38,994 bases of DNA, from contig MNGN01000044.1 of NCBI GenBank assembly GCA_001918745.1, positions 1 to 38,994 on the forward strand. Direction: 5' to 3'. The notes beneath the pieces were generated by a model. It saw only the letters and a program-made list of their open reading frames with translations. It did no database searches and had not been told where the DNA came from. The position numbers and the translations under genes were made by a program. This document shows, one piece after another, positions 1 to 38,994 of this stretch. Each line of letters begins with the position of its first letter. Positions within the stretch are counted from its first letter, which is position 1. This DNA is from Crenarchaeota archaeon 13_1_40CM_3_52_17. Its GTDB lineage: Archaea; Thermoproteota; Bathyarchaeia; 40CM-2-53-6.

Positions 1-341
1 CCACGAGCATACGCTTACTGAGCTATACTCGGACGATTCTGAGGGAATGCCTCGGAATAAAAGCGACGCTCGTGTACAAAGGCAAGCCCAGACCCAGTGT
101 GTTCAAGAACAAGTTGTTCCGATCGAAAAAACGGGTCTTTGACCTTAGGATATCGCGCTTTGGTGACGTGAAACGACTCACCCGGGTTGTTGGTTTCGAA
201 TTGGCTCGGAAACAAGAGAAGCTTGATGCCGCAATTGCCGTCGGTGACAAGTTTGGTTCCGGTCAGGATGCGGTGAAAGAGTGGACCCGTCGCCGGGAGC
301 ATGGCACCACTGAGTGGATTCTCAAGAAAGGAGTGGACTAG
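1..341 (+). CDS. LAGLIDADG-type homing endonuclease-like protein, C-terminal part (5' truncated by window)
   Basis: The frame is open from the first bases of the window to a TAG stop at 339-341, so only the C-terminal ~112 residues are visible. The segment has the look of the second half of a LAGLIDADG endonuclease: a helix ending ILRECLGIKA, a basic linker, a beta strand FDLRISRFGDV, then a helix containing VGFELARKQEKLDAA, which resembles the GF..xRKQEKL ending common in archaeal LAGLIDADG proteins and inteins. The catalytic LAGLIDADG helices themselves would lie outside the window, so activity cannot be judged. The gene ends 4 bases before the probable TTG start of the next gene, so the two may be cotranscribed. 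A GTG at 72 is possible but would cut through the fold. Family call is by pattern recognition, moderate confidence. Confidence 0.5.
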   Translation, partial: TSIRLLSYTRTILRECLGIKATLVYKGKPRPSVFKNKLFRSKKRVFDLRISRFGDVKRLTRVVGFELARKQEKLDAAIAVGDKFGSGQDAVKEWTRRREHGTTEWILKKGVD

Positions 342-345
342 GCAG

Positions 346-753
346 TTGGGTTTCGAAAAGTTCGGCAGATTCGGTTATGTCTCCCAGACCAAGATCAACC
401 TCTTGCTATCCTATCTGGAAAAAGGGCAGATAGCCGCGACCAAATGCAAGAAATGCGGAAGAACGTACTTTCCACCGAGAGCTGACTGCCTGGACTGTCG
501 TCACAGTGCGATAGAATGGGTTGTTCTGGACGGAAAGAGCACTCTGGTCACGTTCACCCGGGTTTTCTTCGCCCCACCCGCTTTTCATCCGGAAACCCCG
601 TACCTGCTGGGACTTGCGGAACTCACGAATGGGCTTCGTGTCTTCGCACCGATCAGTCCCGCAGTGGACAAGGGCCAGCTGAAACCCGGGCTGGAGCTGA
701 ACTTGAAAGCTGCAAAAGGCTCACGTGACAACATGTACTACTGGCTTGAATAA
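346..753 (+). CDS. DUF35 OB-fold protein with rubredoxin-like zinc ribbon (acyl-CoA-associated)
   Basis: About 135 residues. The N-terminal helix FGRFGYVSQTKINLLLSYLE is followed by a zinc ribbon with CKKCGRTYFPPRADCLDC (four cysteines as CxxC...CxxC) and an OB fold (VLDGKSTLVTFTRVFFAPP). This is the DUF35/ChsH2 layout: a small acyl-CoA-binding partner that in archaea usually sits beside a thiolase or HMG-CoA synthase and shapes the channel between them. No thiolase is visible in the window; the gene upstream is LAGLIDADG-like instead, which is unusual context. The TTG at 346 was chosen because AAGGAG at 328-333 lies 12 bases upstream and family members begin just before the FGxxG motif; an in-frame ATG at 301 would overlap the upstream gene by 41 bases. 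The gene converges with nadE with 25 bases between stop codons. Confidence 0.82.
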   Translation: MGFEKFGRFGYVSQTKINLLLSYLEKGQIAATKCKKCGRTYFPPRADCLDCRHSAIEWVVLDGKSTLVTFTRVFFAPPAFHPETPYLLGLAELTNGLRVFAPISPAVDKGQLKPGLELNLKAAKGSRDNMYYWLE

Positions 754-778
754 ATAACACGGGAGTCGTCTCTGGGAG

Positions 779-1642
779 CTATTCTAACCGAGGTAATCGC
801 AGATCATCCCCTGCAGTTCGATAGCCGAGCTTCAGGGCCAAAGGCGGACGTCTCTTATGTTCGGACTTCAACCAGCGTTCTCGAACTCTCTTGACCAATG
901 CCAGCTTCAGCCCCGTCTCCTCCCCTATATCCTCAGGTGTCATCCATCTTTCAAGGCCCCAAAGAATCCTGTCCAACTTCTCATAGCTCAGCCCCAACTC
1001 TTTCTCAGCTGTCTGACCCGGCCATAGCTCAGGACTGGAAGCTTTCACGCGAATCCGCTCCGGGATCCCCAAGTATCTAGCCAGGTTACGGACCGAGGTC
1101 TTGTAGAGATCCGCCAGTGGCAGAATATCGCAGGCTCCGTCGCCAAACTTTGTGAAGTAGCCTAACATGATCTCACTCTTGTCGCCAGTTCCCACGACCA
1201 GAGCATGCTCCGTGTTAGCATAGTAGTAGAGGACCATGGCGCGAAGCCGCGCCTTGACGTTGCCCCAGGGAATTCCCTTCGCTATCTTAGCATCCAGAGC
1301 GTTCCGAGAGGTTTGGACAATGGGTGTAAGGTCGATTAGTATGAAGCGTATTTTATGGTTCGACGCGACGAGTCTTGCGTCTTCAACGGCCCGATCATTC
1401 CTCGTCTCACTCTCCGGCAGACTTATCCCGAGAACCCGCCGGCCCCCGAGAGCTCGCGCGCATAGGGTAGCAGCGACACAAGAGTCGAGACCGCCGGACA
1501 TGCCAAGGACGAGGCAGCGCGCGCCTGCTTCTTCCAGATGAGTTGTAAGAAATCGTTCAAGCCGACTTACTGTTTCCTTTGGGTCCCGAATGGCGAAAGG
1601 ATCCTCGCCATACCTGGAGGACATGGTATCCTCGACTTTCAA
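779..1642 (-). CDS. nadE: NH3-dependent NAD+ synthetase
   Basis: Cytosolic enzyme that adenylates nicotinic acid adenine dinucleotide and amidates it with ammonia to give NAD+, the last step of NAD synthesis. The 287-residue protein has the PP-loop ATP-pyrophosphatase signature SGGLDS (residues 49-54), the GTGDKSEIMLGYFTKFGDGA segment that binds the substrate, and the SPELWPGQTAEKELG loop typical of the family. There is no nitrilase-type glutaminase domain, so free ammonia is the expected donor, as in most archaeal short forms. Translation probably begins at a TTG (1642) or at the ATG six codons later. It lies 30 bases downstream of the AAA ATPase gene on the same strand and is probably cotranscribed with it. 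Confidence 0.93.
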   Translation of the reverse strand: MKVEDTMSSRYGEDPFAIRDPKETVSRLERFLTTHLEEAGARCLVLGMSGGLDSCVAATLCARALGGRRVLGISLPESETRNDRAVEDARLVASNHKIRFILIDLTPIVQTSRNALDAKIAKGIPWGNVKARLRAMVLYYYANTEHALVVGTGDKSEIMLGYFTKFGDGACDILPLADLYKTSVRNLARYLGIPERIRVKASSPELWPGQTAEKELGLSYEKLDRILWGLERWMTPEDIGEETGLKLALVKRVRERWLKSEHKRRPPLALKLGYRTAGDDLRLPRLE

Positions 1643-1672
1643 GCCAGTGTAATAAGCCGAGAGGTCTTTGGT

Positions 1673-2932
1673 CTAACTGAAGATTCGTGAGCTGCGATCT
1701 TCTGAAGCGAGGCTCTTGAACAATGGAAGCATCCGATCCATAGTCACCCAACGCTCCCCCGCGAACGATGCCTCGCTCGCTGCTTCCTGGATAATATTCT
1801 TCAAGTCCCGAGGCGTCACAATATACTGCTCGCGAACTGTAACCCCTCGTTCGGGGATCGATGCCTCGTACAATTGTTTCCTAGACCTGATCGTCCTCCA
1901 GATGTCCGCGAAGGCCTCGTCAGTTAATCCTCCACGATAGTTCGAGACTGACGGATCTAGCTCTACTTTGGAGCAGTAGAAGTCTAACAGTCTCTTCACT
2001 TCATCCATCGTTCTTGGCGGTGGAACGTAGATGATCCGTTTGATCCTATCCAGAAGAGCCTGATCAATGACGCTGGGATAGTTGGTTGCGAAGATCACTG
2101 ACACGTTTCTGTTGACATGAAATCCCTCGCCCAACTCGGTAAGGATCTGGTTGAGCATTCCCTGAACATCCCTTCCCGCATCGGTCGTCGCCTCCATCCT
2201 CGCACGTCCAATAGCATCGGCCTCATCGATGAAGAGAACTGTAGGAGCGGATTCTCGTGCCAGCTTGAAGACCTCTTTGACGTTCTTCGCGGACTCGCCC
2301 AGCCATTTTGACACGATCTCGTAGCTCTCGATCTTTAGGAAACTGGTCTCCTGACCCCTCTGACCGATCGTCCCCGCAACGGCCTTCGCCATGTACGTCT
2401 TCCCGGTTCCAGGTGGACCGAACAGTAGAATGGACCCGGCTTCTTCCAGCATCCTCGGGTCTCGGATAATCTGTTCGCGTCGAGCCCTGACCTGAGGGTC
2501 GAGTATCCACTCGACCGCTTGCCGTAGACTGTGGAGCTCTTTTTCGAGACCAACCACGTCTTCATAGAAGACTTTGGGCGACTTTTCCACTTGATATTCT
2601 AATAGCGAGCGTTCGCGCAACCGGTCGATAACGTCGACGATAACCCCTTTCGTGGGTGAGAGGACAGCGTCCACGTCAGTTGACACTTTTTCTCTGATCT
2701 CGGGAGGTATGCTAACCTGGAATGCTTGGCCGCCTGATAGCCGGACCAGCGCCATGTCCCCCTTGACCTCTTCGATTGTTCCAATGGGACGCATACCTTG
2801 CTTGAGCTCTTCCATCAAATTGTGGTATCTGCGGAGCTCCGTCTGGAGATACTCTATCTGCCTCTCCTTTCTAGTCAGTTCCCTTTCGAGGTCAAGTGCA
2901 GGAGGATATTCTGGCGAGTTTTGCTCGGCCAT
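1673..2932 (-). CDS. PAN/ARC-like AAA ATPase (proteasomal-ATPase family) lacking HbYX tail
   Basis: A 419-residue single-AAA protein laid out like proteasome-activating nucleotidase: N-terminal coiled coil (residues ~13-45), OB domain (~46-105, GTIEEVKGDMALVRLSGG), then an AAA module with Walker A GPPGTGKT (172-179), pore-loop region SKWLGES, Walker B FIDEAD (234-239) and sensor-1 ATN (282-284). These ATPases form hexamers that unfold proteins and thread them into the 20S proteasome. Two oddities: the usual RPGRFDR arginine-finger segment is replaced by LLDRIKRIIYVPPP, and the C-terminus ends SSRIFS rather than in the hydrophobic-Tyr-X motif that docks PAN into the proteasome. It may therefore be a proteasome-independent unfoldase closer to the actinobacterial ARC branch. 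ATG start; upstream of nadE on the same strand. Confidence 0.85.
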   Translation of the reverse strand: MAEQNSPEYPPALDLERELTRKERQIEYLQTELRRYHNLMEELKQGMRPIGTIEEVKGDMALVRLSGGQAFQVSIPPEIREKVSTDVDAVLSPTKGVIVDVIDRLRERSLLEYQVEKSPKVFYEDVVGLEKELHSLRQAVEWILDPQVRARREQIIRDPRMLEEAGSILLFGPPGTGKTYMAKAVAGTIGQRGQETSFLKIESYEIVSKWLGESAKNVKEVFKLARESAPTVLFIDEADAIGRARMEATTDAGRDVQGMLNQILTELGEGFHVNRNVSVIFATNYPSVIDQALLDRIKRIIYVPPPRTMDEVKRLLDFYCSKVELDPSVSNYRGGLTDEAFADIWRTIRSRKQLYEASIPERGVTVREQYIVTPRDLKNIIQEAASEASFAGERWVTMDRMLPLFKSLASEDRSSRIFS

Positions 2933-3123
2933 GCAGCTTCTGAACTATGATACTCGTTCGGGGAATAAATAGATATGGGCTTGCCCAGGCGCTCAACTTT
3001 GTGGTCTTTCGCATCGAGACCAAGTTCGAGACTCAACAAGCCCCGTTTTCAAGAACTTGAGAATGGTGAATAGCTCTAGAAAAATTGAGCGATCTATTGC
3101 AAAAGATCCAAAACGGGTCCGAT

Positions 3124-3891
3124 CTAGCTGCCAATCATCGTGCCCGTGTTCGGTCTCCTTCGCAGAAACCCGAATCGCGGAAGCTGAAGCTGAATTCCAA
3201 TCCCGCTTATGATATCGAACCGTACGAGTCGTGGGATGATCTGGCGGCGATCCATTTTCCTGACGAGCAAATAACGACGCAGCACCTGGTGCTCCTCCAC
3301 CATTCGCAATTCTACCACGCCGTCCACGAGACTCTCAACCTTGTGAAACAGTTCCGGCTGCACACTTCCCGTTGAGAGAGTGCATATCATTTTTCCTCCC
3401 ACCTTCTTGACCTTCGCAGCAATGCTCTGAATGAAGCTGACTGCGTGTTTAGGCTCAGCTTCGCTGAAAATCGGCATCAATGAATCAAGAATTATGGTCA
3501 CCTGGTGATTACCCATCTTTTCCATGACAGAGGTCAGATGAATGCTAACGTTGGTCAAGTCGAATGGCTGCGGAACCACTCCCTCAGTAACCCCGGCCGT
3601 AGCGGAATAACAATCCATGATGCCCAACTTATTCATCAACTGGTACTTCCTCGGATCCCAGCCAAACTGGCTCATTCTCTCGAGAATGTTCGAAGGAAAC
3701 GTATCATACGTAACAATGATACATGGTCTCGATCTCTGAAGCTCTTCGTAGAGGATCTGCTGTGCAAGAGTCGTCTTTCCGCTGCCCGGGTCGCCGGTTA
3801 TCAGCACAGATGAAGAGTCGGGCAGACTGCCCCCTATGAGCTCGTAAAATCCCTTGAAAGGCGCGGACCTAGTCTCCAGTTGTGAATTCAC
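3124..3891 (-). CDS. KaiC-like RecA-superfamily ATPase, single domain
   Basis: A 255-residue protein with one KaiC-type ATPase domain: Walker A GDPGSGKT (33-40), a strand-helix IIVTYDTFPSNILERM matching the KaiC pattern where the second strand carries a conserved aromatic/acidic pair, and a hydrophobic Walker B VTIILDSL (131-138). The catalytic glutamates of KaiC are not obvious. The C-terminus is short and basic. Single-domain KaiC-like proteins are abundant in archaea and are linked to signalling, often to motility or membrane sensors, but no specific partner is evident here. The GTG start at 3891 is favoured because the preceding frame gives no better codon. It reads in the same direction as the AAA ATPase and nadE, but 191 bases separate it from the AAA gene, so separate transcription is likely. 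Confidence 0.85.
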   Translation of the reverse strand: MNSQLETRSAPFKGFYELIGGSLPDSSSVLITGDPGSGKTTLAQQILYEELQRSRPCIIVTYDTFPSNILERMSQFGWDPRKYQLMNKLGIMDCYSATAGVTEGVVPQPFDLTNVSIHLTSVMEKMGNHQVTIILDSLMPIFSEAEPKHAVSFIQSIAAKVKKVGGKMICTLSTGSVQPELFHKVESLVDGVVELRMVEEHQVLRRYLLVRKMDRRQIIPRLVRFDIISGIGIQLQLPRFGFLRRRPNTGTMIGS

Positions 3892-4349
3892 CTAAGGCAA
3901 GCTAACCGTCGAAAGCTACTATTTTCCGTCAGGGCCGTACCGGCGTATGAATGGGAATTGTAACCTATCCACCGATCAAGGAGTGACCGGGCTCGTGAGG
4001 AAGCTAGATCGCAGTCTCAACTACTCGGTTTCTGAGTGTTCCATTGACTTTTTGTCGCAAAGTAGTGAGCGAAAGAGCTTGGACCCGGAAACCTAGTCCA
4101 GCTCGTTTTCGAAATGGCGCGTTTCAATTTTCAGGCGAGAATGTAACTCCAGAAGATTCATCAGCGTCGAAATGTCGTCGAGGTCTTCGGCCATATCGTC
4201 CTGGCTGGGGTTTTCCCCTTTCATGCCGGCCAGACGCATGCTGTTTCTAATCGGCTACTAGTATAAGGATTATCATTTTCAAAAGCATTGGTCCAGGCAA
4301 TGAGAAATCAGGAGAGCAACAAGACTAGAAAAGGATATGATCCAGAAAA
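3892..4349. other. Gene-free stretch between KaiC-like gene and surface-protein gene
   Basis: 458 bases. It is upstream of the minus-strand KaiC-like gene and downstream of the minus-strand surface-protein gene. An A/T-rich stretch at about 3916-3926 may be the promoter of the KaiC-like gene. A short plus-strand frame at 4044-4250 has no recognizable protein character. I see no RNA gene or clear repeat. Confidence 0.5.
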
Positions 4350-5363
4350 CTAGATCTTGGGAGGCGGTGCCGGCCTCCGTACCTTAATAGCCAAAAGAAT
4401 TAGGAACAACGCCACGCCGAATATTGTCAAGAGCACGATCGCTGATACGACAGGAGCAGATGCAGTACCACCTACGTTGAGCGTTACAGTGCTGACCGGA
4501 GCGACGGAGGCGTCTTCGGACCATGTTCCCTGGTCTTGACCCTGATAGAGAACGTGCGCCGAATATGGCCCGATCGGAATGTCGCCGAGCTGAACAGTTC
4601 CCTGACTATCAGTTGTGAACGTTCGGCTTGTTACGTTCGCGAATGTAATCGTTACCGAGGCACCCTGAACCGGATTGTTGAGCTTATCGACAATTTTGAC
4701 AGACGCGGAGTACGCGCTCACCTTGACAAGCGCGGATCCCGAGGAGGATGACAGGTCAAGGGGTACCGGTGCAAGCAAAGCTCCTTGATAGCCCTCCCAA
4801 GTCGCCGAAGTAACGGTCCAAGAGGTCGCGCTCAGCCATTGACCAGAATAGGCCGAGGTGGTAACACTCGAGCCTGCGCTTGACAATACGACGGAAGTTG
4901 GATCCGGAGTCAGTGGTTGCCCTGCAGCATCTTTGAAGGTCAGCGTGTACTGGAACTGCTTGTCGAACTTGGCAGTAAACACTCCTCCATCCGATGGTCC
5001 TGTATAGTTAGCAAGCATGATCGGGGTCTGCATCATCAGAGTTGGGGTCCACTGCAAACTGGAATGAATCCATTCGTTCCAGACATAGCGGGCTCCAGAG
5101 GATGCTGACAGGGTTGTGTTCAGCATGGTCAGTGTGTGTCGAGTATTGTTCGCGAAAGAGAACGTATGCGGTAGAGAATAGACTAAGCCAGTATTGTTGT
5201 CAAGCTCAACGTACACGGTCCCATCTGCAGCTGGCACAGTTGTGTCTGCTGTTAGACGACAGGTGGTGATGCAACCACTGGCGTGAACATTGGCGAGGAA
5301 GAGCGGGACAATCATGATTGAAAGTGCTAGAATCAACAATGAGGCACGAGCTGTCTTCTTCAA
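4350..5363 (-). CDS. Membrane-anchored secreted protein with carboxypeptidase-regulatory-like domain
   Basis: 337 residues with a clear type I membrane layout. An N-terminal signal peptide (MKKTARASLLILALSIMIV..., probable cleavage after VHA near 28) is followed by an Ser/Thr-rich, N-glycosylation-sequon-bearing ectodomain. Residues about 220-295 (SVKIVDKLNNPVQGASVTIT ... GTVQLGDIPIGPYSAHV) look like a carboxypeptidase-regulatory/CnaB-type beta-sandwich. One transmembrane helix (~304-328) and a short basic tail end the protein. Translation starts at TTG (5363). A probable TATA box lies at 5411-5420. The gene is divergent from the BlaI-type repressor, so that regulator could control it. The ectodomain ligand is unknown. 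Confidence 0.8.
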   Translation of the reverse strand: MKKTARASLLILALSIMIVPLFLANVHASGCITTCRLTADTTVPAADGTVYVELDNNTGLVYSLPHTFSFANNTRHTLTMLNTTLSASSGARYVWNEWIHSSLQWTPTLMMQTPIMLANYTGPSDGGVFTAKFDKQFQYTLTFKDAAGQPLTPDPTSVVLSSAGSSVTTSAYSGQWLSATSWTVTSATWEGYQGALLAPVPLDLSSSSGSALVKVSAYSASVKIVDKLNNPVQGASVTITFANVTSRTFTTDSQGTVQLGDIPIGPYSAHVLYQGQDQGTWSEDASVAPVSTVTLNVGGTASAPVVSAIVLLTIFGVALFLILLAIKVRRPAPPPKI

Positions 5364-5410
5364 CAGAGATGTTCACTAACGGTGGAGGAAATTGGAACCC
5401 TATGCCTTAG

Positions 5411-5420
5411 GGCATCTTTA
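5411..5420 (-). promoter_or_regulatory. Probable TATA box of the surface-protein gene
   Basis: Read on the minus strand this is GGTTAAAGAT, an archaeal-type TATA element about 50 bases before the TTG start at 5363; transcription would begin near 5388. Assigned by eye from spacing and base content. Confidence 0.35.
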
Positions 5421-5488
5421 ACCACAGTCAAACAGTGTGGGGTACAACCAGGCTTTTGAACTCTGGTGAAGGGGGGCAGGTTCAAGCG

Positions 5489-5504
5489 GTGCTCTCGAGA
5501 GCAC
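5489..5504. promoter_or_regulatory. Perfect 16-base palindrome in divergent promoter region
   Basis: GTGCTCTC followed directly by GAGAGCAC, an uninterrupted dyad. It lies between the divergent surface-protein and BlaI-type repressor genes, a position where a dimeric winged-helix repressor would bind. The sequence does not match the TACA/TGTA core of bacterial BlaI operators, so the binder is uncertain. Confidence 0.45.
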
Positions 5505-5606
5505 TGTACGGCGTTATGCTTAGGTATTGGAGCGCTGTTCTAGAAGCTGAACCGTCATCCTGGGCACCATTTCCCAGAATCTGAGTCCTGCGGATAGTGA
5601 TGATTC

Positions 5607-5618
5607 TCGAGATCTCGA
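5607..5618. promoter_or_regulatory. Perfect 12-base palindrome upstream of BlaI-type gene
   Basis: TCGAGATCTCGA, a second dyad in the same divergent region, about 25 bases before the presumed TATA area (5643-5656) of the repressor gene. It could be a second operator or simply a chance restriction-site-like dyad. Confidence 0.3.
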
Positions 5619-5682
5619 AACCAACTAGCTCCGACCGGAATAGAAAGTTACATATTGCGGCTGGAACATAGATTGCCTACCT

Positions 5683-6063
5683 TTGGAACTTGGAGATCTC
5701 GAGGCAGCGGTCCTTGGGACGGTTGTCCGGCTTGGAAACGCTTCTGCCCGCCAAGTTGCCCAGGACCTTCATTCTACACGCGGACTCGCCTACACTACAA
5801 TCAGCACAACGCTTGACCGCCTTTACAAGAAGGGGATCTTGGCGCGAGATGAGGCTGTCGGCAGAGGAGGATCAAGGTATGTGTATCGCCTTCACTCGGA
5901 GGACAAGGTCAAGGGTCGAGTCGTGAAGGGGTTCGTTGACAGGTTGCTCACCGCCTTTGGCCCTAGCATAATCTCAACGTTGCATGACTACATGGATGAG
6001 ATTCCAAAGGAGGACCTGAAGAGGCTGGAAGAAAAAGTTCGTAGGGAGTCCGGGCAACGATAA
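5683..6063 (+). CDS. BlaI/MecI/CopY-family winged-helix repressor
   Basis: 126 residues. The N-terminal 70 residues fit the BlaI winged helix: LGDLEAAVLGTVVRLGNASARQVAQDL (helices 1-2), AYTTISTTLDRLYKKGIL (recognition helix), and a wing RGGSRYVYRL. The C-terminal ~50 residues (VKGFVDRLLTAFG...LEEKVRRESG) match the dimerization helices of the family. In bacteria BlaI is inactivated by proteolysis triggered by the membrane metalloprotease BlaR1; here an M56/M48-like membrane protease gene follows with essentially no gap, so the pair should act as a two-gene switch. The TTG start is the only usual start codon after the in-frame stop at 5641 and places LGDLE correctly. Candidate targets are its own promoter and the divergent surface-protein gene. 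Confidence 0.88.
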   Translation: MELGDLEAAVLGTVVRLGNASARQVAQDLHSTRGLAYTTISTTLDRLYKKGILARDEAVGRGGSRYVYRLHSEDKVKGRVVKGFVDRLLTAFGPSIISTLHDYMDEIPKEDLKRLEEKVRRESGQR

Positions 6064-6065
6064 GC

Positions 6066-6968
6066 CTGGAACTGTACTCCGTCTACTTCCTTTCTACCGC
6101 GACCCTCGGAATTGTAGCAACAGTTCTGGTAGTCCAAATTGCTTCCTATGTCGTCTACCGATCGAGCGTGGGAAATCCCTCGCGCAGATCCAATCTACTA
6201 TATCCGATATTATCTTCTTCTGTTTTCTTCTGGTCGTTTCTTGGAACTAGCCTTGTAGTGTGCACCCTCTTTCTCAACATGTACGAGTGGCAACCGCAAC
6301 GTGTGACAGAGCTAGTGCTCGGGAGTTCGCTGGTTGCATCTATCGGAGTCGCCTCTCTCATGTCCCTCCTTGCCCGAAGATACGCGTTCTCTAAAATGCT
6401 CAGGGGAATGATTGCAGGAACATTCTCGGGCTCTAGACTGAGCGAAACGTGCGCGGAACTATGCAAGAAGATGGGTATCAAAGGAGTCGACCTCAGAGAA
6501 ACAACGGTCGGAAACGCGTTTTCCTTGGATAATGGAAGTTGGAAGATTGTTGCCGTATCTCCCGAGCTTGTAAATTCAATGTCTCCAGCTGAAGTCGAGG
6601 CGATCATTGCCCATGAGCTCTCTCACCTGAAGAACAGGGATTCTCGAGAGAAGGGACTTGCTAGGCTCGCTAAGTTGGCCTTTGTCTTTGACCCCGTCCT
6701 GCATCTTGCTGAGGCTGCGGTCCACAGAGAACGCGAACTGCTCGCCGACAAGTTATCAGTGGAGTACACCCAAAAGCCGCTTGCGCTGGCATCAGCTTTG
6801 CTGAAAGTTCATTCGGCCTTCCACGCCCCATTGCTTGTGCCCGGGGCCGGGTTGTTTGTGGGTCGAAAGAGAAGAGGTCTGTTGAGCAGGTATCCTGACC
6901 TTGATCGAAGAGTCCAACTACTTATCGACATGGCCCGCGAGATGAAGATGCAGACAATCCTCGCCTGA
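6066..6968 (+). CDS. M56/M48-like membrane metalloprotease, BlaR1-type, without sensor domain
   Basis: Predicted zinc protease of the membrane. From CTG 6066 the protein is 300 residues with an N-terminal helix LYSVYFLSTATLGIVATVLVVQIASYVVY, two further transmembrane segments (about residues 50-75 and 84-103), then a cytosolic catalytic domain with HELSH (183-187) in IIAHELSHLKNRDSREKG and a downstream RERELLADKLS that supplies the third zinc ligand and Asp. There is no penicillin-binding sensor domain, so what triggers it is unknown. The preceding BlaI-type gene stops at 6063; coupling suggests the protease cleaves or otherwise relieves that repressor. The first conventional start is GTG 6168, which would delete the first helix; no ATG, GTG or TTG exists in frame between the stop at 6042 and that GTG, so a CTG (or ATA 6060) start is proposed. 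Confidence 0.78.
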   Translation: MELYSVYFLSTATLGIVATVLVVQIASYVVYRSSVGNPSRRSNLLYPILSSSVFFWSFLGTSLVVCTLFLNMYEWQPQRVTELVLGSSLVASIGVASLMSLLARRYAFSKMLRGMIAGTFSGSRLSETCAELCKKMGIKGVDLRETTVGNAFSLDNGSWKIVAVSPELVNSMSPAEVEAIIAHELSHLKNRDSREKGLARLAKLAFVFDPVLHLAEAAVHRERELLADKLSVEYTQKPLALASALLKVHSAFHAPLLVPGAGLFVGRKRRGLLSRYPDLDRRVQLLIDMAREMKMQTILA

Positions 6969-6978
6969 GGGAACGCTC

Positions 6979-6986
6979 TTTAATAG
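6979..6986 (+). promoter_or_regulatory. TATA box of the aldehyde dehydrogenase gene
   Basis: TTTAATAG lies 25-32 bases before the TTG start at 7011, which puts the transcription start at or next to the initiation codon. The gene is therefore probably leaderless, in line with the absence of a ribosome-binding site. Confidence 0.55.
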
Positions 6987-7010
6987 CTTCACCCGGTTTG
7001 GATTGCGGAC

Positions 7011-8468
7011 TTGACAATTCAGATTCAGAAGTACAAGATGCTGATTGGGGGAGAATGGAAGGACAGCGCAAATGGCGCTGTTTCGTCGGTTCTTGATCCT
7101 TCGAACAATGAGGTTGTTGCCGAGGTCCCACGAGCTACAAAACAGGACGCGAAGGCTGCAATCGAGAGCGCGAAGACCGCGCTGGACTCGGCAGGCTGGG
7201 TTGACATTGATCCCAGCAAGAGAGGGCGTCTTCTAACCAAGCTAACAACTCTAGTCAGGGAGAATTCGGAGCAGCTTGCAAGGCTTGAGACTCTGAGTGA
7301 GGGAAAGACTCTCCGAGAGTCCAAGGGTGATGTTGCCTGGGCGGCCAGAGCGTTCGAGTACTGGGCAGGATTGGCCGACAAGGTTGAAGGAGAAACAATA
7401 CCGGTTCCGCCGAAACGTCTGAATTACACTCTCCGAGAACCGCTAGGCGTGACGGTCCATATTGTTCCCTGGAACTATCCGATCGCGCTTGCCGCTAGAA
7501 GTATTGCACCGGCAATTGCGGCAGGGAATACTGTTGTCATGAAGCCGTCTGAGATTACACCTCTCACAGCCATCATGTTGGGAGATCTAGCGCTGAAGGC
7601 CGGCATCCCCAAGGGCGTTGTCAATATTGTAACTGGATCAGGCGCTGAAGTCGGCGGAGCCCTAGTGTCAGACCCGCAGGTGGACGGGATAGTTTTCACC
7701 GGGTCCGCTGAGACAGGAACGCAAGTAATGGAGTCAGCCGCGAAAAATGTTACCAGGGTACTCTTGGAATTAGGCGGAAAGAACCCTCACATTGTCTTTC
7801 CCGACGCAGACTTGGCGAAGGCTGCTAAGAGTGTGAAGGAAGGCATTTTCACCAATGCTGGACAAATGTGCTGGGCTGGATCCAGGGCATTTATTCACGA
7901 GAGCGTATACGATGATTTCGTAAAAGACCTCGTCGCCAAGACCCGAGCGATAAAAATCGGGCCTGGCACTGACGAAACTAGCGAGATGGGACCCTTGGCC
8001 TCAAAGTCCCGTCAGGATGTGGTTCTCGGGTTTGTGAAGGACGGCCTTGAAGAAGGGGCGACTCTTCTCTGCGGAGGGAAGAAACCATCTGAGCCGAGAC
8101 TGCAGAAGGGAAATTTCGTCGAGCCCACCATTTTCGAGAACGTCGATGGGAAGATGAAAATTGGGTGTGATGAGATTTTCGGACCCGTTCTGGGCATTAC
8201 CAAGTTCAAGACTCTCGACGAGGTTGTTGCTATGGCCAATGAGACAGATTACGGGCTTTACGGGGGAGTCTGGACGAGCAATTTGAAAGTCGCGCATGAG
8301 CTCGCGGCTCGTCTCCAGGTCGGTGGATTAGCGGTGAACGAGTATTTGGTGACTTTTCCACAGACTCCGTTCGGTGGCTACAAGGACAGCGGAATAGGAC
8401 ATGAAAACGGCATACGCTCGTTAGAATTCTACACAAGAACCAAGAATGTCTCGATAAACCTGTCATAG
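7011..8468 (+). CDS. NAD(P)-dependent aldehyde dehydrogenase
   Basis: 485 residues, the normal size for the ALDH superfamily, oxidizing an aldehyde to the carboxylic acid in the cytosol. Seen directly: VPWNYP (152-157) with the catalytic Asn155, the coenzyme-binding FTGS (229-232), ELGGKNP with the general base Glu253, and NAGQMCWAGSR with the nucleophile Cys287; the C-terminal PFGGYKDSGIG is also typical. Overall it looks most like the betaine/phenylacetaldehyde/aminobutyraldehyde dehydrogenase branch, but substrate cannot be read from sequence. Translation starts at TTG, 25 bases after a TATA box. It is transcribed alone and converges with the oxidoreductase operon. Acid products could be thioesterified or the enzyme could serve aldehydes from amino-acid breakdown, which would fit a peptide-using organism. 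Confidence 0.93.
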   Translation: MTIQIQKYKMLIGGEWKDSANGAVSSVLDPSNNEVVAEVPRATKQDAKAAIESAKTALDSAGWVDIDPSKRGRLLTKLTTLVRENSEQLARLETLSEGKTLRESKGDVAWAARAFEYWAGLADKVEGETIPVPPKRLNYTLREPLGVTVHIVPWNYPIALAARSIAPAIAAGNTVVMKPSEITPLTAIMLGDLALKAGIPKGVVNIVTGSGAEVGGALVSDPQVDGIVFTGSAETGTQVMESAAKNVTRVLLELGGKNPHIVFPDADLAKAAKSVKEGIFTNAGQMCWAGSRAFIHESVYDDFVKDLVAKTRAIKIGPGTDETSEMGPLASKSRQDVVLGFVKDGLEEGATLLCGGKKPSEPRLQKGNFVEPTIFENVDGKMKIGCDEIFGPVLGITKFKTLDEVVAMANETDYGLYGGVWTSNLKVAHELAARLQVGGLAVNEYLVTFPQTPFGGYKDSGIGHENGIRSLEFYTRTKNVSINLS

Positions 8469-8812
8469 ACATAATCGCCGATCATCTTCGGACATTCTCC
8501 TTGAAGACGGATACGGACAGAATTCTCAAGAGAATTCGCCCATTTTCAGCCCTATTCTCAAATCTGGGGGAAGGCTCCAAACTTGCCCTAAAATCGTTCG
8601 GGAATCGTTTTAGGTTTCCCATCTTTTGCCTTTTCATCAAAGCCCGGATTGTGCCCTGAATCGGCTGTCTCGCCCAATATCAATGCCGGACAGAAAATTC
8701 TCTCTAGAAAACAGGGTAAGGGGGTATAGCATAGGGCATCTCGCGACGCAAGAGTGGTTTGAGAGCGTGAAATCCCCACTGCTGAGTTTAGGAACAGTAG
8801 ATTCTTTCGAAT
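8469..8812. other. Convergent intergenic region with two hairpins
   Basis: 344 bases between the stops of the aldehyde dehydrogenase (+) and the oxidoreductase beta subunit (-). Two inverted repeats are visible: GAATTCTC and GAGAATTC separated by two bases (8520-8537), and CCTAAAA and TTTTAGG separated by 14 bases (8587-8614). Either could terminate transcription from one side. No gene is supported; short frames on both strands lack protein character. Confidence 0.5.
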
Positions 8813-9739
8813 CTAGGTAAGCTCGTCCAGTAACGGCGTAATATCGCGGTTGTAGATATCCTGCTCGACAAAGGGCTTCTCCTTCAAAGCGGGCATTCGA
8901 AGAGCCAACTGGTCCTCGAAAGTAGGAACCTCCATTTTGAAGAAAACGCCGATTGGTATCTTGTCGCCCCACTCGAACGACTTCACCAGAGCATTTCCCT
9001 TCTTCGTGTTGACCTCGTCCGTCGATGGGTCAGCAACCACGCCGTTGTATCCTGAGCCTTCCAGCTTGTAGAGTCTCGGTGCCTTGACTGGAAGATCTTC
9101 GCCTCCGTACCACTCTTTCGTGTTGATGTCATTGTAGGTCGGGCAGGTTTGCAGTACATCTACGAACGCGCTTCCCCGGTGTTCTATTGCTGCTCGAAGA
9201 GTCTGTTTCAGGTGGCGAACGTCAAGAGCATAACTTCGCGCGACGAACGTGTAACCCGAGGCCACAGCCATCGCGATAGGATTCACGCGTTCAATGATGG
9301 CGGGTGCAGGCATGGACTTTGTCTTGACACCCTTCGGCAGGGTAGGAGACGCCTGACCTTTCGTCAACCCATAGACCCCGTTGTCATAAAGTACGTAAGT
9401 GAAATCTAGATTCCTTCTACCCGTATTAACGAAGTGTCCTGCTCCTATTCCAAGCCCGTCTCCGTCTCCACCTACAGCGACAATAGTCAATCCTGGATTA
9501 GAAAGACGAGCACCGGTAGCGATTGGAAGCACACGGCCATGGAGTGTGTGGAACCCGTAGGCGTTAACAAAGTGCGGTGTCTTGCCTGAGCATCCGATTC
9601 CCGAGAAGATCGCGACCCGGTGCGGTTCAAGCTGCATCTCCAAGAGAGTCATCTGGATCGCGTTGACGATTCCGAAGTCTCCGCAGCCCGGGCACCAGTC
9701 GTTGTGAACCTGTGTCCGGTAGGTCTTCAGCTCAAGCAT
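8813..9739 (-). CDS. korB: 2-oxoacid:ferredoxin oxidoreductase, beta (TPP-binding) subunit
   Basis: 308 residues. This subunit holds thiamine pyrophosphate and the iron-sulfur cluster of the enzyme that oxidatively decarboxylates 2-oxoacids to acyl-CoA while reducing ferredoxin. Visible features are WCPGCGDFG near residue 14-22 and the further cysteines in GIGCSGKTPHF and QTCPTYND, the set that binds one [4Fe-4S] cluster in the Sulfolobus-type two-subunit enzymes, and the TPP-Mg motif GGDGDGLGIGAGHF...YVLYDNGVYGLTKGQ. The ATG start overlaps the 3' end of the alpha-gamma gene by 8 bases (ATGCTTGA), indicating translational coupling. Substrate (2-oxoglutarate, pyruvate or broader) is not decidable from the motifs; the korAB symbol is by resemblance. 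Confidence 0.92.
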   Translation of the reverse strand: MLELKTYRTQVHNDWCPGCGDFGIVNAIQMTLLEMQLEPHRVAIFSGIGCSGKTPHFVNAYGFHTLHGRVLPIATGARLSNPGLTIVAVGGDGDGLGIGAGHFVNTGRRNLDFTYVLYDNGVYGLTKGQASPTLPKGVKTKSMPAPAIIERVNPIAMAVASGYTFVARSYALDVRHLKQTLRAAIEHRGSAFVDVLQTCPTYNDINTKEWYGGEDLPVKAPRLYKLEGSGYNGVVADPSTDEVNTKKGNALVKSFEWGDKIPIGVFFKMEVPTFEDQLALRMPALKEKPFVEQDIYNRDITPLLDELT

Positions 9740-11588
9740 GAGAAACAGTTACCTCTTTGATTCCGTTCTTTATTATGTCTTTGACTCCCTCGTAAATCTC
9801 GTTCTGGGAAAATGGTCTTCCGTCGAACTTCACAATCGTATTGTCCATCGCAATACCCGTCTTTTCACGGATAAGCCCAGCCATCTGCGCAGAATAATTA
9901 TTTTCAATCGCAATCTTTCTCCGGGCCTGACTGAGAGCTTGCTGAACGAAATTATCTGGGAAAGGGTTGACGTATCGCACCTGCAGAAAGTTCGTTTCTA
10001 TCCCATCGGCCTTGAGGTCTTCCATTCCGTCGAGTATCGCACCCTTGGATGATCCCCAGCCGACGAGCGTAACTGGAGCAGACTTGGGCCCGTGCAGCGT
10101 CGCTTTTTTGGAATCCGGAATAACTTGCCCTGCGAGCTCGATTTTCCGCATTCTCTTCCTCATCATCTTGATCCGGATATCAGATGCTTCCGTGATATGG
10201 CCGTACTCATCGTGCTCATCGCCAGTCGTCCAAAAGATTCCGCCTTTTTGACCAGGAATCGCTCGCGGTGAAATGCCTAGTTCCGTCAAGCGATAGCGCC
10301 TGTAATCTGTGCTGGTTGCAAGGTCCGATTCCCGTACTATGTCTCCCCGATCCACCTTTAGATTGTCGCCGTTGAAGAGAGGAATATCCTGGTACGTGCT
10401 GGCTAGGAACTTGTCGGTGAGAAGTATTACGGGTACTTGATAGTGTTCGGCGTAGTTGAAGGCGTCGAATGTGTCGTAATAGGTTTCGACCACGTCTCCG
10501 GGGGCAATGATCATTCTGGGAAACTCTCCATGAGCGGCATGGAGTGCAAATCTTAGGTCTGCTTGCTCGGTCCTGGTCGGTAACCCTGTCGCAGGGCCTG
10601 CTCGTTGATATAATACGACGACCGGTCCAGGTGCCTCAGTTATCCCTGCCCATCCTAAACCCTCGGCCATTAGGGAAAATCCAGGGCCTGAAGTGGAAGT
10701 TGAAGATCTGAGACCAGCATGCGCGGCACCCGTCGCCATGTTAATGGCGGAAATCTCGTCCTCCGCTTGGACGACTATCATATTGTAGTCTTTCTGGTGG
10801 GACTCCAAGTACTCACTCTCGTCCGTCGCCGGCGTAATCGGGTAGTAGGTTTGGAATCCACATCCGGCCTTGAGCTTCGCGATAGCGACGGCTTGGACAC
10901 CTCTGATCATCATTCGCTTTCCAGACAACGGTTGCTTTCGCAACTTTATCTGAAAGGCATCTTCGCCGAAACTCTTCTTTGCATAGTCGTATCCACGTTT
11001 TGCGGCGCTGACGTTTAGGTCGCCTAATGCCGCCTTGCGTCCCGTGAACCCTTCTCTGATGGCCTCGGTTGCAAGGTCGAAATCATAATCGGAGAGGCCA
11101 AGGGAGGCGCCAAGAGCAATCGTGTTGACCATCACTTGGTACTTGCTGAGTTCCTTGTCCTTTCCAAACTCCTTCAGCGCCTCGACGAGAAGATCCATGT
11201 AGGGAATCGGAAAGAGTTTGATATCATCACGCCCGAAGGAGTCAGGTGTCAAGTTCAGGCTGCGGTCGTAGATTATTCCACCCCCCGGGCTGACCTCGTG
11301 TCTATGCCCTCGATGAGTAGGATGAGGCTTGTTCATGTCGCCGAAGATTGTTTCGCGGTCGAGGGCGACAAGTAAGTCTACCCAGTCCACGTGAGACCGA
11401 GGAGCTTTCGACTCCACCCTGAGCCTATAGAAGCTGTGTTCCCCTTTGATGTTAGAATGATATTCGATATTGGCAAATATGTGGAGCCCTCCCCTTATGC
11501 ACGCTTTTGCAAAGTTCTCCGCAACCGAATTGATCCCGCTGCCCTGAGGGCCGCCGATCATCCAGGTGAAACTGTTGGTTACTGTCAA
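9732..11588 (-). CDS. korA: 2-oxoacid:ferredoxin oxidoreductase, fused gamma-alpha subunit
   Basis: 618 residues. The N-terminal ~190 residues form the gamma domain (WMIGGPQGSGINSVAENFAKA ... DLLVALDRETI), fused to an alpha domain (from ~230) with the YPITPATDESEYLE substrate/CoA-side motif, the AEDEISAINMATGAAHAGLRSSTSTSGPG block and a transketolase-like C-terminal domain. This fused layout without a ferredoxin domain is that of crenarchaeal and thaumarchaeal two-subunit enzymes. It lies upstream of korB with an 8-base overlap. TTG 11588 is used as start because family N-termini begin just before the glycine-rich GGPQGSG; an internal ATG ten codons in is a weaker alternative. A short dyad, CACTA-T-TAGTG, lies at 11596-11606 just upstream of the start codon and might be an operator. 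Confidence 0.92.
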   Translation of the reverse strand: MTVTNSFTWMIGGPQGSGINSVAENFAKACIRGGLHIFANIEYHSNIKGEHSFYRLRVESKAPRSHVDWVDLLVALDRETIFGDMNKPHPTHRGHRHEVSPGGGIIYDRSLNLTPDSFGRDDIKLFPIPYMDLLVEALKEFGKDKELSKYQVMVNTIALGASLGLSDYDFDLATEAIREGFTGRKAALGDLNVSAAKRGYDYAKKSFGEDAFQIKLRKQPLSGKRMMIRGVQAVAIAKLKAGCGFQTYYPITPATDESEYLESHQKDYNMIVVQAEDEISAINMATGAAHAGLRSSTSTSGPGFSLMAEGLGWAGITEAPGPVVVLYQRAGPATGLPTRTEQADLRFALHAAHGEFPRMIIAPGDVVETYYDTFDAFNYAEHYQVPVILLTDKFLASTYQDIPLFNGDNLKVDRGDIVRESDLATSTDYRRYRLTELGISPRAIPGQKGGIFWTTGDEHDEYGHITEASDIRIKMMRKRMRKIELAGQVIPDSKKATLHGPKSAPVTLVGWGSSKGAILDGMEDLKADGIETNFLQVRYVNPFPDNFVQQALSQARRKIAIENNYSAQMAGLIREKTGIAMDNTIVKFDGRPFSQNEIYEGVKDIIKNGIKEVTVSHA

Positions 11589-11710
11589 GATCCCGCACTA
11601 TTAGTGGATCATCTAGCATAGAAAATTCTTTGCCCCTCGGGCCCCCTAGTCCCGCGCTGAGAACGAACGATGGTTATATTGGATGCCAAGCAGGATGCCT
11701 GAAAACAAGC

Positions 11711-11720
11711 GCTATATACG
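11711..11720 (+). promoter_or_regulatory. TATA box of the aquaporin gene
   Basis: GCTATATACG lies with its centre about 33 bases before the ATG at 11748, so the transcript would have a leader of fewer than ten bases. Confidence 0.55.
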
Positions 11721-11747
11721 CAGGGTCTAGCGGGGACTCGTTTCGAT

Positions 11748-12455
11748 ATGAATAAGTTGGGACGAGCGGCACTGGCTGAGGCTTACGGGACCTTTCTCCT
11801 CACCACCATTGGTCCGGGGACAATCATAGCAGTCACGTTTCTCGATGGCTCGGTCACGAGCGCAGGGCTCGGCTTTATCGGTCTTGCCCATGGAATAGCG
11901 CTTCTTCTAGCGATCTATACAATAGGCCGGATAACCGGCGCCCATATCAATCCCGCAGTTACAATCGCACACTGGGCCACCCGGAGGCTAGAAACGAAGA
12001 AGGTGGCCCCCTACATTCTCGGCCAACTTGCGGGCGCATCCATCGCAGGGTTCGTCCAGCTCGCATTATGGACATCCAGCAATAACAGAGGACTCGTCCA
12101 GGCTGCACGATCCACGTTTCTTGGAGATACCATTCCAAGCCCCGCATTTGGCATCGGCGCCGTACTTCTAGCCGAGGTGATTGGAACCGCAATTCTCGTC
12201 TTCACGATATTCGGTGCGACAGACAAAGCCGTGGAACCGAGCCGGGCAGGAGTCACCATAGGATTCGCTCTCGCCGCCATCGTCTGGATGTTCGGCCCGA
12301 TTTCAGGGGCCTCTCTCAACCCTGCCCGGACATGGGGACCGACATTAGCATCAGCGGCGTTCAGTCTGACTCCGCTCGGAAATCTATGGATCTATGTCGT
12401 TGGACCAGTCCTGGGAGGTTTGCTGGGAGCCTTCCTATACGATGCGTTCAGGTAG
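11748..12455 (+). CDS. MIP-family aquaporin/glycerol channel
   Basis: 235 residues with six hydrophobic spans and the two half-helix NPA motifs of the major intrinsic protein family: GAHINPAVT (NPA at 68-70) and GASLNPARTWGP (NPA at 191-193, followed by the selectivity-filter Arg194). It forms a tetrameric pore for water or small neutral solutes in the cytoplasmic membrane. The selectivity-filter residues other than the arginine are not securely placed by eye, so water versus glycerol cannot be decided; the compact length and the TWGP after the second NPAR fit the aquaporin side. The gene stands alone, convergent with the DUF59 gene, and has a TATA box very near its ATG. Confidence 0.93.
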   Translation: MNKLGRAALAEAYGTFLLTTIGPGTIIAVTFLDGSVTSAGLGFIGLAHGIALLLAIYTIGRITGAHINPAVTIAHWATRRLETKKVAPYILGQLAGASIAGFVQLALWTSSNNRGLVQAARSTFLGDTIPSPAFGIGAVLLAEVIGTAILVFTIFGATDKAVEPSRAGVTIGFALAAIVWMFGPISGASLNPARTWGPTLASAAFSLTPLGNLWIYVVGPVLGGLLGAFLYDAFR

Positions 12456-12527
12456 AGCCTGAGCGAGGCTCTAACCCGAAGATCTAGTTACTTACTCTAG
12501 ATCTGACGCATCCCAGCCCCGGCAAGC

Positions 12528-12866
12528 TCAGGCCTTTGTCTGAGCTGGGGTTGCCGGCTGGACTGGTGGAGGAGTGTACCCGGGGTTAACTCTCTGGTTG
12601 ATCTCATTAGCGAGAGCGTGTCCATGCAGAATGACAGTGACCTTACTGACCCCCTCAAGCTTTGACGTCAGTGTCCTTATGTTCATTCCGATGTCCTCCG
12701 CAAAGATGGGGGGACAGAACGGTGCTGTTAGATGATATTTGATGAAGATTTCTCCGTTCTCTTGGATGTTTATCTCGTCGACTAGATGCATCTCGGTGAT
12801 TGGAAGTCCAATCTCCGGGTCAACAACCTTCTCGAGCTCCTTTTCGACTGCATCGACGGTTACCAT
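12528..12866 (-). CDS. DUF59/MIP18-family iron-sulfur assembly protein
   Basis: 112 residues covering one DUF59 domain: VEKELEKVVDPEIGLPITEMHLVDEI (the conserved DPEIG core), a strand IFIKYHLTAPFCPPIFAEDI with the conserved cysteine-proline pair, and VTVILHGH. Proteins of this family (PaaD, SufT, MIP18) help deliver iron-sulfur clusters to target proteins. The C-terminal 20 residues are a proline-rich tail beyond the domain. A second copy of the domain is fused to the Mrp ATPase at 15136-16287, so both may serve the same assembly route. ATG start. It is divergent from the cysteine-rich HTH regulator, with the operator and promoter between. Confidence 0.85.
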   Translation of the reverse strand: MVTVDAVEKELEKVVDPEIGLPITEMHLVDEINIQENGEIFIKYHLTAPFCPPIFAEDIGMNIRTLTSKLEGVSKVTVILHGHALANEINQRVNPGYTPPPVQPATPAQTKA

Positions 12867-12990
12867 ATTCTCCGGATAGGCTAGGGTGCCCGTTTTGATT
12901 TATAGGTTCCTTGGATGGGCAAGAACGGATGCTTAGGTGAAGCTTGCTTATGATGAGCGATTTCGTAAGGATGGTAATACTCTTCTGGAT

Positions 12991-13014
12991 CATGACATAA
13001 GTCATGTTTAAATA
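12991..13014 (+). promoter_or_regulatory. Palindromic operator abutting a TATA box
   Basis: CATGAC-ATAA-GTCATG (12991-13006) is a perfect 6-base inverted repeat with a 4-base spacer, directly followed by the TATA element TTTAAATA (13007-13014). Transcription would begin near 13036 and the regulator start codon is at 13046. A dimer bound to the dyad would cover the BRE/TFB site, so negative autoregulation by the HTH protein downstream is the simplest reading. Confidence 0.65.
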
Positions 13015-13045
13015 GATTTTACGAGCCATTTTCAGCGTCGCCTTA

Positions 13046-13495
13046 TTGATCATTCCATGTGAAGTTGCAGCGAAATCTGTCATTCCTGCACTACGAGCAA
13101 TGATAGCCCGTGAACTGATAGAAGACTACGGAATGAAACAGGAACTTGTCGCACAGCGATTAGGAATTACACAAGCAGCTGTCAGCAAATACAGACACCA
13201 GGTTCGCGGAGAGGCTGTCGACTTGGGAACAGCAGCAGAGGTCAGGAAGATGAGTAGAGATATTGCGTCAACCCTTGTCGATAACCCTGACCCGCTAGAT
13301 GTGTCCAGAAAGTTCTGTCAAGCATGTACCGACATTCGTGCTTTAGGCCTCATGTGCGAGACATGCCGGAAAGTCGACCCCAGCTGGGACGTTGAGCACT
13401 GCACGATCTGTTTCGGGCACCACAGCTGCGCCGAAACTGTAAGCATCGAGCCCAGCAGCATAGCAAAGTACAGAAAAATCCCGATTCAGCACTAA
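13046..13495 (+). CDS. COG2522-type HTH regulator with cysteine-rich C-terminal domain
   Basis: 149 residues. An N-terminal XRE-like helix-turn-helix (RELIEDYGMKQELVAQRLGITQAAVSKYRHQVRG, ~25-60) is joined to a cysteine-rich domain with CQAC (near 92-95), CETC, CTIC and a further lone cysteine, apt to bind an iron-sulfur cluster or zinc. This is the layout of the archaeal predicted regulators grouped in COG2522, whose members start MxxPCE.. as this one does, supporting the TTG start. The gene sits behind an operator-like dyad touching its TATA box, so autoregulation is likely. Cluster binding suggests a redox or iron signal, and the divergent neighbour encodes a DUF59 iron-sulfur assembly protein, a natural target. 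That link is inference. Confidence 0.88.
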   Translation: MIIPCEVAAKSVIPALRAMIARELIEDYGMKQELVAQRLGITQAAVSKYRHQVRGEAVDLGTAAEVRKMSRDIASTLVDNPDPLDVSRKFCQACTDIRALGLMCETCRKVDPSWDVEHCTICFGHHSCAETVSIEPSSIAKYRKIPIQH

Positions 13496-13813
13496 CCACA
13501 CAAAGGATCAAAATCTCAGCTGGTCTTCTGAGCGAACTGCACTAACGAGTGAGCTAAACGATATTCAGTTTAGCGGCTCGAGGTAGTCGATAGCCCTCAG
13601 AATTTGATGACTCTTCCACTGGAGGATTTCCTATACGGTCCTCTCTTTCTTTTGCGAGCTTTATCTCTGGATTCTCTCCTACGAATCATCTTGTCTTCGA
13701 CACTCATTGACAATCTCTCCCTGGGTTCGCTCCTAGCGGGGATTCCTAACGACTCAATCCCTTTAAATTGCTCACCTATTGAGATTTGCAGGAACTAGGA
13801 GGCTCCGAAGACT
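13496..13813. other. Gene-poor stretch before hypothetical protein gene
   Basis: 318 bases. A 64-codon plus-strand frame (13604-13798) is leucine/serine-rich with no start signals or family resemblance and is left uncalled. A GGAGG at about 13798-13802 serves the TTG start of the next gene. No RNA structure was recognized. Confidence 0.45.
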
Positions 13814-14239
13814 TTGAAGCTCGGCTTTGGAAAGCCGAAACAGAAGGACCCCGTTCTCGAGACAAACGCTGAGTCTCTTATGGCCAACAGGCTGAAAGAG
13901 CTCTGCGGCGGAGACGCCGATCTTTTCGGAGCAATGTCTCGTCTAATGTTTCTCGACCCCAAAAAAATCACTACGCCTCTGGACCATGTAGTCGGCGATG
14001 CGCAAACCTTTGAGGCCCAAGGAAACAGGTTGCGAGCCGAGGTAGGCTATAGGATAGCCGGGGGAATCGCTCTCTCCAAGGGAGATGTTAATGGCGTGAA
14101 GACATATTTTGAAAAGGCGGCCTCGTTCGCGGGCGATTCACGCCCTGAGTATCAAGTCATTCTCAAACGGAGCACTGAGGCTGTGAACATAGCTCGAAAA
14201 TACTATGACGAATTTGGTTCGGTAACTATACCGTCATAG
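13814..14239 (+). CDS. Conserved-looking hypothetical protein, helical (TPR-like)
   Basis: 141 residues, not recognized. It begins with a lysine-rich MKLGFGKPKQKD segment and is otherwise almost entirely helical: LMANRLKELCGGDADLFGAMSRLMFLD, HVVGDAQTFEAQGNRLRAEVGYRIAGGIALSKGDVNGVKTYFEKAASFAGD, then a last helix to the C-terminus. The alternation of small and aromatic residues around LRAEVGYRIAGGIALSKGDVNGVKTYFEKA resembles one TPR-like helix pair, which would point to a protein-interaction role. It has no signal peptide or membrane span. The TTG start is supported by an AGGAGG about ten bases upstream. It converges with the acylphosphatase gene. Confidence 0.72.
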   Translation: MKLGFGKPKQKDPVLETNAESLMANRLKELCGGDADLFGAMSRLMFLDPKKITTPLDHVVGDAQTFEAQGNRLRAEVGYRIAGGIALSKGDVNGVKTYFEKAASFAGDSRPEYQVILKRSTEAVNIARKYYDEFGSVTIPS

Positions 14240-14254
14240 ACCAACTAGGCACTT

Positions 14255-14530
14255 CTAACGTGTTATTCTAAACCCTCGAAACTCGCCTTTGAAATCCTCC
14301 CACTTAACGCTAACATTCCTGACCCTTGCTCCGGAAGGACCAACCCGGCAAAACTGGATGAGCTTGTCAATCGCCTCTTTATCCCCCTCTGCGATAACTT
14401 CGACACTACCGTCTGAAAGGTTCCTTGTCCAACCAGTGACACCTAGCTGCCTTGCGAGATACGATATTTCGCGTCGAAAGAATACGCCCTGCACTAGCCC
14501 AGAAATCAGGACCCTCGAACGAGCGAGCAA
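14255..14530 (-). CDS. acyP: Acylphosphatase
   Basis: 91 residues, exactly the family size. It hydrolyses the carboxyl-phosphate bond of acyl phosphates in the cytosol. The phosphate-binding loop GLVQGVFFR carries the catalytic Arg19, and GWTRNLSDGSVEV carries the catalytic Asn37; the remaining alpha/beta sandwich (AEGDKEAIDKLIQFCRVGP..ARV) is also typical. Translation starts at TTG 14530. A DUF1858-like gene lies about 70 bases upstream on the same strand, so the two may share a transcript. Its physiological acyl phosphate is unknown in archaea. Confidence 0.95.
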   Translation of the reverse strand: MLARSRVLISGLVQGVFFRREISYLARQLGVTGWTRNLSDGSVEVIAEGDKEAIDKLIQFCRVGPSGARVRNVSVKWEDFKGEFRGFRITR

Positions 14531-14600
14531 ACCTGTACCCTGTAAATCTTAGTCTACCATTTCGTCGTGACTCCCAGACACGTCGGGAGAAAGCAAGGGT

Positions 14601-15044
14601 CTAGGGAATCGGGGGTACTACAACTTGGGCTATTGCTGGTTGAGGTGGCGGCTCTCTGGCGACCGTCATGATTTCATGGACGAGGCTCACGATTTCCAGT
14701 CCATTCATGGCGGAGAAAGCATCGAGCGTCATGTAGATGTCTCCAGCGTTCTCTGCTTCTAGCTTCAGGCCCTTTCGAACCAGAACATCTCTAGTTCGGG
14801 GGAATGTGACAAGAAGGTCCCCTATCGCGGTGTCGCCACGGATATTATCTACTGTTATCACGAAGCGTTCTCGAGCTAGCGATTCGGCCTTGATAGGCTT
14901 CTGAGCGACTTGGGGAACAAGCGCGGGAGGCTTTTTCGTTTCTGTTTTTTTCTTTAATCTTCCAGCCTTCACAGATTTGAAGGGCTTGCTCTTTTTCCCT
15001 GCTCTCCTTGTCCTTCGAGAAACAACGCGCTTTCTTGATGCCAT
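14601..15044 (-). CDS. DUF1858-like domain protein with long basic N-terminal tail, no cysteines
   Basis: 147 residues in two parts. Residues 1-45 are extremely basic (RKRVVSRRTRRAGKKSKPFK...), like a nucleic-acid-binding or unfolded tail. Residues ~62-130 (ITVDNIRGDTAIGDLLVTFPRTRDVLVRKGLKL...MTLDAFSAMNGLEIVSLVHEI) follow the DUF1858/ScdA N-terminal pattern of DTTIGDLLKTYPETxxVLxxxGL. In the usual family the segment after GL carries a CxGC pair that interacts with metal or a hybrid cluster; here that part reads KLEAENAGDI with no cysteine. The C-terminus is proline-rich. Role unknown: perhaps a redox-insensitive derivative recruited to nucleic acids. ATG start is well placed. Confidence 0.65.
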   Translation of the reverse strand: MASRKRVVSRRTRRAGKKSKPFKSVKAGRLKKKTETKKPPALVPQVAQKPIKAESLARERFVITVDNIRGDTAIGDLLVTFPRTRDVLVRKGLKLEAENAGDIYMTLDAFSAMNGLEIVSLVHEIMTVAREPPPQPAIAQVVVPPIP

Positions 15045-15135
15045 GTAGTCGACCGGCCTAACCCTACTTATGGGGGACCTGCGTTAAAAGACTCACGGCG
15101 GGGAATCGTAAATGAAGGGTCCATCTGATGCAACC

Positions 15136-16287
15136 CTACCGTGCAGGCTCGATAGACCAAGCGATTGGGAGTCCCTGGGTTAATTGTTCAAGCTGTTTGG
15201 CCGCTCGTGTTCGTAGCTCGTCCACAATGCCCGCGATGGTCGAGCTAGAATACTCTTCGATCCTTCCTTGGTCGGATAGTCTGGCAACAGACGGATCTAG
15301 CGGGATACCTCCTAAGAACGGTAGCTCAAGGCTCAAGGCCAGTTTCTCTCCTTTTGGCTCTCCAAAAATATTGATGGTCTCGCTGCAGCCTGGGCATTTT
15401 AGATAGCTCATGTTCTCCACGAGCCCAAGAATCGGGGCGTCCATTTTCTTGGCCATGTTGACAGCCTTTGACACGATCATTGATGCGAGTTCTTGTGGCG
15501 ACGAAACTACAACGACACCATCTAGGGGTAGTGATTGGAACACTGTCAGAGGTGCGTCGCTAGTCCCTGGTGGAAGGTCAACGAGAAGATAGTGCAACTC
15601 TCCCCAGTCTACATCCCAGTAGAGTTGGCGTATGACGCTGTTGACGATGGGTCCGCGCCATATGACCGGCATGCTAGGGTCGTCCAATACAAGATTGATA
15701 GACATGACTTTGATCCCGCTCTGTGTTCTGAGAGGAACAATGCCACCGTTTGGCCCCTTGTGCGGCTTCCCAGCCACGCCTAGAACCTTTGCGATGCTTG
15801 GCCCAGTAAGGTCGGCGTCTAGAACTCCAACTTCATAACCGCGTCTCCTCAGCTCTGAGGCAAGAGCGCTTGTCACAAAGGATTTCCCAACGCCTCCCTT
15901 CCCGGAAATTATCGCGATTATGCTGCGAATGCCCCGTCTACCAAGACGTTCAATTCCCGGACCAACCTTCCCACCATTTTTCGGAGAAGACACTGGTGTC
16001 GCAGAACTCTGCAACTTGAGTTTTAGATCCTCCAGTTCTTTTCTGGTCATGGTAGTGGTGTCGACCTTGACAGATCTCACATCCCCCAATTTCCGCACGG
16101 CGTTCTCTGCATCTGTTTGTAGGGTTTTAGCAAGGGGGCAATGAGCTACTGTCAAAGCAATCTTTACCGTAACATTTCCGTCGTCGACGGTTATGTCACG
16201 GACCATGTTTAGATCAACGATACTTCGGCCGATCTCAGGGTCCAAGACGTTCCTCAGCGCCTCCAGAACCATGTTCTTATCAACCAA
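15136..16287 (-). CDS. Mrp/NBP35-type iron-sulfur cluster carrier ATPase with N-terminal DUF59
   Basis: 383 residues. The DUF59/MIP18 domain (1-80, LDPEIGRSIVDLNMV ... VAHCPL) precedes a MinD/ParA-like ATPase with deviant Walker A GKGGVGKS (129-136), DADLTGPS switch region, DLPPGTSD Walker B area, and the CPGC motif (Cys298, Cys301) that bridges a [4Fe-4S] cluster between subunits. It forms a homodimer that assembles and passes clusters to apoproteins in the cytosol. TTG 16287 or the ATG five codons later can start it; both keep the domain. Divergent from the TrmB-like gene. A free DUF59 protein encoded at 12528-12866 probably works with it. Confidence 0.95.
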   Translation of the reverse strand: MVDKNMVLEALRNVLDPEIGRSIVDLNMVRDITVDDGNVTVKIALTVAHCPLAKTLQTDAENAVRKLGDVRSVKVDTTTMTRKELEDLKLKLQSSATPVSSPKNGGKVGPGIERLGRRGIRSIIAIISGKGGVGKSFVTSALASELRRRGYEVGVLDADLTGPSIAKVLGVAGKPHKGPNGGIVPLRTQSGIKVMSINLVLDDPSMPVIWRGPIVNSVIRQLYWDVDWGELHYLLVDLPPGTSDAPLTVFQSLPLDGVVVVSSPQELASMIVSKAVNMAKKMDAPILGLVENMSYLKCPGCSETINIFGEPKGEKLALSLELPFLGGIPLDPSVARLSDQGRIEEYSSSTIAGIVDELRTRAAKQLEQLTQGLPIAWSIEPAR

Positions 16288-16395
16288 AGGGCATGCCCCG
16301 TGCTACTGTCGACTAGAATGTCCTCTTGCGTATTTACACCCTCCTTCAACGATTGTACAGGAGAGCATCATGTCCGGGCCCTGAGAGGGAGATGA

Positions 16396-17154
16396 ATGCC
16401 GGTTTCAGAAAAGACTAAGAGGGCTCTGAAGGATTTCGACCTCACAGAGTACGAGGTCAAAGCCTACATCGCGCTTGTCGAGTCAGGTCCATTGCCCGCC
16501 AGCCAGCTCAGCACGACCGCTACCATTCCCTATTCGAAGATATACGAGATCCTCAGCAATTTGGAAAGAAAGGGCTGGGTGGAAACTCAACAAGGCAGGC
16601 CGAGTAAGTATTTTCCCAAACCTCCATCGGCAGCTCTTGACTCGTCCCGGGTCAGAATGGAGAACACTCTGAAGTCAAGTCAGACTGACGCGCTGTCCGA
16701 GCTGCAACCTCTCTACGAGAGGAAAGGGGTCCAGGAGAGGCCTGACATTTGGATTGTTAGAGGGCAGAACAATATCGTAGATAGGATTAGAGAAACACTA
16801 GGTCGGACGAGGAGAGAGCTTCTTGTCGCGATGCCTATTGTTCCCGAGTCTGTTATCTCTTTGGCAATCCCATTACTGTCTCTGCTGACGACCCGAGGGA
16901 TCAAGGTCTCAGTCATGGTTCCGACCATGACCAACAAGGACGCGATCAAGACACTGAAGGGATTTGCAGAGGTTCGCGTCCGCGAGCAAATGTTCGGCGG
17001 GGGAATGATCTCTGATAGTAAAGAAATAATCATTCTCCTCGGAGAAGAACCTGAGAAAGGCCTTACACTCGCAATTTCCTCAGATCATGAGGGTCTAGTA
17101 AAATTCGGAAAGATCTATTTCGAATTCCTTTGGGAGAACTCCAAACCAATCTAG
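16396..17154 (+). CDS. TrmB-family transcriptional regulator
   Basis: 252 residues. The N-terminal winged helix fits TrmB: LKDFDLTEYEVKAYIALVESGPLPASQLSTTATIPYSKIYEILSNLERKGWVE (about 10-62), with wing residues GRPSKYFPKPP. A linker helix and a C-terminal phospholipase-D-like effector domain follow (RPDIWIVRGQNNIVDRIRETLGRTRRELLVAMP...). TrmB proteins in archaea regulate sugar or polymer uptake and central metabolism by sensing a ligand in that domain; the typical sugar-binding residues cannot be verified by eye. The ATG at 16396 follows GAGGGAGATGA, a good ribosome-binding site; an ATG four bases earlier is out of frame. It is transcribed away from the Mrp gene and has no neighbour that names its target; surface proteins downstream are candidates. 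Confidence 0.88.
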   Translation: MPVSEKTKRALKDFDLTEYEVKAYIALVESGPLPASQLSTTATIPYSKIYEILSNLERKGWVETQQGRPSKYFPKPPSAALDSSRVRMENTLKSSQTDALSELQPLYERKGVQERPDIWIVRGQNNIVDRIRETLGRTRRELLVAMPIVPESVISLAIPLLSLLTTRGIKVSVMVPTMTNKDAIKTLKGFAEVRVREQMFGGGMISDSKEIIILLGEEPEKGLTLAISSDHEGLVKFGKIYFEFLWENSKPI

Positions 17155-17219
17155 AGCCTCATCTAGGAGATCCTCCAAGAAATAACTCTCAACGACTTGG
17201 AAGTCTCGCCGAAGGAGTG

Positions 17220-17226
17220 TTTTTTT
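17220..17226 (+). terminator. Poly-T terminator after the TrmB-like gene
   Basis: A run of seven T residues about 65 bases after the stop codon, the usual form of an archaeal intrinsic terminator. A TATA-like AATTAAGG follows a few bases later and should drive the next gene. Confidence 0.45.
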
Positions 17227-17272
17227 CGCAACAATTAAGGGGCGGACGCACGCATACTCTGATGGGCCGTTC

Positions 17273-18046
17273 TTGGCTACGTCAACCAGCATAAGGAGGA
17301 TCATACACCTACTTTTCTTGGGAATGCTGTTTATGCCCCAGGTAGCAGGTACTCCGCTCCAAGTGGCTGGAGTGAAGGCTGGGGACTGGGCGAACTATGA
17401 TGTCAGTCAACACGTCACTGGAAACGCAACCCTCGTCCAAGGGTACGTGGACATCTACGGTGCTTACGCGAACATCAGATATGTTAGTTTGAACGTAACG
17501 CAAGTCCTCGATGGAACGAATGTTAGTTTGACCCTTGGCATTCATCATGCCGACGGCACAATAATATCAAGCTCGTCAACCATCAATGTTACTGCAGATT
17601 GGCAACCTGAAAATCCGCCCATTGTAATGATGAAGAATTATCCACCAACTCTAAGCAGCGTGACGACAGGTGTTTTCTTTAATGTTTCGAGAACCATAAA
17701 CAATCTCATTGTGAATTCTCCCATGGGACGTGTATCTTCGGCTTTGAGATACTCTTGGGACAAGGAAACGGGGCTATTGTTGAGGCAGCTTTTCTTGTAC
17801 ACGGTAGATGAAAACGAGACTAACACTGGAACGTTTACCTATAGTTTCGTTATGACGGGGACGAGCCTCTGGCATGCCCCACCAAACACGCCTCCAAGCA
17901 AGAACTCACCTGTGAGCCCTTCTGGACCGCAGTTCATCGAGATTTACGCACTGGCCGGAGTTCTCGGATCCCTGATTTTGGGAGTAGTCGCGTATGGTTT
18001 GAGAAGGTCACCCGAAGCCAAACGCCTCCACCGAAAAAGCACGTAA
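17273..18046 (+). CDS. Membrane-anchored secreted protein, paralog of the protein at 19749-20495
   Basis: 257 residues: signal peptide (IRRIIHLLFLGMLFMPQVAG), an Asn-glycosylation-rich ectodomain beginning GVKAGDWANYDVS, one C-terminal transmembrane helix (~225-245) and a basic tail ending RLHRKST. The ectodomain shares a scaffold with the protein at 19749-20495: the GDWANY/GQWAHY opening, a FTxRxI-like middle, YSWDKETGLLL versus FYWDDSTGIFT, and SFVMTGTSLWHAP versus HVVMSSTSLWQPD before the membrane span. Function is unknown; this kind of WxxY..YWDxxTG protein is frequent in Nitrososphaeria-like genomes as a surface lipid-anchored or membrane protein (from memory, not checked). TTG start. 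A TATA-like element (17232-17240) lies about 35 bases upstream. Confidence 0.78.
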   Translation: MATSTSIRRIIHLLFLGMLFMPQVAGTPLQVAGVKAGDWANYDVSQHVTGNATLVQGYVDIYGAYANIRYVSLNVTQVLDGTNVSLTLGIHHADGTIISSSSTINVTADWQPENPPIVMMKNYPPTLSSVTTGVFFNVSRTINNLIVNSPMGRVSSALRYSWDKETGLLLRQLFLYTVDENETNTGTFTYSFVMTGTSLWHAPPNTPPSKNSPVSPSGPQFIEIYALAGVLGSLILGVVAYGLRRSPEAKRLHRKST

Positions 18047-18307
18047 TTCGCGAGCGACCATCGAGAATCGACCCGAAGAAATCCCCCGAGCGACAACGTC
18101 GCTTCTCCCAAATTTCTTGACCCGGGAAGAGTGAACAGGAGTAATCCTTCTCTTCTTGAATGAGCATCGCCGCCCGATACATAGTTCTCAGAGTTTGCTC
18201 GAATCAAGACGACAGATGAGGGAAGTACTAACCCAAACAAACCTATCGTTGTCGCAAATTCAGTCAAGGCGGAAAGCTTTTGGGTACAATAATGATCGCG
18301 TGTCCGT

Positions 18308-18470
18308 GCTCCGGTGGTGTAGCCCGGTTTAGCATAGCGGCCTTAGCCTAGGAATTGGGTGGCCAATCGAGCTTCGCTGGGCAAGCGGCAGAGAAACTAG
18401 AGGTCTCTTGAGCCGTTGATCGCGGGTTCAAAAGCGGCTTAGGCTGCGGAGATTCCCGCCCGGAGCACCA
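18308..18470 (+). tRNA. tRNA-Glu(TTC) with three introns
   Basis: The acceptor stem GCTCCGG (18308-18314) pairs with CCGGAGC (18460-18466), followed by discriminator A and an encoded CCA. The D-arm starts GTGT-AGCCCGG, typical of archaeal tRNA-Glu. Removing three introns gives a 79-base tRNA (with CCA) with anticodon stem GCGGC/GCCGT, loop CTTTCGA, T-stem GCGGG/CCCGC and T-loop TTCAAAT. Intron 1: 18345-18366 (22 bases, position 34/35), supported by a strict BHB: central GGCC/GGCC, bulges TT|A and AA|T, inner helix GCCTA/TGGGT. Intron 2: 41 bases, anywhere from 18369-18409 to 18373-18413 because GAGC repeats at both ends (includes the canonical 37/38 site). Intron 3: 18433-18453 (21 bases, T-loop 59/60), bulge AA|A, inner helix GCGGC/GCTGC. 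No other exon choice gives an anticodon that fits this tRNA body. Confidence 0.85.
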
Positions 18471-18479
18471 AAACGAAAC

Positions 18480-18594
18480 GCGGGGGTACCATAGCCAGGT
18501 CAAATGGGCAGTGGGCCGAGCAGAATCGGTCCGCCATGGGCTTAGGACCCTGTGGCGAAGGCCTTCGTGGGTTCGAATCCCACCCCCCGCACCA
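18480..18594 (+). tRNA. tRNA-Leu(TAG) with intron at 29/30
   Basis: Acceptor GCGGGGG (18480-18486) pairs with CCCCCGC (18584-18590), then A and an encoded CCA (18592-18594). A long variable arm (GGC-GAAG-GCC) marks it as type II, and the anticodon loop CTTAGGA (18541-18547) reads TAG, leucine. The 5' strand of the anticodon stem is interrupted: CAG (18509-18511) and GG (18539-18540) rejoin to CAGGG, pairing perfectly with CCCTG, when the 27-base intron 18512-18538 is removed. The intron folds as helix GGGCCGA/TCGGTCC flanked by bulges AG|T and TG|G, a relaxed BHB. It sits nine bases after tRNA-Glu and is probably cotranscribed with it. Confidence 0.92.
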
Positions 18595-18601
18595 CACTAT
18601 G
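18581..18601 (+). repeat. tRNA-Leu 3' end that recurs at 19698 (possible attachment site, left copy)
   Basis: The last 14 bases of tRNA-Leu plus the following CACTATG match 19698-19718 at about 20 positions, with one extra C in the C-run and one missing A. tRNA 3' ends are common integration sites, so the 1.1 kb between the copies may be an inserted or relic element. Confidence 0.4.
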
Positions 18602-18637
18602 ACCTGGGTCCTCCAGAAGAATTGGGAGCTGAGAATG

Positions 18638-18650
18638 TATCTTAAAAGTT
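18638..18650 (+). promoter_or_regulatory. TATA box of the degenerate KaiC-like gene
   Basis: CTTAAAAG at 18641-18648 lies about 40 bases before the TTG at 18683. The same octamer is used upstream of the large binding protein gene (30577-30584) and the PKD protein gene (32186-32193). Confidence 0.5.
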
Positions 18651-18682
18651 CACTCTCCCAGGTGGACTGACGGAAATACTAG

Positions 18683-19492
18683 TTGCCGGATACTCTAGCA
18701 TTACCTATTCTAGGTGAGATGGCCCCCGGAGGGTTGACCTATGGGAAGAACTACCTTGTCGAATTTGACCCCCATTCTCTATGGTATGAAGCGTCGCTTA
18801 CAATTGCAGCGGACTCTGTGAGGCATGGCACAAGAACTGATTACCATACCTTCGCTCATATTCCTAGCGATGTTAAGGAAGCTCTCAGAAGGCTAGGCGT
18901 GAATGAAAAGCGGCTCGAAGATGAGTCGACACTGAGAATAGTAGATAGCTATTCCGTTACGGCCTTGCTTAGACCCCCTGAAGTAATTGGGGGGAGCAGC
19001 CTAGTCCGATCTATGGAAGGATCTCTCAACTTGAAGGATTGGGCTAATAGGAATGTAGATTTGGTCAGAGCAGATATTCCGGAGATTGAGAAGAAGCGTC
19101 TCCACATTGACGATAACACTTCTGTATTGTTATCATATAATGACGAGAAGACGTTCATTGATCATTGGCGAACCAATGCCCTTTCCTTCGCAAGAATCTT
19201 CGACTTATGCATCTTTCACTCTGCCGTAACCGGGACCTATTCCGAGAATTTCTACCGACAGTTCGAATCTCTGTGTGATGGAGTCATAGAGTTCAAGAGC
19301 CGAGAGGAGAATGAGACGATTGAACAATATGTCAGAATAAAAGCGACTCGAGGAAGACCGCATGATTCCAGGTGGCGACGCCTTCGGCTTTTGGACAATG
19401 GAGAGGTGGTACTGGACACTTTAGTCCCGAAGGCGAGGGAGCTGGGTATTGCCGGATGGCTCAAAGGACCGAAAAAATCGACGAGTCGATAG
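18683..19492 (+). CDS. KaiC-like/RecA-fold protein with destroyed P-loop
   Basis: 269 residues that follow the layout of single-domain KaiC-like proteins: GGLTYGKNYLVEFDP at the position of the P-loop strand, a second strand-helix THFAHIP-like region (YHTFAHIPSDVKEALRRLGV), TLRIVDSYSV, and a long helix-strand ARIFDLCIFHS where Walker B would be, then ESLCDGVIEFKSREENETIEQYVRIKATRG, which matches the late strands of the fold. The Walker A GxxGxGKT is replaced by FDPHSLWYEA, so nucleotide hydrolysis is unlikely. It could be a non-catalytic regulator or oligomer partner of an active KaiC-like protein such as that at 3124-3891. The gene is intact, so it appears to be maintained. TTG start; it lies between the two copies of the tRNA-Leu 3' end. 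Confidence 0.72.
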   Translation: MPDTLALPILGEMAPGGLTYGKNYLVEFDPHSLWYEASLTIAADSVRHGTRTDYHTFAHIPSDVKEALRRLGVNEKRLEDESTLRIVDSYSVTALLRPPEVIGGSSLVRSMEGSLNLKDWANRNVDLVRADIPEIEKKRLHIDDNTSVLLSYNDEKTFIDHWRTNALSFARIFDLCIFHSAVTGTYSENFYRQFESLCDGVIEFKSREENETIEQYVRIKATRGRPHDSRWRRLRLLDNGEVVLDTLVPKARELGIAGWLKGPKKSTSR

Positions 19493-19748
19493 GGGTAGTA
19501 AGGGCTCCAAAAAAATAGCGACACTGTGGACCAGAATTGAATGAGAAAAGAGATCGAGAACGTTGAAAGGGTGAACCCAGCTCTACAATAACGTTTTCTC
19601 GCGGAAACCCGCCACAGGCTCTGCAAGGGCTTGACCGAAATACTCATCCGGTTTGGGGGCTGTAAAGGGTGGCGATTTGAACCTATACTATAGTGCTCAC
19701 CCCCCCGCACCACCTATGTGGATTTCGGCCCTATTCCGACTAACCTGT
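19493..19748. other. Gene-free stretch holding the second tRNA-Leu 3'-end copy
   Basis: 256 bases between convergent genes. An A-run (19510-19516) follows the KaiC-like gene. The right copy of the tRNA-end repeat lies at 19698-19718. No tRNA or protein could be built from the remainder. Confidence 0.45.
19698..19718 (+). repeat. Partial duplicate of the tRNA-Leu 3' end (possible attachment site, right copy)
   Basis: CACCCCCCCGCACCAC then CTATG, matching the tRNA-Leu terminus at 18581-18601 apart from two single-base indels. Sequence before it does not extend the tRNA match, as expected of an integration footprint rather than a full tRNA duplication. Confidence 0.4.
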
Positions 19749-20495
19749 TCACTTCGCTTTCTTGCGATATCTTCCTACCAGTAGTACGCCTATCACGACG
19801 GCACTAAACAGGCTTACAACCGCAGTGGGAATTAAGAGGGGGTCGGGGGGAAGATCGGGCTGCCAAAGACTGGTGGAAGACATAACCACGTGCAAAACCA
19901 CCACGCCATTCAGGCTCTTGACAATCTCTGTGAAAATTCCCGTAGAATCATCCCAGTAGAAATCCTCGAAGGTAGTTGTCGTCGTGGTAGCGACCTGCGA
20001 TGAGTTCTGGGCGTGAACGTGAGCTATCTGCCGACTCGCGGAGACATAAGGTCGTGCAGCGATGTCCTGTATAGGCAGATTCGGGTAGTGAACAGGATCA
20101 CCTGGGTACACAGAGTCACCTACCTGCTTCTGCGGCGAGATTACAAAATATTCACCTGATGACGGAACCGTCGGGCCGGTCGAAACGCTTACGATGACTG
20201 TATCTGTGGTGGTATGGCGGTCCGAGAACGTGTCGAGATCGCTGAAGGTGACGTTAGCACCGTCGACTCTCTGCACGGTGAACAGGGCATCAACCACTCC
20301 TTCTGCCTCGTTTCCGGATAGAGCGTAGTGAGCCCACTGGCCGGGAGACAAGGAAGGCGATACCCCCTGTACGTCTCCTACAGCATGCAACGGTATTGGG
20401 AATAGCAGTGTGAAGAATAGCAGGAGGCATGTGCGGGTTAGGACCGAGCGGTTTGTCAGGTTGGGAGACCGCCTTGGATTGTTGTGCTTTGCCAT
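19749..20495 (-). CDS. Membrane-anchored secreted protein, paralog of the protein at 17273-18046
   Basis: 248 residues from the ATG at 20495, which follows GGCGGG; a TTG eight codons upstream (20519) is possible. A basic N-terminus and hydrophobic stretch (TRTCLLLFFTLLFPIPLHAVG) form the signal peptide. The ectodomain opens LSPGQWAHYALSGNEAEG and closes FEDFYWDDSTGIFTEIV...HVVMSSTSLWQPD, shared with the paralog across the tRNA pair. A single transmembrane helix (TAVVSLFSAVVIGVLLVG) and RYRKKAK tail end it. Function is unknown. The two paralogs lie on opposite strands either side of the tRNA/KaiC-like segment, which suggests an inverted duplication or insertion between them. Confidence 0.78.
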   Translation of the reverse strand: MAKHNNPRRSPNLTNRSVLTRTCLLLFFTLLFPIPLHAVGDVQGVSPSLSPGQWAHYALSGNEAEGVVDALFTVQRVDGANVTFSDLDTFSDRHTTTDTVIVSVSTGPTVPSSGEYFVISPQKQVGDSVYPGDPVHYPNLPIQDIAARPYVSASRQIAHVHAQNSSQVATTTTTTFEDFYWDDSTGIFTEIVKSLNGVVVLHVVMSSTSLWQPDLPPDPLLIPTAVVSLFSAVVIGVLLVGRYRKKAK

Positions 20496-20677
20496 CCCGC
20501 CACTTTTCTCGACACGCAAACGAATGGTCTGATAATCCTTTCAGCAGAAATATCCCTCGGTCGACTTCAAAAACGTAACGGTTTGCGAATACTTACTACG
20601 ATTCACAAGTGCGATTCGCACACCAAGACTACTTTTCGAATGTTGAAAGAAAAACCGATGAACCACTCGTCAGGACA

Positions 20678-20687
20678 TTCTTATAGC
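20678..20687 (+). promoter_or_regulatory. Probable TATA box of the surface-protein gene at 20729
   Basis: TTCTTATAGC, about 45 bases before the proposed initiation site at 20729 and in a region without other genes. A transcription start near 20708 is expected. Confidence 0.4.
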
Positions 20688-20728
20688 GGAGGACAGTTCA
20701 CTTTACAAAACGGGCAGGGTGCGAGAAG

Positions 20729-21703
20729 ATACCTTTTCGGCCATCAACTACACACGTTCTACTAGCTCTAACCTTGCTTCTGTTAGCAGCCAGCACAATT
20801 ACCCAGGCCAGGGCACAAGGCACTGTCGGCGTAACAATCTCGCCGCCAAGTGTTTTGCTAGATTATCACGTCGACTTTCTGGAAAACTTCACGTCGCTCT
20901 CTCAGTCAAGAGTTGTGATCGACACGTCGAACTCATCAGTGCTCGTAAAGACTGTCGAGAACGCTATGCAAAAACTAGTTCCGGGGGCCCATCTTGATCC
21001 TTCAACCTTCAAGTTCGAAGCCAACATCGAGCAACAAAGCACGAATTCGAACATGTGGACAATCGCGGAGAACCTTACGGGGACCGTCACGGGGGCAGGT
21101 TCGGGCTTGCCAGGAATCATGAACTACAATCTTGGCTTTCTATCAATGAACATATCAGACTCTCTGCAGTTCGGGGGAGTAGAATTCAACAAGATCGGAC
21201 GGGCCTACATTGTCCAGCCACTAGATTCCCAACGTAAGGGCACGAGCTTCTACCTAGACCAGTCTCTAGCTAGAGGAGGACCGTACTCCAACACGGTTAT
21301 ACCTGGCAATGCCACCTCCAAGTTCAACCTGCTCGACTTTTCCTGGGTCCCAAAAATCTCCAGCTGGACTCACTCGTATAGGCCTTTCGACTCCAAATCG
21401 ACCTGGACTCTGAACCCTCAGACTGACTTGCACGCGTTGCCCTTCAATGTCACCGCGGGAATCCCGTCTCCAGAAGGACCACTAATAACCTCTCTGGTTG
21501 CCTTTCTGAACCCGACACTAGTACTAACCACGCCTCCAAGGAGCTGGTCCGAAGGTTCGACGGTATCGTACAACGTGCCGACAGCAGCTGCCGCAGTGAT
21601 GGCTTTGATTCTGGTTGCAGTTGTTGTTTTGACGGCAGTGTCCTATTTCGTGGAGAGAAAGGTGGTACGGCCGGTTGCACAGTACAGGAAGAAGCGTCGA
21701 TGA
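20729..21703 (+). CDS. Membrane-anchored secreted protein of unknown function, probable ATA start
   Basis: About 324 residues if begun at ATA 20729, which gives a textbook signal peptide (PFRPSTTHVLLALTLLLLAAS, cleavage near ARAQ). The first conventional start, TTG 20774, keeps only half of the hydrophobic core. No ATG, GTG or TTG exists in frame between the stop at 20684 and that TTG; AGGGTG (20716-20721) stands seven bases before the ATA. The ectodomain has Asn-glycosylation sites and beta-rich segments (VGVTISPPSVLLDYHVDFLENFT; DSLQFGGVEFNKIGRAYIV). A C-terminal transmembrane helix (VPTAAAAVMALILVAVVVLTAVSYFV) and a basic tail RKKRR follow. No family was recognized. It is divergent from the surface protein at 19749-20495, and the promoters lie between. 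Confidence 0.72.
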   Translation: MPFRPSTTHVLLALTLLLLAASTITQARAQGTVGVTISPPSVLLDYHVDFLENFTSLSQSRVVIDTSNSSVLVKTVENAMQKLVPGAHLDPSTFKFEANIEQQSTNSNMWTIAENLTGTVTGAGSGLPGIMNYNLGFLSMNISDSLQFGGVEFNKIGRAYIVQPLDSQRKGTSFYLDQSLARGGPYSNTVIPGNATSKFNLLDFSWVPKISSWTHSYRPFDSKSTWTLNPQTDLHALPFNVTAGIPSPEGPLITSLVAFLNPTLVLTTPPRSWSEGSTVSYNVPTAAAAVMALILVAVVVLTAVSYFVERKVVRPVAQYRKKRR

Positions 21704-21945
21704 GCAACTAAGGGCGGATCGCTTGGATGCAGTTCCGCGACGCTTGCGAATAATCCAAACAACCTGATACGCAGGATTCGAGAACCCTTATCAGTTCAAC
21801 CAGGGCTGACGCAGCCTCCCGTTGATGGTTACCTAGCGAAATGAAATGCCGCGGCTCAGCGCCGATCCTTTCTCGTACGGTCTTTCAAGTTACTTGTGAC
21901 CCGTTCCGGTCAGTTGCCGATGGTAAACGCACGGTCGGATCTAGT

Positions 21946-22992
21946 TCAGGTGTATAAGTGGCACGCCACAAAGTGTCCCTTCTCAACCTCGACCAATGGC
22001 GGTTCTTCTGTTGAGCATCTTTCATGGGCGTATGGGCATCGCGTGCGGAATCTACAGCCGGATGGCGGGTTGACTGGACTGGGAATCTCGCCGCTTATCA
22101 CATCCTTCGTTCTCTTCGACTCTGGGTCAGGAATAGGAACGGCAGCTATGAGCGCTTGTGTGTATGGGTGGAGCGGCAGGTCGACAACATTCTCGGACGT
22201 CGAGAGCTCCATGACCTTGCCAAGGTACATGATCGCTATCCTGTCAGCAATATGCTTCGCCAGTGCCAGGTCATGCGAGATGAAGATGATCGAGGCGGAG
22301 TGCTTCCTGACCATGTCGACCATTAGATTAACAATCTCGGCTCGAATGGAAACGTCGAGCATGGAGACTGGTTCGTCGGCTACGACGAAGCTTGGGTTAA
22401 GGATGAACGCCCTGGCAACGGCTACCCTCTGCCTTTGCCCCCCACTGAGCTCGTGAGGGAAGCGATAAAGGAACTCTTCTGGAGGGACCACCTCCACTTC
22501 CGTCAGAACCTGTTTGACTCTTTCCTCAACCTCCTCCTCAGTCTTAGCCAGGTGCTGGACACGAAGCGGTTCAGCAATGATCTCCTTGATTATCATTCGC
22601 GGGTTCAGGGACTCGAACGGGTCCTGAAAAATTATCTGCATCTCGCGCCTCAAGGGCTTGAGCTCCCTCTGACTCAGTTCTGTAATGTCCTTTCCCTGGA
22701 AGAATATTTTGCCGCTTGTTGGTTCTACGAGTCTTAGCACGAGTTTCCCGAGAGTTGTTTTTCCACTTCCGCTCTCGCCCGCGAGAGCGAATATCTCGCC
22801 TTTGCCAAGTGAGAAGCTAACAAGATCCACTGCTTTGACGCTAGCTTCCACTTTGGACAGTAGAGTCTCCATGAAACCCTTGCGCAAGGGATACCACTTG
22901 CGCAGGTTCTCAACTCTCAGGACCTCGCCGCCAACGGCCGTGTCAGTTGAAGATTCTATCTGAGAATCTTTCCTTTCCGAATTCATCACCAA
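21946..22992 (-). CDS. Oligopeptide-type ABC transporter ATPase (OppF/DppF)
   Basis: 348 residues, one of two ATPases that power the importer. Walker A GESGSGKT (72-79), Q-loop IIFQDPFESLNP, signature LSGGQRQR, Walker B SFVVADEPVSMLD and the C-terminal oligo/dipeptide domain (SGCRFRTRCPYAHERC, a cysteine-bearing segment) are all present. The N-terminus carries about 22 extra hydrophilic residues before the first strand. It follows the OppD-type gene by 19 bases on the same strand, so the two are cotranscribed. In family 5 importers the D and F subunits form a heterodimer that drives uptake of peptides, nickel chelates or oligosaccharides. Confidence 0.95.
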   Translation of the reverse strand: MVMNSERKDSQIESSTDTAVGGEVLRVENLRKWYPLRKGFMETLLSKVEASVKAVDLVSFSLGKGEIFALAGESGSGKTTLGKLVLRLVEPTSGKIFFQGKDITELSQRELKPLRREMQIIFQDPFESLNPRMIIKEIIAEPLRVQHLAKTEEEVEERVKQVLTEVEVVPPEEFLYRFPHELSGGQRQRVAVARAFILNPSFVVADEPVSMLDVSIRAEIVNLMVDMVRKHSASIIFISHDLALAKHIADRIAIMYLGKVMELSTSENVVDLPLHPYTQALIAAVPIPDPESKRTKDVISGEIPSPVNPPSGCRFRTRCPYAHERCSTEEPPLVEVEKGHFVACHLYT

Positions 22993-23011
22993 GATAAAGG
23001 GTCACTCCTTG

Positions 23012-23971
23012 CTAATGGTACAAGTGGCAAGAGACTGTGTGCCCCCTTTCTCCATGTTCTTCCAGCATGGGTTCGACCCGTTTACAAACATCCATGACGT
23101 ATGGGCATCGAGGGTTGAACCTGCAGCCTGACGGCGGGTTCAAGAGATCTGGAGGTTGACCCGGTATCGAGGTCATACGCACCCTTGGTCCATTGATACT
23201 AGGAAAGGCTTTGATCAGACCTTGAGTGTATGGATGCTTTGGGTCTTTGAAAATAGAAACTGCGTTGCCATACTCGACTATTCTTCCAGCGTACATGATC
23301 GCAACCTTTTCACATGTCTCCGCGATTATGGAGAGGTCGTGGCTGATGAGGATCATGGAGAGCCCGAGTTTATCCTTCAAGTCGCGCATTAGTCGAAGGA
23401 TTTGGGCCTGTACGATAACGTCCAAGGCAGTTCCCGGCTCGTCCGCTACGACAAGGCTGGGGTCTGAAGCGAGTGCCATTGCTATGAGCGCTCGTTGACG
23501 CATCCCTCCGCTGAACTCGTGGGGATAGTTGTTGGCCCTGGAAGGTTCTATTCCGACAGTCTCAAGCAGTTTGGATACTCGCTCTTTGACGTCAGAGTTA
23601 GACACTTTGGGGTCGTGCGTCTTGATCGCTTCGCCTATCTGGTCGCCGACCTTGAACACAGGGTTGAGTGCATTCATTGCTCCCTGGAAGATTATTGATA
23701 TTCCCTTCCAGCGTATCTTTCTCATCTCGTGTTCCGATAATGGGACCAGGTCCTGACCTTGGAAAACGATCTTGCCTTTTCTGATAATGCCCCCGGCTGG
23801 AAGTATTTTTAGAAGCGAAAGTGCCACAGTGCTTTTTCCACAGCCGGACTCTCCAGCTAGGCCTAAGGCCTCCCCCGGTGCGACTTGGAAGGTTATGCCT
23901 TCTGCAGCTCTTACCCATCCCCGGAGAGTTCGGTAGTTTGTTGTGAGTTCTTCTACGCTGAGAACTGCCAA
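23012..23971 (-). CDS. Oligopeptide-type ABC transporter ATPase (OppD/DppD)
   Basis: 319 residues. Walker A GESGCGKS (40-47), Q-loop IIFQGAMNALNP, signature FSGGMRQR, Walker B SLVVADEPGTALD and the C-terminal CRFNPRCPYVMDVC element are typical of the D subunit. It lies immediately upstream of the F subunit gene. The nearest upstream minus-strand gene is a small secreted protein (24034-24597), after which a plus-strand gene separates the ATPase pair from the permease pair, so ATPases and permeases are probably on two transcripts. Confidence 0.95.
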   Translation of the reverse strand: MAVLSVEELTTNYRTLRGWVRAAEGITFQVAPGEALGLAGESGCGKSTVALSLLKILPAGGIIRKGKIVFQGQDLVPLSEHEMRKIRWKGISIIFQGAMNALNPVFKVGDQIGEAIKTHDPKVSNSDVKERVSKLLETVGIEPSRANNYPHEFSGGMRQRALIAMALASDPSLVVADEPGTALDVIVQAQILRLMRDLKDKLGLSMILISHDLSIIAETCEKVAIMYAGRIVEYGNAVSIFKDPKHPYTQGLIKAFPSINGPRVRMTSIPGQPPDLLNPPSGCRFNPRCPYVMDVCKRVEPMLEEHGERGHTVSCHLYH

Positions 23972-24033
23972 TCGCAGTTGTACCGAAGAGGCCGGTATCG
24001 ATCCGTCGAAATAAGCTTTGGGGCTTTCGAACT

Positions 24034-24597
24034 CTAGGATATTGGAACTGTCTGGTCGTTTTGCACTATCTCGGGACCAAGCACGGTATCGAGAAACGAG
24101 TCTACGGCTGCCCTTACCTCCGTCTGTCCGTAGACTTGGGCAGGGTTGGCTTGATAAAACGCTTTGAACGCGTCGGATCGAGAAGGGGACAAGTGAAGGG
24201 TCAGAACGGAAATTAGTGTGGAATGCGGACCTATGGGGTTGCCTACGGGGGCATTATCGGTAGAGATCAGATCAATTATTTCTCCAGCCGAATCTCCGGA
24301 GAAGAGAGTTTGATTAGAGCCCAACTTGACAAAGTATAGTCGAAGCTCGAAGTAGCGGACCATCATTCCAGAATAGTCGGTTGGATTGGTAGCTGAGACC
24401 GTTGTTTGAATCGTAACGCTCCCGTTGGTTGAGCTAGTTTCAACATGCAATCTATTGACGTTTGATGTTAGCTGTGAGCGTGCGTCCCAGTAGCTGCCAT
24501 AGTTGATAGCCTCGACTGTGGCATAGGTAAGAGATACGAGACTTATTACGACAAAAACTATCGCGACTAGAATTGCCCGTGAGAGCTGAAGCTTCAT
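24034..24597 (-). CDS. Secreted or membrane-anchored protein, unknown, within transporter locus
   Basis: 187 residues. An N-terminal hydrophobic segment (AILVAIVFVVISLVSLTYATV, ~8-28) acts as a signal anchor. The remaining ectodomain is beta-rich (SNVNRLHVETSSTNGSVTIQTTVSATNPTDYSGMMVRYFELRLYFVKLGSNQTLFSGDSA...), which resembles the LEA/CARDB-like beta-sandwiches of archaeal surface proteins, with two or three Asn-glycosylation sites. It is on the same strand as the ATPase genes (62 bases to the D subunit) and could be an accessory of the importer. ATG start; its promoter must overlap that of the divergent membrane gene only 33 bases away. Confidence 0.72.
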   Translation of the reverse strand: MKLQLSRAILVAIVFVVISLVSLTYATVEAINYGSYWDARSQLTSNVNRLHVETSSTNGSVTIQTTVSATNPTDYSGMMVRYFELRLYFVKLGSNQTLFSGDSAGEIIDLISTDNAPVGNPIGPHSTLISVLTLHLSPSRSDAFKAFYQANPAQVYGQTEVRAAVDSFLDTVLGPEIVQNDQTVPIS

Positions 24598-24630
24598 TTA
24601 GACCTCAGCGACATGCATTGCGGGAGACAT

Positions 24631-25125
24631 ATGTCCCTATCGGATAGGCCTCTCTCATCCTCTGGGTTGAAGCGATTCCGCACCAAGCTAGGCCGCAATT
24701 TGCGCCCTTTCCTCGTAACACTGGGATGGGGAACAAGCTTCGCCGCGGCCACGCTGTGGGCAATATTTCAGGGGCTGCTGTTGCCCAAGTCGACGATTCT
24801 CCCTCCCAGCATCTGGCAGACTGAGCCTTTCTTACTGGCTCTCTACTACGCGATGATATTCGGAATCTCATTTCTTTCAGGTCTATGTATTGGCGACCTG
24901 GACAAGACCATACTTGGATTCCTCGCCTCATACCTGATAGGAGCAACCGTAATCTATGAAGTGCTCTCATTTCCAGGGCTCAACACCTTGGATATCGGTT
25001 TCAGAGAAACCCTCGCTAAGTTTTCCGTGGACTGGACTTTCAACGCGCTCTTTCCATTCCCACTATTCATCGGTCTATTTGGCGGGATTGTCGGAGCAGC
25101 GATGCAAGAGAGCGTTCTTGGCTAG
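24631..25125 (+). CDS. Integral membrane protein of unknown function inserted in the transporter locus
   Basis: 164 residues from the ATG at 24631, preceded by GGGAG four bases upstream; an ATG at 24613 is an alternative. A basic cytosolic N-terminus (GLKRFRTKLGRNLRP) precedes four hydrophobic spans: PFLVTLGWGTSFAAATLWAI, FLLALYYAMIFGISFLSGLC, TILGFLASYLIGATVIYEVL and ALFPFPLFIGLFGGIVGAA. No family recognized. It is the only plus-strand gene in the 13 kb between 21946 and 34879 and splits the importer genes into ATPase and permease groups, with 14 bases between its stop and that of the permease. Confidence 0.68.
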   Translation: MSLSDRPLSSSGLKRFRTKLGRNLRPFLVTLGWGTSFAAATLWAIFQGLLLPKSTILPPSIWQTEPFLLALYYAMIFGISFLSGLCIGDLDKTILGFLASYLIGATVIYEVLSFPGLNTLDIGFRETLAKFSVDWTFNALFPFPLFIGLFGGIVGAAMQESVLG

Positions 25126-25139
25126 AATCTCGTGTGAGT

Positions 25140-26633
25140 CTAGCGTCTGCGTCTTAGCCTTGGGTTGAAAATCTCGTCCAAGGCGTATCCGATCAGGACA
25201 AAGGATAACGAAACCAGAGCGATGGAGAGTCCTGGAGGGAGAACCCACCACCAGGGCGGAGGATGCAGTGCGAGCGCGTTGGACTGCCTGATGTCGGAGA
25301 AGATGTTGCCCCACGATACAACTCCGGGATCGGAGAGGCCGAGAAATGCTAGAGCAGCCTCAGTGAGGATTGCCCCGGGAACTGCAAGGGCCAGGTTGAC
25401 GTAGGTGAGCGAGACTATGTTCGGGAAGATGTGCTTGGAGATTATGCGCCCGCTCCCGGCGCCGGAAGCCCTTGCCGCCTCGACAAACGGTCTTTCCCTC
25501 AGAGACAGCACCTGAGACCTGACTATTCTCGCGAACCCCATCCAGCCAAGGAATCCGATGATTATTACAACGTTGATGATGCTCTGGCCAAGCACAGCCA
25601 CGAGAACTATCAGGAGAGGAAGCCCGGGTATGACGAGCATCATGTCAGTAAAGCGCATAAGCAGTTCGTCCACGAGCTTGCCCAGGAAGCCGGCCATTAA
25701 CCCGACCAGCAACCCCAATCCTATCCCTATGCCAGCTGCGGTCAGGCCAACAGCAAGGCTAATTCTAGACCCATAGACGAGTTGCGTCCAGATGTCTGCT
25801 CCGAAATTGTTGGTTCCAAATATTCCGAATGCTGATCCGAAGAGCTTTAGCCCTAACTTGTCCAGATAAGCGGTCTGGCCTGGGCTTAGAGTTAGCTCCA
25901 ATCCATAGGTGTAGGATGATTTTGCAGAGAATATGATGGCTGCAGGGTTGAGTGGCGAACCGACGGCTCCCGTGTTCTGTCTCACAATGCCAGCGTCAGT
26001 GTCCAGGCTCTCCGAGGCACTGGGAGTCCAGCTCGTATCTGTATCGTTTGAATCCCAGATATTGAATGTGTGCCCGTCGAGGGCTCTCGTTATGAACAGC
26101 CTTAGATGAACCGGACTACCTAGACCCGCTGTTGCAGAGTAAACTTCGAAAGAGGCCGCGAACTTTTTTGGCGGGCCGTTGTACGGAAACTGGAACGTCT
26201 GAGACAATCTGACCGACTCGTTGCGTGAGCCATAATTAGTGATTCGCACGCTCCCCCCAGGATCGCTGGGCGCAGTTGCATTGGATGCGTAGGAGACCTG
26301 GATCGGTAGACTCGTCAAGGACCCGTTAACGGAGGACGTCGTCCATTCTGAGACGAGGGTGGCAGGAGAAGTAAAGCTAGGGTCTTGACCGACAACTATG
26401 TTCTTGCTGAGGTAGTAGCCGTCTGGAAAGTTCATTATCCATTCGGGTTGAGCTAGCGAACCTGAGACTTGTTGATACGGAGCGTATGAGGTAAGCAACG
26501 AAGCTCCCAGAGCCATGAAGGCGTAGACAACTAAGAGGATTACTCCTATCACAGCCATCCGGTTTTTGAGAAGAACCCTTAGGAGCCCTGAGGCCCTTTT
26601 GAGCTGGAATCTGAAACCTTGACGGCTTACCAT
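25140..26633 (-). CDS. Oligopeptide-type ABC permease (OppC/DppC) with large extracytoplasmic insertion
   Basis: 497 residues, far above the usual 280-310. A basic N-terminus and TM1 (~25-50) are followed by about 210 residues outside the membrane (52-268) before the family resumes at FGTNNFGADIWTQLVYGSRISLAVG (the counterpart of the normal GTDxxGRD motif), five further spans, and the ATPase-docking EAA loop VEAARASGAGSGRIISKHIFPN (384-405). The insertion is beta-rich (SVRITNYGSRNESVRLSQTFQFP ... FAASFEVYSA ... VHLRLFITRALDGHTFNIWDS) and looks like a jelly-roll of the carbohydrate-binding type. It could give the transporter its own surface binding site. Begins with ATG, 29 bases after the OppB-type gene. 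Confidence 0.9.
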   Translation of the reverse strand: MVSRQGFRFQLKRASGLLRVLLKNRMAVIGVILLVVYAFMALGASLLTSYAPYQQVSGSLAQPEWIMNFPDGYYLSKNIVVGQDPSFTSPATLVSEWTTSSVNGSLTSLPIQVSYASNATAPSDPGGSVRITNYGSRNESVRLSQTFQFPYNGPPKKFAASFEVYSATAGLGSPVHLRLFITRALDGHTFNIWDSNDTDTSWTPSASESLDTDAGIVRQNTGAVGSPLNPAAIIFSAKSSYTYGLELTLSPGQTAYLDKLGLKLFGSAFGIFGTNNFGADIWTQLVYGSRISLAVGLTAAGIGIGLGLLVGLMAGFLGKLVDELLMRFTDMMLVIPGLPLLIVLVAVLGQSIINVVIIIGFLGWMGFARIVRSQVLSLRERPFVEAARASGAGSGRIISKHIFPNIVSLTYVNLALAVPGAILTEAALAFLGLSDPGVVSWGNIFSDIRQSNALALHPPPWWWVLPPGLSIALVSLSFVLIGYALDEIFNPRLRRRR

Positions 26634-26662
26634 CTTGTGGCAGTACCCGGACGATTTTTAGG

Positions 26663-27667
26663 TTACTCGTATCTGATTCGCGGGTCGATTATTCCGTAGA
26701 TAATGTCAGACACGAAGTTTGCTGCTATTACAGAAAGCGCGATTACGTAAAACATAGCCTGCATGACCGGGAAGTCCTTGTATTGAACGGCCTCCAAGAG
26801 CCAAGCTCCCAACCCTGCCCAGTTGAACAAGGTCTCGGTTATTATCGCTCCGCCGAGAATACTACCGAAGGCCAGCGCTGACGCAGTTACGATGGGGAGG
26901 GAGGCGTTCTTGAAAGCGTGTTTGAACAATATCACACGTTCCGATAGTCCCTTCGCCCGAGCTGTGGTCACATAATCCTCGCTCAACGTCTCGATCATCG
27001 TCGCTCGGGTCAACAGGAGGAATCCCCCGAAAGTAATCAGGGTCAAGGTCAAGGCGGGAAGAAATAGGTACTGGATTCTGATGAGTATCTGAAGCGGGAG
27101 AGATGGCAACACTGCGTTCGGCTGGGTCCAGACGCTAGGGACAGCGCTACCAACGGGGAACCATTGAAGGACGAATACGAAGAAGAATATCAGAAGTATT
27201 CCGACGAAGAATACGGGTAGTGAAAATGCCGTAAGGGAACTTGTTACCGCGAAGCTGTCCCAGGCGGAACCGCGTCTCTTGGAGACGATGATTCCGATGA
27301 GCACTCCTAGGAGTATGGAGATAAGGGTCGAAGTTCCGAGTAGGGTCAGAGTGTTGAAAAGCCGTCCTGACGAAACAATCCCATCAATTACTGAGTAATG
27401 GTACTCGTATGAATCGCCGAAATTAAAGGTCAGAAGATTCGTAATGTATGAGACAAACCTTTGCTGGTACGAGTCGTTGAGATGGTAGATAGCGACTATG
27501 TGGTTATAGGCTGCTTGGTTGTTCTGTGTACGTTGGCCTGCTATTGAGTAGATCGCGCCATTCTGTCCGGGCATCGCTTCAAAGATTACAAAGTTGAGCA
27601 GGATCACGAAGAATACTAGTATTATCGTGTAGATTATCCGTTTAGCAATGAAGGCACGAAGCGTCAT
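26663..27667 (-). CDS. Oligopeptide-type ABC permease (OppB/DppB)
   Basis: 334 residues of normal length with six membrane spans. N-terminal IAKRIIYTIILVFFVILLNFVIFEAMPG is the standard OppB start, and the EAA loop YVTTARAKGLSERVILFKHAFKNASLPIVT is intact. It forms the channel with the OppC-type subunit encoded 29 bases downstream. It is transcribed after the binding-protein gene, but a hairpin and T-run in the 60-base gap suggest that most transcripts stop after the binding protein. Confidence 0.94.
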   Translation of the reverse strand: MTLRAFIAKRIIYTIILVFFVILLNFVIFEAMPGQNGAIYSIAGQRTQNNQAAYNHIVAIYHLNDSYQQRFVSYITNLLTFNFGDSYEYHYSVIDGIVSSGRLFNTLTLLGTSTLISILLGVLIGIIVSKRRGSAWDSFAVTSSLTAFSLPVFFVGILLIFFFVFVLQWFPVGSAVPSVWTQPNAVLPSLPLQILIRIQYLFLPALTLTLITFGGFLLLTRATMIETLSEDYVTTARAKGLSERVILFKHAFKNASLPIVTASALAFGSILGGAIITETLFNWAGLGAWLLEAVQYKDFPVMQAMFYVIALSVIAANFVSDIIYGIIDPRIRYE

Positions 27668-27682
27668 GTGAAAACCAAGATG

Positions 27683-27728
27683 AATAAAAAAAAGAGGGGG
27701 AGGTTATTTTAGGCTTGCCCTATCGGGC
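27683..27728 (-). terminator. Hairpin plus poly-T between binding-protein and permease genes
   Basis: On the minus strand GCCC-GATA-GGGC (27717-27728) is followed by a T-rich tract that ends in eight Ts (27686-27693). Placed after the binding-protein stop and before the permease, it would give more binding protein than permease, the usual stoichiometry of importers. Confidence 0.55.
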
Positions 27729-30544
27729 TAGCAGTCGTAGCCGCCGCCACTAGAGTATGGTGTGGTGCATCCCGCCACTGATGACGGGTTGAGTGTTGCT
27801 GTTCCTTCGTATAGTACTGGTGGGAATGTGCCAATGTTCTGCGGTGGTAGTGCTCTCCAATCGAAAGGAGACACCCAGTTGACGCCCTGGAATCTGAAGA
27901 CGATGCTGACCTGTGTCGATGTTATTGTAGCTGGTGAAGCGTTTGTTCCGGCACCGTTACCGATTCCCATGCTCCAACCGTTGCATTTGGTTGGGACAGG
28001 AGTAACGTTGACGCAACTGGCCAAGATGCTGAAGAGCTGACCGTCATGGGCAAAGTCACCGGTGTTCTGAGACCAGACCCATAGAGCAAGGTTGCCGCTG
28101 CTGCGGAAGTATGTCTTCAACGAGGCTCCCGGTGTCTGACCTTGACCGTATCTGACGAATGTCCATGATCCGCCTGTAGGCGGAGCAGAGTTACCGCTCG
28201 AAGAGCATCCGGGTCCACCGATAGTACCGCTAGACGCGCAGACCCAAGGACCGGAACCAATCAGGTTGGCAGCCGTGTCAACATCGTAGCTTGGCGCGAC
28301 TTTTGCGGAGTCAACGCTGCTACCTGTCGGTCGGATGATGTTGCCTGCTCCTCCGGAGAGGACGTCCACCGAGCCTGATGGTGCGATGCATGGGGTAATG
28401 CTGTTGTCAGCGGCGTGGAATGCTGCCGGTGATGTGGCGCTGAGCCCTTGGTTCGCATAGGCGTCCCAGTTGGCTGCAGCAGTGGATAGTGTGCCTGGAC
28501 ATGTTGCGGTCCACGACCGTGCTGGAATCACAGTGTTCGAGAGGAAGAGCTTGGTGTTCGGCCCAACAGCGTTGACGAGTATGTCTATCTGTGATGGGCT
28601 GACTACATGGATTCCGGTCATCGGGGCGAGACCGCCTGCGACACCGTTAGCCCTGTAGGCAATATAGCTGAAAGCAATGTCCCAAGCCGTGACAGGATCA
28701 CCTAAGGAACCTGGTACGCTCGGAGTCGATGAACTGGCGAATTGCCAGAAAATGTCGTGCCGGAGCTGGTAGCGGAAGCCCGCGACCGTTCCAGCTGGCG
28801 GAGCATAGCCTAGTTGTGCTGCTGGGATCTGTGCTGTTCCTAGCGTCATCCATTCCATGTAGGAAGATGGCACATCTGGGTTGGTTGCACCGGGTCCATC
28901 ATATATGGATCCGATGACTCCTGCATCCCAGACAGTGTTTCCTATGAATGGGTTGGCGCTACCACTGGACTGTTTGTATCCTTGGCGTATGCAAGCGAAC
29001 CCGTTGCCACATATCGTGGCTCCTGTTGGGTTCCGAGCGTCTAGTGTCGTGAAGAAGTTACCGGGTGGTGTGAAGCCGTCACCAGCGTTGAGCGCTCCTC
29101 TGTCCCAGGAGTGTTGGTAGGCGAACAAGTTCTGCCCACTCCACCATGGGATAGTGTAAGCGTTCTTCCCGTAGACGTACTGAGACTGATAGAACGCGCT
29201 TGCTTGCGAAAGTCTCCCATCGGAGCATGTGCCAAAAGTGACTGTGTTCCCTGCTGTATTGTTGATTTGTGATGTTACTGGGTCACCTGTTACGGACGTG
29301 CATGCAGCAAATTCAGCGTTCGTGGTAAGAGTGTCGTATGACTGGTTGCAGACGTACATGTAGTTGCCGGGGGCAAAGGATGCCAATGCGCTGGTTGAAC
29401 AGTGTCCTCCAGGGCTTGAAGTCTCGATAGCCGGATATCCGGAGACGAACTGGCTGTTGTAGCCGAAGTAGAGGCTACTGTCAGCAGTCAGAACGTTGCC
29501 GAATCCTGCTGTGTAGACCCACCAAGTTAGAGCCGTGCTCCCGATGTTAGTGGTGAAGCCCGGGAACGATGTGATGGGACCTGGGGTGTAATTTACGATG
29601 TTGTTAGTGGATCCGCCTGACCCGCAGCCAGTGCTGAAAGTCCCGGTGAACAATGCGCAAAGGAACTGAGCATAGCTCTGACCTGCGTGGAGACGCGGAG
29701 TATTGTCACTTCTGACAAAGAGTTGTACAGGGTGTGCGTTTATCGTGGCCAATTGAACGCCCGTTAGGGCACAATTGGCTCCTTTACCGGTTGCAAGACC
29801 AGCTGCGATCAGGTGGTCTGCTGCAGCGCAAAAGTCTGGTTGGCCACAGCCTGGGGTGTACTGGAACCCTGGGGTGTTAGTGCAACCGCTGCCTGCGGCT
29901 GCTGTTGCCAGGTGGTATGCTGTTCCTCCAAGAGCGTTAACATGGCAAGCACTGCCAGTCTGCGGGAACAACGGGTCCCAAGCGCAGGGATCTGGAGTGT
30001 TGAGGTCAATGCTCGGAGGAGGCACTGGATTGTCGATAGGTGTAGCGAGACCCTGGAGCTCAGTTGTGATGAACCGGTTCTTGTCCAGTCCATGAGCAAA
30101 TGCCTGACGAATATTCATTCCACAATTAGTGGTGAGTGGTGCTGTCTGTGTTGCTGGGTTTCCGTAGTTGAATTGACAGCCCCAGAAGTTGTTGCCCATG
30201 TGGAATTGGAGTTCGAAGTACCCTGTATCAGGTATGGTCTGGCTGACCCAGATAGTCGGGTCAGCTTGGAAGCCTGCTACTAGATCAGGGGATAGGGGCC
30301 AGTCGGTGAAATCGATTGTGTGAGCCGCTAGACCTTGGAATTCTGCAGTCTCATCGGCGAATATGGAGTAGGTTAGAGAGTCGGTGACTGGTCCTGCGGG
30401 ATACCAGGGTACGTGGCTGGTCAAGCTGTCGGCGCGAGCGACGTTAACTCTTGGGAGCGTTCCTGCTAGTGAAGGGGCGAGTGTTGTTAGTGAGAATGCG
30501 ATGGCGAAGATGATGAGTAGTTTTGCTGAGGAAATGTTTCTCAT
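27728..30544 (-). CDS. Family 5 extracellular solute-binding protein, very large, ABC importer
   Basis: 938 residues with a signal peptide (MRNISSAKLLIIFAIAFSLTTLAPSLAG). It has the family 5 (DppA/OppA/NikA) layout: FQGLAAHTIDFTDWPLSPDLVAGF near the N-terminus, NIRQAFAHGLDKNRFI, many aromatic residues, and FWQFASSSTPSVPGSLGDPVTAWDIAFSY in domain II; but it is about 300 residues longer than normal and unusually rich in cysteine, serine and glycine. There is no lipobox cysteine and no C-terminal membrane helix; it ends in SSGGGYDC. A second, damaged copy lies at 32377-34879 with nearly identical DNA at the 3' end. Promoter CTTAAAAG at 30577-30584 gives an almost leaderless transcript. Ligand unknown. 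Confidence 0.9.
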   Translation of the reverse strand: MRNISSAKLLIIFAIAFSLTTLAPSLAGTLPRVNVARADSLTSHVPWYPAGPVTDSLTYSIFADETAEFQGLAAHTIDFTDWPLSPDLVAGFQADPTIWVSQTIPDTGYFELQFHMGNNFWGCQFNYGNPATQTAPLTTNCGMNIRQAFAHGLDKNRFITTELQGLATPIDNPVPPPSIDLNTPDPCAWDPLFPQTGSACHVNALGGTAYHLATAAAGSGCTNTPGFQYTPGCGQPDFCAAADHLIAAGLATGKGANCALTGVQLATINAHPVQLFVRSDNTPRLHAGQSYAQFLCALFTGTFSTGCGSGGSTNNIVNYTPGPITSFPGFTTNIGSTALTWWVYTAGFGNVLTADSSLYFGYNSQFVSGYPAIETSSPGGHCSTSALASFAPGNYMYVCNQSYDTLTTNAEFAACTSVTGDPVTSQINNTAGNTVTFGTCSDGRLSQASAFYQSQYVYGKNAYTIPWWSGQNLFAYQHSWDRGALNAGDGFTPPGNFFTTLDARNPTGATICGNGFACIRQGYKQSSGSANPFIGNTVWDAGVIGSIYDGPGATNPDVPSSYMEWMTLGTAQIPAAQLGYAPPAGTVAGFRYQLRHDIFWQFASSSTPSVPGSLGDPVTAWDIAFSYIAYRANGVAGGLAPMTGIHVVSPSQIDILVNAVGPNTKLFLSNTVIPARSWTATCPGTLSTAAANWDAYANQGLSATSPAAFHAADNSITPCIAPSGSVDVLSGGAGNIIRPTGSSVDSAKVAPSYDVDTAANLIGSGPWVCASSGTIGGPGCSSSGNSAPPTGGSWTFVRYGQGQTPGASLKTYFRSSGNLALWVWSQNTGDFAHDGQLFSILASCVNVTPVPTKCNGWSMGIGNGAGTNASPATITSTQVSIVFRFQGVNWVSPFDWRALPPQNIGTFPPVLYEGTATLNPSSVAGCTTPYSSGGGYDC

Positions 30545-30576
30545 TTTTTTCCAAGAAGGGCTGTCTGGGTTTTACC

Positions 30577-30584
30577 CTTAAAAG
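30577..30584 (-). promoter_or_regulatory. TATA box of the large binding-protein gene
   Basis: CTTTTAAG on the minus strand, about 36 bases from the ATG at 30544; transcription should begin near 30553. The same octamer precedes the PKD protein gene and the degenerate KaiC-like gene. Confidence 0.6.
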
Positions 30585-30594
30585 ATTATCCTCG

Positions 30595-30613
30595 TGGCGG
30601 AATCTTTCCGCCA
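30595..30613. promoter_or_regulatory. 8-base inverted repeat upstream of the binding-protein promoter
   Basis: TGGCGGAA-TCT-TTCCGCCA, a perfect dyad only 11 bases upstream of the TATA box. A second weaker dyad, GGGAT/ATCCC, lies at 30628-30646. Position next to the BRE element fits a site for a regulator of the importer. Confidence 0.5.
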
Positions 30614-30733
30614 TCCATGGCAAGACTGGGATACTCAGGGAATCCCAAGCCTTCCCGGGTCTGTTTCCTGGTACAGTCCGCTTGAATGGAGTAAATGCTC
30701 GTCTTTAGATGAAGTCTGGCTCTTAAAAATAAT

Positions 30734-32137
30734 CTACATCGTATCCAGCGGGATGCCTCGTCGTCTGAGGCGTGTTACTCCATAACCGATAGTACCCAGC
30801 ACAGCGACCCCAATAGCGCTTGACGGCCAGAGGCCAAGACCGCCTGGGCTAGGGAGTATCAACTGAATCCAAACAGTCTTTCGGTTATGCGAAGTATCAG
30901 TCTGGTTGGGGAGAGGTGGAACGTAGGCGTCAAGGCGGTACGCGTTGGGAAGGAAGTGAGTTGTGTTCCACACTGCAGTAATGGTAACCTCTGAACTGAT
31001 AGCCAGATTGACTACTGAGGTTTGGTTCAGCAGGCGTCCATCAAGGATAAGACTCGCAGTATCGTTAACCGGATTCGCCCCATAGTTCTGAATATAGGCG
31101 GTTATTCTAACAATTACCCCAGGCACCAATAGGATTGCTCCAGGCTGAACAATGATATTTGATACGCCTATCTCCACGTTCGCGTTGTGCACGGTGACCT
31201 GTTGCGTTATTGAGCTGTTTATGTTGTAACTGTCGCTAATAGTAAGAGTGACTGAAAAAGTTCCAACGGAGTGATAAGTATACTGAGCCGTACTGTTCGT
31301 ATGAGTGTCCTGGTAGGGATTCTGATTGGTGCGATCGCCAAAATTCCAAAAGTAGTCACGTATGGTGACCCCGGATGGGTGTGTGCTGATATTTCCGTAG
31401 AAAGCTACGATCGTGCCTGCTGCTGGTTCTGCTGGAGACCATGTAAAGTTGGGAGATGATGGCGTGCATGGATTCCCACTGCCGGCTGGGCAGTCGATGC
31501 TGGTGTAATACCCGCCGAAGGTCGATACAGGCGGAGCGATCCGGGTGCCGTTGGATAGGTATGCCAGTTTTACTTGCATCTGAGAAAAGCCAAGGGCGAC
31601 AGGTGCGAAATGGACAGTGAAGAGAGTGCCTGACGTGTTGTTTAGTGTAAGTGATGACCCTGACCCCGAAACCGTTTCGGCGAATGAAGTGATTCCGGGA
31701 CCGTCATCAACTGCACAGTAACTAGGTGAGCCTATCCCAAAGCCATCGAGACAATAACGGTATATCAACGGTGTCCCATTGGGAATTTGAGATACGATGT
31801 TTCCAGAGTAGTCAAGCGAAGAGGCTGCCAAAAAATTGCGGTTATAGGACAACACAACCGCGAACCCGTTAATTGGGGGAGAATTTGTGAGGTTAAGCGT
31901 AAACACGACGTCAGATAATTGATTGTTGAGATTTACGATCGCGTAAGGATCAACGGCAATTCGGGTGTTCATCGGGTTCGGAGGCGCCGCGACGATTGGA
32001 TGCGGTTGCGATCTCGTAAGGCTAGAGCTAGACGAAACAAAGAGATTGGCAGTGACTCCAAGAAAAAGTATCAGCATACACACGGAAACGAGTAATACTT
32101 TGGATTTGGCCCTCCAATTGTCACTCGATTCGTCCAT
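30734..32137 (-). CDS. Surface protein: cohesin-like domain, PKD domain, CARDB-like domain, C-terminal TM
   Basis: 467 residues. After an N-terminal membrane/signal segment (VLLVSVCMLILFLGVTANLF) comes a cohesin-like beta-sandwich (~58-200: SDVVFTLNLTNSPPINGFAVVLSYNRNFLAASSLDYSG ... TLFTVHFAPVALGFSQMQV), then a PKD domain (~228-315) with the hallmark YFWNFGD and VTLTISD, a CARDB-like domain (~318-425) and a C-terminal transmembrane helix with a basic tail (RLRRRG). It is thus displayed on the cell surface. Cohesin domains bind dockerins; a dockerin-bearing protein is encoded nearby at 35152-36831, making a partnership plausible. It lies between the two binding-protein copies on the same strand, with its own CTTAAAAG promoter. 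Cohesin call is by pattern only. Confidence 0.75.
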   Translation of the reverse strand: MDESSDNWRAKSKVLLVSVCMLILFLGVTANLFVSSSSSLTRSQPHPIVAAPPNPMNTRIAVDPYAIVNLNNQLSDVVFTLNLTNSPPINGFAVVLSYNRNFLAASSLDYSGNIVSQIPNGTPLIYRYCLDGFGIGSPSYCAVDDGPGITSFAETVSGSGSSLTLNNTSGTLFTVHFAPVALGFSQMQVKLAYLSNGTRIAPPVSTFGGYYTSIDCPAGSGNPCTPSSPNFTWSPAEPAAGTIVAFYGNISTHPSGVTIRDYFWNFGDRTNQNPYQDTHTNSTAQYTYHSVGTFSVTLTISDSYNINSSITQQVTVHNANVEIGVSNIIVQPGAILLVPGVIVRITAYIQNYGANPVNDTASLILDGRLLNQTSVVNLAISSEVTITAVWNTTHFLPNAYRLDAYVPPLPNQTDTSHNRKTVWIQLILPSPGGLGLWPSSAIGVAVLGTIGYGVTRLRRRGIPLDTM

Positions 32138-32185
32138 CGTTCCCGTTCCTTTTGGGGTTAACGGAAACTCACGAGCTTCCGGCTT

Positions 32186-32193
32186 CTTAAAAG
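32186..32193 (-). promoter_or_regulatory. TATA box of the cohesin-like/PKD protein gene
   Basis: CTTTTAAG on the minus strand about 50 bases upstream of the ATG at 32137, identical to the octamer before the large binding-protein gene. Confidence 0.5.
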
Positions 32194-32376
32194 TCTATCC
32201 GCAAGAGGATGTAGCTTTTCGATCTTCACGACTTTGTTTCACCCACTAACTCAAACAAAAAAATGTCTGCCACTTCATGGCTTCGCGTCAAGTGTTGAGA
32301 TCCCGCAGACGGCTCTGGCAACCGTATGCGTCCGACGCTAGACGCAAACCGGGCGAGGCGAAACTCTACAGTCGGG

Positions 32377-34879
32377 CTAGCAGTCGTAGCCGCCGCCACT
32401 AGAGTATGATGTGGTGCATCCCGCCACTGATGACGGATTGAGGGTCACTGACCCTTCATAGAGGACGGGTGGGAATGTGCCGATGCTCTGCGGTGGTAGT
32501 GCTCTCCAATCGAAAGGAGACACCCAGTTGACACCTGCGAATCGCGAAAGGATGCTTACTTGGGTTGACCCTATTAGTGCGGGTGCGCCACTCGTGCCGG
32601 CACCGTTACCGATTCCCATACTCCAGCCACGACATTTTGTTGGTACTGGTGAGACTTGATAGCAAGAGGAGAGGATGCTGAAGTTTAGAAAGTCGTGGCC
32701 GAAGTCGCCTGTGGTCTGCGACCAAATCCACAGTGCGAGGTTGCCGCTGCTGCGGAAGAAAGTGTTGAGCGAGCCTCCCGGGGTCGTGCCTACGCCGTAT
32801 CTCTGAAGACTGTAGGTGTCTCCAATGGGGGGATTCTCGGATCCCGTTGTTGAGCATCCCTGGCCGATCGTTCCAGACGAAGATTTGCAAACCCAGGGTC
32901 CCGAGCCGATCAGTGTGCCGGCGGCGAGCGGATCGTAGCCTGGGACAATCTTAGCTGGATCTGCGGACATGCATCTGTCTGGGACATTTCCGATCGCCAC
33001 GTTGCCGTCCCAGATTCCACCTTGGTTGGGTCAACGCTAGTCTTGTGAAGGGTCCGTTGCCGTTTACGTTCACGTCGATCTGGCTAGAGCTGATTACTTT
33101 GACCCCGGTCATGGGGGCAAGTTGAGCACCCTGAAAGGCGCCTGTCGCTTTGAGGGTGAGGTAGGTGAATGCGACGTCCCAGGCGGTGAGTCTGGTTCGA
33201 TCCTGCCAGTAGATATCGCTTCTAAGAGCGAATCGATAGGTGGCTATTGTGCCTGCAGGGGGAACATACCCGAGCTGCTGGTTAGGAATAACGGTGGTTC
33301 CTAGGGTCATCCAGTCGATGAGTTGGCCGTTTGCTTCCGGGTTCACCATGTTTAGACTGTCCCATATGTTGCTGATTATTCCGAAATCCCAGAAGCTGCT
33401 GGCGATGTAGGGGTTGAGGCTCTGCGTTAGCTGTTTGAATCCTTGCCGGATTGTCTGAGGCTGAGCCGGGTTGGTGCTGTACGCGTTTAGGGGAGCGAAG
33501 TAGTTGAGGAGTCCGTTACCTTGATGCAGTACGACTCTCTGCCAGTTGCTGAGGTACCCGTACTGGTTCCTGCCACTCCATATCGGGATGGTGTACGCGT
33601 TCTGACCGAACAGGTCTGCTGTCTTGTATCCTGCGCTGGTCGCCGTGAGCTGGCTGGAATTTTGACAGTTAGCGAAGGTAGGGGTTGTTTGTCCGGTTGT
33701 CGGATCGCCAGGGGCGTTGAGACATGGGGAGAATTCCATCTGGGTGCTGATGCTATCATACGATGAACTGCACAGGTACATGTAATTGCCTGCGCTGTAT
33801 GAGGGGACAGATTGGGCTGAGCACGGCCCCGTTGGCGCCTGGATGCTTGGGATTCCGGAAACAAACTGGCTATTGTAGCCGAAAAATAATCCGCTGTCAA
33901 ATGTGAGGACGTTGATGAATCCGGCAGTGTACATGTTCCAGGTAGCCTGGACTGAGGACGGCGAGGTTATGAAGCCTGGGAACCCGGTAATCGGGACTGG
34001 TTCGACGGACACGTATGACGAACAGCCGGTGGTGAACGAGCCGGTGAAGAGCGCACAGAGTTCCTGACCAACCCCGTCTCCCAACTCAAGGCGAGGCGAG
34101 CTGTCGCTTCGCGCGAAGAACTGGATCGGGTTAGTGGTAACCCCTGGAGCTATTCCGGTCAAGACGCATGTCGTAGGATTCTTGCCTGATGCCAATCCCG
34201 CGTTTACGAAATGGCTTGCGGCCGCGCAAAAGTCGGGGCTGCCGAGAGCAGGTTGCCATGGATAGTTAACTCCTGTAGCTACCGCGCGGTGATAGGAGGT
34301 TCCACCCAAAGCGCCGACGGTACAACTGGATCCTGTCTGCGGGAACAATGGGTCCCAGTTGCACGGGTTGGGAGCTGGGAGCCCAGTGCTAGGCGGGTAG
34401 GGGTTGTCGTTCGGAATTGCTGCTCCTGCGATATCACCCTGACTGGTTGTGAAGATTGTCTTGTCGACTAGGTGGGCGATTCCCTGACGGATGTCTTTTC
34501 CGCAGGCGGAATTGCCGAACGTCATCGGGCATCCCCAGAAATTGGTTCCGAGATGGAATTCCAGCTCAAAGTATTCCTTGGCTGATATCGGGTTGGTGAT
34601 GTAGATGTTGGGAGAGGAGAGGAGGCCACTTACCAGGGTGGGGGATAGTGGCCAGTCGGTGAGGTCGACGCAGCCTGTCTGGAGGCAGTTGAACTCTGCG
34701 TTTTCGTCGGAGAAGAAGGGAGTGACATAGTTGTTGAAGGCTGGTCCCGCCGGATACCAGCTCTCTGCCGGGGCTTGAAGAGCGTGCGCAGTCGGAACGC
34801 TAGCGGTTGGGCCCGATAGCGTGGCGAACGAGATCGCCATCGCGAATACTACGAGTAGACGGAAAGATGAGGATGACAG
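32377..34879 (-). pseudogene. Second family 5 solute-binding protein, broken by frame change and internal loss
   Basis: Paralog of the 938-residue protein at 27728-30544. Part one (34879 to a stop at 32951-32953) covers signal peptide and most of the protein; part two (frame change between about 33010 and 33040, to 32377) supplies IGSGPWVC ... SSGGGYDC. Reading across the frames gives ...GPFTRLALT then NQGGIWDGNVAIGNVPDRC, and the junction region is roughly 50 residues shorter than the paralog, so an out-of-frame deletion is the likely cause. A sequencing error cannot be excluded because the rest is undamaged. The signal peptide is complete only from a CTG at 34879 (SSSSFRLLVVFAMAISFATL); the first ATG, 34840, falls inside it. 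AAGGT stands eight bases before the CTG. Confidence 0.8.
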
Positions 34880-34914
34880 GTTGGAAGACCTTTGTACGGA
34901 TACTTTTCATGGAC

Positions 34915-34923
34915 GTAAAAAGC
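34915..34923 (-). promoter_or_regulatory. Probable TATA box of the second binding-protein gene
   Basis: GCTTTTTAC on the minus strand; its centre is about 40 bases from the proposed CTG start at 34879, leaving a leader of roughly 10-15 bases that contains AAGGT. Confidence 0.4.
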
Positions 34924-35151
34924 TATCTCAACAGCAACCCCATGACGGTAAGTCTGTGGAAGAAACGGGACAGTTCTGGAATGCTCGATGATCCCATGTA
35001 TATCAGCCGAAACCACAATATGCCCAAGCGTGTGGTCTCAGACCAAGATGGTCGGCGCTTGTCAATTAGGGGAGTTGGAAAAAATCGTTCGGTTTCGACG
35101 TTGTTTCCGACGGGTCTTGGCCCGACCTGCTAATCTCTGCAGCTGTTCTCG

Positions 35152-36831
35152 TTAGGTGAAGGTTCCGTAGTTGCGGGCAGCGATTCCCACATCGATTATG
35201 TCAACAGCCCCACTGTTGTTGATGTCCTCGAAGTAGAAGTATTTGCAGTGAGAGGTTCCGCAGGGTGTGGCAGCTGGGCCGAAGCCGTAGTCGAAGAAGA
35301 ACACGGATACGTCTCCTAGCGTAACCGATCCGTCCTGGTCAACATCGCCCCAAGGGAGGAGCCAGATACTATTCTTGACCGAGACAGTATTGTCGCCGAG
35401 GTTTCCTGTTGTCTCAGATGATGTTGTCTCGAGGGCGCTCACGCTGAGGTTGTACCGCGCAGGTTTCGCGCTTGTTGTGTTCCAGGGGAAGTAAAGAGTC
35501 ACGGAGCCGGCGATGTTGATGATCTGGGTCTGGCTTCCCAGGCTGATGCTAGTCAGGTTCGAGACAGCGACAATTGTCCGCACGGTCTCCGAAAAGTCGC
35601 CATAGTTGACAACGGTGACTGAGATGGTAATGTTCGAGGTTTGTTTTCCAGGCAGACCGCCTGCGTACATCACGTTGATTGAGGGAGTTGCAGAGATTAT
35701 TCCCACATCATGGACAGGAGATATAGAAGGTGATGCGAGTGACCATATGTCATAGTCATTGTTTGTCCTGTCTGATGAGTAGAATAGGTGTATCGTCTTA
35801 TCGCCAACACTAGTGCCCTGCACGGCCCAAGGCTGCTGGCTGTCGATGCCAGAGGCCTCATTCGTCATCTGTGTCTCGGTGGCCGATGACAATGTCTGAC
35901 CGTTGTGAACGTCGAACTTGCCGTATATGATGAACATTGGAATTGTCAAGCTAGTCCTCGACCAGAACAGCCATATCGTCCCGTTGCGATCTTGCAGAAT
36001 CGACGCGTGCTGATCACTGTTGACATTTAGCGCAGGAAATGTAACCTGGGTCTCAGCGCTCCATACAGTGCCATTGTACGTCTTGTAATAGATAATCGAA
36101 CTAGTCAGAGACGACCCTGCACTCTGACCTCCCTTGGACCAGGCCAACCACAATCGCCCGTCTTTCGCCGTTGCAACGGTTGGAAGCCAGTTCCAATTGG
36201 TGTCCGAAGCGGACCCGGTAGTTTTTGACTCGGAAGACCACGATCCACTCTTCAACGTCTTGTAATAGATCTCTTTCGTTTGTGAGCATGTGATTGTGCA
36301 GGATTGGTTGCTGCGCTGCCAGAAAAGCCATAGTGTCCCGTCAACTCCCACGGTCGCGGCCGGGGACGTGTCGTTGAATGATGTTGTTGTTAGATGGACG
36401 CTGCTGGACCATGAGCCGACTCCAGACTGGTCGATGACGAACCGTTCATAGTAGATGTTGAACGCTACTGTTTGCCTCTGGCTCCAGAACAACATGATCG
36501 TTCCATTCCTCAGCTGGGCAAGAGCTGGCGATGTGTTGTAGTTCAGGCTCGTGATCCGCCCGATCGAGCCCCAGACATTGTTTGTTAGGGTTCTGTAGAT
36601 AATGTCCGGTCGCGCGTTGTTGAACCGGAATGTTTGCCACGCTAGCCACAGGGTCCCGTTTGAGGCTTGGACGGCTGTTGGCAAATTGTCTTGTCCAAGA
36701 TGAGCATCGATGTCAGTGGGACCCGTCCATGAATAGGGTGGGCCGGCTCCCTTAGCGAGGGGTTGGTTGATTGTCAATCCCATGGCCAGGGTTAGAGTAA
36801 TGATGAGCGAGGCGATGATCCTTCTGTTCAG
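35152..36831 (-). CDS. Secreted beta-propeller protein with CARDB-like domain and C-terminal type I dockerin
   Basis: 559 residues from CTG 36831. Signal peptide NRRIIASLIITLTLAMGLT. Residues ~30-360 are repeated sialidase/BNR-type blades with motifs such as DGTLWLFWQRSNQS and GRLWLAWSKGGQSA alternating with IIYYKT...W; then a CARDB-like domain (~380-480). The C-terminus is a dockerin: two F-hand calcium loops, DVDQDGSVTLGDVSVFF and DINNSGAVDIIDVGIAA. Dockerins attach enzymes or binding proteins to cohesins; a cohesin-like surface protein is encoded at 30734-32137. The conventional ATG (36783) would remove half of the signal peptide; no ATG, GTG or TTG lies between the in-frame TGA at 36838-36840 and it, and AGGTGA stands six bases before the CTG. 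Confidence 0.85.
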   Translation of the reverse strand: MNRRIIASLIITLTLAMGLTINQPLAKGAGPPYSWTGPTDIDAHLGQDNLPTAVQASNGTLWLAWQTFRFNNARPDIIYRTLTNNVWGSIGRITSLNYNTSPALAQLRNGTIMLFWSQRQTVAFNIYYERFVIDQSGVGSWSSSVHLTTTSFNDTSPAATVGVDGTLWLFWQRSNQSCTITCSQTKEIYYKTLKSGSWSSESKTTGSASDTNWNWLPTVATAKDGRLWLAWSKGGQSAGSSLTSSIIYYKTYNGTVWSAETQVTFPALNVNSDQHASILQDRNGTIWLFWSRTSLTIPMFIIYGKFDVHNGQTLSSATETQMTNEASGIDSQQPWAVQGTSVGDKTIHLFYSSDRTNNDYDIWSLASPSISPVHDVGIISATPSINVMYAGGLPGKQTSNITISVTVVNYGDFSETVRTIVAVSNLTSISLGSQTQIINIAGSVTLYFPWNTTSAKPARYNLSVSALETTSSETTGNLGDNTVSVKNSIWLLPWGDVDQDGSVTLGDVSVFFFDYGFGPAATPCGTSHCKYFYFEDINNSGAVDIIDVGIAARNYGTFT

Positions 36832-36837
36832 TTGCTT

Positions 36838-36843
36838 TCACCT
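36838..36843 (-). promoter_or_regulatory. Ribosome-binding site supporting a CTG start
   Basis: AGGTGA on the minus strand, a six-base match to the Shine-Dalgarno core, ending six bases before CTG 36831. It is 54 bases from the first ATG, too far to serve it, so it decides in favour of CTG. Confidence 0.6.
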
Positions 36844-36912
36844 AGTCTTAAGACGAAACTCGCCCGCGATGGCCAGTGATAGGTTTCGCCTGTGACACGA
36901 TATCTTCCAGCG

Positions 36913-36923
36913 CATAAAAAGCT
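36913..36923 (-). promoter_or_regulatory. Probable TATA box of the dockerin-protein gene
   Basis: AGCTTTTTATG on the minus strand, about 85 bases before the CTG start; a leader of some 55 bases would result. Confidence 0.4.
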
Positions 36924-37040
36924 TGGGAGGTTGCTAGGAGAAGGCGGATACCTGTCGCAATCCGAGAATATGTCGAGGGTTCCACGGGTCGAAGGAGCAT
37001 TACAATGGTTTGACGTACGGTCTTGCCAGTGTTGAAACGG

Positions 37041-37060
37041 GAAAAAAGGAAAGAAGGGGG
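37041..37060 (-). terminator. T-rich terminator after the Ig-repeat protein gene
   Basis: On the minus strand a pyrimidine tract with a run of six Ts begins about 20 bases past the stop codon at 37082, typical of archaeal factor-independent termination. Confidence 0.45.
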
Positions 37061-37081
37061 TTTGGATTTGTCTGTACGGTT

Positions 37082-38994
37082 CTATGGGGTAACTACTACC
37101 GACCCTGTGAGCTTGAGCGCAGTACCGATTGTCTGCGTGCTCGTTAGAGTCAGATAGTGAGGTGCTACTCCATAGTTTACGACCAGGTTCTCGTTGAATG
37201 TTGTGCCTGCCGGTGCGCCGCTGAAGTCGAGACTTATTGCGATGTTGTTGACCTTGCCGCCTGCTGGGATTGCTACGACGCCTGATGTGCCCGTGACCGT
37301 GATGCTTCCGTCACTGCTGACGGCGGTAATGGTTACTGACACGTACACAACGTGTGTCGGATCTTGGTTGACGACGCCGACCTTGAACTTGCCTTGTCCG
37401 CCAGCTGCCAGCGAGACTGTTGCAGTCCTGCCGGTGAACTGGTTTAGTGCTGGAGGTGCTGGAGGCGCTACCAAGTTGATGGTAACGGTGACGCAGTTGA
37501 TGTCTCCGCCTGCTTGTAGGCAGACGAGTGTAGTGTAGACGCCGTTCGGGGTGCTCGTTAGAGGCTCTACGGTGAGAAGGTTAGTGTCAGTGTCGGAGCC
37601 GAGAGCGTTGCCGTTGACCGGGTCAACGTAAAAGAACGAGTCGAACCTGCAACCGTTGAAGGTTGGGCCGAACCCGAACTGGTCGCCGTTCAAGTGGACG
37701 AGTGGACCTGCAAAGCTGGTAACAATACCGCTAGACTTTACTGGGGTGACCAGGTTGCCACTCGAGTCGAAGACTTCGAGGATGCATCTATGATTCGTTG
37801 AGGATGAGTCAAGGCCCAGACTGGGGTTGAAGGTCAGTCCTGCTGTTGAACTGGAATAGTAGACTGTTGGGAAGGCTGCGGTTCCTTCGGTCGTGCCTGG
37901 GTTGAGGTTGAAGCCTGTGTCGTTGTGTGGTGCTCCGATCGCGCCGATGCTGATCGGGTCTTGTCCGAGTGTTCCGGGCTGGTTAACCATTGTGATCACA
38001 GAGTCTTGTGGAACAACAGTATAGTCGATCACCCAGATGTTGAGTGTGGCAGTGTGGGTCTTTCCGCCACCTGTGGCTGTGACAGTTACCAGGTATAATC
38101 CTGTTCCTGCCGTTGCCTTGGCAACGGTTGCGCTGAAGGGCGCGTTGACTGTTCCGCCCGCTGGGAGGACGACGCTGCTGGGCATGGTGAATGGTAGTGT
38201 GGCGCTTCCTGGTGTGCCATATGCGGCATCGAACTTGAAGGCGATTGTCGCTGAGAGAGTTATGGTTGCGGCGAAGTTGTTGATGCTATCGAGACCGAAG
38301 AATGTGCCTGCTGGGACGATTGGGTCAGTTCTGAGCACGACGATCGTGTCACCTACGGCAGCGATAGAGAAGTCCGGTACTCCAACATTCACCATGACCG
38401 CTGTAGAGTGGCTTCCCACGCTACCTGTGCCGGTGACGGTAACAGTGTAGGCACCGGAAGCGGTTCCGGTGGGTATATTGACTGTCAGGGTGGAGGTGCC
38501 GGTCGGAGTGACCATGTTCGGGGATAGTGTTGCGGTGAGCCCTGCCGGCGACACTGTCGCCGCGAGGTTCACTGTTCCGGTGAAGCCGGAGATCTTGGTG
38601 ACGGTGATTGTTGACGTGACGGATGTGCCTTGTGAGGTGCTGAAGCTTGACGGGTTGGCTGCGATGCTAAAGCCCGGTGCTGCGATTTCCACCGGAACTG
38701 TTACGCTGTGGGAGATCGAGGTGCCGGATCCTGTAACTGTGACAGAGCCTGTGGTTGTGCCGCTTACTGTCAGCGTGGTTGTTGCGGTGCCGTCAGCTGT
38801 CAGAAAGAGGCCTGTGTCAGAGGTGCTGCCTGTTAGACCAGAGGTAGCGGTGGTTGCGAAGTTGATGAAGTCGCTGAATCCCCCGAAACTTGTGAGTGTT
38901 ATGGTCGAGGTTGCTGGTGTTCCTGATCCGGTTTGAAGGGACGCTGGGCTCGCAGTGATTCCGAAGTCGGTCTGGTTAGAGAAGTTCGCGCTGA
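37082..38994 (-). CDS. Secreted Ig-like repeat protein, 5' end beyond the window
   Basis: The frame is open from the window edge to a TAG at 37082-37084, 637 residues visible; the GTG near 38692 is merely internal. At least two tandem ~95-residue beta-sandwich repeats are seen: DFGITASPASLQTGSGTPAT...SHSVTVPVEIAAPG and FSIAANPSSFSTSQGTSVTS...STAVMVNVGVPD, followed by more diverged domains and a cysteine-bearing module (~CRFDSFFYVDPVNG, VCLQAGGDINCVTV). They resemble the FSISASP-type Ig/NPCBM-associated repeats of archaeal and bacterial surface proteins. Composition is Thr/Ser/Val/Gly-rich with almost no Lys or Arg, and there is no C-terminal membrane anchor in view. Likely a secreted or cell-wall-attached binding protein; it is the next gene upstream of the dockerin protein on the same strand, with a separate terminator. 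Confidence 0.82.
   Translation of the reverse strand, partial: SANFSNQTDFGITASPASLQTGSGTPATSTITLTSFGGFSDFINFATTATSGLTGSTSDTGLFLTADGTATTTLTVSGTTTGSVTVTGSGTSISHSVTVPVEIAAPGFSIAANPSSFSTSQGTSVTSTITVTKISGFTGTVNLAATVSPAGLTATLSPNMVTPTGTSTLTVNIPTGTASGAYTVTVTGTGSVGSHSTAVMVNVGVPDFSIAAVGDTIVVLRTDPIVPAGTFFGLDSINNFAATITLSATIAFKFDAAYGTPGSATLPFTMPSSVVLPAGGTVNAPFSATVAKATAGTGLYLVTVTATGGGKTHTATLNIWVIDYTVVPQDSVITMVNQPGTLGQDPISIGAIGAPHNDTGFNLNPGTTEGTAAFPTVYYSSSTAGLTFNPSLGLDSSSTNHRCILEVFDSSGNLVTPVKSSGIVTSFAGPLVHLNGDQFGFGPTFNGCRFDSFFYVDPVNGNALGSDTDTNLLTVEPLTSTPNGVYTTLVCLQAGGDINCVTVTINLVAPPAPPALNQFTGRTATVSLAAGGQGKFKVGVVNQDPTHVVYVSVTITAVSSDGSITVTGTSGVVAIPAGGKVNNIAISLDFSGAPAGTTFNENLVVNYGVAPHYLTLTSTQTIGTALKLTGSVVVTP

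Follow-up and report, generated by a model that had tools for sequence, protein, structure and literature searches.

A tRNA-Glu(TTC) gene interrupted at three sites in a Bathyarchaeia genome, with an intron at 37/38 that is probably two introns in one

The tRNA-Glu(TTC) gene lies at positions 18308..18470 on the forward strand of the window, the whole 38,994-nucleotide stretch of DNA that was analysed, which is contig C8 of a Bathyarchaeia genome (G000; 1.78 Mb, 66 contigs, about 80% complete). It specifies a 75-base mature tRNA and an encoded ACCA (18467-18470), and the original prediction had placed it correctly. Exon 1 (18308..18344) supplies positions 1-34, its last base being T34 of the anticodon, which is divided at 34/35 by the 22-base intron 1 (18345..18366). 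Exon 2 (18367..18369) consists of TCG alone, the three bases of positions 35-37; a short exon had been foreseen, with a range from TC to TCGAGC that is now narrowed. It is followed by the 41-base intron 2 at 37/38 (18370..18410), here read as composite, and by exon 3 (18411..18432; positions 38-59). Intron 3 (18433..18453, 21 bases) interrupts the T-loop at 59/60, and exon 4 (18454..18466) provides the 3' strands of the T stem and acceptor. Together the introns amount to 84 bases (22 + 41 + 21), as predicted. BHB geometry was scored with the exon giving a helix strand and two bulge bases, and with the intron running from one bulge base to a helix strand and two bulge bases. In intron 1, a GGCC/GGCC central helix of 4/4 pairs is flanked by two 3-base bulges, and the inner helix has 6 bp; the earlier description of this intron as a strict BHB holds for these elements but not for the outer helix, which is absent. 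Intron 3 has 3/4 central pairs, the expected 5-bp inner helix and the T stem as its outer helix. Intron 2 fits this geometry as two introns only (4/4 + 4/4, against 0/4 as one).

Immediately downstream on the same strand is a tRNA-Leu(TAG) gene (18480..18590) for an 84-base mature tRNA, followed by ACCA (to 18594). It contains a 27-base intron at 29/30 (18512..18538) with 3/4 central pairs and a 7-bp inner helix, and the same site was occupied in 16/16 loci examined, with 3-4/4 central pairs. Both genes were present on the stretch examined in 11 genus genomes, and in 8 of these the tRNA-Leu(TAG) gene lay no more than 280 bases from the tRNA-Glu(TTC) gene. Neither ARAGORN nor an Rfam search of the window at the gathering threshold reported the tRNA-Glu(TTC) gene. 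A tRNA-Arg called by ARAGORN at 3552-3631 lies inside an ORF (3124-3891) matching KaiC and is probably spurious. Elsewhere in the window, two overlapping frames on the reverse strand (32377-34840), one weakly matching SBP_bac_5, resemble a single solute-binding protein interrupted by a frameshift; an intact relative adjoins at 27728-30544. By eye, a AAAAGGTAAAAG-like motif, perhaps a promoter, was seen about 30-45 bases upstream of the tRNA-Glu start in 10 of the 13 genus genomes, and was not evident upstream of the gene in G000, G007 and G004.

We parsed the gene in 33 genomes, four of which are outgroups from the class; the remaining 29 come from the order, which was represented by 38 genomes. 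The pattern found no TTC gene in the other nine genomes of the order, which were excluded from the counts; G060 (locus L121), apparently intronless, likewise enters no count. Intron cuts were set by hand in G012, G006, G007 and G025, and the strings of the last three were checked against the DNA. The mature tRNA is 75 bases long in all 33 genomes. Three outgroups (G041, G046 and G056) have an intron-free gene and the other genomes have one to four occupied sites, with introns in the D loop in 8 genomes, at 34/35 in 21, at 37/38 in 19, at 53/54 in 6, at 59/60 in 20 and at 70/71 in 1; G004, G005 and G023 each have four. Because relatives lacking individual introns give the same 75-base tRNA, the boundaries 34/35, 37/38 and 59/60 are fixed, which bears out the predicted tRNA-Glu(TTC) identity, the three insertion sites and the divided anticodon. 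The spliced product differs from the intronless product of relatives by at most a base or two. Compared with 12 relatives, 922 of 924 exon letters are kept, and intron identity is 65.5% (209/319) for intron 1, 64.4% (333/517) for intron 2 and 71.2% (173/243) for intron 3. Chance is excluded, since the exons are retained while the introns diverge to 64-71%, and this combination is a signature of selection on the spliced product. The tRNA-Glu(TTC) gene of this Bathyarchaeia host is real. The tRNA-Glu gene of G017 (L111) has an acceptor-stem intron at 70/71 (4/4 central pairs, 11-bp inner helix) and none at 59/60. A second match in G003 (L243, G003:C20:49411) is a lone piece resembling the 5' half of tRNA-Glu(TTC), with a short upstream stretch resembling that of the G018 gene; there is no 3' half nearby, and it was omitted from the counts for that reason.

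A pattern search allowing two mismatches found a single TTC gene in G000 and in each of G005, G013, G015, G016 and G017, whose assemblies are 92-95% complete. The check proposed in the original prediction, for a second intact tRNA-Glu(TTC), found none in the about-80%-complete G000 assembly, either by the pattern search or by BLAST with the spliced tRNA. BLAST matched the 5' half of the tRNA only at this locus; the other matches were mostly pieces of the T arm and 3' end, three of them just 14 bases long. A tRNA-Glu(CTC) gene is located on contig C18 (L175); it too appears to be interrupted, in both the D loop and the T loop.

The long form of the 37/38 intron, scored as one BHB, gave only 0-1 of 4 central pairs in 16/16 genomes that have it (0 in 13 genomes; 1 in G005, G020 and G033), whereas the other introns tallied gave 3-4/4 in 43/43 cases from 25 genomes, as did 16/16 further introns in eight more genomes. 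The short 37/38 introns of G002, G018 and G038 have 4, 3 and 4 of 4 central pairs. The original prediction gave intron 2 of G000 its correct length of 41 bases but described its ends as blurred by a repeat; they sit at the canonical 37/38, which is the sole possible boundary in G013, G017 and G036. It also held that intron 2 could form its helix only after removal of intron 1. The outer part of intron 2 can indeed pair only once intron 1 has left, but intron 2 as a whole still has 0/4 central pairs at 37/38 afterwards and would need a second, inner excision.

We searched for the best split of the long 37/38 intron across all positions. In G000 this yields an outer part, i2a (18370..18395, 26 bases), and an inner part, i2b (18396..18410, 15 bases). 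Within i2a, the strand AGCGGC (18384..18389) is a decoy of the anticodon stem, able to pair with the exon GCCGTT after position 38 and to form with it a 6-bp outer helix for i2b. Next to it is the shared strand AGAG (18390..18393), which takes part in both central helices: with CTCT (18405-18408) in i2b, and with CTTT (positions 32-35) in i2a. These two helices are mutually exclusive, because both use the same four bases. The split gave 8/8 central pairs in 11 of the 13 genus genomes, 7/8 in G005 and 6/8 in G017. The decoy outer helix is 6-7 bp in 10/13 and short in G004 (2 bp), G009 (1 bp) and G016 (1 bp). In another family (G033, G036 and G020), the split scored 7/8, with an outer helix of 1-2 bp. 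A second split in G015 also scored 8, with its outer helix absent, and two splits were equally good in G036. The shared strand pairs 4/4 with bases 32-35 in all 16 long-form genomes and always ends in the G needed for pairing with C32. At three of the four positions of the inner central helix, both partners vary from genome to genome. Removal of i2b leaves 17-28 bases, a length near that of the simple 37/38 introns found in G002 (22 bases), G018 (17) and G038 (18).

The split was compared with 3000 shuffles per genome. Scored with the outer helix, it gave p of 0.0043 or less in 11 of the 13 genomes (0.015 in G009 and 0.024 in G016). The central-pair score alone gave p from 0.003 to 0.48 (0.48 in G017, 0.14 in G005 and 0.06 in G000) and is weak in some genomes. 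Permutation of the inner partners gave p about 0.001 over the 13 genomes, or 0.03 when the nine distinct strand pairs were counted once each; as the split was chosen to maximise pairing, these permutation tests lean towards the two-intron model. The decoy hairpin was also considered as the true anticodon arm and rejected: its loop lacks T33 and a Glu anticodon, and the intron-less relatives have CTTTCGA.

Folding of the full G000 precursor gave a probability of 1.00 for both the central helix of intron 1 and the decoy outer helix. The inner (i2b) central helix reached just 0.18, owing to a preference for a register one position away. Across relatives its probability was 0.97-1.00 in G006, G010, G013 and G014, 0.74-0.87 in G001 and G004, 0.11-0.19 in G007 and G015, and 0.00 in G005, G009, G016 and G017. 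For the i2a central helix it was 0.02 or less in all 13 genus genomes. Central-pair probability as the sole test was rejected, since it is 0.00 even for the simple 37/38 introns accepted in G002, G018 and G038. Forcing the BHB in G000 cost 0, 2.6 and 8.3 kcal/mol over the best fold for intron 1, i2b and i2a, respectively. The cost for i2b was at most 3.6 kcal/mol in 8 of the 13 genomes but 6.0-14.9 in the remaining five, and that for i2a was 7.2-13.0 across all 13, with 5.6, 7.6 and 8.0 kcal/mol for the simple 37/38 introns. Folding thus does not favour the outer (i2a) BHB after removal of the inner part, and given this cost the last step would need help from the enzyme, as simple 37/38 introns also seem to.

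We propose, with a probability of roughly 0.7, that this is an essential tRNA-Glu(TTC) gene with introns at 34/35, 37/38 and 59/60, in which the 37/38 intron combines two BHB introns. From the sites, the exon conservation, the failure as a single BHB and the success and conservation of the split, all of which are read from DNA sequence, we infer how cleavage, its order and ligation might proceed. Maturation of the transcript would fall to the archaeal tRNA splicing endonuclease, together with an RtcB-type ligase. Within the 37/38 intron, i2b would be cut first, from a BHB whose outer helix joins the decoy copy of the 5' anticodon-stem strand to the real 3' strand, and its excision would leave a pseudo anticodon arm. 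Once intron 1 had been removed as well, the AGAG freed from i2b could pair with tRNA bases 32-35, creating the BHB for i2a. As AGAG can pair with these bases only once i2b and intron 1 are gone, i2a would be excised last; intron 1, i2b and the 59/60 intron would be removable in any order. It is rather likely that the 37/38 intron is an archaeal tRNA 'twintron', in which one protein-spliced intron lies within another and the decoy arm acts as guide, with four ordered excisions here and five in G004 and G005.

The alternative that fares best, which we nevertheless consider unlikely, is that the 41 bases form a single intron of relaxed motif (hBH or bulge-helix-loop), with the true anticodon stem as outer helix, AGAG/CTCT beside the 3' bulge, the 5' site in a large internal loop and the decoy incidental. 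Both models share the 3' half-site (bulge TG^A, helix AGAG/CTCT), and the decoy is nearly absent in G009 and G016. Against it, the decoy is kept in 10/13 genomes despite intron divergence, and the pairing of the shared strand with bases 32-35 extends to 16/16. The splicing endonuclease has a ruler-like geometry, and the relaxed reading would, contrary to this, place the 5' site in an internal loop of >20 bases. Passages in the literature describe hBH and BHL motifs for archaeal introns (PMC6379350, PMC12397907), the second of which also names the ruler-like geometry. Much less probable is a single BHB intron whose boundary is displaced, for instance to 40/41, as the GAGC repeat would permit. 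At 40/41 there are 4/4 central pairs in G000 and G007, but with no inner helix and an outer helix of 1 bp in G000, and G013, G017 and G036 permit 37/38 alone, with 0/4 pairs. When all tRNA-preserving boundaries were tried, the few cases with 3-4/4 pairs lacked inner and outer helices. A single BHB intron was rejected on these grounds, both at 37/38, where the central pairs fail, and at shifted boundaries. Most improbable of all is a decaying pseudogene or assembly error with a working tRNA-Glu(TTC) elsewhere: G000 is incomplete, but the arrangement is common to 13 genus genomes with all exon letters but two kept, the five 92-95%-complete assemblies have one TTC gene each, and the other Glu gene, the CTC gene on C18, cannot read GAA under the usual wobble rules.

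Genes for both the endonuclease and the ligase were found in the host, namely two PF01974 genes and the start of an RtcB gene; each of the 38 genomes of the order has one to three PF01974 matches. The best solved match of the alpha subunit was 3p1z (E 1.3e-42), which we take to be the A. pernix enzyme. The alpha protein aligns with it through Tyr, His, Lys and the loop Lys, its Lys42 corresponding to Lys44 of the specific loop, a lysine linked to broad specificity. In the beta-like protein, Phe replaces Tyr and the matching His is absent from the alignment. The pair fits the (alpha-beta)2 type with a specific loop, with a catalytic alpha, a non-catalytic beta and a predicted tetramer. The RtcB gene is partial, cut by the end of contig C18 (L144, about 1656-1843); the sequence after GYDINC resembles the start of an intein, and the reading frame preceding the RtcB gene we take to be archease-like.

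The tRNA genes of the host genus are widely disrupted. With the Rfam tRNA model at E 0.001, 12-19 genes were found in the five 92-95%-complete genus genomes and 35-49 in three outgroups, and in G000, 14 of the 30 tRNA candidates listed pass the gathering score. A 59/60-intron pattern run on 11 genomes matched 4-12 times in each of seven family members, 8 times in G019 and 5-7 times in each of three outgroups; it is uninformative on spread, because many matches are intact T arms or unrelated DNA. If the proposed reading is true, one essential tRNA would need as many as five protein-catalysed cuts, made in a fixed sequence, a nested, order-dependent excision more tangled than tRNA genes are usually described. 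An intron would also have served as the landing site for the next by mimicking the arm of the tRNA recognised by the enzyme, which would be a concrete route to intron pile-up, with close relatives displaying many states (0 to 4 sites) side by side. tRNA finders that accept no more than three introns, or a single BHB at each site, would call essential tRNAs missing in such genomes.

According to passages of earlier reports, archaeal tRNA genes have up to three introns each (PMC8450103, PMC4033280, PMC3293823, PMC6379350), a stated maximum that the four-site tRNA-Glu genes of G004, G005 and G023 exceed. In the open-licence literature we found no archaeal tRNA gene with more than three introns and no nested BHB intron. 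Sites 29/30, 53/54 and 59/60 are on record (PMC4090602); 34/35 is absent from the list printed there, which ends in 'etc.', and we do not claim it as new. What is new here is the failure of the 37/38 intron to behave as one BHB intron. The rarity of such a triple-intron tRNA is less marked than the original prediction had it, given excerpts reporting a three-intron tRNA-Glu(UUC) in Pyrobaculum calidifontis (PMC4390854) and, in complete soil Asgard genomes, introns in 92-95% of tRNA genes, with several in over half of the genes (PMC11291895). A close likeness is with the multi-intron pre-tRNAs of the Thermoproteales, exemplified by P. calidifontis tRNA-Glu(UUC) and P. islandicum tRNA-Pro(UGG), which are described as having three introns per gene, canonical and non-canonical sites, BHB and relaxed motifs and an (alpha-beta)2 endonuclease (PMC4390854, PMC4090602, PMC4033280). 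The present gene differs in its lineage, in the 34/35 intron with its 3-base exon, in the composite 37/38 intron with a decoy and in its four-site relatives, as judged from published descriptions. The soil Asgard archaea (Atabeyarchaeia and Freyarchaeia) are similar in being soil hosts in which most tRNA genes are interrupted, many repeatedly and often at non-canonical sites (PMC11291895), but the present host belongs to a different phylum. The order of events proposed for the 37/38 intron recalls the group II and group III twintrons of euglenid plastids, in which, as described, the inner intron leaves before the outer one can fold; those twintrons are of the ribozyme type (PMC3534033), whereas here a protein endonuclease would cut both layers.
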